The notes under the pieces: model-generated
Told to the model about the DNA's origin: nothing
What the model saw: the letters and a program-made list of their open reading frames with translations, nothing else
Databases searched by the model: none
Translations under genes and position numbers: made by a program
NCBI GenBank assembly: GCA_018399235.1
Contig: JAGYOX010000004.1
Coordinates: 1 to 54,093 of the forward strand
Length of the DNA stretch: 54,093 bases
Direction of reading: 5' to 3'
DNA from: Desulfobacterales bacterium
Lineage (GTDB): Bacteria > Desulfobacterota > Desulfobacteria > Desulfobacterales > Desulfosalsimonadaceae
Shown here: positions 1-54,093 of the stretch, in pieces
How the letters are laid out: each line of letters opens with the position of its first letter
How positions within the stretch are numbered: position 1 is the first letter of the stretch

Positions 1-27
1 AGCCATCAGATTTGAGATTTCGATTCT

Positions 28-118
28 CCCTCAGTGCCTTTAACCTGTTGCAAAAGTTACTGTAAAAATGCCGCAGTGGTATAAATCGCTTTTCAGAAAA
101 ATATTAAAAAAAAGCCCC
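28..118 (-). repeat. 3'-end-associated dispersed repeat, copy 1
   Basis: Read on the - strand this segment lies directly downstream of the methyltransferase gene. It contains TGCGGCATTTTT, then AACTTTTGCAACAGG, then TTAAAGGCACTGAGG. Clearly related copies lie after ftsZ (28103-28206) and after the FAD dehydrogenase (53915-53975), each in the orientation of the gene it follows. The T-run after GGCA suggests a role in transcript ends, although a strong hairpin is seen only in the copy at 53934. Boundaries are approximate. Confidence 0.6.
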
Positions 119-129
119 ATGAACAACAA

Positions 130-948
130 TCAATCGGCTGGCTCGGCTCTATCCATTTGGTGTGGCATCATATTTGTCCCTGTGGAATGGCCCGGACAGC
201 TAACAACTTGACTGGACGCCTTCGCAGGGCTTGAATTGACTTTAAGGGCAAGCGGGGTTGTTCGAAAGCGGGGCACCGGCAAGACCATTATTCCGGCAAA
301 CGCTCCGAAAGGTACTTTTTGAACCAGATTGGAGGTTTCAAGCCGGTAAATAAACTGGTGGGTGCGGCCCGGAAACAGACAAGCCGTGCGCCAGAAAAAA
401 GGCACGTCACCGATAAGTGCTTTAAAAAGATATTTGACATCTCCGATGCTGAAAAACCGGGCTTGGTTATAAATAGTGGGCCGGAAAATGCCCTTGATTC
501 TTCTTTCAAGAACTTTTAGTGAAAATTTATTAAACACCCCTACAAAGACCCCGTCTTTGGCTACCCGACAGGCTTCGGCCAATGCCTGCCTCGGGTCATC
601 GACAAATTCTAAGGTTAAACACAAACATGCGTAATGAAAAAAATTGTCGGCAAAAGGCAAATCCTCTGCATAAGCCCGATGCAGATCCGCGCGGCGGCCT
701 ACCCTGGCATGGGCAATATCAAGCATATACGGCGATGGATCCACACCGGTAAGGTATGCCCCCTTCCCCATAAAGGGGAGCAAACTGCCGCCGTTACCGC
801 AGCCAATGTCAAGCAGTCGCTTTCCGCATAACGGCTGAATCATTTCCAACATCAGCCGGCTTTCCAGCTCAAGCGTCATCTGGTTGGCCGGTCTGTTCAG
901 CCATTGATCATAGGCAAGCGCATCTTCGTAATTATACACATATCCCAT
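130..948 (-). CDS. Class I SAM-dependent methyltransferase (UbiE/BioC-like)
   Basis: A 272-residue protein with a class I methyltransferase core. Motif I is LLDIGCGNGG near residues 45-54, followed by the acidic loop GVDPSPYMLDIA and the motif AEDLPFADNFFHYACLCLTL, which corresponds to the ...DLPF.D..FD... region of UbiE/Methyltransf_11 proteins. These enzymes transfer a methyl group from S-adenosylmethionine to a small molecule in the cytosol. The substrate cannot be read from the sequence. The C-terminal ~60 residues are not recognisable. The gene is monocistronic, divergent from dapF, and followed by a dispersed repeat. A possible promoter lies so close to the ATG that the mRNA may be nearly leaderless. 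Confidence 0.8.
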   Translation of the reverse strand: MGYVYNYEDALAYDQWLNRPANQMTLELESRLMLEMIQPLCGKRLLDIGCGNGGSLLPFMGKGAYLTGVDPSPYMLDIAHARVGRRADLHRAYAEDLPFADNFFHYACLCLTLEFVDDPRQALAEACRVAKDGVFVGVFNKFSLKVLERRIKGIFRPTIYNQARFFSIGDVKYLFKALIGDVPFFWRTACLFPGRTHQFIYRLETSNLVQKVPFGAFAGIMVLPVPRFRTTPLALKVNSSPAKASSQVVSCPGHSTGTNMMPHQMDRAEPAD

Positions 949-956
949 AATATAAT

Positions 957-985
957 TTTGTAATTAAAAAATGAGGATTTTTCAA
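957..985 (-). promoter_or_regulatory. Possible promoter of the methyltransferase gene
   Basis: On the - strand TTGAAA (980-985) and TACAAA (957-962) are separated by 17 bases. The predicted transcript start is within a few bases of the ATG at 948. This is a weak match to a sigma70 site. Confidence 0.3.
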
Positions 986-1136
986 GGCTAAAGCGCTTGC
1001 GCCCGGATTGTTTAAGGGAATTATGCCTGTAGTATAAAAGTCGGCTTTTTTCTTTTTTTGCGCTTGTTTCTCCCCCACTGTATTGTTAGATTTATTCCGC
1101 ATTGATTCATAAATCTCTGACAAAAGGCATGTTGCC

Positions 1137-2006
1137 ATGAAATTCGCTAAATACCACGGCCTGGGAAACGACTATATAGTTATTAACCCGTCTGACTGCA
1201 CCAATAACTTGTCAGCCGGCCAGATTTACCTAATCTGCCACAGAAACTACGGGCTTGGCGCGGATGGGATTCTGCTGGGACCGTTTGACGATCATCAGGC
1301 GGATGCCATGGTGCGGATTTTCAATCCGGACGGCAGCGAGGCGGAAAAAAGCGGCAACGGCTTGCGGATTTTTGCCAGACACCTCTGGGAGCAGGGAATT
1401 GTTAAAAAAGATGAGATGACCGTTAAAACTGCCGGGGGCATCGCGCACTGTAGAAAGGATAAAGTTTCCGGCCTGATCAGCGTTGATATGGGGACAATTA
1501 CCTTCCATAGCGACGAGATTCCGGCTGCCGGTCCGCCAAGGGAAATAATTGAAGAAGAAATCATGGTTGAGGGCAAACCCATGACCATTTCAGCTGCCGG
1601 CATCGGCAATCCCCATTGCGTGATTCTTAAAAAAGAGATTTCCGAGGCGGAAACCCGCGCCTTGGGCCCCAAACTGGAGGCCCACGCCCTGTTCCCCAGA
1701 CGAACCAATGTCCAGTTTTTAAAGCCCCTGGATCGTTCAAACATTCAGATTGAAATTTGGGAACGGGGAGCGGGATATACTTTGGCCTCGGGCAGCAGCA
1801 GTGCAGCTGCGGCCGCTGTGGCCCACCGCCTGGGATTCTGTGGTCCGGATATGACGGTACACATGCCCGGAGGAAAACTTACCATACATATAGACCCGGA
1901 TCACCGCGTGGCATTAAAGGGACCGGTCACCCGGATAGCCGAGGGTTATCTGCATCCGGAACTTTTTGACCAGAAACTGCCGGATAGAATTCAACCAAAG
2001 AAATAA
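1137..2006 (+). CDS. dapF: Diaminopimelate epimerase-like protein, both catalytic Cys replaced by Ser
   Basis: A 289-residue member of the DapF fold. DapF interconverts LL- and meso-diaminopimelate for lysine and peptidoglycan synthesis, using two cysteines as a two-base pair. The fold motifs are clear: MKFAKYHGLGNDY at the N-terminus, FNPDGSEAEKSGNGLRIFAR near residues 62-81, GNPHC, and GAGYTLASGSSS near residues 211-222. In both active-site motifs the expected Cys (CGNG and ACGTG in ordinary DapF) is Ser: Ser72 (codon AGC, 1350-1352) and Ser218 (codon TCG, 1788-1790). The reading frame is intact and otherwise conserved, so this is not an obvious pseudogene. It could be a divergent racemase, an elimination enzyme or a binding protein. 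It is not next to other lysine genes. TATAAA at 1033-1038 may be its -10 box. The fold is certain; the activity is not. Confidence 0.85.
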   Translation: MKFAKYHGLGNDYIVINPSDCTNNLSAGQIYLICHRNYGLGADGILLGPFDDHQADAMVRIFNPDGSEAEKSGNGLRIFARHLWEQGIVKKDEMTVKTAGGIAHCRKDKVSGLISVDMGTITFHSDEIPAAGPPREIIEEEIMVEGKPMTISAAGIGNPHCVILKKEISEAETRALGPKLEAHALFPRRTNVQFLKPLDRSNIQIEIWERGAGYTLASGSSSAAAAAVAHRLGFCGPDMTVHMPGGKLTIHIDPDHRVALKGPVTRIAEGYLHPELFDQKLPDRIQPKK

Positions 2007-2044
2007 GAGACGCTGTACCAATAAACCAACGGACTACTTAAGTC

Positions 2045-3280
2045 ATGCACGGATTTTTTAAAGTTACACCGCTTGATACTGTTTTCCGCCACATGCATCG
2101 GTTTGGCGTGATGGATATGGAGACGATCCCCCTTAACCAGGCAAACGGCCGGATTCTGGCCCAAAACATTATCCCGGAGTCAAACTATCCGGATTTCAAC
2201 CGCGCCACAATGGACGGCTTTGCCGTTAAAGCCGAGTCAACCTTTGGCGCATCAGAGGCAAACCCGGTTTATCTCACGTTAACGGGAAACATTGACATGG
2301 GAGAAATACCGGCAGCCGCCATACAAGCAACAGAAACAATGGCCATCTCAACCGGCGGCATGCTGCCTGAAGGGGCAAATGGGGTGGTGATGCGGGAGTA
2401 TGCAACTGAAGTCGACGAGATCACCATAGAAATCGTCCGCAGTATCGCCCCCTGGAGCAATGTGATCACGGAGGGAGAAGATATGGCGGCCGGTGAAATC
2501 GTACTGGCTTCCGGAACCAGGCTTCGTCCCCAGGAATGCGGGACCCTGGCCGCCCTTGGCCGGCATCGGGTCGATGTGTTCAAAAAGCCACGAATCGGGA
2601 TTATTTCGACAGGCGACGAGATTGTTCCCGTTGAAAAAAAACCACCAACCGGCAAAATACGGGATGTCAATACCTATACGCTGGCGGCCATGGTCGAAAA
2701 CTGCGGCGGCATTGCCAAATCCTATGGCATTATCGCCGATGATGCCGACATATTGAAAAAAACATGCCTTAACGCATTGAACGGCTCCGATATCTTGATG
2801 ATATCCGGCGGCAGCTCAGTAGGCAATCGTGACATGACCATCGAGGCCATCACCAACCTACCGGATGCCGAAATAATGGTTCACGGCATTCCGTTAAGCC
2901 CCGGGAAACCGACGATTCTTGCCAGATCAGGTCATATCCAGGTATGGGGGCTGCCAGGCCAGGTGACTTCAACCATGATCGTTTTTGACCGGATCGTCCG
3001 AGGCTTTATCGACCATATGGCAGGGCTTAACCCCGCCTCTGGGACGACGGATTTGTGTGTCCCCGCCTTTTTGACCCGGAATATCTCTTCTACCCCCGGG
3101 CGGACCGATTACATCCGGGCCCGCCTCAAAAAAGAGGGAAACCGGTATCTGGCAGATCCGATTCTGGGCAAATCCGGACTCATCCATACCATGATCAAGG
3201 CGGACGGCCTCATTGAAATCGGCATGAATACCGAAGGCCTTGAAAAGGGAACACTCGTTAATGTTATCGTATTTAAATAA
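2045..3280 (+). CDS. moeA: Molybdopterin molybdenumtransferase MoeA
   Basis: A 411-residue protein of normal MoeA length. MoeA inserts molybdate into adenylylated molybdopterin to finish the molybdenum cofactor, in the cytosol. Visible motifs are FNRATMDGFAVKA (residues ~57-69), the TEGEDM loop, IISTGDEIV near residue 185, the MoCF/MogA-like ISGGSSVGNRDM (residues ~255-266) and PLSPGKPT. A C-terminal MoeA domain IV follows. It starts 38 bases after dapF and is followed 15 bases later by a second moeA paralogue. Tandem moeA pairs fit an anaerobe with many molybdenum or tungsten oxidoreductases; which metal each copy prefers is not visible. Confidence 0.93.
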   Translation: MHGFFKVTPLDTVFRHMHRFGVMDMETIPLNQANGRILAQNIIPESNYPDFNRATMDGFAVKAESTFGASEANPVYLTLTGNIDMGEIPAAAIQATETMAISTGGMLPEGANGVVMREYATEVDEITIEIVRSIAPWSNVITEGEDMAAGEIVLASGTRLRPQECGTLAALGRHRVDVFKKPRIGIISTGDEIVPVEKKPPTGKIRDVNTYTLAAMVENCGGIAKSYGIIADDADILKKTCLNALNGSDILMISGGSSVGNRDMTIEAITNLPDAEIMVHGIPLSPGKPTILARSGHIQVWGLPGQVTSTMIVFDRIVRGFIDHMAGLNPASGTTDLCVPAFLTRNISSTPGRTDYIRARLKKEGNRYLADPILGKSGLIHTMIKADGLIEIGMNTEGLEKGTLVNVIVFK

Positions 3281-3295
3281 ACGGAGGAACCGACG

Positions 3296-5233
3296 ATGAG
3301 TTCATATAAACGAAATATATATCTCGAAAAAAAAACACTGGAAGAAGCCCGGCAGGTGGTCTTTGATAATTTCTCAACCGGTCGAATGGAAGCCGATTCG
3401 ATCCCGGTGACCGAGTCGGTGGGCCGGGTACTTGCCGAACCGGTTTTTGCCGACATATCCTCACCCAATTTTCACGCCGCGGCCATGGACGGGGTGGCAG
3501 TGAAAGCAGCGGAAACATTCGGCGCATCTGAATCCAACCCGCTGGAATTTCAGGTCGGACAAAATGCATTCTATGTCAACACCGGGCACATCATGCCCGA
3601 AGGCACGGATGCGGTAATCATGATCGAACAGATCAACCTGGTGAAAAACGATCGGCTTGAAATCGAATCATCGGTTTATCCATGGCAGAATGTCCGTAAA
3701 ATGGGCGAAGATATTGTGGAGACCGAACTCTTGTTCCCGCGAAATCACAAAATAACCCCTTATTGCCTCGGCGCGTTGATCACCGCGGGCATCACAAACG
3801 TTTGCGTCTGGAAAAAACCGACGGTATTAATCGTCCCGACCGGTTCCGAACTGGTTGAATATACGGACGCAGATCTGCAAAATTTGCCGGCCGGCCAAAT
3901 CCTGGAGGCCAATTCCCATATGCTGGGCAAACTCGTGGAGGCCTGCGGCGGTACCTACATCCGCCACGATATCGTGGCCGATGACACCGCAGCCATCCGG
4001 AATGCGCTTAAAAAAACCGGTACAAGGGGTGTTGACCTCATCATGATCCTGGGCGGATCATCCGCCGGATCCGAGGATTACGCCAAGGCGGTCATTGATG
4101 AACTGGGCATCGTTCTTGTCCACGGTGTGACCATGATGCCCGGAAAACCCGTCATCGTTGGCGAAATAGATCAGAAACCGGTTTTTGGCATGCCCGGCTA
4201 TCCGGTATCCGCCATTATCGCATTTGAACAACTTGTTCAGCCTGTGCTTTTGCAAATGCTTCACCAGCCGGAACCCGAAACAAATAAAATCGAAGCCCTG
4301 CCCACCCGCAAGCTGGCCTCAAAACTCGGGGTGGAGGAATTTATCCGTGTTAAACTCGGAAAGGTGGGGGATAAAATCGTTGCAACCCCGCTGCCCAGGG
4401 GGGCGGGATGTATCACCAGTTTTACCGAGGCAGACGGCATTATCCGGATTCCAAACGAGATTGAGGGGCTGACGGAAAACACCCCGGTCCCGGTTGAACT
4501 GCTTCGGCCGTTAAAAAACATTTACAATACCATCGTTTCCGTGGGCAGTCATGACAACACTCTCGATATTATTGCAGATATGATCCGTGGAAAAAGCAAT
4601 CAGGCGACACTCTCCTCAAGCCATGTGGGCAGCATGGGCGGGCTTATGGCCATTAAAAAAGGCCTATGCCATATCGCCGGCACGCATTTGCTTGATGCCT
4701 CGGACGGCAGTTATAATATTTCATATATCAAGCGGTACCTGCCGGAGCGCTCCGTCCATTTGATCCATCTTGTCAAGCGGGACCAGGGCCTGATTGTAAA
4801 GCCCGGCAACCCTAAACAAATCAAGGATATCAAGGATCTTGCCCGGCCGGAGGTGCAGTTTATCAATCGACAGGGCGGCTCCGGCACACGGATCCTGTTG
4901 GATTATCGCTTGGGACAGCTGAATATTTCTCCGGATCATATTTTAGGATATGCCAATGAAGAATATACCCACATGGCGGTGGCAGTAGCTGTGCTGAGCG
5001 GTGCGGCCGACGTTGGCCTGGGTATACAGGCAGCCGCCAAGGCGCTAAACCTGGAGTTTATCCCCGTGGTCACAGAATCCTATGATCTGGTCATACCGGA
5101 TGAATACGTGGACACGCCATTTATCCGGCTGCTTCTTGAAATTATCCGCTCGACGGATTTTAAATCAAGGGTCGACTCGCTTGGGGGGTATCATGTGGAT
5201 CATACCGGCGCGTTGATCTGGAAAAGCAGCTGA
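3296..5233 (+). CDS. MoeA fused to a C-terminal periplasmic-binding-protein-like domain
   Basis: A 645-residue protein. Residues ~1-405 are a complete MoeA (AAMDGVAVKA, MGEDI, IVPTGSEL, MILGGSSAGSEDY, MMPGKPVIVG). Residues ~415-645 form a PBP-like/LysR-substrate-type domain (LDIIADMIRG, SSHVGSMGGLMAIKKG, FINRQGGSGTRILLDYRL). This architecture is known from anaerobes and is usually annotated as a molybdopterin biosynthesis protein with a LysR substrate-binding domain. The binding domain may sense or deliver an oxyanion or cofactor; that is inference. AACGGAGGAACC gives a strong Shine-Dalgarno before the ATG. The stop is one base before the archease start, so the genes are co-transcribed. Confidence 0.9.
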   Translation: MSSYKRNIYLEKKTLEEARQVVFDNFSTGRMEADSIPVTESVGRVLAEPVFADISSPNFHAAAMDGVAVKAAETFGASESNPLEFQVGQNAFYVNTGHIMPEGTDAVIMIEQINLVKNDRLEIESSVYPWQNVRKMGEDIVETELLFPRNHKITPYCLGALITAGITNVCVWKKPTVLIVPTGSELVEYTDADLQNLPAGQILEANSHMLGKLVEACGGTYIRHDIVADDTAAIRNALKKTGTRGVDLIMILGGSSAGSEDYAKAVIDELGIVLVHGVTMMPGKPVIVGEIDQKPVFGMPGYPVSAIIAFEQLVQPVLLQMLHQPEPETNKIEALPTRKLASKLGVEEFIRVKLGKVGDKIVATPLPRGAGCITSFTEADGIIRIPNEIEGLTENTPVPVELLRPLKNIYNTIVSVGSHDNTLDIIADMIRGKSNQATLSSSHVGSMGGLMAIKKGLCHIAGTHLLDASDGSYNISYIKRYLPERSVHLIHLVKRDQGLIVKPGNPKQIKDIKDLARPEVQFINRQGGSGTRILLDYRLGQLNISPDHILGYANEEYTHMAVAVAVLSGAADVGLGIQAAAKALNLEFIPVVTESYDLVIPDEYVDTPFIRLLLEIIRSTDFKSRVDSLGGYHVDHTGALIWKSS

Positions 5234-5234
5234 T

Positions 5235-5651
5235 ATGGCGCCCTATGAGTTGATCGATCATACGGCGGATCTGGGCATTGCCGTTACGGCGGAGGATATC
5301 TACGAATTGTTCGAGACCGCGGCGCATGCTATGTTCGAGCAGATCATCGACACCGGCATGTTAAGCGGTGAGAAGAAAACCGCAATCACTGTTACCGGCA
5401 TTGATCAACCGGATTTAATGATCAGCTGGCTGCGCGAACTTTTGTTTTTCTGGAATGGCCGGGAGCGTCTGGTCAAACGGGTGCACATCGAGCAAATAAA
5501 AGATACCCAAATCACTGCCAATATATGGCATGACCCGTTTGATCCGGCCCGGCATGAAATTTTATCGGACATCAAGGCGGTTACCTATCACGGGTTAAGC
5601 GTCGAGCAGACAGAACACGAATGGCGTGCGCTTATCATTTTTGATGTGTGA
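5235..5651 (+). CDS. Archease, activator of RtcB
   Basis: A 138-residue protein with the archease signature: YELIDHTADLGIAVTAEDIYELFETAA at the start (residues ~4-30), a central DLMISWLRELLF helix and a C-terminal region ending in LIIFDV. Archease speeds guanylylation of the RNA ligase RtcB and widens its nucleotide use. Its conserved acidic residues and the C-terminal Asp, which bind metal in the family, are present. It starts one base after the moeA-PBP gene and precedes rtcB by 55 bases, most of them a heptamer repeat. The archease-rtcB pairing is the usual arrangement and supports the call. Confidence 0.92.
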   Translation: MAPYELIDHTADLGIAVTAEDIYELFETAAHAMFEQIIDTGMLSGEKKTAITVTGIDQPDLMISWLRELLFFWNGRERLVKRVHIEQIKDTQITANIWHDPFDPARHEILSDIKAVTYHGLSVEQTEHEWRALIIFDV

Positions 5652-5657
5652 TTTGAT

Positions 5658-5706
5658 GGGTATTGGGTATTGGGTGTTAGGTATTGGGTGTTAGGTGTTA
5701 GGTATT
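5658..5706 (+). repeat. Heptanucleotide array, 7 units, abutting the rtcB start codon
   Basis: Seven consecutive 7-base units: GGGTATT, GGGTATT, GGGTGTT, AGGTATT, GGGTGTT, AGGTGTT, AGGTATT. The next base is the A of the rtcB ATG. Three similar arrays lie at 10952, 28035 and 46379. Confidence 0.85.
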
Positions 5707-7140
5707 ATGGAACTCATCCAAATTGACCCCTATCGATGGGAAATTAAAAAAACCGGCGCCATGCGCGTTCCAGCCCGGATATACTCAAGCGAAAAGCTCA
5801 TTGAAGCGGTTAAAAAGGATGAAACCTTCCGCCAACTGGTAAATGTAGCCCAGCTGCCGGGTATTTTAACCGCTGCCATGGCTATGCCGGATATCCACTG
5901 GGGTTATGGCTTCCCAATCGGCGGGGTGGCCGGGTTTGACTGTGACGACGGGGTTATCTCCCCCGGCGGCGTCGGATATGACATCAACTGCGGGGTGCGG
6001 CTTGCAGTTACGAATCTGACTTATGAAGAGATCAAACCCCACCTTGAGAACCTGACAAGCGCCCTCTATCAAAAAATTCCCACCGGCGTAGGCTCAACCG
6101 GACAACTCAAACTATCCAATGCGGAGCTTAAAAAAGTTTTAAGGCAGGGAAGCCGGTGGGCAGTCTCCAAAGGATACGGGGAACCCGAGGACATCTATCA
6201 CACCGAAGATCAAGGATGCATGACGGATGCCGATCCGGACGCGGTCAGTCAGAAGGCTATGGAACGTGGTCGCAAACAGCTGGGCACGCTTGGATCCGGC
6301 AACCATTTTCTGGAGATCGGCGTGGTAGAAAAAGTCCATGATCCTGAAACAGCAGATGTTTTCGGCCTATCAAAAGGTCTTATAACCATATTGCTGCACA
6401 CCGGCTCCCGAGGATTTGGCCATCAAACCTGTGACGATTTTCTGTCCGGCATGACGCGCAGCTTAACCATCGACAGCATGGAGCTGCCGGATCGCCAACT
6501 GGCCTGCGCCAAAATTCAATCTTCAGCCGGCAGGCAATACTATCGGGCCATGGCATGCGCCGCCAACTTCGCCTGGACCAACCGGCAGATCCTGCTGCAT
6601 AACGCCAGGGAAAGCTTTCAGCGGGCTTTAGGAGTCAGCCCGCGGCAGATGGGCATACGCCAAGTTTATGACATATGCCATAATATCGCCAAATTTGAAA
6701 ATCACACAATCGACAATGTATCCAGACGCATTTGTGTTCACCGAAAAGGCGCTACCCGAGCTTTTCCCCCACATCATCCGGATCTGTGCGAGGATTACCG
6801 GAATACCGGCCAGCCGATTCTTATCCCCGGCGATATGGGGAGGGCCTCATATGTATTGGCCGGCACACCGCAGGCCATGGCCGAAACTTTCGGCTCCACC
6901 TGCCATGGGGCCGGCCGGATGTTGAGCCGGAAAGCGGCGAAAAAGTCCGCCAAGGGCCGATCGCTTGAAAAAGAGCTGGCGGAAAAAGGGGTTATCGCCC
7001 GCTGGACGGGAAAATTTACACTGGCCGAAGAAATGCCAGAGGCCTATAAGGATGTCACCGAGGTCGTCAAGGCGGTGGAGGGTTCCGGAATTTCAAAAAT
7101 TGTGGCAAAGCTCAGGCCCATAGCCGTTATAAAAGGATAA
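5707..7140 (+). CDS. rtcB: RNA-splicing ligase RtcB
   Basis: A 477-residue GTP- and metal-dependent RNA ligase that joins 2',3'-cyclic phosphate or 3'-phosphate ends to 5'-OH ends, used in RNA repair. Visible motifs: PDIHWGYGFPIGGVAG, GGVGYDINCGVR with metal ligand Cys95, GSGNHFLEI, LHTGSRGFGHQ, VHRKGATRAFP and STCHGAGR, in which His400 is the expected guanylylated residue. The chosen ATG matches the usual N-terminus (MELIQIDPYRWEI). A GTG 12 bases upstream lies inside the repeat and would add repeat-encoded residues. There is no good Shine-Dalgarno; the AGGTG of the heptamer array is all that lies in that position. It pairs with archease upstream. Confidence 0.95.
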   Translation: MELIQIDPYRWEIKKTGAMRVPARIYSSEKLIEAVKKDETFRQLVNVAQLPGILTAAMAMPDIHWGYGFPIGGVAGFDCDDGVISPGGVGYDINCGVRLAVTNLTYEEIKPHLENLTSALYQKIPTGVGSTGQLKLSNAELKKVLRQGSRWAVSKGYGEPEDIYHTEDQGCMTDADPDAVSQKAMERGRKQLGTLGSGNHFLEIGVVEKVHDPETADVFGLSKGLITILLHTGSRGFGHQTCDDFLSGMTRSLTIDSMELPDRQLACAKIQSSAGRQYYRAMACAANFAWTNRQILLHNARESFQRALGVSPRQMGIRQVYDICHNIAKFENHTIDNVSRRICVHRKGATRAFPPHHPDLCEDYRNTGQPILIPGDMGRASYVLAGTPQAMAETFGSTCHGAGRMLSRKAAKKSAKGRSLEKELAEKGVIARWTGKFTLAEEMPEAYKDVTEVVKAVEGSGISKIVAKLRPIAVIKG

Positions 7141-7162
7141 TATAAAAAATAAGGAGGCAGCA

Positions 7163-8515
7163 ATGACACCGGAGATTTTCAGGGAATATGATATCAGGGG
7201 ACTTGTGGACGAGCAAATCACAGATGAGGATGTGCTTTCTTTAGGGCGGGGCATCGGCACCTACCTTGCCGAACACGGATGCCATCATCTAACCCTGGGC
7301 CGGGACTGTCGGCTGAGTTCCGAACGGTTTAATGAACAGATGATCAAAGGGCTTATTCAAAGCGGCTGCCATATAACGGATATCGGCATTTGCCCGACAC
7401 CCGTGCTTTATTTTTCCATCCGGCATTTAAAACAGGAAGGCGGGGTCATGATCACGGCGAGCCATAACCCACCGGAATATAATGGCTTCAAAGTCTGCTT
7501 GGGAATGGACTCCGTACATGGCCGGGAAATACAGAAAATCAGAGAAATTATCGAAAAAAGAGCATTTATCGACGGCCAGGGCAGCCTGAGCGAAGCGGAT
7601 GCCGTCACCCCATACAAGCAATACCTGGAAGAAAACATCCAGATCCCCAATCCTTTGAAAGTCGGTATTGATGCTGGAAACGGCACCGCCGGGGTTATTG
7701 GCGTCCCGATTATAAGGCGGCTGAACTGTGAAGTATACGATATATACTGCGAAATGGACGGTAATTTCCCCAATCACGAGGCCGATCCCACAGTCGCCGC
7801 CAACCTGGAGGACCTGATCGCACTGGTAAAAGAAAAAAAATTGGATGTCGGCATCGGATATGACGGCGACGGCGACCGGATCGGAGTGATTGATGAAAAC
7901 GGAGAGATTATTTACGGCGACCAGCTGATGATTATTTTTTCAAGAGAAATTCTGTCGCGAAAACCTGGCGCGACGTTTATATCGGAAGTTAAATGCTCGA
8001 AAACCATGTATGATGATATTGAAAAAAACGGGGGCCGGGCCATCATGTGGAAAACCGGCCACTCCTTAATTAAAGAAAAAATGAAGATTGAGAAGGCCGA
8101 GCTTGCCGGTGAAATGAGCGGACACATGTTCTTCGCCGACCGCTATTTAGGTTATGATGACGCTGTTTACGCCTCCTGCCGGTTAATTGAGATCCTGTCC
8201 AGGACAGGAAAAACGGTTTCCGAGCTGCTCTCAGATGTACCACCGACCTACAGCACACCGGAAATCCGCGTAGAATGCCCGGATCATATCAAATTTAAGG
8301 TGGTTGAAAAACTCACCGAGGCCTTTCGTAAAGAATACAATGTGATCGATATTGACGGGGTTCGGATTGTATTTGACGACGGGTGGGGGCTGGTTCGGGC
8401 GTCCAATACCCAGCCGGCCCTGGTTCTTCGGTTTGAAGCGCTGTCGCAGGACCGGCGGGACGAAATCAAAAACATGGTCGAATCCAGGCTTGAAGAAATC
8501 CAAAATACCCTCTAA
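7163..8515 (+). CDS. Phosphomannomutase/phosphoglucomutase
   Basis: A 450-residue alpha-D-phosphohexomutase of the AlgC type that interconverts hexose 6- and 1-phosphates for polysaccharide and nucleotide-sugar synthesis. The N-terminus IFREYDIRG is typical. The phosphoserine loop TASHNPPEYNG puts the catalytic Ser at residue 100. The metal loop is DGDGDRIG (from Asp234), the sugar loop GEMSGHMFF, and the C-terminal phosphate loop RASNTQPALVLRFEA. AAGGAGG lies before the ATG. GlmM (phosphoglucosamine mutase) is related, but the PMM/PGM N-terminus and EMSGH loop favour this call. Confidence 0.92.
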   Translation: MTPEIFREYDIRGLVDEQITDEDVLSLGRGIGTYLAEHGCHHLTLGRDCRLSSERFNEQMIKGLIQSGCHITDIGICPTPVLYFSIRHLKQEGGVMITASHNPPEYNGFKVCLGMDSVHGREIQKIREIIEKRAFIDGQGSLSEADAVTPYKQYLEENIQIPNPLKVGIDAGNGTAGVIGVPIIRRLNCEVYDIYCEMDGNFPNHEADPTVAANLEDLIALVKEKKLDVGIGYDGDGDRIGVIDENGEIIYGDQLMIIFSREILSRKPGATFISEVKCSKTMYDDIEKNGGRAIMWKTGHSLIKEKMKIEKAELAGEMSGHMFFADRYLGYDDAVYASCRLIEILSRTGKTVSELLSDVPPTYSTPEIRVECPDHIKFKVVEKLTEAFRKEYNVIDIDGVRIVFDDGWGLVRASNTQPALVLRFEALSQDRRDEIKNMVESRLEEIQNTL

Positions 8516-8637
8516 ATATAATTTATTGTAGGAGTTACTTCCTTCTTGACGGAGTTTTCCAGTTGGGGCAGAAAGTTGCTTCAAAGACTATACATTCATT
8601 AGTATGATGATTGGTGGCAATTAACAGGAGAGCCAAA

Positions 8638-10221
8638 ATGAAAGTCTTAATCAGTGACAATCTTGGGGAAGCCGGCGTTGACCTGTTCGAAAAAGAAACC
8701 GGCATTGATGTGGATGTAAAAACAGGTCTGTCCCCTGATGAGTTGAAATCGATTATTCAGGACTACGACGCCTTGGTCATCCGAAGCGCCACCAAGGTTA
8801 CCAAGGATCTCTTAAACAGCGCCCAAAATTTGAAGGTCGTCGGACGGGCGGGCATCGGTCTGGACAACGTAGATATCCCGGCGGCGACAAAAAAGGGGGT
8901 TGTGGTGATGAACACGCCGGGCGGCAACGTGGTCACTACAGCCGAGCACACCATAGCGCTGATGATGAGCCTGACCCGAAATATCCCCCGGGGAACGGCT
9001 TCCCTCAAAGCCGGGCGGTGGGATAAAAAAAATCTGCAAGGCCGGGAGATTATGAATAAAATCCTGGGGGTCATCGGGTTCGGCAAAATCGGGGCGGTGG
9101 TCGCCGAACGCGCAAGGGGCCTTAAAATGCGGATCATGGTCTATGACCCGGTAATACCGCCTGAGACAATTGAAAAAAAAGGATTTGAACCGGTTTCCCT
9201 GGAAACGCTCTACCGACAAGCCGACTATATCACTGTACATGTCCCCAAAAGCAAAAACACCCTGGGTATGCTCAATGCTGTGGCATTTGAAAAGATGAAA
9301 CCGGGGGTTATGCTGATCAATTGCGCTCGCGGGGGCATTGTGGATGAGGCCGCTCTGAAGGATGCTTTGGAATCCGGCAAAATTGCCGGTGCAGCCCTGG
9401 ATGTATTTGAAACCGAACCGCCGCCGGAGGATCATCCGCTACTATCTTTTGATAACGTAGTGGCCACCCCACATCTTGGCGCATCCACAATTGAAGCCCA
9501 AACCAATGTAGCCGTGGCCGTCGCCCAGCAGATTATCGAATATCTAAAAAACAACAATATCATAAACGCTGTCAATGCGCCCTCGATACCCGGAGAGCTT
9601 TTGAGGAAGCTTAAGCCTTATCTTTTTCTGGCCGAACGGATGGGGTGCATGGTCTCCCAGTTTACCGGCGGCCAGCTAAAAGAGATAAGTGTTGAATACA
9701 ATGGAGACTTTCAAGGGCTTGACATGTCGCCGGTGACAACAGGCTTCTTGAAAGGCCTACTTGATCCGATGGTGCCGGATGAGATCAACACGGTCAATGC
9801 CCCAATTCTAGCCAAGGAAAAAGGGATTAGGGTATCGGAATCCAGCAGCGCAGAGTCCTATGAGTTTACCAACCTGATCAGCGCGCATGTGATAACCACG
9901 GAAGAAGAATATCGCGTGGCGGGCACCGTATTTGGTAAATTGGATTCCAGGATCGTGCGAATAAATGATTTCCGGATCGAAATCGTGCCCCAGGGGCATC
10001 TGACATTGATTCATAACCTGGATGAGCCGGGTGCCATCGGGAGCATCGGACAAACGCTGGGGGATAACGGCATCAATATATCCAGGATGCAGGTCGGCCG
10101 GGAAGCCAACGGGGAAAATAATATCATACTGATCCGGACGGATAGCCCGATGACCAAGCCCGTAATTGAACAAATCCGTGCCCTGCCCAAGGTAAAAAAC
10201 ATAAGAACCTTTGAATTATAA
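8638..10221 (+). CDS. serA: D-3-phosphoglycerate dehydrogenase, long form
   Basis: A 527-residue NAD-dependent enzyme catalysing the first step of serine synthesis (3-phosphoglycerate to phosphohydroxypyruvate). It has the long SerA layout: catalytic and Rossmann domains with GVIGFGKIG near residue 144, INCARGGIVDE, and TPHLGAST with catalytic His279; then an allosteric substrate-binding domain (~315-450) and a C-terminal ACT domain (LTLIHNLDEPGAIGSIG, about 455-527), which binds serine in the family. ACAGGAG eight bases before the ATG at 8638 decides the start; an in-frame upstream start at 8611 lacks such a site. A DUF1844 gene follows after 18 bases. Confidence 0.95.
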   Translation: MKVLISDNLGEAGVDLFEKETGIDVDVKTGLSPDELKSIIQDYDALVIRSATKVTKDLLNSAQNLKVVGRAGIGLDNVDIPAATKKGVVVMNTPGGNVVTTAEHTIALMMSLTRNIPRGTASLKAGRWDKKNLQGREIMNKILGVIGFGKIGAVVAERARGLKMRIMVYDPVIPPETIEKKGFEPVSLETLYRQADYITVHVPKSKNTLGMLNAVAFEKMKPGVMLINCARGGIVDEAALKDALESGKIAGAALDVFETEPPPEDHPLLSFDNVVATPHLGASTIEAQTNVAVAVAQQIIEYLKNNNIINAVNAPSIPGELLRKLKPYLFLAERMGCMVSQFTGGQLKEISVEYNGDFQGLDMSPVTTGFLKGLLDPMVPDEINTVNAPILAKEKGIRVSESSSAESYEFTNLISAHVITTEEEYRVAGTVFGKLDSRIVRINDFRIEIVPQGHLTLIHNLDEPGAIGSIGQTLGDNGINISRMQVGREANGENNIILIRTDSPMTKPVIEQIRALPKVKNIRTFEL

Positions 10222-10239
10222 ACCGTCGAGAGGTGAAAA

Positions 10240-10572
10240 ATGTCAGGAGAGCAACATCAAAACAATAAATCAAAAACCAATGATACAGACGCAAATGAAG
10301 GGCCATCAGTTGCAATGCCTGAAATTAATTTTTCGACTTTTATCCTATCATTAAACTCCTCGGCCCTTGTCCATTTAGGGTTGGAAACCGACCCGTCCAC
10401 CGGCACCCAAAAGCCCAACCTGCCGCTCGCCAAACAAACAATTGATATCCTGGCCATGCTGTCGGATAAAACCAGCGGGAATTTAACCAATGATGAACAA
10501 CATCTCTTGACAAACATCTTATACGAATTACGTCTTATGTATGTTAAACAAAAAAAAGAGTCTTCATCTTAA
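10240..10572 (+). CDS. DUF1844 family protein
   Basis: A 110-residue protein with a low-complexity polar N-terminus (residues 1-25) and the DUF1844 core: INFSTFILSLNSSALVHLG near residues 28-46, then LAKQTIDILAMLSDKTSGNLT. No catalytic residues are evident and the function is unknown. Family members are common in Desulfobacterota and often sit beside housekeeping genes. It lies 18 bases after serA behind GAGAGG and is probably the last gene of that transcript, since only repeats follow. Confidence 0.85.
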   Translation: MSGEQHQNNKSKTNDTDANEGPSVAMPEINFSTFILSLNSSALVHLGLETDPSTGTQKPNLPLAKQTIDILAMLSDKTSGNLTNDEQHLLTNILYELRLMYVKQKKESSS

Positions 10573-10597
10573 CAAACGGCCAACAACTGAATTTAAA

Positions 10598-10895
10598 AGT
10601 GATCCCCCGGACTGCAGCCGGGATTGAGCCTAAAAGCAACTTTTGCGATTGGGTAGAGGGACGGAGGCACTAAGGCGATTCATCAGATTTTGTCATTTCG
10701 AGCGATAGCGAGAAATCTTTAACAAACAAGATTCCTCGTCGCTTACGCTCCTCGGAATGACAACGGTGTAAGTCTTTACAAAATGGGCATTAATGGTAAA
10801 TGCGATGCAGCGGCGGGCTTTAGCCCGCCATTCGCCAAAGCGGCTGCAGCAGCAAAACGCGTCCGCTGGAAGGCTAAAGCCTTCCGCTACATGGG
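10598..10895 (+). repeat. Composite REP/BIME-like dispersed repeat, copy A
   Basis: The first part (10598-10655, from CCCCCGG..CCGGG to GAGCCTAAAAG..AACTT) and the last part (10784-10895, CATTAATGGTAAATGCGATG and then two hairpins) match, inverted, the segment at 43793-43985. The hairpin units are GGCGGGCTTTAGCCCGCC (10812-10829) and GGAAGGCTAAAGCCTTCC (10868-10885). They are flanked by GCAG/CTAC ends that resemble the GTAG tetranucleotide of REP elements moved by RAYT transposases. A second small element (10691-10762) interrupts the copy. Confidence 0.7.
10691..10762. repeat. Small hairpin element with terminal inverted repeats, nested in copy A
   Basis: Ends are TGTCATTTCGAG and CTCGGAATGACA, inverted with one mismatch. 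Internal arms AGCGATAGCGAG...AAATCTT and AAGATTCCTCGTCGC also pair, so the 72 bases form one long imperfect hairpin. The corresponding place in the inverted copy at 43920 lacks it, which suggests insertion. It resembles non-autonomous, MITE-like intergenic elements; no transposase is encoded. Confidence 0.65.
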
Positions 10896-10951
10896 GTATA
10901 CAAATTTTGTTAAACAGTAGAGAATCCTGAATACTGAAACCTTGAGTATGA

Positions 10952-10993
10952 CACCTTGAACCTTAAACCTTAAACCTTAAACCTTGAACCTTA
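10952..10993 (+). repeat. Heptanucleotide array, 6 units, upstream of degP
   Basis: Units CACCTTG, AACCTTA x3, AACCTTG, AACCTTA in exact 7-base register. The array ends 12 bases before the degP Shine-Dalgarno. Together with the composite repeat it fills the 447-base space between the DUF1844 gene and degP; no other gene or clear promoter was seen there. Confidence 0.85.
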
Positions 10994-11019
10994 AGTTATT
11001 TAAAAAGGAGACCGAATTT

Positions 11020-12474
11020 ATGATGACTTCAAAATTCCCATCCGGATTAATTATAAAACCAATAATCGGCATCATGGTCATTATCGGCCTGATTTTTATC
11101 GGGGCCAACGAATATACAGGCGCAGCCGCCGCTAAGCCGGCGAAAACCGCATTTGTTCCCCAAAACTTCACCGAACTGGCAGAGGCGGCAAGCCCGGCAG
11201 TGGTTAATATACGAACCGTTAAAACAATTGAAGGCGGCGGCCGTGTATTCCAGCATTTCTTTCAAGGCCCCCGCGGCCATGGTGACATGTTTGATGAGTT
11301 CTTTAAACAATTTTTTGATGAGGACCCGCGAGAATTCAAACAAAAAAGCCTGGGCTCCGGCTTTATCTTTGACGAGGACGGCTATATCGTTACCAACCAT
11401 CATGTCATCAAGGGTGCCGACGAGATCCAGGTCAAGTTAAAAAACGGCGAAGAGTATGATGCGGAAATCAAGGGTGCAGACCCCTCCACCGACTTGGCGC
11501 TAATCAAAATCAAGGCGGATAAAAATCTGCCTACCCTTAAACTGGGCGACTCCAATGCGCTTAAAATCGGTCAGTGGATCGTCGCCATCGGCAACCCTTT
11601 CGGCCTGGAGCATACGGTAACCGCCGGTATTATTAGCGCCCAGGGACGCGTGATTGGCGCCGGGCCCTATGATGATTTTATTCAGACTGATGCCTCAATT
11701 AATCCAGGAAACTCCGGCGGCCCCCTAATCAGTATGGATGGGGAAGTTGTAGGCATTAGCACTGCCATCGTCGCAGGCGGTAACGGCATTGGATTTGCCA
11801 TTCCCATTTCCATGGCTAAAGATATCATTGACCAGCTTAAACAAACGGGGGAAGTCACGCGGGGATGGCTCGGGGTCGGCATTCAGGACCTGGATAATGA
11901 GCTTAAAGAATACTACGACGTTGACCAAGGCGTGTTGGTCACACAGGTTTTCCCGGGGGATCCGGCGGATAAGGCGGGAATTAAGCCACAGGATATTATT
12001 CTTTCCGTGAACGGCAAATCGGTAGATTCGGCAAGGGATCTATCCAAAGTAGTTGCTGGCCTTGCCGTAGGCGAAGAAGCCAAAATCAAAATCAACCGGA
12101 AAGGCGATATCAAAACCATAGAAGTCGAAATCGCCAAACGGGATGAGAGCCACCTGGCCTCCGTGCAGGGAGAATCCCTTGACAAGTCCTTGGATGAGCT
12201 TGGGATGGAAGTATCTAATATAAATCAGAATATTGCGGAACAGTTTAACCTGACCAGCCGGGAGGGCGTCATTGTTGCTGAGGTGAGATCAAATAGCAAA
12301 GCGGCGGAAGCCGGCATCCGAAAGGGAGATATTATTAAGGAAGTGAATCATCAGGCGGTTAGCTCGGTAGCTGATTATGAATCCGTCCTTAATCAAACCG
12401 ATGAGGGAGATGTCCTTCAATTCTATATCAAACGCGCTCAGCGCGGATATATCGTTATCAAAATGACAAAATAA
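11020..12474 (+). CDS. degP: DegP/HtrA-type periplasmic serine protease with two PDZ domains
   Basis: A 484-residue envelope protease/chaperone that handles misfolded periplasmic proteins. Residues ~10-30 (LIIKPIIGIMVIIGLIFIGA) are a signal peptide or anchor. The trypsin-like domain has a catalytic triad of His128 in TNHHVIKG, Asp158 in STDLALIKI and Ser232 in GNSGGPL. Two PDZ domains follow (about 285-370 and 390-480; GWLGVGIQDL, AGIKPQDIILSVNG, AGIRKGDIIKEVN). AAAAAGGAG (11002-11010) nine bases before ATG 11020 sets the start; an upstream TTG lies in the heptamer array. ispE follows after 19 bases. Confidence 0.94.
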   Translation: MMTSKFPSGLIIKPIIGIMVIIGLIFIGANEYTGAAAAKPAKTAFVPQNFTELAEAASPAVVNIRTVKTIEGGGRVFQHFFQGPRGHGDMFDEFFKQFFDEDPREFKQKSLGSGFIFDEDGYIVTNHHVIKGADEIQVKLKNGEEYDAEIKGADPSTDLALIKIKADKNLPTLKLGDSNALKIGQWIVAIGNPFGLEHTVTAGIISAQGRVIGAGPYDDFIQTDASINPGNSGGPLISMDGEVVGISTAIVAGGNGIGFAIPISMAKDIIDQLKQTGEVTRGWLGVGIQDLDNELKEYYDVDQGVLVTQVFPGDPADKAGIKPQDIILSVNGKSVDSARDLSKVVAGLAVGEEAKIKINRKGDIKTIEVEIAKRDESHLASVQGESLDKSLDELGMEVSNINQNIAEQFNLTSREGVIVAEVRSNSKAAEAGIRKGDIIKEVNHQAVSSVADYESVLNQTDEGDVLQFYIKRAQRGYIVIKMTK

Positions 12475-12493
12475 ACAGTTATTTCAAATTGAT

Positions 12494-13357
12494 ATGCTGC
12501 CTTCCCGGGAGATCCGATCCTTTGCAAAGATCAATCTATACCTTGAAATAGTCGGCAAACGAACAGACGGGTATCATGATCTGATCACTCTGATGTGTTT
12601 AATTGATCTGCATGATACCCTCCGGATTGAATTTGACACGCCTGCCACGCAGGTTGCCTGCAACCATCCGGATGTACCGGAAAATGAATCCAACCTGGCG
12701 GTAAAAGCCGCCTCGAAGTTTTTTGACGCCATAAACAGTCGGGATCATATTTCTGTGTTCATTGATAAAAAAATCCCGGTCGGAGCCGGCCTTGGCGGCG
12801 GCAGCAGCAATGCCGCTGCTGTTTTAAACGCCCTCAACCATTGGTACCGATTCCCCCTTCCCCGGAATGCCCTGATGGATTTAGGTGCACAAATCGGCGC
12901 GGATGTACCTTTTTTTGTTTATGGCCACCCTGCCCTGGCAACAGGTATCGGGGATCGCATTGCGGCCTATCATCACCACTTACCCGCCTATCCCATTGTA
13001 CTCATATACCCGGCAAAGCCTCTCTCAACTGCGGAAGTCTATCGAAAATTGAATTTTGGATTGACAAAAAGCAAAAAAATAAATAGAAAAAATACTTTTA
13101 GGCATATTCGGGAACAGGACATCACTTGTATCCTTTATAATGATTTTGAGCCGACAGCGTTTAAAATCAACCCGGAAATTGCTGATGCAAAATCACTTTT
13201 ACTGGCTCTGGGAGCCGGGGGAGCGCTTATGTCCGGCAGCGGATCAACAGTATTCGGTATTTATCCGGACTTGAAGGATGCGCACAATGCATTTGCAAAT
13301 ATCAAAGGGCGGCATCCACAATGGGAAGTCTTTATATCAAGGCTGCGGATTGGTTGA
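12494..13357 (+). CDS. ispE: 4-diphosphocytidyl-2-C-methyl-D-erythritol kinase
   Basis: A 287-residue GHMP kinase that phosphorylates CDP-methylerythritol in the non-mevalonate isoprenoid pathway. The N-terminus AKINLYLEIVGKRTDGYHDL is diagnostic for IspE. The glycine-rich ATP loop PVGAGLGGGSSNAAA is near residues 94-108, and the C-terminal MSGSGSTVFGIY motif is present. Length is normal. A tRNA-Gln gene follows after 29 bases and prs after that, the order commonly seen in Desulfobacterota. Confidence 0.95.
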   Translation: MLPSREIRSFAKINLYLEIVGKRTDGYHDLITLMCLIDLHDTLRIEFDTPATQVACNHPDVPENESNLAVKAASKFFDAINSRDHISVFIDKKIPVGAGLGGGSSNAAAVLNALNHWYRFPLPRNALMDLGAQIGADVPFFVYGHPALATGIGDRIAAYHHHLPAYPIVLIYPAKPLSTAEVYRKLNFGLTKSKKINRKNTFRHIREQDITCILYNDFEPTAFKINPEIADAKSLLLALGAGGALMSGSGSTVFGIYPDLKDAHNAFANIKGRHPQWEVFISRLRIG

Positions 13358-13386
13358 AATGCCATTTCATCAAAGAACGGCCTTGC

Positions 13387-13461
13387 TGGGGCGTCGTCAA
13401 GAGGTAAGACACAGGATTTTGGTTCCTGCATTCGGAGGTTCGAATCCTCCCGCCCCAGCCA
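13387..13461 (+). tRNA. tRNA-Gln (anticodon TTG), CCA encoded
   Basis: A 75-base cloverleaf. The acceptor arms TGGGGCG (13387-13393) and CGCCCCA (13451-13457) pair fully, the discriminator is G, and CCA is encoded. The anticodon stem CAGGA/TCCTG encloses the loop TTTTGGT, giving anticodon TTG. The T arm GGAGG TTCGAAT CCTCC is canonical. It sits 29 bases after ispE and 25 bases before prs, so it is very probably transcribed within the operon and cut out. Confidence 0.97.
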
Positions 13462-13486
13462 AGTATACAAAAAATGAGACGATATA

Positions 13487-14434
13487 ATGACGGTTGAAAA
13501 CGACTATATTATTTTTGCGGGAAACTCGAATCCCATCCTGTGCAAGGCCATAGCCGAATATTTGAATCGCCAGCTAGGGGGTGCCAAGGTCAAACGCTTC
13601 AGTGACGGGGAAATTCAGATTGAAATACATGAAAATGTCCGGGCCAAAGATGCCTTTGTCATTCAATCCACAAGCTCTCCGGTCAATGATAATCTGATGG
13701 AACTGCTGCTGATGATTGATGCGCTCAAACGCTCATCAGCCAAACGCATCACTGCGGTTATTCCCTATTTCGGCTACGCCCGCCAGGATAAAAAGGTCGC
13801 CCCAAGGGTGCCAATCAGCGCGAAGTTAGCGGCGGATTTACTGACTACGGCCGGTGCCAACAGAATCATTACCATGGATCTTCATGCCGGTCAGATACAG
13901 GGGTTTTTCAATACGCCGGTGGATAACCTGTTTGCCGCGCCTGTGCTTATCGAGTATATGAAAAATAATTATAGTAACGATATGGTGATTGTTTCCCCGG
14001 ACGCCGGTGGAGTGGAACGGGCCAGGGCTTTTGCCAAACGGCTTGAAGCCGGTCTTGCCATCATCGATAAACGACGGGATGCCCCTAACAAAGCCAAGGC
14101 CATGGCGGTCATCGGTGATGTGACAGGGAAAAAGGCCGTCATCCTGGATGACATGGTAGATACGGCCGGGACATTAACTCAAGCGGCCAACGCGGTGATG
14201 GAAAACGGTGCCAGTGAAGTCCATGCCTGCTGCACGCATGCGGTCCTTTCAGGACCGGCTATTGATCGGATAAAAGAGTGCGCTCTATCCAGGGTGGTGG
14301 TCACCGATACCATCCCGCTTTCGGATAAAGGCCTGGCTTGTGAGAAAATTAAAATCCTGTCAATTGCCAACCTTTTCGGAGAGGCAATTATCAGGAGCCA
14401 TACCGGCGATTCTGTAACCTCACTGTTTGTATAA
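13487..14434 (+). CDS. prs: Ribose-phosphate pyrophosphokinase
   Basis: A 315-residue enzyme that makes PRPP from ribose 5-phosphate and ATP for nucleotide, His and Trp synthesis. Motifs present: [15 protein letters not shown], the flexible loop YARQDKK, the [11 protein letters not shown] region and the PRPP-binding loop [10 protein letters not shown] near residues 220-229. Length is that of class I enzymes. Only 25 bases separate it from the tRNA, and there is no strong Shine-Dalgarno. Confidence 0.96.
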
Positions 14435-14468
14435 AGACAAAAAAACTGTTAATGGAGGCGAATAAATA

Positions 14469-15131
14469 TTGGATCGATATCAAATAACAGCAAAACAACG
14501 TGGAAAAACTGGAAAAGGCGCCGCCCGGTCGTTGCGGCGGATGGGCGATATGCCGGCTGTGCTATACGGGGCAGACATCGATAGTATGCCTCTGTCTATC
14601 AATATTCATGATATGGAGCTTTTGTTAACCAAAGTCAGCCCCAGCCAGGCATTGCTGGATTTGCAGATTGAAAACGGCGCAAAAGACAAGAAAACCGTTA
14701 TGATCAAGGAGCTGCAGATTGATCCGGTAAAGTTTAACTATCTGCATATAGATTTTTATGAAGTCAGAATGGATCAGCAGATCACGACTACCGTACCGGT
14801 AGTGGCTACCGGCACCTCCAAGGGGGTTGAAGAAGGCGGAATCCTGCAGATTATTCGCCGGGAACTCGAAGTCAGCTGCTTGCCGGGCGATATTCCCGAA
14901 CAGATCGAAATCGATATCACCGATCTGGATGTTGGCGATTCAATCCATGTCGAGGATATTCATCTGGGTGAGAAACTCGAGATCCCCTATGAAACCAACT
15001 TCACCATCTTGACGGTTGTCAGCCCGGTCATAGAGAAAGAGGAAGAGGCCGAAGCTGAAGAAGGCGAAGAAGGCGAAGAAGGGGAAGCTGAAGGTGAAGC
15101 TGAAGCTACCGGCGAAGTGGAAGAGGAATAA
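14469..15131 (+). CDS. rplY: 50S ribosomal protein L25, CTC form
   Basis: A 220-residue general-stress/CTC form of L25, which binds 5S rRNA. The N-terminal L25 domain (ITAKQRGKTGKGAARSLRR, then MPAVLYGAD) is followed by the CTC beta domain (EEGGILQIIRRELEVSCLPG, then DLDVGDSIHVEDI). The last ~35 residues are almost all Glu, Gly and Ala, an acidic tail typical of this group. The start is TTG at 14469, chosen because GGAGG (14454-14458) lies ten bases upstream and the reading begins exactly at the conserved N-terminus. It lies between prs and pth. Confidence 0.95.
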   Translation: MDRYQITAKQRGKTGKGAARSLRRMGDMPAVLYGADIDSMPLSINIHDMELLLTKVSPSQALLDLQIENGAKDKKTVMIKELQIDPVKFNYLHIDFYEVRMDQQITTTVPVVATGTSKGVEEGGILQIIRRELEVSCLPGDIPEQIEIDITDLDVGDSIHVEDIHLGEKLEIPYETNFTILTVVSPVIEKEEEAEAEEGEEGEEGEAEGEAEATGEVEEE

Positions 15132-15169
15132 TCGGCCATCGTCAAACGGATGCTTATTTTTGCCGGCCT

Positions 15170-15742
15170 ATGATGCACATAGCCCCCTGGTTAATAGCCG
15201 GCCTGGGCAATCCGGGCCGAAAGTATGCTTCGTCGAGGCACAATGCCGGTTTTATGGTCATTGATCACATTGCTGACGCCAATCATGTCACCATCAGCCG
15301 GAACAAATTTGATGCTGATTTCGGCCGGGGAAATATTGACGGATTTGATGCGGTCTTATTAAAACCCATGGCGTATATGAATCGCAGTGGGCTGCCGATA
15401 AGCCGAATGGCCGCTTTTTTTCAGATACCTTTGGATCATCTGCTGGTGATCCATGATGATATTGATATTGGTTACGGAAAAATTAAAATCAAAGCGAAAG
15501 GAGGGCATGGAGGACATAATGGATTAAGGTCTATTATCGATGCCGTTGGAAGCGGGGACTTTCCCCGGCTGAGAATCGGTATCGGGCGGCCCGAGACAGC
15601 TGTTGACATCAGCGGCTATGTCTTGGGGAATTTTGCCACAGATGAATGGCGGGAGTTTGGACCGATACTGGATAAAACAGCAGAAGCTGTGGATACTATT
15701 CTTAGGCATGGCGTTGTTGAAGGCATGAATCGTTTCAATTAA
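15170..15742 (+). CDS. pth: Peptidyl-tRNA hydrolase
   Basis: A 190-residue enzyme that frees tRNA from prematurely released peptidyl-tRNA. It has the family N-terminus LIAGLGNPGRKYASSRHNAG with catalytic His in RHNAGF (residue ~25), KPMAYMNRSG, the Asp-containing HDDIDIGYGKIK and GGHGGHNGLRSI. It lies downstream of rplY in the usual prs-ctc-pth order. The start is one of two adjacent ATGs. Confidence 0.95.
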   Translation: MMHIAPWLIAGLGNPGRKYASSRHNAGFMVIDHIADANHVTISRNKFDADFGRGNIDGFDAVLLKPMAYMNRSGLPISRMAAFFQIPLDHLLVIHDDIDIGYGKIKIKAKGGHGGHNGLRSIIDAVGSGDFPRLRIGIGRPETAVDISGYVLGNFATDEWREFGPILDKTAEAVDTILRHGVVEGMNRFN

Positions 15743-15764
15743 CGTTTAACACAGGTATATTTTT

Positions 15765-15780
15765 TTAACTGATTAGTTAA
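15765..15780. promoter_or_regulatory. Palindrome before hppA
   Basis: TTAACT-GATT-AGTTAA is a perfect 6-bp inverted repeat that ends directly at the GGGAGG ribosome site of hppA. It could be an operator or a small mRNA hairpin; its function is unknown. Confidence 0.3.
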
Positions 15781-15792
15781 GGGAGGGTTGAC

Positions 15793-17862
15793 ATGGAATG
15801 GATATTGAACAATATTCCACTAAGTTGTACAATTGTAGGGATTATTGGAATCCTTTATTCGCTGGTGGTTGCCGGCGTCATTAAAGGCGCGGCGACCGGG
15901 GATGCCAAGATGGGCGAAATCGCAAGCGCCATTCAAGAAGGCTCCATCGCCTATCTGAACAGACAGCTCAAAAGCATGGCGATCGTTGGCATCATTATCT
16001 TTCTCGTCATTTTCTTCGGTCTGAATGCCAAAACCGCCATCGGCTTTCTGGTCGGTGCCGTAGCCTCATATTTAGCCGGCTATATCGGCATGCGCGTATC
16101 GGTTCTGGCAAACGTAAGGGTTGCCGAAGCATGCAAAAAAGGGTTGGCCTCGGGTCTCAGCCTGGCGTTTAAAGGCGGCTCTGTGACCGGCATGCTGGTT
16201 GCCGGACTGGCGCTGACTGCGATTTCCGGCTACTTCGCCTTTTTGGCGAACTCCGCACCGGAAGGTACAGCCCTGAAAGACCTGGTCGTTCCCTTGGTTG
16301 CTCTGGGCTTTGGCGGCAGCTTGGTTTCGATCTTTGCCCGTCTTGGCGGCGGAATATTCACCAAGGGCGCCGACGTTGGGGCAGATCTGGTTGGAAAAGT
16401 CGAGGCTGGCATCCCTGAAGACGACCCCCGCAACCCGGCAACCATCGCCGACAACGTCGGGGATAACGTTGGCGACTGCGCCGGCATGGCCGCTGATCTT
16501 TTTGAAACCTACGCGGTAACGGTTGTTGCCGCCATGCTTTTGGGCGCCTTGATGTTTAAAGGAAATGAGATGGCCGTCCATTTCCCGCTGGTCCTGGGCG
16601 CGGTTTCCATTATCGCCTCAATCATCGCTACCTTTTTTGTCCGGCTGGGCAAAAGCGAATACATTATGGGAGCCTTGTATAAAGGAATGTTCGGTGCCGC
16701 CATTTTGGCTGCCATCGCGTTCTACTTTGTCACTACCGGTCTTATGACTGAAATAAACGGCATTCCGGCGCTCAATTTATATTACGCGTCTCTGGTCGGT
16801 CTGGTATTAACCGTTCTCATCGTTATTATCACGGAATACTACACCGGCATATATAAACCGGTAAAAGGAATTGCGGAGGCTTCAACCACCGGGCATGCCA
16901 CCAACATTATTGCCGGTCTGGCGGTCAGCCTTCAGTCCACTGCGGCACCGGTTCTGGCCATCTGTCTGGCCATCGGCATCGCATATTCATTTGCGGGCCT
17001 TTATGGTATTGCGATTGCTACAGTGGCGATGCTGTCTATGACGGGCATGGTTATTGCTATTGATGCCTATGGCCCGATCACAGATAATGCCGGTGGTATT
17101 GCAGAAATGGCAGAACTGGACGACAGCGTCCGCGCAGTAACTGACCCGCTGGACGCGGTCGGCAACACCACCAAGGCAGTGACCAAAGGCTATGCCATCG
17201 GCTCTGCCGGTCTTGCCGCCCTGGTTCTTTTCGCCTCCTACACCCAGGAGTTCGCTCTGCAGGCTGAGGAGATGGCCGCAGCAGCCGGTACGGCTATTGT
17301 AAATATTACCTTTGACCTATCCAATGTGGACGTTATCATCGGCCTGTTTATCGGTGGCCTTCTGCCTTTTCTGTTCGGCTCAATGGCCATGCAGGCGGTG
17401 GGGCGTGCCGGAAGCGCCGTTGTTGACGAGGTTCGCAGACAGTTCCGCGAGATTCCGGGTATCATGGAAGGCACAGCCAAACCGGATTATCACAACTGTG
17501 TTGATATTGTTACCAAGTTCGCATTGAAGGAAATGATGGTGCCTGCCCTGCTGCCGGTAGTAGCGCCCCTTCTGGTCGGCTTCCTGCTGGGCAAAGTGGC
17601 ATTGGGCGGACTCTTGATCGGCAGCATTATCACCGGTCTGTTTGTCGCCATTTCCATGACCACCGGTGGTGCAGCATGGGATAATGCGAAAAAATACATC
17701 GAGGACGGCTTCTTCGGCGGCAAGGGCAGTGATGCCCATAAAGCTGCGGTTACAGGTGATACCGTCGGCGATCCGTATAAAGATACGGCCGGTCCGGCGA
17801 TCAACCCCATGATCAAGATCCTGAACGTCGTGGCCTTGCTCATGGTACCGTTCCTTATGTAA
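15793..17862 (+). CDS. hppA: Membrane-bound proton-translocating pyrophosphatase, K+-independent type
   Basis: A 689-residue, ~16-helix membrane protein that couples pyrophosphate hydrolysis to ion export across the inner membrane. The catalytic motif [20 protein letters not shown] (residues ~191-210) and [20 protein letters not shown] (~222-241) are intact, as is the C-terminal [13 protein letters not shown]. The motif [10 protein letters not shown] has Lys461 and Thr464. These positions are Ala and Gly in K+-dependent (often Na+-pumping) enzymes, so this one falls in the K+-independent, H+-pumping class. GGGAGG precedes the ATG, and a strong terminator follows. Confidence 0.96.
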
Positions 17863-17892
17863 TCGTTTTTGGCCGCAGGCCAATACAAAGCT

Positions 17893-17934
17893 AAAAAAAG
17901 GGATTGGCGGGGGTTTCCGTCAATCCCTTTTTTT
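17893..17934 (+). terminator. Rho-independent terminator after hppA
   Basis: GGGATTGGCGG and CCGTCAATCCC pair with a single G-T wobble around a short loop, followed by seven T. Confidence 0.9.
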
Positions 17935-17935
17935 A

Positions 17936-17964
17936 TTGAATCAACCTTTAAAATCTGGTATAAA
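17936..17964 (+). promoter_or_regulatory. Promoter of carD
   Basis: TTGAAT (17936-17941) and TATAAA (17959-17964) are separated by 17 bases. The site lies right after the hppA terminator and about 50 bases before the carD start, so carD begins a new transcript. Confidence 0.6.
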
Positions 17965-18016
17965 TACTTTTTATGTTTTAAATCGAACAGACGGCATTAT
18001 AGAGGGATGTTATATC

Positions 18017-18559
18017 GTGGTGATAACTATGGCTAAAAAAGCACAAGCCCAAAAACAAAACCTTAAATCATTTCAAGTCGGTGACCTGGCGGTATACCCG
18101 GCACATGGGGTGGGACGGATCGAATCCATCGAAAGTAGAACCATTAACGGCGACAAACATGACTTTTATATCATGAAAATCCTTGATAATGGCATGGTCA
18201 TTATGATTCCAACCATGAATGTTGAATCCGTCGGGCTTCGTGAGATTATCCATGAAAGTGAGATCCCGGACATCTATTCGGTTTTAAAACAAAAAAAGGA
18301 TGAAATTTTTGACAACCAGACATGGAACCGGCGATATAAAGAATATATGGATAAAATCAAAACAGGCTCGCTTTATGATGTTGCCGAAGTTTTCAGGGAC
18401 CTGTTTCTGTTAAAACTGGCAAAAGATCTATCCTTTGGGGAGCGCAAGCTACTGGATACAGCAAAAGGCCTCCTTTTACGAGAGCTCTGCACGGCAAAAA
18501 ATATCGACGAAAACACCATGTGGGATGAAATCGAATCCCTGTTTCAAACCCTGCAGTAA
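18017..18559 (+). CDS. carD: CarD family transcriptional regulator
   Basis: A ~180-residue CarD/CdnL-type protein. The N-terminal RNA-polymerase-interaction (Tudor-like) domain reads FQVGDLAVYPAHGVGRIESIE. The C-terminal helical DNA-binding domain contains WNRRYKEYMDKIKTG and LSFGERKLLDTAKGLL. In this family the protein binds the RNA polymerase beta subunit and stabilises open complexes, often at rRNA promoters. GTG 18017 is preferred because GAGGG lies ten bases upstream; ATG 18029 (MAKKAQAQK) is a real alternative. It has its own promoter and is followed by rluD after 14 bases. Confidence 0.92.
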   Translation: MVITMAKKAQAQKQNLKSFQVGDLAVYPAHGVGRIESIESRTINGDKHDFYIMKILDNGMVIMIPTMNVESVGLREIIHESEIPDIYSVLKQKKDEIFDNQTWNRRYKEYMDKIKTGSLYDVAEVFRDLFLLKLAKDLSFGERKLLDTAKGLLLRELCTAKNIDENTMWDEIESLFQTLQ

Positions 18560-18573
18560 AAATTTATTACCCT

Positions 18574-19581
18574 ATGACCGACCAATGGTCGATTTCTTTT
18601 ACTGTCACCAAGTCGGAAGCGGGTACCCGACTGGATACCCTGATCGCCTCCCACCACCCTGAATTATCAAGAAATATTGTCAGCCGTTTGATCCGGGAAG
18701 GGGCCGTCCGGGTAAACAACCGGACCTGCAAGCCTGCATTCAAAGCTTTAGAAGGAAGCCATGTCACCGGCACGATCACTGCCTTTAAAGATTCGGGGGC
18801 GGCAGATGCCTTGGTGCCGGAATCCATCCCCATTGATATCCTGTTTGAAGACGAGCAATGCCTCGTCCTTAACAAGCCGCCAGGTCTGGTTGTCCATCCC
18901 GCCCCCGGCCATGATCGCCAAACACTGGCCAATGCGCTGATCCACCACCGGCCTGAACTTGACGGTGTGGGAAATATAGCCGGCCGGCCCGGTATCGTTC
19001 ATCGACTGGACAAGGACACTTCCGGTCTTCTTCTGGTGGCAAAATCAGAAACAGCATTTAACCATCTATCTGCCCAGTTTAAAGCGCGGAACGTTGAAAA
19101 AAAATATCTTGGACTCGTCTACGGACAGCCAAAAGGGGAAATCGGCCAAATCAATCTTCCCATCGGTCGCCACACCATTCATCGGAAAAAAATGTCGTCA
19201 TCCCGATATTCAAAAGGTCGAACGGCTGAAACATTATGGCGAATCAAAGCCCGTTATGATCAGATAGCACTTATTGAATACACCATAAAAACCGGCCGAA
19301 CGCACCAAATCCGGGTTCACAGCGCGGCGATAGGCTGTCCGATCATCGGTGATTCCGTCTATGGCATCAACAAACCCCATCGGTTCCTAAAAAATAACCG
19401 AAAACTGGCGTCTGTGATTCGTTCCGTCAACCGTCAGATGCTGCATGCCTGGCAGATTCAATTCGCCCATCCAAAAACCGGGGGATCCATTTTTATTGAA
19501 GCCCCGCCCGCCCCGGACATGGCATCCATAATTAAAGCACTGAACGCAATATTCCCTGATCAAGCCTTCACACTAATATAA
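18574..19581 (+). CDS. rluD: RluA-family 23S rRNA pseudouridine synthase (RluD-like)
   Basis: A 335-residue protein with an N-terminal S4 RNA-binding domain (residues ~10-75, TRLDTLIASHHPELSRNIVS) and a RluA catalytic domain. The motif GIVHRLDKDTSGLLLVAK (about residues 141-158) carries the catalytic Asp. KTGRTHQIRVHSAAIGCPI is also conserved. RluD modifies helix 69 of 23S rRNA in E. coli; the exact target here is inferred. Its 3' end overlaps the convergent Rieske-like gene by 22 bases. Confidence 0.92.
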   Translation: MTDQWSISFTVTKSEAGTRLDTLIASHHPELSRNIVSRLIREGAVRVNNRTCKPAFKALEGSHVTGTITAFKDSGAADALVPESIPIDILFEDEQCLVLNKPPGLVVHPAPGHDRQTLANALIHHRPELDGVGNIAGRPGIVHRLDKDTSGLLLVAKSETAFNHLSAQFKARNVEKKYLGLVYGQPKGEIGQINLPIGRHTIHRKKMSSSRYSKGRTAETLWRIKARYDQIALIEYTIKTGRTHQIRVHSAAIGCPIIGDSVYGINKPHRFLKNNRKLASVIRSVNRQMLHAWQIQFAHPKTGGSIFIEAPPAPDMASIIKALNAIFPDQAFTLI

Positions 19582-19979
19582 AGCCGATCCTCCGACTTCA
19601 TCACCGGCAAGGTTTTTACCGATTCTTTGGCCGGTCCGGACATCACGCCACCGCTGTAATCATAGGTCGACCCCAGTACGCTGCAACATCTAATGGTTTG
19701 GGTATCAGGCAGGGGATCAAGCCGCCGACCCATATGTGAACATCGATTATAAATCGCATGGAACTGCTGATCGCCCCCATTAAATACCAGGATTCGCTCG
19801 GGAAGCGCTTTTTTCTCCAATCGAATGGCACCAAATGGAACAAATAACTCCGGCGTGCGGTTTAGGTCGATTTCGATCCGCCCGCCCTCATACGTCCAAC
19901 TCTGATTGTCAGCCGGCGGCCGAGTACCGCAGATCCCGAAAAGGCGTTTAAAAACCCCCATAGGTTTTAACCCTTCCAT
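19560..19979 (-). CDS. Degenerate Rieske-type [2Fe-2S] domain protein
   Basis: A 139-residue soluble protein with a Rieske ferredoxin-like domain (residues ~34-135). The first cluster motif is intact: CSHMG, with Cys80 and His82. The second should read CxxH-G-S but is C99-S-V-L102-G-S, so the second His ligand is Leu (codon CTG). The downstream TYDYSGGVMSGPA region still fits the fold. A normal [2Fe-2S] cluster with two Cys and two His cannot form, unless the neighbouring Cys98 substitutes. Its start overlaps the upstream hypothetical gene by 13 bases, so the two are translationally coupled. Function unknown. Confidence 0.75.
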   Translation of the reverse strand: MEGLKPMGVFKRLFGICGTRPPADNQSWTYEGGRIEIDLNRTPELFVPFGAIRLEKKALPERILVFNGGDQQFHAIYNRCSHMGRRLDPLPDTQTIRCCSVLGSTYDYSGGVMSGPAKESVKTLPVMKSEDRLYISVKA

Positions 19980-20524
19980 TTGAGTTCAAGTGTGCATCGC
20001 TTTTTGGTTTTGTCAAAAGTCATAACGATTTCCTGATCATCCCCCTTGTTTCTGGACAACTCCCTGTATCTCTGCTTAATCCGATTTTCGAATTCGGCTT
20101 CAGACTCCTGGCATCCGGCACCCATCTCATCCAGCTTCTTCTGTTGGAGCTGCCAGTAGGAGCGTAGCGACGAAGACTTGTCTGATTCAGTTTCTTTCGC
20201 CGCATTTGGCGATGTACTACCAAATGCCCGCCCCTGCCGATATGCGGCCTCTGCATTTTCCCACAGCTGCTGCCAGGCTTTTTTATGATAAAAGAGCTTC
20301 CACTGGAGGTTGTCAAGCATTGTTTTAAGCTGCTTGGTCGACAATGCCGCGGGTATCCGGTATCTTTGGATCTTTTCAATCAGCTCGTGATGCCGCGGGT
20401 GGGGTTTGTTCTGCCGGTCTGAGAGGTAAGCCCGAAGCTTACCATCCATGGCATCGACCTCTCGATCCAGGCGTCTCAATTCGTTCTCAACCGTTTTTTG
20501 CTCTTGATCTGTTAATATAACCAT
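19967..20524 (-). CDS. Hypothetical coiled-coil protein
   Basis: A 185-residue charged protein. Residues ~1-40 and ~110-165 are heptad-like helices (LTDQEQKTVENELRRLDREV; EFENRIKQRYRELSRN). The middle is Gln/Trp rich, and the end, TFDKTKKRCTLELKWKG, looks like a beta hairpin. No signal peptide or membrane segment is seen, and I do not recognise the family. AAGGTGG before the ATG supports translation. It forms a two-gene unit with the Rieske-like gene. Confidence 0.7.
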   Translation of the reverse strand: MVILTDQEQKTVENELRRLDREVDAMDGKLRAYLSDRQNKPHPRHHELIEKIQRYRIPAALSTKQLKTMLDNLQWKLFYHKKAWQQLWENAEAAYRQGRAFGSTSPNAAKETESDKSSSLRSYWQLQQKKLDEMGAGCQESEAEFENRIKQRYRELSRNKGDDQEIVMTFDKTKKRCTLELKWKG

Positions 20525-20576
20525 ATCCGCCCACCTTATAAACCGCTTCTATAAAATTCTAACCTCTACCGTATAC

Positions 20577-20696
20577 TCACGGCACATGTCTTAAAAGCAT
20601 ATTCATCCGCTTCTCTGCTATTTCTTTAGCTTTATCAGAAAGCGTAAGAATATGAAAGCCCCCCTGAACTGCAAATAACTCGGCATCTGAAATCAT
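20577..20696 (-). CDS. Small ORF, possible gene remnant
   Basis: A 39-codon ORF (begins MISDAELFAVQGGFHILTLS) in the 313-base gap between the hypothetical gene and the rnf terminator. The same frame stays open upstream to near 20820 and reads as protein-like sequence (GYYWILIWSDITDRGFSFS) but has no start codon there. It may be a short real gene or the tail of a decayed one. No family recognised. Confidence 0.25.
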   Translation of the reverse strand: MISDAELFAVQGGFHILTLSDKAKEIAEKRMNMLLRHVP

Positions 20697-20761
20697 CGAG
20701 AACGAAAATCCCCTGTCGGTAATATCAGACCAAATAAGTATCCAATAATAACCGGAGAAAC

Positions 20762-20813
20762 AAAAAAAGCGCTGTTTCCCACCGTCAAAAAAAGAAGGGG
20801 ATAAACAGCGCTT
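20762..20813 (-). terminator. Terminator of the rnf operon
   Basis: On the - strand AAGCGCTGTTT and AAACAGCGCTT form an 11-bp perfect stem around a 25-base loop, followed by a T-run. It starts 25 bases after the rnfB stop. Confidence 0.8.
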
Positions 20814-20837
20814 AACCTAACCGTTTTTGGTAAGGCC

Positions 20838-22928
20838 CTAAACCCGGGCCTGATCCGGATCATAGCAGAGTCGACAACAATGCAGACAGCGATTGGCCTC
20901 TCGGAGGGCGCTCTCCTCGCTGATCACCAGATCCACCTCATCAAAGTTATCGATCCGTTCAGACACGGGGATTTCAGGTGCCTCAACCCGATCGGTTTTT
21001 TCAATACCTAGCACCGAATCAAAAATCGTTTCCTCAATATGTTTATTAAGGATTGCCTTTGGCTGCGGTACAACCGGCTTGCCTTTCAGAAAAAGATCGA
21101 TTGAGCGGGCCGCTTTCCGCCCCCCACCAATGGCATCCACAACCAGTGCCGGGCCTGTTGCCGCATCACCAGCTGCAAATATATAGGGTACATTGGTCTG
21201 ATGGGTAGCTGGATCGACTTCAAAGGTATTCCACCGGGTCCAGGAAATATCATCCAAACGATCGCCTTTCCCCCTGAATTCCGCAGAAGGGGACTGCCCG
21301 ATGGCGGTAATAATCATATCCACATCCAAGACGGTTTCAGAGCCCTCAATCGCTACCGGCCGTCGTCTCCCGCTGGCATCGGGCTCACCCAGTTCCATTT
21401 TCAAGTATTCAAGGCCCGTTACCCGCTCTTGGTCATCACCGGTCACCCGGTTTGGCGAAGCCAGGAAAATAAATTCTATCCCCTCATGTTCAGCGGCTTC
21501 GATTTCCACGTCATTGGCAGGCATTTCCTTGCGGGTCCGCCGGTAAACCAGATGGACTTTGTCGCATCCTTTACGAACGAGCGTACGGGCACAGTCGATC
21601 GCCGTATTGCCACCGCCAATGACAGCCACCCGTTTGCCGATCGTCAGCGGCTCTTCATTGCCGATTCTGGATAGAAAATCAATGCCCGTGTAGCAGCCGT
21701 TCAATTCCTCACCGGGGATCTTCAACCGATAATCATTCCACGCTCCGATGCTGAAGAATATAGCATCAAAACCGGCGGCAATCAGGGCGCCAAACTCAAA
21801 ATCCCGTCCAAGCCGGACATTGGTGTGATGTTCAATGCCCAGGTTTAATATCCCTTCAATCTCCCAATCGAGTACTTTTTTTGGCAACCGGTATTCCGGT
21901 ATGCCATATCTCAGCATGCCGCCTAACTTTGGCATGGCCTCAAAAATACTTGCACGATGTCCGGCACGCTGCAAAAAGTAAGCACAGCTCAATCCGGCAG
22001 GGCCGCCACCGATGACGGCTACCCGTTTTCCGGTATCCGGTGCCTTCCCAATTGGAATGCGATTACCGGAATTCATTTCGTAATCAGCAACAAACCGCTT
22101 CAAATGGTTAATGGCGACAGGCTCATCCTCAATTCCTCTGCGGCACCAGGATTCACACGGATGCGGACATACGCGGCCGCAGGCGAGCAGCAAAGGGTTA
22201 CGCTCCCGTATAGTATTAACGGCTTCTTCATATTCGCCATGCCTGATATGCTGAATGTATCTGGGGATATCAATTTCCGCCGGACATGTTTGGGCGCACG
22301 GTGCCAAGGCATCATCTTCGGCATTCAGATGAAGCAGACGATCGGTCATGGTCCGGACTTTTAAAATCGGCTTCGGGCAAGCCCTTTCACATGCCCCGCA
22401 GCCGACGCATTTTTCCTTGTTAATCACCGGATAGCCATTTTCGCCCATTTTTATGGCATCAAAACCGCATGCCCGAATACAGTCGCCGAACCCTAGACAC
22501 CCGATCCAACAATCCCGCTTTCCCCCATACAGTGAGGCAACCGCCTTGCAACTGTTTAGCCCATTATAATAGAAACGATCGGTTGCCCGGCTGCCGCCTT
22601 CACAATCGTTAAAAGATTTCAGCGGTTCGGCGGATCCAGCTTCCAGGCCCATAATTTCGGCGATTTTATCCACATTTTCTTTACTATCCAGGATACAAAC
22701 GTTCGGCGGCGCTTCACCTTTAACAACGGCTTCTGCAGCTGCGGAACAGCCGGCGTAGCCGCATCCTCCACAATTAGCGCCAGCCAGAAGATTTTCGACC
22801 TTGGCAATTCGCGGGTCCTCATAGACATAAAAAATACGGGAAGCAAAGCTCAGTGCCAGCCCGATGATTAAGCCAAGCCCTAAAGTAAAAAGAACAGATT
22901 CAAGCAAAACTTTCCTCTTTATATTCAA
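20838..22928 (-). CDS. rnfB: RnfB fused to a GltD/NfnB-like FAD-NAD(P)H oxidoreductase
   Basis: A 696-residue fusion; ordinary RnfB is far shorter. Residues 1-195 are RnfB: one membrane helix (~10-33), the four-Cys motif C53/C56/C61/C78 (NCGGCGYAGC), then two [4Fe-4S] motifs (C140-C154 and C174-C184). Residues ~205-660 are a full glutamate-synthase small-subunit-like module: N-terminal Cys residues 211, 215, 250, 254, 258 and 262; FAD motif GGGPAG (307-312); pyridine-nucleotide motif GGGNTAIDCART (438-449); VYRRTRKEMPA typical of NADPH-using members; and C-terminal GDAATG. A Cys cluster CLHCCRLC ends the protein. RnfB passes electrons to or from ferredoxin on the cytoplasmic face. The fused part should exchange hydride with NAD(P)H. 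It is the last gene of the operon, before a terminator. Confidence 0.93.
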   Translation of the reverse strand: MNIKRKVLLESVLFTLGLGLIIGLALSFASRIFYVYEDPRIAKVENLLAGANCGGCGYAGCSAAAEAVVKGEAPPNVCILDSKENVDKIAEIMGLEAGSAEPLKSFNDCEGGSRATDRFYYNGLNSCKAVASLYGGKRDCWIGCLGFGDCIRACGFDAIKMGENGYPVINKEKCVGCGACERACPKPILKVRTMTDRLLHLNAEDDALAPCAQTCPAEIDIPRYIQHIRHGEYEEAVNTIRERNPLLLACGRVCPHPCESWCRRGIEDEPVAINHLKRFVADYEMNSGNRIPIGKAPDTGKRVAVIGGGPAGLSCAYFLQRAGHRASIFEAMPKLGGMLRYGIPEYRLPKKVLDWEIEGILNLGIEHHTNVRLGRDFEFGALIAAGFDAIFFSIGAWNDYRLKIPGEELNGCYTGIDFLSRIGNEEPLTIGKRVAVIGGGNTAIDCARTLVRKGCDKVHLVYRRTRKEMPANDVEIEAAEHEGIEFIFLASPNRVTGDDQERVTGLEYLKMELGEPDASGRRRPVAIEGSETVLDVDMIITAIGQSPSAEFRGKGDRLDDISWTRWNTFEVDPATHQTNVPYIFAAGDAATGPALVVDAIGGGRKAARSIDLFLKGKPVVPQPKAILNKHIEETIFDSVLGIEKTDRVEAPEIPVSERIDNFDEVDLVISEESALREANRCLHCCRLCYDPDQARV

Positions 22929-22990
22929 CCATTAAACAGAATTTTTATAATAAGAACGCTGATCAGACCCGTCGACTCCGCGGCGTTTGG

Positions 22991-23566
22991 TTATACCATT
23001 CCTTTGAAGGCGAAAAATGCCAAGGAAATGACCCCGGCGGTTACCAAGCCGATTGATGTATCCTGCAGCGGCTTTGGAACGCGGCCAAGGATAACCCGTT
23101 CCCGGACCCCGGTAAACAAAATCAAGGCGAGTCCGAACCCAACCGCATAGGCAATTGACGAAATCAACGCTTCCACAAAGCTAAATTCCTCCTGCACGTT
23201 GATCAGGCAGACACCCATAACAGCACAATTGGTGGTAATCAATGGCAGGAATATACCAAGACCGGCATATAAGGCGGGAATGCTCTTTTTAAGAAACATT
23301 TCAACGAACTGAACAAGGGATGCAATGACCAGGATAAATGCGATGGTTCTCAGGAATTCAATGCCAAGTCCGACAAGAAAATAAGTATTAATAATCCAGG
23401 TAATAATACCGGCCATGGTCAGCACGAAAATAACCGCCATGGCCATGCCCACGGCTGTCTCCATTTTTTTGGAAGTGCCAAGAAACGGACAGTTCCCCAG
23501 GTATTGTGCCAACACAATATTGTTTATAAATATGCAACTGATAATCAGAACAAAAATGTCGCCCAT
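22991..23566 (-). CDS. rnfA: Rnf complex membrane subunit RnfA
   Basis: A 191-residue protein with six membrane helices, homologous to NqrE/RsxA. It carries the conserved Cys motifs in helices (NCPFLGTSKK at residues ~25-34 and TTNCAVMGVCL at ~111-121), which coordinate the intramembrane [2Fe-2S] cluster together with RnfE in solved Rnf/Nqr structures. RnfA passes electrons across the membrane between RnfD/G and RnfB. Length and motifs are normal. It lies between rnfE and the rnfB fusion. Confidence 0.95.
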   Translation of the reverse strand: MGDIFVLIISCIFINNIVLAQYLGNCPFLGTSKKMETAVGMAMAVIFVLTMAGIITWIINTYFLVGLGIEFLRTIAFILVIASLVQFVEMFLKKSIPALYAGLGIFLPLITTNCAVMGVCLINVQEEFSFVEALISSIAYAVGFGLALILFTGVRERVILGRVPKPLQDTSIGLVTAGVISLAFFAFKGMV

Positions 23567-23599
23567 ATTAAACTCCTGTTTGAACTTTCCCTGCCGGCA

Positions 23600-24193
23600 T
23601 TATCGGCTTCCGGCCAAGTTCATCAAGCAAAGCATCAACCCTAAACAAACAAATGCCCCCGGCGCCTCAACCATGAATGTAAAGGGTTCAAATGAGGGGC
23701 CAAAAACCTGCATCCCGTAAAAGGTTCCTTCGCCCAACACTTCCCGAACCGCCCCAAGCGCAGACAGCGACAACGTAAACCCGATACCGATGCCAAGTCC
23801 ATCAGCTACTGAGAACACCGGATTATTCTTGGAGGCAAACGCTTCGGCCCTTCCGAGAACAATACAGTTGACAACGATCAGGGGGATAAAAATACCCAGC
23901 TGAAGATACAACGGATAGGCGAATGCCTGCATCAGCAGCTCAACCACGGTAACAAATGTCGCAATGATGATAATAAAACAGGCGATCCGGATTTTTGACG
24001 GGATCACGTTTCGTAGCATTGATACCAGAAAATTTGAACAAACAAGCACGAACGTCGTTGCTATTCCCATTCCCAGACCGTTTTCAACCGATTTTGTCAC
24101 TGCGAGCACTGGGCAGAGCCCGAGCACCAGACGAAACGGCGGGATTTCCTCCCATAAGCCTTTGGTAAATTCCTGAGCCAGCGTTTTTGCCAT
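23600..24193 (-). CDS. rnfE: Rnf complex membrane subunit RnfE
   Basis: A 197-residue six-helix membrane protein (NqrD/RsxE family). The paired Cys motifs are in LGLCPVLAVTKS (residues ~24-35) and VVNCIVLGRAEAFAS (~107-121), the counterparts of the RnfA cluster ligands. It is the partner of RnfA in the intramembrane electron path. It follows rnfG after 15 bases and precedes rnfA. Confidence 0.95.
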   Translation of the reverse strand: MAKTLAQEFTKGLWEEIPPFRLVLGLCPVLAVTKSVENGLGMGIATTFVLVCSNFLVSMLRNVIPSKIRIACFIIIIATFVTVVELLMQAFAYPLYLQLGIFIPLIVVNCIVLGRAEAFASKNNPVFSVADGLGIGIGFTLSLSALGAVREVLGEGTFYGMQVFGPSFEPFTFMVEAPGAFVCLGLMLCLMNLAGSR

Positions 24194-24208
24194 AATCTTT
24201 ACTTCCCC

Positions 24209-24802
24209 CTAGCCGGAAAAACTGGATAGCTGTTGTTTAATTTGCGGTTTAGCTTTCTCATACAGGTCTCCGGCCCTTCTAACCGCCGTGCATACCGCCC
24301 GGGATGTGATGGTGGCACCGGACATGGCCGTGATATCACCGCCATCCTTTTTAACCTTGGTCTCAGTGCCTATGGGCACGCCCTTGAACTGACTCTTGAA
24401 ATCCTCATGTGTCTCAACGCGCGCGCCCACACCCGGCGTTTCATTATGGGTGGTGACACTGACACCATGGATTTTTCCTGTTTTCACATCCACGGCAACC
24501 ATTACCCCGACATCACCGCCGTAACCGCCGCCCTTGGTTTCGAACGCCACCACCTTTGGCACCCCTTCAAACACGCCGACAAAAAAATTTTTTTCCTCTT
24601 CATCGACCGGAATCGCAAACCGATCATTAATCGGGTTGTTGGTAGCACCCTCCAAGATCTTCTGAATGGCCGGCCCTTTGACGAATTTAAGCACCTGGCT
24701 GTCGATACGCTCCTGCGTGTTATTGCGTATGGCGGCCAGCAACCCGCCGGAAAGGCTGCTTAAAACTGTCAGTACGATGACCATTTTTATCATTTCACGC
24801 AT
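24209..24802 (-). CDS. rnfG: Rnf complex FMN-binding subunit RnfG
   Basis: A 197-residue protein with one N-terminal membrane helix (residues ~5-25) and a periplasmic FMN-binding domain. The flavinylation motif SGATITS (residues 161-167) is intact, with Thr164 the expected FMN-linked residue. ATG 24802 is chosen because GGGAG lies just upstream and the ATG overlaps the rnfD stop by eight bases; a start at 24844 would add 14 non-conserved residues. As RnfG faces the periplasm, it is the most likely contact for the octahaem cytochrome. Confidence 0.93.
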   Translation of the reverse strand: MREMIKMVIVLTVLSSLSGGLLAAIRNNTQERIDSQVLKFVKGPAIQKILEGATNNPINDRFAIPVDEEEKNFFVGVFEGVPKVVAFETKGGGYGGDVGVMVAVDVKTGKIHGVSVTTHNETPGVGARVETHEDFKSQFKGVPIGTETKVKKDGGDITAMSGATITSRAVCTAVRRAGDLYEKAKPQIKQQLSSFSG

Positions 24803-25763
24803 AATTGACTCCCTTTCGCAAGGTCCTGGGTCGGATTTTATCAATGAGCGGATTGATGATATTAATCACCAGGATGGCAAAAATTACGCCATCGATATGG
24901 GTCCCGATGTTACGGATAAGCACCGTTAAAAACCCGCCAAGAACCCCATAGATCAGCATCGGTATAAAATTCACCGGGGAGGAGGAGTCTTCCGTAGCCA
25001 GATAAAACGCACCGAACAAGGAATATCCCGTCAGGAGGTGGAAACTGCCGCTGGCGTATACCTCCGGGTTGGCTTGATGAAAACAAAATGCCGTGACAAA
25101 CATCCCCACGATAAAAGAAATAGAAATCTCCCACCGGATATAGCCCCGAAGCATGAGATAAGCCCCGCCGATGATCAGGCCCAGCACGCAGGAGGTTCCG
25201 ATACCGCCGACTTGACGCCCGAGCAAAAGATCCACAGAGTTAAATCCTTCAACAGCCCCCGTCCCGAATGACTTGGCCAGCACCAGCGGATAGACCGGGT
25301 TGAAATCAAACTGATAGCTTACCAGCGCCTCATTGAAATCAAAATAACCGCCCCAGGAAAGCATCAATACCGCCATGGCCAAAACTGCCGGTTGGAAGGG
25401 ATTGCCGCCAATCCCGCCATAAATCTGTTTGCCGATAACAATGGTAAAAAACGTCCCCACCAGGATAACCCACCAGGGGGTGATAGCCGGCAGCATCATG
25501 GCAAACAGCATGCCCATCAATGCCGCGTTGCCATCACCAATGGAAACAGGCCGGCGGGTCAGAAAATTCATTATGAGCTCCCATATCATGGCTGAGGCGA
25601 TAGAAAGCGTCACCACCGAAAGCGCAGGGATACCGTATCTTAAAAGGCCGGGGATCACCGCCAGCAGAGTCACCAGCAAGATATTGTAGTTCTTTAGTGA
25701 AATCCGGCTGCCGTTATGCCAGAACGAGGCATGGGAAACCGTCAGTTTGATAGGCTCAGGCAT
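24795..25763 (-). CDS. rnfD: Rnf complex membrane subunit RnfD, lacking the flavinylation Thr
   Basis: A 322-residue NqrB/RnfD-family membrane protein with about nine to ten helices; NPFQPAVLAMAVLMLSW and GCVLG-like helices fit the family. The usual covalent-FMN motif (S/T-G-A-T) is here T168-G-A-V171, so the acceptor Thr is Val; no other S/T-G-A-T is present. The protein is otherwise full length. Its start overlaps the rnfC stop and its stop overlaps rnfG by eight bases, so translation is coupled. The missing residue could mean that FMN is not bound, or is bound non-covalently. Confidence 0.9.
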   Translation of the reverse strand: MPEPIKLTVSHASFWHNGSRISLKNYNILLVTLLAVIPGLLRYGIPALSVVTLSIASAMIWELIMNFLTRRPVSIGDGNAALMGMLFAMMLPAITPWWVILVGTFFTIVIGKQIYGGIGGNPFQPAVLAMAVLMLSWGGYFDFNEALVSYQFDFNPVYPLVLAKSFGTGAVEGFNSVDLLLGRQVGGIGTSCVLGLIIGGAYLMLRGYIRWEISISFIVGMFVTAFCFHQANPEVYASGSFHLLTGYSLFGAFYLATEDSSSPVNFIPMLIYGVLGGFLTVLIRNIGTHIDGVIFAILVINIINPLIDKIRPRTLRKGVNYA

Positions 25764-27039
25764 TGCTTTCCTCCGCTTTCATGACCTCCAAACTATGTTT
25801 GGCCAGCTTGATATGTTGAAAAATCGGTATTCGGGACTCACAGACGAATTCGCAAAGACCGCATTCGATGCATGCACCGAGTTCGGCGTTGGCTTCCGCC
25901 TCTTCGTAATGCTCGGCTTCGAGTAATCGGACCAAAACGTTTACCGGAATATTGACCGGACAGATCCGGACACATTCCCCGCAGTTTATGCAGGCCACGT
26001 CCAACCTCTCGGGAATCTGGGTCCGGTCCTGAATCATTATGGTGTCCGTATCCGGTTGAACCGGATGATCCAGGGTATAAACCGACACGCCGGTCATGGG
26101 GCCGCCGAAAATGACCCGATCACCGTCCTGGACCGTTTCATTGAACCTATTAAGTATATCCCTCAAGGGGGTGCCAATGGTTGCGCAAACCAGCCGTTTA
26201 TTGCCGTTTTTGGAAATAAGGGTTATCAGTTTGTTCATCGGAAGCTGACCGGTGTTGAATGCGGCCCCCATAGCGGACACCGCTTCGGCAGAAAAAAACG
26301 CCACATCGGCATTGCCGTCAGCGTCTCCTGCTTTTATCTCATCAGCCAGCACATGCCTGACGATCAGTTGCGGATGCGCTGCCGGGTATTCCGAATCCAC
26401 GGTTTTCACGCCGGCTTCTGAGGCGCCGGCTACCTGCACCAAAGATTCTGGAACCGCCAGCACCACGTTATGGATGCCGGTGATTTTACGCAGGATATCA
26501 ATCCCGGTTTTTATCGATTCAATGCCGGTTTTTACAAAAAATTGATTGGTGATGGATAGTAAATCCCTGTCGACGCCTAAAACGACGATGGCCTTGATTT
26601 GCTTGTCAGAGTCGAAGAAAGGCGAAAAATCCGGTTTGCCGGGAAGCGCGTGAAGAAATCTTTGGGCGACCTCAAGGCTCGGTGTTTGACTCTGTTCTTT
26701 GAATTCATCGTCTACCGCCTTGTTGGCTTCTGCATCAACGGCGACCGTTACAGCCGTCATCTTTGCCTGCATCATGCCAATAAAAGGAGAAATATCGGTA
26801 ATTTTACCGACTTTGCTGGCCAACGCATAATCCTTTGCATCAGCGGTAACCTGAATCCGCTGGCCGTTTTTTACCTGATCCCCGACGGAAAGTTTGAGGT
26901 CACCGGATCTATCGACCGGCGTATCAAGGAGGAATCGGATTTTTTGTGGTGCCTGAATATAAACGGGTTCGGCCTGGGTATCCGTTATAGGCTCGTATGT
27001 CAGCTTTGGTTTAATAAAGCCAAAAAATGATCTTTTCAT
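25756..27039 (-). CDS. rnfC: RnfC-like subunit without the NADH/FMN-binding motifs
   Basis: A 427-residue protein. The N-terminal barrel-sandwich part (residues ~25-100), the SLBB-like part (~270-320, IGTPLRDILNRF, FGGPMTG) and two C-terminal [4Fe-4S] motifs (C350/353/356/360 and C390/393/396/400) are those of RnfC. The family's glycine-rich loop (GIVGxGGAxFPTHVK), its NGAECEPYLT segment and the YPxGxExxLI segment are not there. The corresponding places read EVAQRFLHALPGKPDFSPFF, VVLGVDRDLLSIT and EYPAAHPQLIV. In ordinary Rnf this subunit oxidises NADH through FMN; this copy probably cannot. It follows the cytochrome gene after 65 bases. Confidence 0.9.
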   Translation of the reverse strand: MKRSFFGFIKPKLTYEPITDTQAEPVYIQAPQKIRFLLDTPVDRSGDLKLSVGDQVKNGQRIQVTADAKDYALASKVGKITDISPFIGMMQAKMTAVTVAVDAEANKAVDDEFKEQSQTPSLEVAQRFLHALPGKPDFSPFFDSDKQIKAIVVLGVDRDLLSITNQFFVKTGIESIKTGIDILRKITGIHNVVLAVPESLVQVAGASEAGVKTVDSEYPAAHPQLIVRHVLADEIKAGDADGNADVAFFSAEAVSAMGAAFNTGQLPMNKLITLISKNGNKRLVCATIGTPLRDILNRFNETVQDGDRVIFGGPMTGVSVYTLDHPVQPDTDTIMIQDRTQIPERLDVACINCGECVRICPVNIPVNVLVRLLEAEHYEEAEANAELGACIECGLCEFVCESRIPIFQHIKLAKHSLEVMKAEESNA

Positions 27040-27104
27040 GGGCCAACCTTTAACCGTTTTGTGCGATTTGAAAAGTTATTGCCTGTCTACAAGATTTCTA
27101 TCGG

Positions 27105-27740
27105 CTAATACCCGTGGCACTGATTACAATCCGAGTGGGTAGGGCCGGCACCGAAATTTTCATGGCAATTCATACATTGGGTATGAAACGCCTCAGTACG
27201 GTTTCGAATGCCATGGCATCCGGTACATTCAGCGCGGGTCGGTCCCACACCGAAGTTATCGTGGCAGCCAATACACTGCTTATGAAAAGCGTCTTTTCTG
27301 CCGGGCATCATATCGTTGCCCATCCCCCGCTGATGACAAACCGTGCAGGGCTGCGGCGCGCCAGTGTCACCCTGCTGGTAGTTATGGTGACAATCATTAC
27401 AATACAGACCGTAATCTTGAGCATGGGCATCGTGATTGAATATACCTTTTTCGCCCAATGCCGGCTGATGTTTGGTATCAGGAGTATGACACTGGCCGCA
27501 TGAATCCGGTGACTCTTTTTCAGATGCTTGATAGGCGTGATGGCAGTCCTCACAATACAGTCCGTAGGATTCGCTATGGTTCTGATGATCAAAGAGGACA
27601 TCGTTGCCCGTAGCCTTAAACATCTTCCGAACAGGGGTTTCCGGCGCTTTTGCCGGAAGCACGGTGTATCCCAGCACACCGACAACCAGACAGACAACGA
27701 TCAACCCATACGCCAATTTCAGTTCGTTTTTCGAAGTCAT
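27105..27740 (-). CDS. Membrane-anchored octahaem c-type cytochrome of the rnf operon
   Basis: A 211-residue protein with an N-terminal membrane anchor or signal (LAYGLIVVCLVVGVLGYTVL, residues ~9-28) and eight CxxCH haem sites: CEDCH, CGQCH, CNDCH, CTVCH, CIGCH, CTGCH, CMNCH and CNQCH. Extra His residues (FDHQNH, FNHDAH, AFHKQ, AFHTQ) are likely sixth ligands, as in class III cytochromes c3/c7. The chain is built from two internal duplications. It would sit on the periplasmic face and move electrons between soluble cytochromes and the Rnf complex. Cytochrome genes beside rnf are known in sulfate reducers. AAAGGAA precedes the ATG. Confidence 0.93.
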   Translation of the reverse strand: MTSKNELKLAYGLIVVCLVVGVLGYTVLPAKAPETPVRKMFKATGNDVLFDHQNHSESYGLYCEDCHHAYQASEKESPDSCGQCHTPDTKHQPALGEKGIFNHDAHAQDYGLYCNDCHHNYQQGDTGAPQPCTVCHQRGMGNDMMPGRKDAFHKQCIGCHDNFGVGPTRAECTGCHGIRNRTEAFHTQCMNCHENFGAGPTHSDCNQCHGY

Positions 27741-27854
27741 GCTAACCGATTCCTTTCAACAACCCACTACCCTTTACATACATTTTACGGGCAGTAACTC
27801 CAGTCTTGCCGCTGCCCGTTCTGCGGAATCTCAACTTTGACGCGATCCCATCAC

Positions 27855-27874
27855 AATTCCTTAAAGAAGGAATT
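27855..27874. promoter_or_regulatory. Palindrome upstream of the rnf operon
   Basis: AATTCCTT-AAAG-AAGGAATT is a perfect 8-bp inverted repeat between the proposed rnf promoter and the cytochrome start. It is a candidate operator or mRNA leader hairpin; the regulator is unknown. Confidence 0.4.
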
Positions 27875-27906
27875 CCGATTACGCCGTGAAAAAATTAAGT
27901 TAATTT

Positions 27907-27935
27907 TCCTATTAAGTTAGGAGGCGTTTGTCAAG
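27907..27935 (-). promoter_or_regulatory. Possible promoter of the rnf operon
   Basis: On the - strand a consensus TTGACA (27930-27935) is followed after 17 bases by TAGGAA (27907-27912), a weak -10 box. The leader to the cytochrome ATG would be about 160 bases and contains the 27855 palindrome. Confidence 0.35.
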
Positions 27936-28034
27936 GACTTTATGTCTAAATTTGCCGACGTCGACGCGTACCTTCCAAAACACCTTGAAGGCCGGCGAAA
28001 TTGACGGGTAAACCCTATAGTAACTTCGGGTATT

Positions 28035-28090
28035 AGGTACAAGGTACAAGGTGAAAGGTTTAAGGTTTAGGGTTTAAGGTTTAAGGTTAA
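28035..28090 (+). repeat. Heptanucleotide array, 8 units
   Basis: Units AGGTACA x2, AGGTGAA, AGGTTTA x2, GGGTTTA, AGGTTTA, AGGTTAA in unbroken 7-base register. With the promoter region and the 3' repeat it accounts for the 466-base gap between the cytochrome gene and ftsZ. Confidence 0.85.
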
Positions 28091-28102
28091 AAAAAAATCA
28101 GT

Positions 28103-28206
28103 AGCTTAGTCCCTCAGTCCCTCAGTGCCTCAGTGCCTTTAACCTGTCGCAAAAGTTCCTTTCAACAAAAATGCCGCCACGACCTCAACCGCTTTTTACG
28201 AAGCCC
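28103..28206 (-). repeat. 3'-end-associated dispersed repeat, copy 2, with octamer repeats
   Basis: Read on the - strand it starts at the ftsZ stop codon with GGGCTTCGTAAAAAGCGG, continues through GGCGGCATTTTT and GGAACTTTTGCGACAGG, and ends in 8-base units (ACTGAGGC/ACTGAGGG; 28103-28134 on +). It matches the copies at 28-118 and 53915-53975. It may carry the ftsZ transcript end. Confidence 0.65.
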
Positions 28207-29457
28207 TTAGTCGGCTTTGCGGCGCAGAAATGTCGGAATATCATAGTCCGTATCATAATTGAAATGGTTGTTGTATGTCCCGTCCTTTTTGGCCTTACGT
28301 CCGAATTTTTCTGTCAAACCGGTCTTTTGGCCGCCGCCGTTTCCGCCCTTTTGCTTTTTGACCTCATTGCGGATGACGGTGGGAATTTCGTAGTTGTCCA
28401 TTTCCATTTCTTCTTTAGTCAGGTCCCTGACCTTGCCCCGAGGCTTGAACCCGTCGCCCGGGAATCTGTGAAGGTTACTCTTAACATTCTGCATATTCCG
28501 GTCACCAATGCCGGTGGCAATAACCGTCACCCGCATCTCATCACCAAGGGAGTCATCCACCGCTGTTCCCCAGATCAGCTCAACATCCTCATTATTGATT
28601 TCATTGTAAATCCGGTCGGAGGCTTCCATGGTTTCTTCCATTGTCAACTCGGAATTGCAGGTTATGTTCATTAATACCCCCCGGGCACCCACGATTGAGT
28701 TATCCTCCAGCAAGGGATGCGAAATGGCCCGTTCAGCAGCTTCAAGGGCTCGGTTTTCCCCGCTTGCCACACCGATCCCCATTATAGCCATACCGGCTTT
28801 GGCCATCGTCGTTTTGACATCCGCAAAATCAAGGTTGATTAAACCGGGATGCATGATCAGATCCGTGATTCCCTTTACCGAATGATGAAGAATCTCATCC
28901 GCCTTCTTAAACATCTCGATAAGTGTCGCTTTTTTGGACGCCAAACCCCGCAGTCGATCGTTAGGGATGGTAATTACCGTATCCGCCACCTCTTTTAACT
29001 TGGCAATGCCCTCCTCGGCATACCGGCTCCGTTTTCTGGCTTCAAAAGCAAACGGCTTGGTCACCACGGCCACGGTTAACGCACCGAGCTCCTTGCATAT
29101 CTCGGCAATTACCGGCGCTGCGCCGGTACCGGTTCCGCCGCCCAAACCGGCCGCAATAAATACCATGTGACTGCCGTCAAGTGCCTCCCGAATCAGCTCG
29201 GTGGACTCGATGGCCGCCTCTCGACCAATATTCGGATCAGCGCCGGCACCCAGGCCCTGCGTGAGGGCCTCACCCAGCTGGATCTTGGTATTGGCCTTTG
29301 CATTGGTCAGTGCCTGAGCATCAGTATTGGCAGCAATAAATTTAATCCCCTCCAGATTGGCCTCAATCATATTGTTGATGGCATTGTTGCCGCCTCCTCC
29401 GACACCGATTACTTTGATTTTGGCTGAATTACTGTTTTCCACATAGGTAAAATTCAT
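28207..29457 (-). CDS. ftsZ: Cell division GTPase FtsZ
   Basis: A 416-residue tubulin-like GTPase that forms the Z ring. GTP-binding signature GGGTGTGAAPVIA near residues 106-118, N-terminal VGGGGNNAIN, and T7 loop NLDFADVK with the catalytic Asp. The last residues, YDIPTFLRRKAD, are the conserved tail that binds FtsA and other partners; a ~60-residue charged linker precedes it. It is the last gene of the dcw cluster, 77 bases after ftsA. Confidence 0.97.
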   Translation of the reverse strand: MNFTYVENSNSAKIKVIGVGGGGNNAINNMIEANLEGIKFIAANTDAQALTNAKANTKIQLGEALTQGLGAGADPNIGREAAIESTELIREALDGSHMVFIAAGLGGGTGTGAAPVIAEICKELGALTVAVVTKPFAFEARKRSRYAEEGIAKLKEVADTVITIPNDRLRGLASKKATLIEMFKKADEILHHSVKGITDLIMHPGLINLDFADVKTTMAKAGMAIMGIGVASGENRALEAAERAISHPLLEDNSIVGARGVLMNITCNSELTMEETMEASDRIYNEINNEDVELIWGTAVDDSLGDEMRVTVIATGIGDRNMQNVKSNLHRFPGDGFKPRGKVRDLTKEEMEMDNYEIPTVIRNEVKKQKGGNGGGQKTGLTEKFGRKAKKDGTYNNHFNYDTDYDIPTFLRRKAD

Positions 29458-29534
29458 CGGTTCACCTCCCTGTGCTTTTTCGGTTTTAAAATGGCCTCAT
29501 TTTATAATTTGCGACGTTTGTAGTTTGCGACATG

Positions 29535-30761
29535 TCAAACAATTTCCTTAAACCAGGATTTCATTCGCTTCATAATTCGATTAAAAATATTGTTATCGCG
29601 GATTCTGAATTTCTTTTCTGCCTGATTTTTCGCACCATACAGCACAAGGCCGACCCCCGTGGCGTACATGGGATTGTTAACCACATCCACCAGGCCGCTG
29701 ACCCCCTGAGGGCGGCCGATCCTCGTTGGAAGCTCAAAGACGGACTCCGCAATATCGGAAATGCCTTCAAGCAAAGACGCCCCACCGGTCATCACAATAC
29801 CTGATGAAACGGCATTCTTCATGCCCGCCCGGTAAATCTCCCGTTTGACAAGTGTAAAAATCTCTTCAACCCGGGGCTCTAAAATCTCCGCCAGTATCTG
29901 GCGCGGTAGTTTCCTGTCGCCGCGCCCGGAAAGATCGGAGATTTCGATAGTTTCATCATTGCCGACCTTGTCGGTGATACAAGTTCCATATTTGAGCTTA
30001 ATCCGCTCCGCTTCAGCCATTGGAGTGCGAAGCCCTACGGAAATATCATTGGTCATGTTGTTGCCGCCCAGGGACAGGACAAAGGTATGCTTGATGTTAT
30101 TTCCGGAAAAAATCGCCAGGTCCGTAGTGCCGCCACCGATATCAATAAGACCGGTACCGACTTCCTTCTCTTCTGAAGTGAGCACTGATTCACAAGAGGC
30201 AATCGGCTCCAGTATGATATCGCAAACATCAAGTCCGGCTTTATTGGCGCATTTAACGATATTCTGCGCCGATGTCACCGCCCCTGTCACGATATGGATT
30301 CTGGCTTCAAGCCTGACCCCCGCCATACCAACGGGATTGTTGATCCCCCCTTCCCCGTCAACAATAAATTCCTGGGGAAGTACATGAATGACCTCCCGAT
30401 CCATAGGGATGGCAACAGCTCGGGCGGCTTCGATCACTCGATCTACATCCGACTGGGTAATCTCATCGCCTTTGATGGCGATAATTCCGTTGCTGTTAAA
30501 TCCTGTCATATGCCCCCCGGCAATACCTGCATAGACAGAAGTGATTTCACATCCAGCCATCAATTCGGCTTCTTCAACCGCCTTTTTGATCGAATCCACA
30601 GTCGCCTCAATATTGACGACAACACCCTTTCGCAATCCAACAGAGGGATGGGTTCCGATACCGATAATATTGAACGTTCCGCCGCTCAGTTCTGCAACCA
30701 CGACACAGATTTTTGTGGTGCCGATATCGAGTCCCACGATGATCTCTTCCTTTCCCTTCAC
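29535..30761 (-). CDS. ftsA: Cell division protein FtsA
   Basis: A 408-residue actin-like protein that tethers FtsZ to the membrane. Motifs: IVGLDIGTTKICVVVAEL at the N-terminus (phosphate-1), IDIGGGTTDLAIF (phosphate-2) and GIVMTGGASLLEG. The C-terminal MKRMKSWFKEIV is the amphipathic membrane-targeting helix. The start is GTG 30761: AAGGAGG lies six bases upstream, inside the end of ftsQ, and gives the normal length. A longer reading from 30917 is unlikely. Confidence 0.95.
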   Translation of the reverse strand: MKGKEEIIVGLDIGTTKICVVVAELSGGTFNIIGIGTHPSVGLRKGVVVNIEATVDSIKKAVEEAELMAGCEITSVYAGIAGGHMTGFNSNGIIAIKGDEITQSDVDRVIEAARAVAIPMDREVIHVLPQEFIVDGEGGINNPVGMAGVRLEARIHIVTGAVTSAQNIVKCANKAGLDVCDIILEPIASCESVLTSEEKEVGTGLIDIGGGTTDLAIFSGNNIKHTFVLSLGGNNMTNDISVGLRTPMAEAERIKLKYGTCITDKVGNDETIEISDLSGRGDRKLPRQILAEILEPRVEEIFTLVKREIYRAGMKNAVSSGIVMTGGASLLEGISDIAESVFELPTRIGRPQGVSGLVDVVNNPMYATGVGLVLYGAKNQAEKKFRIRDNNIFNRIMKRMKSWFKEIV

Positions 30762-30762
30762 C

Positions 30763-31608
30763 TTAAACCTCCTTTTCTTCTTCGCTGGTGTCCCGGGCTG
30801 TTGGGGTTGCGATAATCCGGTCCGGGTTATGCGCATCGAGTCTTTTAATTTCTGGAATACTGTTATCGGCTTCAATCCGGGGAAAAATCCTGGCAATCCG
30901 TTGAATTTTTTTGGCATAATCGCCGTATCCCAAATGAACGGCTTCCACCGAACCGCCCGTCTGAAACGTCAGCCCCATCTCATGGTCAACTGAAAGCTCA
31001 TATACAGGCCGGTCAGAAAAGACATCACGCCGCTTTTGAATTACATCCAGTGCCGATATAACTGCTGAATATATTTTGGTTTCTGAGTTCCCCGGGCGTT
31101 TCCAATCCCTATAGCCGATCCCGGAAATAATAGGAATGCCGCCCATTTCCGATGGAAACGCCTCCTTGAAAATACCCCCCGTCTCATCGACCAAGAAACA
31201 CAAGCCGATATCAAGGACAGCGAGGGGCTCATGCTCATTAACCCGAATGATCAGACGCGACGGGAATTCACGACGAATATCCGCATTTTTAATCCAAGGC
31301 TCTGCCATCAACCGTTTTCTGACCCTGACCAAATTCACCGCAAGGATATTTTCTCCATATTCAAGCTCTGTCGCTTCAAGAATCGCTTTTTTTGAAAGCC
31401 GGCTTGAACCCGTAATGGTTATGGTCTCGGCCCTGAAATAATCGCACTGGGTCAGGGCATCATAGCCGAAAATAAACACAACACCCGTCAAGCAGAATCC
31501 GGCAATAACGAGAGCGGCATTAAACCAAAGCCTGATCATGCGTCCGGCTGAGGCCTTTTTTGTCCGCCTGCTCTTTTTGTAACGGTTTTTCCGTACGGGT
31601 TTATTCAC
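30763..31608 (-). CDS. ftsQ: Cell division protein FtsQ
   Basis: A ~281-residue bitopic division protein. A basic cytoplasmic N-terminus (KNRYKKSRRTKK) is followed by one membrane helix (ALVIAGFCLTGVVFIFGY), a POTRA domain (ETITITGSSRLSKKAILEAT) and the FtsQ beta domain. FtsQ links early and late divisome proteins. The start lies inside the end of murB: GTG 31608 or TTG 31614, the latter six bases after GGAGG; both overlap the murB stop. The stop is one base before the ftsA GTG. Confidence 0.92.
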   Translation of the reverse strand: MNKPVRKNRYKKSRRTKKASAGRMIRLWFNAALVIAGFCLTGVVFIFGYDALTQCDYFRAETITITGSSRLSKKAILEATELEYGENILAVNLVRVRKRLMAEPWIKNADIRREFPSRLIIRVNEHEPLAVLDIGLCFLVDETGGIFKEAFPSEMGGIPIISGIGYRDWKRPGNSETKIYSAVISALDVIQKRRDVFSDRPVYELSVDHEMGLTFQTGGSVEAVHLGYGDYAKKIQRIARIFPRIEADNSIPEIKRLDAHNPDRIIATPTARDTSEEEKEV

Positions 31609-32557
31609 CGACAATTCTAACCTCCGGTTTAAGCTCAACGCCGAACTTTTTATAAACCGCCGACTGAACCTTTTCCATAAGCTGCAGAATATCTCCCGCC
31701 TTTGCGTTACCCCGGTTTAAAATAAAATTGGCGTGCTTTTCAGAAACCAGGGCGTCGCCAAGCTTGACGCCTTTCATGCCCGACTGCTCGATAAGCGCCC
31801 CGGCGGGTTCGGCGTTTTGCGGATTTTTAAAAATACATCCCGCACTTGCCCCGCCTTTTGGTTGCCGCTCACTGCGGCTTTTAAGCAGAGCCTTCGCCTC
31901 GGCGGCTAAATCCTCTCTGCTTGATGACTGCAGTTGAAAGCTCCCTTCGATAACTACCGGCGGGTGAAGCGGATCATGTGCTCCGGGAATTTTAAATTCC
32001 CGGTATCCAAAAGCGAGGCTTGAATTCTTGAGAAACTCCATGCGGCCATCCGCAAACAAAACCGTTGTCTGGGTTAACACCTGTTCTACGGCCCCGTCCG
32101 CCGTTCCCGCATTCATCATAATCGCCCCGCCCACAGAACCCGGAATCCCGACGGCAAAATTCAAACCCGCCAACCCCTTATCAATGGCAAATCGACATAA
32201 GCGATGGAGGCTTTCCCCCGCCATTGCCTGAACCACAGTTGATACAGGTCCTTCGGATAATACCGAAATTCCTTTTATTCCGGCAGACATATCGATTACC
32301 ACGCCGCGTATCCCCTTATCTTTGACAAGCAGGTTGGAACCGTCGCCGATAATAAAATACGAAACATCTTCTGCGACAAGCCATTTGACCAGTGCAGTCA
32401 GTTCATCCGGGCTATTCGGAGCCACATAGACATCCGCGGCTCCCCCTACACGAAGCCACGTATGTGCCGCCATCGGCTCATCAAAGACAACCGCGCCGTT
32501 CACCCGTTGCCTTATCGCCCCCCTAAATGCGCGATCGATTCGCACGAAACGGCTCAT
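31601..32557 (-). CDS. murB: UDP-N-acetylenolpyruvoylglucosamine reductase
   Basis: A 318-residue FAD enzyme that reduces UDP-GlcNAc-enolpyruvate to UDP-MurNAc with NADPH. FAD-binding GDGSNLLVKDKGIRG (residues ~85-99), FAVGIPGSVGGAIMMNAG, and GGASAGCIFKNP with the proton-donor Ser are all present. The ATG at 32557 overlaps the murC TGA (ATGA); a start at 32590 would lie inside murC. Confidence 0.95.
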   Translation of the reverse strand: MSRFVRIDRAFRGAIRQRVNGAVVFDEPMAAHTWLRVGGAADVYVAPNSPDELTALVKWLVAEDVSYFIIGDGSNLLVKDKGIRGVVIDMSAGIKGISVLSEGPVSTVVQAMAGESLHRLCRFAIDKGLAGLNFAVGIPGSVGGAIMMNAGTADGAVEQVLTQTTVLFADGRMEFLKNSSLAFGYREFKIPGAHDPLHPPVVIEGSFQLQSSSREDLAAEAKALLKSRSERQPKGGASAGCIFKNPQNAEPAGALIEQSGMKGVKLGDALVSEKHANFILNRGNAKAGDILQLMEKVQSAVYKKFGVELKPEVRIVGE

Positions 32558-33939
32558 CCTTTCTTTTGCGCGCCAAATTGTGCCATGCATTCTAGACCTA
32601 CCTGCCAGACATTTCCGGCCCCCAGGGTCAAAATAATGTCCCCGCTCTCGGCATATTCCTTGAGAAATGAAACCGCCTCCGCGGAGTTATCAAAAGCGGC
32701 CACATCCTTGTGGCCGTGATGCCTGACGCCTTCGGCAAGGCGGTGATGGTCAACCCCTTCAATCTTCGCTTCACCGGCAGCATATACGGGCAGCAAAATC
32801 AGCAAGTCGCACTGGTAAAAAGACCGGGTAAAGTCATCAAACAAAACATTCGTCCGCGTGTATCGATGCGGCTGGAATACGACGAGCAGCCGCCTGCCCG
32901 GCCAGCTCTTCCGGATGGCATCGAGCGTCGTCTTAATCTCTGTGGGATGGTGGCCATAGTCATCTATTACTTTAATCCCCGCCGCATCGCCCTTGATTTC
33001 GAGACGGCGCTCGACACCCTCAAGATTTTCCAGTGCGTATTTAATCCTTTCAAACGGAATCTCAAGCTCCATACCGACAGCGATACCGGCCAGAGCGTTA
33101 TAAATATTATGAAGCCCCGGCAGATTCAGCGTGACATCACCCAACGCCTGGCCATGAAAATAGACCGAAAACCGGCTTTGAACGGTTTCAAACTTGACAT
33201 TGACCGCCTGAATATCGGCCTGGGCGTTTAAGCCATAGGTGGTATAGCGTTTTTTAATATGGGGCATAATGTTCTGGATGTGTTCGTTATCCAGGCAGAG
33301 GACGGCCAGGCCGTAAAACGGCACCCGGTCAATAAAATCTAAAAAAACGGATTTAATGGTATCCAGATCCTTATAAAAATCCAGGTGCTCCAGGTCGATG
33401 TTGGTCACAACGGCAATCGTCGGGGAAAACTTTAAGAACGAGCCGTCGCTTTCATCCGCTTCAGCTACGATAAAATCGCCCTGGCCCAAGACGGCATTGG
33501 TGTTTATCTGCTTTAGTTTTCCGCCGATGACCACTGTCGGATCCAGCCCCCCTTCAGCCAGGATGCTTGCCAGCATGGAGGTGGTGGAAGTTTTGCCGTG
33601 GGCACCGGCAACCGCAATGCTGTATTTCAACCGCATGAGCTCAGCCAGCATTTCCGCCCGGGGAATGACCGGAATCGATGCCTCCAGTGCGGCCTTTACC
33701 TCGGGGTTATCCATTGGAATCGCCGATGAAATAACTACCACATCCGCGCCTTCAACATGACCCGGCTGATGGCCCAGGTATATTTTGCCGCCAAGCGAGG
33801 CAAGCCGCTCGGTAACATCAGAAGCGGTCATATCGGAACCGGAAACCCGGTACCCCAAATTCAACAGAAGCTCGGCGATACCGCTCATTCCGATGCCCCC
33901 GACGCCAATAAAATAGATATGGTATTGTTTTCGATACAT
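32554..33939 (-). CDS. murC: UDP-N-acetylmuramate-L-alanine ligase
   Basis: A 461-residue Mur ligase adding L-Ala to UDP-MurNAc. The N-terminal FIGVGGIGMSGIAELL nucleotide-binding motif and the P-loop VAGAHGKTSTTSMLA (residues ~108-122) are typical of MurC, as are EADESDGSFL and NIDLEHLDFY. It lies between murG and murB as in most dcw clusters. Confidence 0.96.
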   Translation of the reverse strand: MYRKQYHIYFIGVGGIGMSGIAELLLNLGYRVSGSDMTASDVTERLASLGGKIYLGHQPGHVEGADVVVISSAIPMDNPEVKAALEASIPVIPRAEMLAELMRLKYSIAVAGAHGKTSTTSMLASILAEGGLDPTVVIGGKLKQINTNAVLGQGDFIVAEADESDGSFLKFSPTIAVVTNIDLEHLDFYKDLDTIKSVFLDFIDRVPFYGLAVLCLDNEHIQNIMPHIKKRYTTYGLNAQADIQAVNVKFETVQSRFSVYFHGQALGDVTLNLPGLHNIYNALAGIAVGMELEIPFERIKYALENLEGVERRLEIKGDAAGIKVIDDYGHHPTEIKTTLDAIRKSWPGRRLLVVFQPHRYTRTNVLFDDFTRSFYQCDLLILLPVYAAGEAKIEGVDHHRLAEGVRHHGHKDVAAFDNSAEAVSFLKEYAESGDIILTLGAGNVWQVGLECMAQFGAQKKG

Positions 33940-33948
33940 ATATATCCG

Positions 33949-35127
33949 TCAGTGAATTGATAACGCTGCCATTCCGCTTTTTTTGCTTATTTTGCGCATA
34001 TCAAGCGCCCGGCAAATATCCTCGGCCACTTCATCAGCGGCGTGCGGACGGGAAAAGGCGAAAATTTTCGCCTGCATCTCTTGGCGAACCGGATCATTAG
34101 ACGCATAATAGTCGATCCGCTCCGCCAGCAGTTGCCCATCGAGCGCCGCTTGGTCAATCATTTCGCCGGCACCGGCATCAACCAAACTTTTGGCATTAAA
34201 ATACTGGTGATTGTCCGCTGCATGGGGATACGGGATGAATATGGCCGGCAGCCCGGCGGCTGCTACTTCCGCCACGGAGGTGGCACCCGCCCGGCAGACA
34301 ATCAGATCCGCATCCGCGTAGCAGGCCGCCATATCGTCGAAAAAAGCGTCCACCCGGGACTCGATACCGGCTTTTTCATAGCCCTGCCGGACCATCTCGA
34401 CATCTGTTGTTCCGGTTTGATGAATAAACCGGTACATACGGGATGCAGCCAAATATGGCAGCGCCTCGATCACCGCCGTATTGATCGAATGGGCCCCCTG
34501 ACTTCCCCCTAAAATCAGGACGGTGAATGCCTCCGGGGGTTCCGCCTTGGGCTTATCCGCCATTTGCTCGACAATTTCCAGACGGATGGGGTTACCGGCG
34601 GCTCGTATCTTCTCCGTATATCCGCCCATATCCGTATCCGAAAACGAGACATAGATGCGATGGGCATACCGGGCAAGAAACCGATTGGTCATGCCAGGAA
34701 TCCGGTTCTGCTCATGAATGACCCGAAAAATACCTGTCATCCAAGCGGCAATAATGACCGGCGCCGCTGAATAGCCGCCCAGGCCGATCACCACATGGGG
34801 TCTGAGACGAAGAAAAAGTGCAAGCGACCCCAAAATACCGACCGGAACCTTAATTAAGGCCTTTAACTTTCCGGCGAGTCCCATTCCCTTAATCCCTGCT
34901 GCGGCAATTTGGACGGTCTCAAAATCGGTCTGGGAAAGCACCCTGGACTCAATCGGCCGGCCGGTGGTAATAAAAAGCACCCGGTTATCCGCCGACCGGC
35001 GCTTGAAGGCCTCGGCGATGGCAATACCGGGAAACAAATGGCCGCCCGTCCCACCGCCGGCGATAACAATGCGCATGCCATTGCCGGACATCCCATATTT
35101 TCCCGATATGTGCCGGTTTGAAATCAT
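33949..35127 (-). CDS. murG: Lipid II-forming GlcNAc transferase
   Basis: A GT28-family peripheral membrane enzyme that adds GlcNAc to lipid I. N-terminal IAGGGTGGHLFPGIAIAEA, HEQNRIPGMTNR, ILGGSQGAHSIN and the UDP-GlcNAc loop CRAGATSVAEVAAAG are all present. ATG 35127 (392 residues) overlaps the ftsW stop as ATGA and is given here. ATGs at 35091 and 35076 would yield 380 or 375 residues, closer to the family norm. No start has a strong Shine-Dalgarno. Confidence 0.94.
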   Translation of the reverse strand: MISNRHISGKYGMSGNGMRIVIAGGGTGGHLFPGIAIAEAFKRRSADNRVLFITTGRPIESRVLSQTDFETVQIAAAGIKGMGLAGKLKALIKVPVGILGSLALFLRLRPHVVIGLGGYSAAPVIIAAWMTGIFRVIHEQNRIPGMTNRFLARYAHRIYVSFSDTDMGGYTEKIRAAGNPIRLEIVEQMADKPKAEPPEAFTVLILGGSQGAHSINTAVIEALPYLAASRMYRFIHQTGTTDVEMVRQGYEKAGIESRVDAFFDDMAACYADADLIVCRAGATSVAEVAAAGLPAIFIPYPHAADNHQYFNAKSLVDAGAGEMIDQAALDGQLLAERIDYYASNDPVRQEMQAKIFAFSRPHAADEVAEDICRALDMRKISKKSGMAALSIH

Positions 35128-36260
35128 TTTGCCCGACACCTTGCGATATTCATTAAAATCCCGACCAATACCATATTGATCATGAGCGAGGTCCCGCCGT
35201 AACTCAAAAACGGCAGGGGCAGCCCCTTGGTCGGCAGCAGGCTCAAATTCACCCCCATGTTGATAACCGCCTGCAGGGTAATGGAAGCCGTAATCCCCAA
35301 AGCCAGCAGTGAGCCGAAAAAATCCTGCCGGGACCGGGCGATCTCGATGCCCCGCCATAAAATGATCAAATAAAGCGTCAAAACGATCAAAATCCACAAC
35401 CAGCCCCCCTCTTCGCCGATCACTGAAAAAATGAAGTCCGTATGCGGCGCGGGCAGGTAAAACAGTTTCTGGTAGCCCTGGCCAAACCCACTGCCCATAA
35501 ACCCGCCAGAACCAAAGGCCATAAGAGAATGAGTGATTTGGTAGCCCTCATCAAGCGGATATGCCCATGGATTAAGAAATATCAGGAGACGCTTTAACCG
35601 ATACGGACAGGTGGCAATCAGGATTACAGCCACCGGCAGCACCATAAGACACGTCGCTGTTAAATGCAGCACCCGCACCCGGCCGGCATACATGACGATC
35701 CATGCCAACATCCACATAATGGCAAGGGAGCCGAAATCCGGCTGCAGAATAATCAGCACTGACAGCAGACAGAGGATTAAAACATGCGGCAAAAAACCGA
35801 TGTTAATATCTTCAATGCGGTCCTGCTTCTTGGTTAGGGAGTAGGCCATGAAAATAATCAGCGCCAGCTTCGCAAATTCCGTGGGCTGAAAAGAGAACCA
35901 TTTAAACCTGAGCCAGCGGGTAGCCCCGCCGGCCGTCTGCCCGACGCCATCGATTAACACAAGAACGAGCAGGCCAATGGCTGCAAACAGAATGATGTAT
36001 GTCATCAGCCCCGGCCGATAGGCCCGGTAGGGCACCATTCGGATCAGAAGCATGGCCATGACTCCGAGGCCGGCAAATATGAGCTGCTTTTTGAAAAAAT
36101 AGTATTCATTCCCAAACTGTTTTAATGCAATCTCACAGCTGGCGCTGTACACCATGGCTACCCCAATGCCGACGAGCAGCAGCACGGGGACCAAAAGGGT
36201 ATAGTCACAGGCGAATGATGGCCCTTTCTGTTTTTTTTGGGCTTTTTGGGGCTTACCCAT
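35124..36260 (-). CDS. ftsW: Peptidoglycan polymerase FtsW (SEDS family)
   Basis: A 378-residue, ten-helix SEDS glycosyltransferase that polymerises septal lipid II together with FtsI. Motifs include MVYSASCEIAL, GGATRWLRF, FQPTEFAKLALI and the C-terminal PTKGLPLPFLSYGGTS. The ATG at 36260 overlaps the end of murD by eight bases; a reading from 36425 lies inside murD and lacks FtsW features. It lies between murD and murG. Confidence 0.95.
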   Translation of the reverse strand: MGKPQKAQKKQKGPSFACDYTLLVPVLLLVGIGVAMVYSASCEIALKQFGNEYYFFKKQLIFAGLGVMAMLLIRMVPYRAYRPGLMTYIILFAAIGLLVLVLIDGVGQTAGGATRWLRFKWFSFQPTEFAKLALIIFMAYSLTKKQDRIEDINIGFLPHVLILCLLSVLIILQPDFGSLAIMWMLAWIVMYAGRVRVLHLTATCLMVLPVAVILIATCPYRLKRLLIFLNPWAYPLDEGYQITHSLMAFGSGGFMGSGFGQGYQKLFYLPAPHTDFIFSVIGEEGGWLWILIVLTLYLIILWRGIEIARSRQDFFGSLLALGITASITLQAVINMGVNLSLLPTKGLPLPFLSYGGTSLMINMVLVGILMNIARCRAK

Positions 36261-37617
36261 AATTAACCATCTCCATCTCCCGAACGTGCATGGCAAAATC
36301 TTCGCCGCGATGGGCGTAGCTCTTATACATATCAAAACTGGCGCATGCCGGGGATAGCAGTACGGTATCCCCGGCTGATGCCTGTGCCAGCGATGTTTGA
36401 ACCGCCTCAGCCATTGAAGAAACATGGCTGACAGGTGTGCCGGTGCCGAGTTCTGTCTTTAACGACTCAGCCGCTTCGCCCATGACGATCAGATGCTTAA
36501 TTCGACCGGGAAACAATGGCTTTAAAGCCGAATAGCCGCCCCCCTTTTCCCGGCCGCCCATGATCAATATAACCTGTGTTGAAAATGAGGAAAGCGCCCG
36601 AACGACGGCATCTACGTTGGTAGCCTTGGAATCATCAATAAATTGAACGCCGTTGATAACTGCCACAGGAGACATCCGGTGGGATAGACCCTGAAAATGA
36701 TGCACGGTTTCCTGTATCCTGGAAAACGGCGCCCCGACGGCTGAGGCGGCAAGCGCTGCCGCTGCAATGTTTTCCCGGTTGTGGACCCCGATCAGCGGAA
36801 TATTTCTGCAGCCCAGGGAAGCTTCTCTCCCGTCCGTCAACCGGAACTGAATCCCATCATCCGTCAACCAGGCCCCGGCCTCGATTTCCGCACCCGTGTT
36901 AAACGGCCGTATTTTCGAATGAATCGCCGGCACCAATGCCTTTATAGCCATATCCAAGTAATTAAATACCGCCACATCATCCGGGCTCTGATTCTCAAAA
37001 ATACGGCCCTTGGAGCGGACATATGCGTCAAAATCGTCATAGCGGTCCAGGTGATCGGCAGTGATATTTAACAGCACCGCCACCCGGGGACGAAAAGTTG
37101 TAATGGTGTCCAACTGAAAACTGCTGATCTCGACCACGGCAAAATCGGCGGTATCACCTTTATCCGCATATTCGATAAGCGGGGTGCCGAGGTTCCCCCC
37201 CACAAACACATCGAATCCGGCATCCTTTAACATCCGGCCGACAAGCAACGTCGTGGTGGATTTGCCGTTCGTACCGGTAATGCCAATAATCGGGGTTTTC
37301 ATAAACCGATAGGCCAGTTCGATTTCGCCTGTTACCGGAATCTTTTTCTCTCGCGCATGCTTTAGCGGCTCAATGGTATGCGGCACGCCCGGGCTTAAAA
37401 CAATGAGGTCCGCGGAAGTAAATGTCGCCAAACGATGACCGCCAAGCTCAAAACAGACATCGAAGCCGCTGAGCGCTTCCATTGAATCCGCCAGCATACC
37501 CTCATCCGCCTGGTCAGTAACCGTTACGCGGGCGCCCCGCCTGGCAAGAAAACGTACAAGGCCGACTCCCGTCTTTCCAAGGCCAACCACAAGAATATGT
37601 TTGTTCTTAATTTCCAC
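36253..37617 (-). CDS. murD: UDP-N-acetylmuramoyl-L-alanine-D-glutamate ligase
   Basis: A 454-residue Mur ligase adding D-Glu. N-terminal ILVVGLGKTGVGLVRFLARR, P-loop IGITGTNGKSTTT near residues 113-125, NITADHLDRY, and the C-terminal LLSPACASFDMYKSYAHRGE which is diagnostic of MurD. It follows mraY after eight bases and overlaps ftsW. Confidence 0.96.
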   Translation of the reverse strand: MEIKNKHILVVGLGKTGVGLVRFLARRGARVTVTDQADEGMLADSMEALSGFDVCFELGGHRLATFTSADLIVLSPGVPHTIEPLKHAREKKIPVTGEIELAYRFMKTPIIGITGTNGKSTTTLLVGRMLKDAGFDVFVGGNLGTPLIEYADKGDTADFAVVEISSFQLDTITTFRPRVAVLLNITADHLDRYDDFDAYVRSKGRIFENQSPDDVAVFNYLDMAIKALVPAIHSKIRPFNTGAEIEAGAWLTDDGIQFRLTDGREASLGCRNIPLIGVHNRENIAAAALAASAVGAPFSRIQETVHHFQGLSHRMSPVAVINGVQFIDDSKATNVDAVVRALSSFSTQVILIMGGREKGGGYSALKPLFPGRIKHLIVMGEAAESLKTELGTGTPVSHVSSMAEAVQTSLAQASAGDTVLLSPACASFDMYKSYAHRGEDFAMHVREMEMVNYG

Positions 37618-37625
37618 GACTTATG

Positions 37626-38705
37626 TTATCTCAGCTTTAATGTACTGACAGCGACAAGGGCCAGAAGAATAGAAGCTATCCAAAACCTTACGATCACTTT
37701 GGGTTCGGCCCACCCCTTTAATTCAAAATGATGATGCAACGGGGACATCAGAAAAACCCGCCGGCCATGGGTCAATTTGAAATACCCGACCTGAAGAATT
37801 ACGGACAGTGCTTCAAACACAAAAACGCCCCCCACGATCATCATCAGAATCTCCTGTTTCGTAATTACCGCAATGGTACCAAGCGCCCCGCCAAGGGGCA
37901 ATGAACCGACATCGCCCATGAAAATCTGGGCTGGATAAGCATTAAACCATAAAAATCCGAGCCCGGCACCGGCCATAGCACCACACATGATGGTCACCTC
38001 TCCGGTTCCATGTACATAGGGGATTTGAAGATAGTCAGCGATGTGAGTATGTCCGGCGACATATGCGAACAGCATATAGGTGGCTGCAGCGATAATCACG
38101 GGCCCAATGGCGAGCCCGTCCAAGCCGTCGGTCAGGTTTACCGCATTTGAGGTGCCGACAATGACCAGGGCCGCAAAGAAAATGTAGCCTAACCCGAGAT
38201 CCGGCCGGAAGGCTTTGAAAAAAGGCACCGTGACCCGGCTGTCAAACTCAGGGATTCGATAGATAAGGCATCCGGCAACAATGGCGACTACAACCTGAAG
38301 CAAAAATTTTTCCCGCCCGGTCAGGCCCCGATTGCGTTTTTTTATCTGTTTGAGGTAATCATCGATAAAACCGATAATAAAATACCCGCCGGTTACTAGA
38401 AGAATAATCCAAACAAAGGGATTGCGGAAATCCACCCATAAAATGCTGCCGACAACAATGGCGGCCACAATCAACACCCCCCCCATGGTCGGAGTCCCTG
38501 CTTTGTCCTGATGGGTTGCCGGCCCGACGCCGCGAATATACTGCCCGATCTGTTTTTCACTGAGCTTTCCGATCACCCAGGGCCCCAGCAGAAGACAGAT
38601 GAGAAATGCGGTGAGACTGGCATAGATGGTTCGGAATGTAATGTATCGGAAGACATTAAAAGCGGATATGTCCGCGTGCAGGGAATATAGAAGGTGATAT
38701 AGCAT
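37626..38705 (-). CDS. mraY: Phospho-MurNAc-pentapeptide transferase
   Basis: A 359-residue, ten-helix enzyme that moves phospho-MurNAc-pentapeptide to undecaprenyl phosphate, forming lipid I. Catalytic motifs: [30 protein letters not shown] (catalytic Asp residues) and [13 protein letters not shown]. It lies two bases after murF. Confidence 0.96.
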
Positions 38706-38707
38706 AG

Positions 38708-40144
38708 TTAGGCGCCCATCCCTTTTATTTTCGTAGATTCACCCCGGGTAAGATGCTGAACAATATGTTCCATCCCTGTGCTCCGCGAGCCTTTGATCAG
38801 CACCCAGTCTCCCGGCATCAGTTCCTGGGCAAGTTTTTCCAGGATCTCCGATTTGCTCCCCACGAAAACATCACCATTATGCATGCCTGCGGACAACGCC
38901 CCGTCCGCCATATCCCGGACAAAGGTGCCGGTCAGGTATAATCGATCAATGCCGCCGGCCGCTGCCACCCGGCCCACATCATGATGAAGTGCGGGCGCTG
39001 CTTCGCCAAGCTCCAGCATATCGCCGGCCACAAGAAAGGCCCGGTTGCCGCCCTTCAAGGCGGCCAGCGCATCAATTGCCGCCTGCATCGAGCCGGGGTT
39101 GGCGTTGTAAGCATCATCGATCACATGGATGCCCGTCCGGGTTTCAATATGGGCCATACGTCCGGCAAGGGGACGAAACGCTTCGAGCCCCGCTTTTATG
39201 GTTTCCTTCGAAAGCCCCATGGCGTGTCCGACAGCGGCTGCAGCCAGCGCATTGGCCAGCATGTATTTGCCCGGCGCATGAAGGGTGAGAGGGATTTCCG
39301 ACTCAGGCAGGATCAGCCTGAATTCGGTCGCCATACCTGTATGCCGGATGGCCTCGGCACGTACAGAAGCCTTCTTGCTCAGACCGAAATATATCACCCG
39401 GCTTTTGGCCATCTCGGCCAGCCGGGCGCCAAAGCCGTCGTCGGCATTCAGCACTGCCGTGCCGGAATTTGGAATAAATTCCAGCAATTCAGCCTTCGCC
39501 GCCATGACATGCGCTATATCCTTTAGGCCCTCCAAATGGGCCTGCCCGATATTTGTAATCACGCCGATATCCGGCTGACTGATCTCCGCCAGGCGCCGGA
39601 TTTCATTTGGATGGTTCATGCCGAGTTCCACCACCGCCGCCTCGTGTGACCGGCTAAGCCGAAAAAGCGTCAACGGCAAACCGATCTCATTGTTCAAGTT
39701 TCCCTCTGTCGCCAGGACCCTCTTCTGCCGGCTCAATACAGCGGCGGTCAGCTCCCTGGTGGTGGTTTTTCCATTGGAGCCGGTAATAGCAACCAGCGGA
39801 ATTTGTGCACGGCGTCGTTGAAATGCGGCCAGATCCCCAAGCGCACGGGTCGTATCGTCCACCATGATGCAGCATCCCCCTGATTCCGACCATTCAACCA
39901 ACTGCTGGTGGTTCGGCAGGGGATGATGCGTAATAACCCCCTTGATGCCAGCCTTCATCAAATCCGGGATAAATCCATGGCCGTCATATTTCGCCCCTTT
40001 TATGGCCACAAATACATGGTCCTTGGAAATGGTTCGGGAATCAATGCCGATACCGAAAAATTCACCCTTCATGGGACCGGCTACCAGGGTTCCCCCCGTA
40101 GCTGCCAGCAGGTCTTCTACTTGCCATGTCATTGGGGCATCCAT
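38708..40144 (-). CDS. murF: UDP-MurNAc-tripeptide:D-Ala-D-Ala ligase
   Basis: A 478-residue Mur ligase completing the pentapeptide. P-loop [17 protein letters not shown] (residues ~112-128), [18 protein letters not shown], and [20 protein letters not shown], the last typical of MurF. The ATG at 40144 overlaps the murE stop (TGATG); a TTG three bases earlier is also possible. No ddl gene is in the window to supply D-Ala-D-Ala. Confidence 0.95.
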
Positions 40145-41688
40145 CAATTCAATGAAACTCCTCGTTCCGCAATTTTCCGGTCGTCAAAACTCAAGATGTC
40201 AGTACCTATGATTTGATAGGTTTCATGGCCCTTGCCCGCGATCAAAACCGTATCCCCGGCGTTCGCGGCCCGGATGCCCAGCAGAATAGCCTTCTCCCGG
40301 TCCGGTTCAACCACATAAGCCGGCGGCTCCCACACCCCTTCAAGCATTTTAACCGTCAATTGGCGGGGCAATACGCTATGGGTGCCTGATCGAATGGCCT
40401 CTATAATCTCCAGGGGCGGTTCGGTTCGCGGGTTATCCGATGTAATAATTACCAGATCGCTCATGCGACCGGCGATCTCCCCCATTTTTGGCCGTTTATC
40501 CGTATCCCGGTCACCGCCGCATCCAAACACACAGATCAATCGGCCGGGATTGATCTCGTGCAGGGTTTCCAGTACATTTTCCAATGCATTGGGGGTATGG
40601 GCATAATCCACAAAAATATGCCGGCCGGCAGCGTCATTAATCCGCTCCAGACGGCCGGGGATGTTTGTAAACGACTCAATCCCGGCTTTTATGCAGTCGA
40701 GCGGCAAACGCAGGGCAAACCCTACGCCAACGGCGCACAATATGTTCTCGAGGTTAAACCGGCCAACAAGTCCGGATCGAATGGGTATCACGCCGTCAGG
40801 CGTATGAATATCCGCTCTAATACCTGATTGGTCAAAGGCTGTATTCATAGGATAGATTGAATTAAAATCTTCCAGGCCAACCCGTATTACCGAACGGTTA
40901 ACAAGCGCCGCCGCCAGTTCACTCCCCGTTTTATCCGCCGTATTGATTACCGCCGTACCCGCCCTTTGTCTGTCCTCCGAACGAAGATAGTCCGTAAACA
41001 GTCTTTTCTTGGTATCCCCATAGGCGGTCATATCATGATGAAAATCCAGGTGATCCTGGGTCAGGTTGGTAAACACCCCGATATCAAACAAGCAACTCCG
41101 TATACGCTCCAGTTCTATGCCATGAGAGGAGACTTCCATCACCACATGGGTTACGCCGGCGTCTGCCATTTCTGCCAGAACATGCTGAAGTTCCAGGGCT
41201 TCCGGCGTAGTCAGCGGATTGTCGAATATTTTACCGCCATACCGATAATTGATGGTTCCGATAACGCCAACCGGCACGTTTTGCACGGCTAACATCTGCT
41301 CGATGAGATAGGCAGTGGTGGTTTTCCCGTTGGTACCGGTAATTCCGATCATCGTCAGCCTATCTGAAGGATTGCCATAAAATCTCGCTGCCGCAAACGC
41401 CAAAGCCTTGCGGGAATTTTCCACCCGGATTACCGCCATGTCATCCCGCGCGGGAATATCCTGCTCGACCACTAGAGCAGTCGCCCCCCGGGAGACGGCA
41501 TCTGAAACATACCGATGGCCATCCGTGTGTTGGCCTTTTATAGCCACAAACAACCCTCCTGGGGTCACTGAATCCGACCGGTAGTGGATCGAAGAGATCT
41601 CTTTGTCCATACCAAACGCCGGCGTGGAACGCCCCTGTTTCGAATCCAATACCGAATCCATCGCTTCTGTAAGCACGGATAGCTTCAT
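40144..41688 (-). CDS. murE: UDP-MurNAc-L-Ala-D-Glu:meso-DAP ligase
   Basis: A 514-residue Mur ligase. P-loop IGITGTNGKTTTAYL (residues ~113-127), MEVSSHGIELERI and NLTQDHLDFH are present. The motif SDNPRTEP has the DNPR signature of ligases that add meso-diaminopimelate, so the peptidoglycan is of the DAP type. This matters for the odd dapF homologue at 1137. The start ATG overlaps the ftsI stop (ATGA). Confidence 0.96.
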   Translation of the reverse strand: MKLSVLTEAMDSVLDSKQGRSTPAFGMDKEISSIHYRSDSVTPGGLFVAIKGQHTDGHRYVSDAVSRGATALVVEQDIPARDDMAVIRVENSRKALAFAAARFYGNPSDRLTMIGITGTNGKTTTAYLIEQMLAVQNVPVGVIGTINYRYGGKIFDNPLTTPEALELQHVLAEMADAGVTHVVMEVSSHGIELERIRSCLFDIGVFTNLTQDHLDFHHDMTAYGDTKKRLFTDYLRSEDRQRAGTAVINTADKTGSELAAALVNRSVIRVGLEDFNSIYPMNTAFDQSGIRADIHTPDGVIPIRSGLVGRFNLENILCAVGVGFALRLPLDCIKAGIESFTNIPGRLERINDAAGRHIFVDYAHTPNALENVLETLHEINPGRLICVFGCGGDRDTDKRPKMGEIAGRMSDLVIITSDNPRTEPPLEIIEAIRSGTHSVLPRQLTVKMLEGVWEPPAYVVEPDREKAILLGIRAANAGDTVLIAGKGHETYQIIGTDILSFDDRKIAERGVSLN

Positions 41689-43436
41689 GCGCCCTTCTTC
41701 CCTGATTTCACAGCCACCTCATACTGCCGCCGGTTTCGCTGAGGCGCGATATCCAGATAATCAAAAGACTCCTGGACGATCTTTCTGAAGGCCGGAGCAG
41801 CGACGAGTCCCCCATAATGGTGTTTCTTTGGTTCATCAATCACTACAAGCACAGCCATTTCCGTATTTTCCTTGGGCGAGAATCCCACGAACACTGCAGT
41901 ATATTCACAGTCCTCATAGGTCCCGCGGGAGTTTATCTTCTGGGCGGTACCGGTTTTCCCGCAGACCGTATAATCATGCGGCACCGCAAGGCTACCGGTG
42001 CCTTCCTCGCTGGTTGCGGAAAACATAAGCTCTTTCAGAATATTCGCCGTATTTACTGATATCACCCGTCCCCGGCTTTCCGGGCCATGGGTTTTAACAA
42101 CACTGCCGTTTTCCTCCTTAATGGCCTTGACAATCCGCGGCTTCATCATAATACCTTGATTGGCAACTGCGGATACGGCGGAAATCAGTTGGATGGCTGA
42201 GGCGGATATCCCCTGGCCAAAAGAAATAGTGGCATGATCAATTGTCCGCCACCCCTGATAATGCCTGAGCAGGCCGGAGGTCTCCCCAGGGCAGTCGATT
42301 CCGGTTTTCTCGCCAAACCCGAAGCCACGGAGGGTGTCATAGAGCCGTTTCGGACCGATTTTTTCGGCAATCTTGGCCGCACCGATATTGCTGGAAAATT
42401 TAACCACTTCCTTAAAGGTGAGGAGTTCATAGGGATGGGTATCATGGATCACGCGGCCGCCGGTACAGTAGCTGCCATTTTCGCAGTCAATCACGATTTG
42501 CGGGGAAAGGCCCGATTCCAGGGCGGCTGCCGCCATAAAGATCTTCATGGCGGAACCCGGTTCGAATGGATCCGTGATGGCCCGGTTTCGCCAGGTATTT
42601 TTCGGGTAACTCCCGAAAGAATTCGGGTCAAATGTAGGATAATGGGCGATCGCCTGAATCGCTCCGGTATGGGGCACCATAACAACCGCCATGCCGGATT
42701 TGGCCCGATTTTCCTTTACTGCCGTTTCAAGCGCCATTTCGGCAATAAACTGGATGGTACTGTCAATCGTCAGGACAAGATCTTTCCCTTCATAGTCCGG
42801 CTGGCTTTTTGCCTCCTGGTGAAAAATTCTGCCAAGGGCATCCTTGACAATGGTCCACTGTCTTTGGTTGCCCCGCAAATAATCATCATAGTAATACTCA
42901 AGCCCCTCCAGACCGCTGCCGTCCACCCCGGAAAAACCGAGTACCTGAGCGGCCAGCGTTTGGTTCGGATAGACCCGGCAGAAGCCGGGGATGAACTCAA
43001 AACCGCGGATATCGGATGCTCTCAGAGCATCTGCCTGAAGCGGAGACGCATCCCGCTCCACCCACACGAAATCGGCGTCTCTTGATAGCCGACGGCGCAG
43101 GCTCCGTTGCGATATATTCAGATATTCAGCGAGTTCGCCGGCGATCCGAGCCGGATGGTCAATACGCTTTGGATGAGCTCCGATTGAAATAATACGGGCG
43201 CTTACGACAAGCTCCTTCATGTTCACATCATAGATTGTTCCCCGCCGGCCCTTGCAATTTATGGCTTTTTTATACTCTCTGGCCGCCTTCTCTGACAAAG
43301 ATGCTTCCTGAACGATCTGCACATAAAAGGCCTTAAAGCCGACAACAATATATAAAACCGTAAATATGCATCCGATAACCAGGATCCGCCTGTTTCGCCC
43401 TTTTATTCGATTTTTTCCGGTTTCGGTCCAGTTCAT
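41685..43436 (-). CDS. ftsI: Septal peptidoglycan transpeptidase (class B PBP)
   Basis: A 583-residue penicillin-binding protein. One N-terminal membrane helix (~17-38) is followed by a PBP dimerisation domain (KGRRGTIYDVN) and a transpeptidase domain with EPGSAMK (Ser295, Lys298), SSN and CGKTGTAQK. There is no PASTA domain at the C-terminus. It works with FtsW at the septum. Its ATG overlaps the ftsL stop. Confidence 0.95.
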   Translation of the reverse strand: MNWTETGKNRIKGRNRRILVIGCIFTVLYIVVGFKAFYVQIVQEASLSEKAAREYKKAINCKGRRGTIYDVNMKELVVSARIISIGAHPKRIDHPARIAGELAEYLNISQRSLRRRLSRDADFVWVERDASPLQADALRASDIRGFEFIPGFCRVYPNQTLAAQVLGFSGVDGSGLEGLEYYYDDYLRGNQRQWTIVKDALGRIFHQEAKSQPDYEGKDLVLTIDSTIQFIAEMALETAVKENRAKSGMAVVMVPHTGAIQAIAHYPTFDPNSFGSYPKNTWRNRAITDPFEPGSAMKIFMAAAALESGLSPQIVIDCENGSYCTGGRVIHDTHPYELLTFKEVVKFSSNIGAAKIAEKIGPKRLYDTLRGFGFGEKTGIDCPGETSGLLRHYQGWRTIDHATISFGQGISASAIQLISAVSAVANQGIMMKPRIVKAIKEENGSVVKTHGPESRGRVISVNTANILKELMFSATSEEGTGSLAVPHDYTVCGKTGTAQKINSRGTYEDCEYTAVFVGFSPKENTEMAVLVVIDEPKKHHYGGLVAAPAFRKIVQESFDYLDIAPQRNRRQYEVAVKSGKKGA

Positions 43437-43777
43437 GGAATCACCACAATCTGCTCCGGTTTGGGGGTTGCAAGGCCATACTGCTCTCCGGCAATCTGAT
43501 TAAGGATTTTCGGAGAAGTCAGCCGGGTTATCTCTATTTCCAGATTCTCTTTCTGTTCCCGCAGCCTCTCCCGCTGTTCCATTGCTTCGGTAATCTCGTA
43601 GCCAATCCGTATGCATTGAACACCGCACCATGTGCGGAGAAAAAATTCGAAAATGAAAATGAACAGCAGCGCCAGACAAATCCCGATTACCCGGGAGTTT
43701 AAACCGCTGATAGAAGATTTTCCGTTCTTTTGGTTCCCGCTTCCCAAAACGCACTCCCAAGTAACTTCTCGGTTCAC
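43433..43777 (-). CDS. ftsL: Cell division protein FtsL
   Basis: A 114-residue bitopic protein: one membrane helix (VIGICLALLFIFIFEFFL, ~30-47) followed by a coiled coil (MEQRERLREQKENLEIEITRL). The position between rsmH and ftsI, size and layout identify it, although sequence conservation in this family is low. It overlaps ftsI by four bases. A 214-base repeat-filled gap separates it from rsmH upstream. Confidence 0.85.
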   Translation of the reverse strand: MNREVTWECVLGSGNQKNGKSSISGLNSRVIGICLALLFIFIFEFFLRTWCGVQCIRIGYEITEAMEQRERLREQKENLEIEITRLTSPKILNQIAGEQYGLATPKPEQIVVIP

Positions 43778-43792
43778 GGTTCACTTGTACAA

Positions 43793-43985
43793 ACCATGTA
43801 GCGGAAGGCTTTAGCCTTTCATTGGACGCACTTTGTGGCGTCGGCTGCCTTTTCGAATGGCGGGCTAAAGCCCGCCGCTACATCGCATTTACCATTAATG
43901 GCCATGTGGTGAAGTCTTCCTATACCTTACCCCGCAGCAGAAGTTTCGTTTAGGCTCGGTCCCGGGCTATGGCCGGGGGGAACAT
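43793..43985 (-). repeat. Composite REP/BIME-like dispersed repeat, copy B, inside the dcw cluster
   Basis: Inverted relative to copy A (10598-10895). The hairpins are GTAGCGGAAGGCTTTAGCC (from 43799) and GGCGGGCTAAAGCCCGCCGC (from 43860), each with a GTAG/CTAC end. They are followed by ACCATTAATGG and, at 43940-43980, GTTTAGGCTCGGTCCCGGG...CCGGGGGG. It fills the only large gap in the dcw cluster, between rsmH and ftsL. Confidence 0.75.
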
Positions 43986-43991
43986 TTCCAA

Positions 43992-44930
43992 CTAGAGTTT
44001 CTCAGCAGCCCGCAGGCAGGTACTTCTTGCCATCGGATTTCGTGTGACTTCATCTTGGCTCGGCCGGCGGACTTTTCGTGTCAGCACTCGCACCAACGGC
44101 TGCTTCCCGCAAACGCATCGGGGAAAATCCGGCGGACAGGTGCATGGATTTTCCCACTCCTTCAGCCGATGCTTAACAATGCGATCCTCAAGTGAATGAA
44201 AAGACAAGATACAGAGCCTTCCGCCCGGCTTAAGTGCTTCAACGGCGGCCGACAGAAACTGCTCTAGCTTTTCCAGTTCTTTGTTTACAGCGATTCGCAA
44301 GGCCATAAACACCTTGGTTGCCGGATGGATTTTTCGCCTGGCGATGACACGCTGAGGGAGCGCTGACCGGATAAGGTCAACCAGCTGCCGGTTCGTCCTG
44401 ATCCGATTATTCTTCCGGTGATCGACGATTTTTTTGACGATTGCGCCGGCCCACCTCTCTTCGCCGTAAGTTTTAAATATCTGTTTTAATGATGCGGGTG
44501 ATGCTGAGTTAACAATCTCTTCAGCCGTGTTGGGGCAATCGGTATTCATCCGCATATCCAGCGGCTCGTCACCTTGAAAGGTAAACCCCCTGCCGCTGGA
44601 TTCGAGTTGATACAATGACAGGCCGAGATCAGCAAATATGCCGTCTACAGCATTGAGACTTAAACGCTTTAGGATATCCGGGAGATTGAAAAAGTTGTCA
44701 TGAAAAAGGTGAACATTGCCCTTATACTGGGCAAGCGCCCTGGCTGCCGCCTGAATCGCATCATTATCCTGATCGATCCCGATAAGCAGCCCATTTGGCA
44801 GGATTTCTCTGATAATGGCCTTTGCATGTCCTGCCCCGCCAACCGTGCAGTCAACGCAGATTTGTCCCGGCTGACAATTTAAAAAACCGACGACCTCATC
44901 GACCATCACGGGGATATGGCGATATTTCAT
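43992..44930 (-). CDS. rsmH: 16S rRNA (cytosine-1402-N4)-methyltransferase
   Basis: A 312-residue SAM enzyme. N-terminal YRHIPVMVDEVV, SAM motif VDCTVGGAGHAKAI near residues 26-39, GIDQDNDAI, GFTFQGDEPLDMRM, and LCILSFHSLEDRIVKHR at the C-terminal end. Length matches RsmH/MraW. It follows mraZ after four bases, the standard head of a dcw cluster. Confidence 0.96.
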   Translation of the reverse strand: MKYRHIPVMVDEVVGFLNCQPGQICVDCTVGGAGHAKAIIREILPNGLLIGIDQDNDAIQAAARALAQYKGNVHLFHDNFFNLPDILKRLSLNAVDGIFADLGLSLYQLESSGRGFTFQGDEPLDMRMNTDCPNTAEEIVNSASPASLKQIFKTYGEERWAGAIVKKIVDHRKNNRIRTNRQLVDLIRSALPQRVIARRKIHPATKVFMALRIAVNKELEKLEQFLSAAVEALKPGGRLCILSFHSLEDRIVKHRLKEWENPCTCPPDFPRCVCGKQPLVRVLTRKVRRPSQDEVTRNPMARSTCLRAAEKL

Positions 44931-44934
44931 AAGA

Positions 44935-45384
44935 TTAGAGTCCTAGTTTAGCAATTTCGCTTTGAACCTCCTCATTTTGCATATCCTCTTTTTCCAGCTT
45001 GAGATTCTCTGCCTCCCACCACTGTTTTGACCAAATCTCGAAGTGGTCCAGCACCCCGACAAGGACGATTTCTTTTTCCAGTTTTGCATAATTTCTAAGC
45101 TCAGGCGGAATAAGAATGCGGTTCTGCTTGTCGAGCGGACAATGCTGAACAGCGCCAATAAACACCCGCCTGAAACGCCTCATTGCATCGCTTTTTTCAG
45201 CCAACGAATGGATTCGTTCTTCAATTTTCCTCCATTCTTCGGGTGGATATGCAAACAGGGCATTGTCCAGACGGGATATCATAAGCGAATGGTCGTCGCT
45301 TTCCTGAAGCGGCTCCCGGAATCTTACCGGGATAATAATCCGCCCCTTGCTGTCAATTGTATGTTGTGAGCTCCCCCTGAACAA
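44935..45384 (-). CDS. mraZ: Transcriptional regulator MraZ
   Basis: A 149-residue protein with two SpoVT/AbrB-like repeats: MFRGSSQHTIDSKGRIIIP (residues 1-19) and CPLDKQNRILIPPELRNYA (~82-100). MraZ forms ring oligomers that bind repeated boxes before its own gene and repress the dcw operon. The start is TTG 45384, fixed by the conserved MFRG N-terminus; GGAG of the last operator box lies ten bases upstream and acts as the Shine-Dalgarno. Confidence 0.95.
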   Translation of the reverse strand: MFRGSSQHTIDSKGRIIIPVRFREPLQESDDHSLMISRLDNALFAYPPEEWRKIEERIHSLAEKSDAMRRFRRVFIGAVQHCPLDKQNRILIPPELRNYAKLEKEIVLVGVLDHFEIWSKQWWEAENLKLEKEDMQNEEVQSEIAKLGL

Positions 45385-45394
45385 TGGCCCAATA

Positions 45395-45419
45395 CTCCAT
45401 TTACATCCATTTTACTCCA
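45395..45419 (-). promoter_or_regulatory. MraZ operator: three boxes at 10-bp spacing
   Basis: On the - strand TGGAG (45415-45419), TGGAT (45405-45409) and TGGAG (45395-45399) repeat exactly every 10 bases between promoter and start codon. This is the arrangement of known MraZ boxes (TGGGN repeats with 5-base spacers), with A in place of the third G. Confidence 0.75.
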
Positions 45420-45430
45420 CGTTTATTGAT

Positions 45431-45458
45431 ATAATACCTTAAATTAGACTCCTGTCAA
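45431..45458 (-). promoter_or_regulatory. Promoter of the dcw operon
   Basis: On the - strand TTGACA (45453-45458) and TATTAT (45431-45436) are 16 bases apart. The A/T-rich stretch directly upstream (45459-45535) could act as an UP element. The transcript would start just before the MraZ boxes. Confidence 0.7.
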
Positions 45459-45595
45459 CAAAAAAACATATTTTTTAAAAAATTTTTTTCTAATAATTAT
45501 TGAATGTTAATTTTAAACTTGCGGCTAAAATTTGATGTGGATATTTGTGGGAAATTTAAAAATATGCCTACGCGCCTGCCTTAACGAAAAGCCGA
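45459..45595. other. A/T-rich divergent intergenic region
   Basis: This stretch lies between the dcw promoter and the promoter of the kinase-like gene. It contains long A and T runs (TTTTTTAAAAAATTTTTTTC) and no gene. It may carry UP elements or a nucleoid-protein site. Confidence 0.5.
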
Positions 45596-45623
45596 TGGAC
45601 AATTGGTTGGATATGCTTATAAT
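45596..45623 (+). promoter_or_regulatory. Promoter of the cytidylate-kinase-like gene
   Basis: TGGACA (45596-45601) and a consensus TATAAT (45618-45623) with a 16-base spacer, giving a leader of about 90 bases. Confidence 0.6.
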
Positions 45624-45718
45624 GATTTAATGGATTTTTTTATTGAAATGAATTGAGGCTCTATCTTATGAACAGAGAGATTAATTTATAACATAGTTTG
45701 ATTTCCATGGAGGCATAC

Positions 45719-46336
45719 ATGGCCGTTATTACAATCAGCAACGAATTCAGCACACAGAGTCAGAAGGTGGCCGCCGGGGTGGCAGACAAACTCGGCTACG
45801 AATATATAGGGGACCAACTGCTGGCACAAATCGCCAGTGAATTGAATTTATCCAAGCACGAAGCCGATACTTTCAGACAGACATCTAAATCCTCCATCCT
45901 AAGGTTTGTTGACCGCTACACATGCTCCGTTGTTCAGAAAGTTGTGGACGGGGAACACGGGTGCCTGGATGATCGTGCGTATTACGAAAAAACCAGGGAA
46001 CTGGTTGAACGAATTTACGAAGCCGGCAATGCCATTATTCTGGGATGGGGCGGCCAGTGCATCCTCAAAGACAAACCCAACACCCTGCATGTGCGCCTGA
46101 AAAAAGACCCGGCGTTAAAAATTCAAGACCTTATGGAAAAGCATGAGTACAGCCAGAAGGCAGCCGAAAAACGGGTAAAGCAGGAAGAAGCAGACTTAAA
46201 GGCTTACATAAAACAATATTTTAACCAGGACTGGAATGATGCGAGGCTATACGACCTGGTCATCGATATGGGTAAAACCTCCGTGGAAAAGGCGATTGAA
46301 ATCATCTGCGAACATCTCAAACATCAAGAAAGGTGA
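45719..46336 (+). CDS. Cytidylate-kinase-like family protein with altered P-loop
   Basis: A 205-residue protein of the Cytidylate_kin2 type. The C-terminal two thirds fit well: GNAIILGWGGQCILKDKPN, LHVRLKKDPALKIQDLM, and the lid/helix region YIKQYFNQDWNDARLYDLVI. The N-terminal loop, normally ISREFGSGGREIA-like, is ISNEFSTQSQKVAAG, so the Gly residues and Lys/Arg of the phosphate loop are missing. It may bind nucleotides weakly or have a regulatory role. GGAGG five bases before ATG 45719 sets the start. It is monocistronic, convergent with the mnh operon. Confidence 0.82.
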   Translation: MAVITISNEFSTQSQKVAAGVADKLGYEYIGDQLLAQIASELNLSKHEADTFRQTSKSSILRFVDRYTCSVVQKVVDGEHGCLDDRAYYEKTRELVERIYEAGNAIILGWGGQCILKDKPNTLHVRLKKDPALKIQDLMEKHEYSQKAAEKRVKQEEADLKAYIKQYFNQDWNDARLYDLVIDMGKTSVEKAIEIICEHLKHQER

Positions 46337-46378
46337 AAGGTGAAAGGGGAAAGGCGTCAGCATGCCGATAACTTACTT

Positions 46379-46497
46379 AACCCTAAACTCTAAATCCCAA
46401 ACCCTGAACCCTGAACCCTGAACACTGAAACCTGAAACCTGAAACCTGAAACCAAAACCTTAGACCTTGAACCCTATACCTTATACCCTATACCTAC
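46379..46497 (+). repeat. Heptanucleotide array, 17 units
   Basis: Seventeen consecutive 7-base units in perfect register but variable sequence, from AACCCTA through AACCCTG x3 and AAACCTG x3 to TACCTTA and TACCTAC. It lies between two convergent genes. Four further purine-rich units (AAGGTGA-like) precede it at about 46329-46356. Confidence 0.9.
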
Positions 46498-46516
46498 CCA
46501 TATAAATTAAACGCCC

Positions 46517-46909
46517 TTATTGGGTTCCTTTCTCTTCCAGTTCGCATCCAGATGCCCCCTCCTCCTCCGCTGAGGTTTCACACCAGTCGCAGATATTGGC
46601 AAATTCATCAATCCAGGTCTTGTGCCACAGGTTGACCCGGCTGCAATAAGCCGCGCGGCCGATTAAGTGTGCCGCCACCGGTGCGGTGAGCAGCAGAAAA
46701 AACACCGTGGCAAGGGCGCGAAGGGTAATGCTGAGTTCCAGATAATAACATGCCAGGGCGAGAAAAATCAGGCCCGATCCAAGCGCCCCGGCCTTGGTTG
46801 CCGCATGCATCCGGATAATGGTGTCCGGCAAGCGGAGCATACCTACAGACGCAATAAAAGCGAAAATGCCGCCGGCAACCAATAGTATGGCGGTAATTGC
46901 CTCGACCAT
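46517..46909 (-). CDS. mnhG: Mrp/Mnh antiporter subunit G
   Basis: A 130-residue protein with three membrane helices of the MnhG/PhaG family (FAFIASVGMLRLPDTIIRMHAATKAGALG is diagnostic, residues ~16-44). The ~45-residue cytoplasmic tail contains three Cys (ICDWCET..GCELEE), not usual for the family; it may bind metal or have no role. It is the last gene of the mnhA-G operon, three bases after mnhF. Confidence 0.93.
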   Translation of the reverse strand: MVEAITAILLVAGGIFAFIASVGMLRLPDTIIRMHAATKAGALGSGLIFLALACYYLELSITLRALATVFFLLLTAPVAAHLIGRAAYCSRVNLWHKTWIDEFANICDWCETSAEEEGASGCELEEKGTQ

Positions 46910-46912
46910 ATT

Positions 46913-47230
46913 TCACCCCTCCCCATCAATTTTTCCATTTCGGGATTTTTTCGCCAGCCGCTCACGGAACCGGGCCAGCGCAACCGTTCCCAGAAAAGCG
47001 ATCAGCGCATAGGCAATGGCTACATCCAAAAATGCCTTTTCCCCGGTGTAAATGGAAAACGCCCCCAGATAGGCAACGATCAACACAGAAATCAAGTCCA
47101 GGGCGACAATTCGGTCCGCTGGATCCGGGCCTATGACCAACCGAATAAAGGCGAAGAGGATCGCCAGGGTTAAAAGAATCAACACAGCCTCTGTCGCCCC
47201 CTTTAACAGAATACCCTCCATGCCCATCAT
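46913..47230 (-). CDS. mnhF: Mrp/Mnh antiporter subunit F
   Basis: A 105-residue, three-helix subunit (PF04066 type). The loop VIGPDPADRIVALDLISVL near residues 31-49 is the family signature. It overlaps the mnhE stop by four bases and is needed, with the other small subunits, for assembly of the antiporter in family members. Confidence 0.93.
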   Translation of the reverse strand: MMGMEGILLKGATEAVLILLTLAILFAFIRLVIGPDPADRIVALDLISVLIVAYLGAFSIYTGEKAFLDVAIAYALIAFLGTVALARFRERLAKKSRNGKIDGEG

Positions 47231-47703
47231 CGAATTGCCTCCAGAACCCGTTTTTCAATACCCTGCTTGATTTCGCGGCGCGCGGCTTCCACGTCATCCA
47301 GAAACATCATATGCACGTAAAGGGTCTTCCGATCCTCGGATACATCAAGGCTCAGGGTCCCCGGTGTGAGCGAAACCAGATTCGCCACCATCATGATTTC
47401 AAAATCGGATCGGGCATCCAGGGGCACCGCAATCACCCCCGGCCTGCTGATATGTTTGGGAGTAACCACATCCCACAGCACCCGGAGGTTGGATACCAAG
47501 AGCTGCCAGATAAAATAGCCGGCCAGCTGAAGAATTTTGGCAACCCGCATGAAATATGTCGTCGGTCCGTACAACGGCCGCGTGACCCACATGGCGAGAT
47601 AGCCGACGGCGAATCCCGCCAAGAAACCGCTCAAATTAACCTGGCCCAGAATTGCACAGAATCCGGCGGCCAGAAATATATTCAACAGGAAAAGATGACT
47701 CAT
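47227..47703 (-). CDS. mnhE: Mrp/Mnh antiporter subunit E
   Basis: A 158-residue protein: N-terminal helices (residues ~1-75), then a cytoplasmic domain with ISRPGVIAVPLDARSDFEIMMVANLVSLTPGTLSLD, the family signature, and YVHMMFLDD. It overlaps mnhD by four bases. Confidence 0.94.
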   Translation of the reverse strand: MSHLFLLNIFLAAGFCAILGQVNLSGFLAGFAVGYLAMWVTRPLYGPTTYFMRVAKILQLAGYFIWQLLVSNLRVLWDVVTPKHISRPGVIAVPLDARSDFEIMMVANLVSLTPGTLSLDVSEDRKTLYVHMMFLDDVEAARREIKQGIEKRVLEAIR

Positions 47704-49202
47704 ACACCCCCCAGCACCGCTTTGACGTATATATCCGGATGGAGCAGCTCATGGGCCGCCTGACCGGCAAGCTTCAGAAACGGTCCGGGGGTAAGGCCCA
47801 AGACGATGGTGATAACCGCCAGCACCATAATCGGCAAAATTCTCCACAAACCCCCACCGGCCTGTTCCATACCGGAGGTTTCTGAATGCATGGTTTCAGG
47901 ACAAGGCTTCCAGAATGCCTCCCCCCAGATTTTGGTCATGGAATACACGGTAAGCAGCCCTACTAAAGCGGCCGCAGCCGCTACCACATAGGACTCAACC
48001 TCTATGCTAGCCCGGATCAGCACCATCTTGGCCCAGAATCCGGATAATGGGGGAAATCCGGCCAGAGAAAAGGCGGGGATAAAAAACAGCAGCGCCAGAA
48101 AACCGCGGTTGCGATACAGCCCGCCCAGCCTTGACAGCTCGAAGGACCCTCCGGCAACATGAGAAGCGCCGCTTATCAGAAAAAGGTTGGCTTTGACAAT
48201 CATGTGATGAAGCAGGTAAAAAACCGCGCCGGTCAATGCCAGGGGCGTAAACAACGCCAACCCCATAACCATGTAGCCGACCTGGCTGATAATATGAAAC
48301 GACAGAATCCGCCGGAACTCATTATAGGCCGCAGCACCCAAAACCCCGACGATCATGGTCACAACGGCCGCTACCAAAAGCAGACCATGTGTATAGGCTA
48401 CATTGAACGTAAAAACCAGCGTAAACATACGGATCAATGCATAAACCCCCACTTTGGTCAAAAGCCCGGCGAGAATGGCGGAAACCGCCACAGGCGGGGT
48501 GTGGTAGGAAACCGGGAGCCAGAAAAATAACGGGAAAATGCCCGCCTTGATGCCGAATGCCGCCATGAAAATCGTGGCCACGGCGGTGAGCAGCGCCTTG
48601 TCGGAAACCTTTTGGATTGCCAGGTGGAGGTCCGCCATATTGAGTGTGCCGGTCATACCGTAAAGGAGGCCCAAGCCGCTGATAAAGAGCAGGGTGGAAA
48701 ACAGGTTGATCATCACATATTTCACACCGCCGTCGAACTGCGCTTTTTCCTGACCCAGTACCAGCAACCCGAACGATGCCATCAACATGACCTCAAACCA
48801 AACATATAGGTTGAACAGATCGCCCGTCAAAAAGGCGCCGCATACCCCGCCGAGCAGAATATGCATCAACGGATGAAATCCGGCGGCCATCATACCCTTT
48901 TTAATCTCGGCCTTTGAATAGGCCATCACGCAAAGCCCTAACGTGCCGGTTACGGCCACCAGGATAACGCTCAGATGGTCCGCCGCCAATGTGATGCCAA
49001 AGGGGGCCGGCCAGCTGCCAATCTGTAGGGTTGAGATGCCGTTTTTGCAGACATGAAAAAAAAGACCCAAACATACCGTGAAATGAAGCGCCGCCCCGAC
49101 CATACTAAGCGTCTGCTGGCGCTCGAAATCTTTCCTGAACAAAAGCGCGGCCGCGGCAACAGCAAACGGAACAATGATCGGTAAAACCAGCAAACAGTTC
49201 AT
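47700..49202 (-). CDS. mnhD: Mrp/Mnh antiporter subunit D (NuoM/N-like)
   Basis: A 500-residue, ~14-helix protein homologous to the complex I proton-pumping subunits. Conserved elements include FNLYVWFEVMLMASFGLLVL with the key membrane Glu, GIKAGIFPLFFWLPVSYHTPPVAVSAILAGLLTKVGVYAL with a conserved Lys, and FHIISQVGYMVMGLAL. It forms the proton path of the antiporter together with MnhA. It overlaps both mnhC and mnhE by four bases. Confidence 0.95.
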   Translation of the reverse strand: MNCLLVLPIIVPFAVAAAALLFRKDFERQQTLSMVGAALHFTVCLGLFFHVCKNGISTLQIGSWPAPFGITLAADHLSVILVAVTGTLGLCVMAYSKAEIKKGMMAAGFHPLMHILLGGVCGAFLTGDLFNLYVWFEVMLMASFGLLVLGQEKAQFDGGVKYVMINLFSTLLFISGLGLLYGMTGTLNMADLHLAIQKVSDKALLTAVATIFMAAFGIKAGIFPLFFWLPVSYHTPPVAVSAILAGLLTKVGVYALIRMFTLVFTFNVAYTHGLLLVAAVVTMIVGVLGAAAYNEFRRILSFHIISQVGYMVMGLALFTPLALTGAVFYLLHHMIVKANLFLISGASHVAGGSFELSRLGGLYRNRGFLALLFFIPAFSLAGFPPLSGFWAKMVLIRASIEVESYVVAAAAALVGLLTVYSMTKIWGEAFWKPCPETMHSETSGMEQAGGGLWRILPIMVLAVITIVLGLTPGPFLKLAGQAAHELLHPDIYVKAVLGGV

Positions 49203-49597
49203 GCGCCGCTTCCTTTCGAGTTATCGGCCCCCAAAGCCTCATTTCCTTCAACCGGCTCCGCAAAACGCATCTTTTCCGTATCAACCGTGCCAAGCGACTC
49301 GTATGTTCGGTAAAAAAGTATAAAAACAAAGGCTAACAAGGCAAAGCCGATGACAATCGCCGTCAGAATGAGCGCCTGGGGCAGCGCATTGGCCACTTCT
49401 CCAACCGGGACACTGGAACCATCGGCAATCAGCGGGGGGCGATGGCTTGAAAGGCGGCCGGCGACAAAGATCAAAAGATTGACCGCATTGGTGGCAATTA
49501 CAAGACCGAAGATAAAGCGGATGATATTGCCGGAGAGCATCAGGTAAATGCTGGCAGCCGCCATTAGACCGCACAAAACAGCTAAAACCGTTTCCAT
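49199..49597 (-). CDS. mnhC: Mrp/Mnh antiporter subunit C (NuoK-like)
   Basis: A 132-residue, three-helix NuoK homologue: YLMLSGNIIRFIFGLVIATNAVNLLIF (residues ~18-44) and ALPQALILTAIVIGFALLAFV carry the family Glu-poor helices typical of MrpC. The ~35-residue acidic C-terminal tail is variable. It starts one base after mnhB. Confidence 0.94.
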   Translation of the reverse strand: METVLAVLCGLMAAASIYLMLSGNIIRFIFGLVIATNAVNLLIFVAGRLSSHRPPLIADGSSVPVGEVANALPQALILTAIVIGFALLAFVFILFYRTYESLGTVDTEKMRFAEPVEGNEALGADNSKGSGA

Positions 49598-49598
49598 A

Positions 49599-50012
49599 TC
49601 AGGACTCTTCCAGTGCTAAAATAATCGTTAAAATCGTTCCCAGAACAATGGCATACACCCCGACATCAAATAAAAACGGGGTGCCGAGCACAAGCTTGTA
49701 GTCCGGAAGCTCGGCAACCGTCCCCCAGAGCCCGGTTAAAAACGGCTTTCCTGTAAAAACGGCAACCAGTCCGGAAACCAGCGCAAGTCCCAAGCCGAAA
49801 ACAATCAGGTGCCGGGGATCGATCCGGATCGCCCGCCGCACCGAGGCCGCCCCTTCGGCTATAATATAAAGGGCGAAGCCGGTACCGGCCACCAAAGCCC
49901 CGGAAAACCCTCCACCCGGCGAATTATGCCCGCGAAACAGCAGATATATCGAAAACACGAGAATCAGACTGACCAATAGCCGGGTGGCCGTGCGCAATAT
50001 CAATGACTGCAT
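49599..50012 (-). CDS. mnhB: Mrp/Mnh antiporter subunit B
   Basis: A 137-residue, four-helix MnhB-domain protein. The motif [21 protein letters not shown] near residues 24-44 is diagnostic, and [16 protein letters not shown] follows. It begins at the last base of mnhA, so the two are translationally coupled. Confidence 0.95.
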
Positions 50013-52267
50013 TATCCACTCCCCCTCTTCTTAATCAGCGCATACCCCGCCAGTCCGGCGGTGGCGACCACGATGATTTCACCCAGCGTATCCATGCTGC
50101 GAAAGTCCACCAGGATCACGTTGACAATATTTTTCCCGTGGGCGGCCAAATAGCTGTTTTGTTCAAAAAAAGCCGTGATGGAACGATCCATTTCGGTTGA
50201 CAACAGCGCCAGCAGAAGCGTGGTCACCAGGATACCGGTACCCGCCGCCAGCAGCGCATCAAACAATCGCCTGCCCCGGTGATTTCTGGCCTGAGAGCCA
50301 AGGCCGGGCAGCCGGAGCAGGATCATGGAGACGATGACAACGGTAAGGGTTTCCACAAGCAGCTGCGTAAGGGCAAGGTCCGGGGCCCCAAAGGTTAAAA
50401 ATATGATGGCAAGCCCCGCACCGATAACACCCAGCGCACAAATCGCCAGTAAAAGGATCCGCGTGACAAGGACCGTTATCACCGCCGCCGATATCACGAT
50501 AACCAGCAGCCATTCCCGCCAGGCGAGTAACGGCGGCATAACTTCCGGAAAAGCCTGCGCCCGGCTTAAAAACCCGTATCCGACGGCGAACAGAAATGTG
50601 GCGGCCACAATAAAAAAATAGCGGTGCAGCGAGCCGTTCTGGATGATGCGCGCCTGGAGCCTGCCCAGACGGGCCACGCTGCCGACGCACCCGTCATACA
50701 CCCGGTCGGCCGTCACAGGGATTTTCTCCGCCGCCGCGTTTATCCATTGGAATAGTCGCCGGTGCGCCAAATAGAAGCCGACGCCCAGCGTGAGCGTCAT
50801 AATGCTCAAAAGAAGCGGCTCGTTGATGCCGTGGAACAGACTCAGCTTGATATCCTCAACTGAAAAATGAAAGGCATGGACTGCCGGTCCAACCAGCCAA
50901 TGCCCCACCAGGTCTGGAACGATGCCGAAAATAATACCCAGGCCGCCCAGGACTACCGGACCACACCACATGAAAAAAGTGGTTTCCCGAACAGGGGCTT
51001 GATAACCAACCGGCCGCCCCAAGAAGGGGCGAACCACCAGAATCCCGCCTACGGCCGTCATCAACGCATTGCTTAACACCGCGGCTCCGGCTGCCAGCTC
51101 CGGGCACATGGCTTCGGCCAGGGCTCCCTTGTACATGATCTCCTTTCCAATAAATCCGAAAAACAAGGGAAAGCCGGCCATGGAAAGACAGGCCGCAACA
51201 GCGGCAAATGCGGTAGCCGGCATGAATTTTAAAAGTCCGCCCAGTTTTTCCAGCTGCCGGGTGCCGGTTTGGTGATCAATGATACCGGCAACCAGAAACA
51301 AGGCGGATTTGTACAGAGAATGCACCAGCAGGAACGTCATGGCGGCGGTCAGCGACGGGGTGGTTTTGCCTCCCAGGAACATGGTCATGATGCCGAGCGC
51401 CGTAATGGTGGTGTAGGCCAAAATCTTTTTGAGATCAGACTGCCCCATAGCCAAAATCGAGCCGCCAACAGCGGTAACCGCTCCGATGATCATCAGGGTG
51501 CAGGTCCAGGCGCCGCCTCCCCCCAGAATCGGATGAAACCGTGCCAGAAGATAAATGCCGCCCTTGACCATGGTGGCGGAATGGAGAAACGCGGAAATCG
51601 GTGCAGGGGCGGCCATGGCATTGGGCAGCCAGAAGTGAAATGGAAATTGCGCGGACTTGGTAAACGCGCCGACAAAAATCAAGGCCAACACCGCGCCATA
51701 AAGCGGATGCGCCCCTATAAGAGAGGCCTGCGGGACCATTCGGGAGATTTCATAGGTACCGCTGATAGTTTCCAACAGCAAAAAACCGACCAAAAGCGCC
51801 AACCCCCCGGCTCCGGTAACTAAAAGGGCCTGGCGGGCGCTTTTGCGCGAGGCCTCTTCCTCGTGTTCAAACCCGATTAACAGGTAGGAGAAAATCGTGG
51901 TCAACTCCCAGAAGACAAACAGGGCGATCACATTGTCAGCTGTGACAAGCCCCAGCATGGAGATCATAAAGGCATGCAGAAAAATAAAAAACCGGCCTGT
52001 GTCCCTGTGGCCGTGCAGGTAGTCAACCGCATAGATCGTAACAAAAAACCCAATGGCACTGATAATCAGCGCAAAGAAAATGCTCAGGCCGTCAAGCATA
52101 AAGGAGAGGTTAACACCAAGGGCGGGAATCCAGGAAATTGACAACCGATAGGACTCGCCGGCAGCCATAGCCGGAACCATGGCACAGGCACCCAGAAATA
52201 AAACAAGGGGCAGGATACAGGACGCCCGCACGATCCATTCAGTCCGATGTTTTAAGGAAACGCCCAT
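50012..52267 (-). CDS. mnhA: Mrp/Mnh antiporter subunit A (NuoL-like)
   Basis: A 751-residue NuoL-like protein with ~20 helices. The core has [60 protein letters not shown], and [17 protein letters not shown]. The C-terminal MbhD/DUF4040 part reads [21 protein letters not shown] and the MbhE-like end [16 protein letters not shown]. With MnhB-G it exchanges Na+ (or K+) for H+ across the inner membrane. An in-frame stop directly precedes the ATG, so the N-terminus cannot be longer. It has no Shine-Dalgarno of its own; a short leader ORF with a perfect one lies just upstream. Confidence 0.95.
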
Positions 52268-52280
52268 CTATTGCCGTAAT

Positions 52281-52334
52281 CTAAATATAAGCGATAGCCG
52301 CCCAATAAACTGTCTGCCGTTGTTTGTTTTCCAT
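52281..52334 (-). CDS. Leader ORF upstream of mnhA
   Basis: Seventeen codons (MENKQRQTVYWAAIAYI) preceded by AGGAGG (52341-52346) six bases before its ATG, the best ribosome site in this part of the window. It stops 13 bases before the mnhA ATG, which lacks such a site, so it may couple ribosome entry to mnhA or be a regulatory leader peptide. TATAGT at 52375-52380 could be the -10 box of the operon. Too short to assign a family. Confidence 0.45.
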   Translation of the reverse strand: MENKQRQTVYWAAIAYI

Positions 52335-52511
52335 TTTGCGCCTCCTGTGATGAAATAAGTTTGAAATATACTGAACTATAAATTATCCACAAAATGAACA
52401 ACTTTCAAGAAATCAGCCATTATCTTTGCTTGCGGGCGTATATAGATTAATGATAGATTAGGATACAGAGTCGATACAGGACGAAACACTGAATCGATAA
52501 AGAACCCATTG

Positions 52512-53924
52512 ATGGACTTTTCTAAAAAAACTGATAAATACGATGTTATCATTGTCGGCGGCGGGCCGGCCGGTCTTTTTGCCGCCTATTACCTATCCAT
52601 CCATTCAAGCCTTCGCGTGCTCCTTATTGAAAAAGGAAAGCCCCCCCTAAAACGCCAATGCCCAATAAACGGCACCGGTGAATGCCTGAAATGCCAGCCC
52701 TGTCATATACTTTCCGGTATCGGCGGCGCCGGGCTTTTCTCCGACGGCAAACTCAATTTTATCGCCAAACTCGGCAAAACCGACCTTACCCAGTTTTTAC
52801 CGCTCCATCAAGCCAATGAACTCATCCAGGAAACCGAAGAGATTTTCAGCACCTTTGGAATGGACGGCCCGGTTTATCCGTCCGACATGGAAAAAGCCAA
52901 GGCCATACGGCGGGACGCCAAAAAGGCAGGCATCGACCTTCTCCTTATCAAACAGAAACATTTGGGCAGCGACTGTCTGCCCGCCCATATTTCAAAAATG
53001 TCGGAGGACTTGGAAAACCGGATATCCATTCATACCTCGGAGGACGTAACGGATATCGATATCTTACCGGACGGCCAAAAACGACTGTCCACAAACAAGG
53101 GAACCTATTCGGCAAAAAATGTCATTTTAGCGCCCGGCCGGGCGGGGGCGGAATGGATGTCCGGAATTGCCCGGAAATATAACATCGCCATGAGCCAGCG
53201 CGGGATCGAAGTGGGAATCCGTGTCGAAGTACACGGCGATATCACCCGGGATCTCTGCAGCATCATTTATGATCCCACCTTTTTCATTCAAACCGGCAAA
53301 TATGATGACGAAACCCGGACATTCTGCACCAACCAGGGCGGCTACGTCACGCAGGAATTCTACCAGGACTTTGTGTGTGTGAACGGCCATGCGTATGCGG
53401 ACAAAAAGTCCGAAAACGCCAACTTCGCCTTTCTCTCCAAGGTTGTGTTAACTGATCCGGTAACTGACAATCAGTCCTATGGCGAATCCATCGGCCGGCT
53501 GGCCACATTGATCGGCGGGGGTAAACCCCTGCTTCAGCGTTTCGGGGATTTAAAACGCGGCCGCCGGAGCACCTGGCCGCGAATCCGGAAGAGCTATATT
53601 GAGCCGACGCTAAAAAACGTGGTCTGCGGGGATATTGCCATGGCACTGCCGGAGCGAAGCCTCACCAATGTCATGGAGGGCTTGGAAAAGCTAAACCAGG
53701 TGGTACCCGGAGTTTCAAACGACGAGACCCTGCTTTATGCACCGGAGATCAAGTTCTTTGCCACCCAGCTTGAGACCAACGCCGAGCTTGAAACCGCCAT
53801 ACCGGGTTTATTTGTAGCCGGAGACGGCCCCGGTGTGGCCGGCAACATCGTATCCGCCGCCGCCACCGGCCTGATCCCGGCAAAAGCGATTATTAATAGG
53901 CTTCAGGAGTTGATGGCTTCGTAA
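52512..53924 (+). CDS. FAD-dependent dehydrogenase (COG2509 type)
   Basis: A 470-residue flavoprotein. N-terminal FAD motif VIIVGGGPAGLFAAYYLS (residues ~12-29), a Cys-rich insert RQCPINGTGECLKCQPCHILSGIGGAGLFSDGKLN (~50-84), the mid-domain VILAPGRAGAEWM, and the C-terminal FAD-binding FVAGDGPGVAGNIVSAAATG. Uncharacterised dehydrogenases of this family are common in anaerobes; the substrate is unknown. The four closely spaced Cys (residues ~51-67) may be redox active. ATG 52512 is preferred over the adjacent TTG. Its stop codon lies inside a dispersed repeat. It is divergent from mnhA, with 244 bases between the starts. Confidence 0.88.
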   Translation: MDFSKKTDKYDVIIVGGGPAGLFAAYYLSIHSSLRVLLIEKGKPPLKRQCPINGTGECLKCQPCHILSGIGGAGLFSDGKLNFIAKLGKTDLTQFLPLHQANELIQETEEIFSTFGMDGPVYPSDMEKAKAIRRDAKKAGIDLLLIKQKHLGSDCLPAHISKMSEDLENRISIHTSEDVTDIDILPDGQKRLSTNKGTYSAKNVILAPGRAGAEWMSGIARKYNIAMSQRGIEVGIRVEVHGDITRDLCSIIYDPTFFIQTGKYDDETRTFCTNQGGYVTQEFYQDFVCVNGHAYADKKSENANFAFLSKVVLTDPVTDNQSYGESIGRLATLIGGGKPLLQRFGDLKRGRRSTWPRIRKSYIEPTLKNVVCGDIAMALPERSLTNVMEGLEKLNQVVPGVSNDETLLYAPEIKFFATQLETNAELETAIPGLFVAGDGPGVAGNIVSAAATGLIPAKAIINRLQELMAS

Positions 53925-53975
53925 AAAGGGATTAATGCCGCCGCGCGGCATTTTTGCAGAAAGGAACGTTTGATT
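53915..53975 (+). repeat. 3'-end-associated dispersed repeat, copy 3
   Basis: GGCTTCGTAAAAAGGG, then GCGCGGCATTTTTG and AAAGGAAC match the copies after ftsZ and the methyltransferase gene, in the orientation of the preceding gene. The TAA stop of the FAD dehydrogenase is part of the repeat (GCTTCGTAA). The sequence diverges after GGAAC. Confidence 0.6.
53934..53955 (+). terminator. Rho-independent terminator after the FAD dehydrogenase
   Basis: AATGCCGC-CGC-GCGGCATT is a perfect 8-bp stem followed by further T. It lies inside the dispersed repeat copy. Confidence 0.75.
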
Positions 53976-54067
53976 CGTTCTCGTAATCGGCTTTTATTTT
54001 TCGAGTACAAGTACGAGAACCGCCCCACTGATGTGGGACTGAGTACGATTAAGTTCCTTGGGAGTAA

Positions 54068-54093
54068 CCTCCCCCGGGCCGAGGCCCGGGACC
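54068..54093 (+). repeat. Partial third copy of the composite dispersed repeat, cut by the window end
   Basis: TCCCCCGGGCCGAGGCCCGGGACC resembles the GC-rich head of the composite repeat at 43960-43985 (inverted) and 10600-10620. The rest would lie outside the window. Confidence 0.45.

Follow-up and report, generated by a model that had tools for sequence, protein, structure and literature searches.

The window, by which we mean the whole 54,093-nucleotide stretch of DNA analysed here, encodes a complete Rnf complex of the Tol2 type, its RnfB being about 700 residues long with an NAD site and its RnfC lacking an NADH site. We place the complex in a known type because the Tol2-type fusion was reported in 2016 (PMC5109826). 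Our preferred proposal, held tentatively and at somewhat short of even confidence, is that the electron input of this Rnf has been swapped, such that NADPH would enter and electrons would leave through RnfG, probably to an eight-haem cytochrome. A more elaborate version is possible if more doubtful, namely that the six subunits form a one-way ion pump from NADPH to a periplasmic cytochrome, convergent with NQR, with a new cluster between the two halves of RnfB and with the NAD+ output and the return flavin of RnfD both lost. The pairing of a putatively NADPH-oxidising module at the entrance with a lost NADH exit site suggests a pump that consumes NADPH and exports the electrons. Rnf in sulfate reducers is usually written as a ferredoxin:NAD+ oxidoreductase, and NADPH reoxidation and energy conservation in completely oxidising sulfate reducers are, to our knowledge, unsettled. 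Should the fused complex indeed accept NADPH and lack an exit to NAD+, energy balances based on ferredoxin:NAD+ would be wrong for much of the Desulfobacterales, and there would be a second way of rewiring Rnf beside NQR.

The fused rnfB gene and its operon

Window positions 20838-22928 are taken up by one open reading frame, consisting of 696 codons and a stop, with a TTG start at 22928; an initial annotation had described this frame as uninterrupted, which we confirm, and had left out its strand, which is minus. All six subunits, rnfABCDGE, are recognised by Pfam/NCBIfam in one seven-gene minus-strand operon that runs cytochrome c, rnfC, rnfD, rnfG, rnfE, rnfA and, last, the rnfB fusion, with the following features.

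20838..22928, minus strand: rnfB fusion gene, 696 aa, TTG start (ORF and Pfam/NCBIfam)
22341..22928, minus strand: RnfB part, residues 1-196, with membrane helix, FdI (cluster ligands C53, C56, C61 and C78), C109/C127 and FdII dicluster (C140-C184); no FdIII
20841..22322, minus strand: predicted StnC/NfnABC-type module, residues ~203-696, with Fer4_20, FAD (GGGPAG) and pyridine-nucleotide (GGGNTA) Rossmann folds and C-terminal RCLHCCRLC tail
22991..23566, minus strand: rnfA (Pfam/NCBIfam)
23600..24193, minus strand: rnfE (Pfam/NCBIfam)
24209..24844, minus strand: rnfG, SGAT covalent-FMN motif kept; matches NCBIfam RnfG_DVU2794 above cutoff
24795..25763, minus strand: rnfD, 322 aa, lacking the covalent-FMN motif (DxxS/TxAT)
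25756..27039, minus strand: rnfC, which retains two [4Fe-4S] motifs and a predicted RnfC fold over its whole length; FMN/NADH motifs GxGGAGFP and NxxECEP absent
27105..27740, minus strand: multihaem cytochrome c with eight CxxCH motifs and an N-terminal signal or membrane anchor; opens the operon

Within the fusion, Pfam/NCBIfam searches place an RnfB FeS domain at residues 48-79, ferredoxin motifs at 143-186, Fer4_20 at 209-287 and Pyr_redox_2 at 302-602, and the NAD(P)-binding family NF009410 scores 524 bits, just above its cutoff of 516. The domain matches and the motifs GGGPAG (FAD), GGGNTA (pyridine nucleotide) and YRRTRKEMPA, all of which are present, bear out the earlier view of an FAD and pyridine-nucleotide module that is apparently complete. 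Relatives have identical gene order and a full-length fusion, with rnfB shifted ahead of the cytochrome gene in some. On its 3' side the fusion is followed by the gene for a conserved 185 aa protein with no Pfam match (window 19967-20524, minus strand), which adjoins rnfB in many near relatives, and by that for a Rieske-type protein (window 19560-19979, minus strand).

A survey for homologous fusions, suggested earlier as a check, found full-length or near-full-length matches, counted once per genome, in at least 150 of the 291 genomes of the class. The fusion is therefore conserved, and this breadth rules out an assembly error as its source. The locus sample comprised 80 fusion loci with 61-87% identity.

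The flavin module and the RnfB domain that it replaces

An AF2 model of the fusion, built with 58 sequences (pLDDT 87, pTM 0.84), gives the module the fold of the large subunits of NfnABC and StnABC, with Z scores of 42.0, 40.9 and 40.7 over 467-487 residues; the best match (Z 42.0, rmsd 1.6, 467 residues) covers model residues 206-686 and includes the C-terminal tail. Weaker matches are obtained with classical NfnL (Z 32) and GltD (Z 28-31). The C-terminal segment 654-684 of the fusion aligns by sequence with the N-terminal residues 13-42 of NfnL (4ylf_B), and the RCLxC cluster segment lies at the far, C-terminal end of the fusion, as it does in StnC and NfnABC. Moreover, residue 277 is lysine in all 116 fusion sequences and is equivalent to the StnC cluster ligand K170, a position at which NfnB has glutamate according to PMC10482914. 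Judged by predicted fold and residue conservation, the module is of the StnC/NfnABC type and not of the NfnB type; a plain GltD/NfnB module was rejected on account of the Z score of 42 for StnC/NfnABC against 28-32, and of Lys-277 in place of Glu. The NADPH half of the earlier assignment is strengthened by these closest structural matches, which handle NADPH, and by analogy with them a preference for NADPH over NADH may be expected.

Of 58 non-redundant fusions, 48 have undamaged FAD and NAD(P) motifs. The pyridine-nucleotide site is degenerate in L188, L189 and L193, three fusions that lie within rnf operons, and their module may have turned structural. The genome of the window carries, on contig C242 and outside any rnf operon, a second full-length RnfB-GltD fusion (L130:7365-9461) that is 37% identical, has a degenerate pyridine-nucleotide site and is accompanied by an RseC/MucC ORF at L130:6825-7301. 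Copies similar to this fusion, likewise with a degenerate NAD site, occur at L186, L195, L202, L204 and L209, and an RseC-like ORF also adjoins the L186 copy.

The RnfB part was compared by sequence, the whole-fusion fold search having tested mainly residues 206-651. Its 14 cysteines are kept in 44 of 44 unfused and 57 of 57 fused RnfB, with C109 present in 56 of the 57. Beyond residue ~187, unfused RnfB continues into a linker with two cysteines (44/44 and 43/44) and then, in most cases, into one or more extra ferredoxin motifs; in the fusion the linker and the FdIII domain are missing and the flavin module stands in their place. A soluble ferredoxin has been modelled at the far cluster of the third ferredoxin domain of RnfB (PMC9588780), and the flavin module, as alignment indicates, replaces this modelled ferredoxin-docking end. 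The statement in the initial annotation that all RnfB cluster motifs are present holds for FdI, FdII and C109/C127 and fails for the linker cysteines and the third ferredoxin domain. Its broader idea, that one subunit joins ferredoxin and NAD(P)H chemistry, survives insofar as RnfB and an apparently intact FAD/NAD(P)H module form one polypeptide, encoded within a complete operon and conserved across the class; the ferredoxin half fares poorly, the module occupying the place of the modelled docking domain.

An Nfn-like reaction had also been suggested. In such a scheme RnfB would still dock ferredoxin, hydride would be exchanged between the module and NAD(P)H, and the FAD might bifurcate. Such a reaction is possible and we judge it unlikely, being less supported than the NADPH-to-cytochrome reading. 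FdI and FdII are fully kept, and ferredoxin could dock at FdII; the FAD/NAD(P) motifs are mostly intact, and R347, the counterpart of the NfnB arginine in contact with flavin N5, is kept in 58 of 58 fusions. Nevertheless, R347 alone is no proof of bifurcation, because the FAD of StnC, whose module type is indicated here by K277, is assigned as non-bifurcating in PMC10482914 although the NfnB-type Arg is conserved. In addition, the modelled ferredoxin-docking domain is missing, RnfC has no FMN motif to supply a second flavin, the operon encodes no NfnA-like partner, and the genome has a separate NfnAB on contig C118. The presence of this NfnAB also led us to reject the notion that the fusion stands in for a missing Nfn.

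Among the fusions C109, C127 and C688 are near-invariant, and C685 or C207 is found in every one of 116 (both in three). This pattern is suggestive of a rebuilt cluster, with C109, C127, C688 and either C685 or C207 as candidate ligands, that would join the RnfB half to the module tail; the cluster is suggestive only, because the tree has only 3-4 changes at the Cys207/Cys685 sites. Exclusivity of Cys207 and Cys685 was rejected as statistical proof, the independent-pairs test being not significant, and is treated as supportive.

Motif losses in RnfC and RnfD and the path of the electrons

The FMN/NADH motifs of RnfC are absent from 72 of 72 fused operons, all of which keep both [4Fe-4S] motifs, whereas the RnfC of 44 unfused operons has both FMN/NADH motifs in 30 cases, one in 2 and none in 12. 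Because the fold of the predicted RnfC is kept (Z 29.5-31.7 to solved RnfC, and up to 26.6 to NqrA), it is the site and not the domain that has been lost, and the two cluster motifs kept in all fused operons imply that RnfC is probably still redox active. The covalent-FMN motif of RnfD is likewise absent in 72 of 72 fused operons and is present in 30 of the 32 operons that still have a motif in RnfC (the strict pattern finds 28, and inspection adds L143 and L212; the exceptions are L140, which is truncated, and L150, which has no motif). The RnfC and RnfD losses did not figure in the initial annotation. The SGAT motif of RnfG is kept in 68 of 71 fused operons, and a cytochrome ORF with 3-8 CxxCH accompanies 62 of 72, no CxxCH protein being found within 8 kb at 10 of the 72.

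We rejected motif loss as a hallmark of fusions alone, since cytochrome-linked operons with unfused RnfB have it too: both losses are present in seven of the seven unfused RnfB operons that adjoin a cytochrome (L137, L138, L149, L152, L154, L157 and L164). RnfC/RnfD losses are seen in L139 and L145 as well. The gene order of the cytochrome-linked unfused-RnfB operons fits that printed for Desulfovibrio, and their usual ferredoxin:NAD+ assignment may be due a second look. A tree built from RnfA, RnfE, RnfD and RnfG groups the fused operons with the cytochrome-linked ones and separates both from the canonical set, the base of this group being weakly supported; the losses are shared by descent, and their counts are therefore not independent events. 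Three unfused operons (L160, L175 and L176) have lost the glycine-rich FMN loop of RnfC while keeping EFEP and the RnfD flavin motif, which is a separate, partial loss. The RnfC motif is kept in L163, L167, L214 and L215, which have a separate NfnB-like gene at the operon 3' end, and in L159, L165 and L169, where that end is occupied by a longer ORF that contains GltD and has an additional Cys-rich part at its N-terminus.

In the path that we tentatively favour, NADPH would reduce the FAD of the StnC-type module, and electrons would then pass singly through the two [4Fe-4S] clusters of the module, the candidate bridging cluster, the FdII clusters of RnfB and its mobile FdI cluster, reach the [2Fe-2S] site of RnfA/E and arrive at the covalent FMN that RnfG carries on the periplasmic side. 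Their probable exit would be the periplasmic multihaem cytochrome whose gene opens the operon, and ion movement would be coupled as in other Rnf complexes. Electrons probably do not go back to NAD+, because RnfD is without its covalent-FMN motif and RnfC without its FMN/NADH motifs. We infer the cofactors, direction, acceptor, ion pumping and NADPH preference of this path from the observed gene order, domain content, motif presence or loss, and predicted folds. Against the NADPH-to-cytochrome reading stand the fused operons that have no nearby CxxCH protein (10/72), the retention of the cluster motifs of RnfC and the broken NAD site in L188, L189 and L193. A cytochrome exit is also opposed by the almost complete lack of phenotype of a D. 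alaskensis mutant in dhcA, the cytochrome gene of an rnf operon with unfused RnfB (PMC4215793).

Some of these observations would suit a path in which electrons from NADPH return via RnfD, using a non-covalent flavin only, to the [4Fe-4S] clusters of RnfC and then to some cytoplasmic acceptor or menaquinone. The RnfC fold and both cluster motifs are preserved, 10 fused operons have no cytochrome, and Doerries et al. (PMC5109826) deduce for RnfC an acceptor that is not NAD+. We nevertheless regard such a return as quite unlikely, given that RnfD has no covalent-FMN motif, the carrier of the return path in canonical Rnf. Operation in reverse, with an ion gradient driving electrons of the periplasmic cytochrome (from H2 or formate) inward to make NADPH, would need an identical parts list, and Rnf complexes are described as reversible in PMC9588780, but it seems improbable, the genome having another NADPH route in NfnAB and direction not being given by sequence.

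Comparison with known systems

The Tol2-type Rnf of Desulfobacula toluolica (Rnf2 of Desulfococcus multivorans) resembles that of the window in having an RnfB of ~700 aa with NAD-binding sites, an RnfC with no detectable NADH site and a cytochrome gene in the cluster. Its RnfC is described as lacking NADH domains and its mode of action as unverified (Doerries et al. 2016, PMC5109826, citing Woehlbrand et al. 2016); the proteins of both Rnf types were observed in D. multivorans across the growth tests, except that RnfA2 was seen in only six conditions (PMC5109826). That paper gives no mechanism, and we add the replacement of FdIII, the putative StnC-type module and the loss of the RnfD flavin site, none of which was found in the passages of open-access papers examined. 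In a 2025 RNF/NQR review (PMC12174285), a term search turned up neither fused nor Desulfo- nor sulfate. In contrast to the description of the Tol2-type RnfC, the RnfC fold is kept here and only the site motifs are lost.

With StnC of StnABC and the large subunit of NfnABC (8oh5_C, 9bov_A, 9n5u_A) the module shares the GltD-type FAD/NADPH domain, an RCLxC segment on the C-terminal side and the Lys cluster ligand, but in the window it is joined to a membrane-anchored RnfB and not to NuoG/FdhF-like domains. No HydBC-like bifurcating pair was found in the operon; nothing follows the module within the gene, and the genes next to it belong to rnf. NfnB/NfnL and GltD have a similar FAD/NADPH fold (Z 28-32); they differ in an N-terminal position of the RCLxC segment, in Glu for K277 in NfnB and in their partner subunits. 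Neither an NfnA partner (FAD and [2Fe-2S]) in the operon nor a GltB partner among the annotated neighbours was found.

Canonical Rnf complexes, such as those of Acetobacterium woodii and Clostridium tetanomorphum, share rnfABCDGE, the FdI and FdII of RnfB and the RnfG flavinylation motif with the window, which differs in having no FdIII, no RnfC FMN/NADH motifs and no RnfD covalent-FMN motif. Na+-NQR is alike in placing a flavin dehydrogenase at the input position and in having an RnfC/NqrA with no NADH site, and the same input swap and loss of the RnfC-type NADH site are described for NQR evolution in PMC4014512. Its input module is unrelated, however; an NqrF-type input subunit is absent from the window, where the input is RnfB with the StnC-type module, and whereas NQR keeps the NqrB flavin and reduces quinone, the RnfC of the window keeps its [4Fe-4S] motifs. 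Two-subunit Nqr/Rnf-like complexes, as described in PMC10979944, share with the complex proposed for the window NAD(P)H input, a flavinylated RnfG-like subunit and an RnfD-like subunit with no flavinylation site, and have been proposed as one-way NAD(P)H-to-outside routes; by comparison, the window has all six Rnf subunits, and with them the RnfB clusters and a cytochrome.
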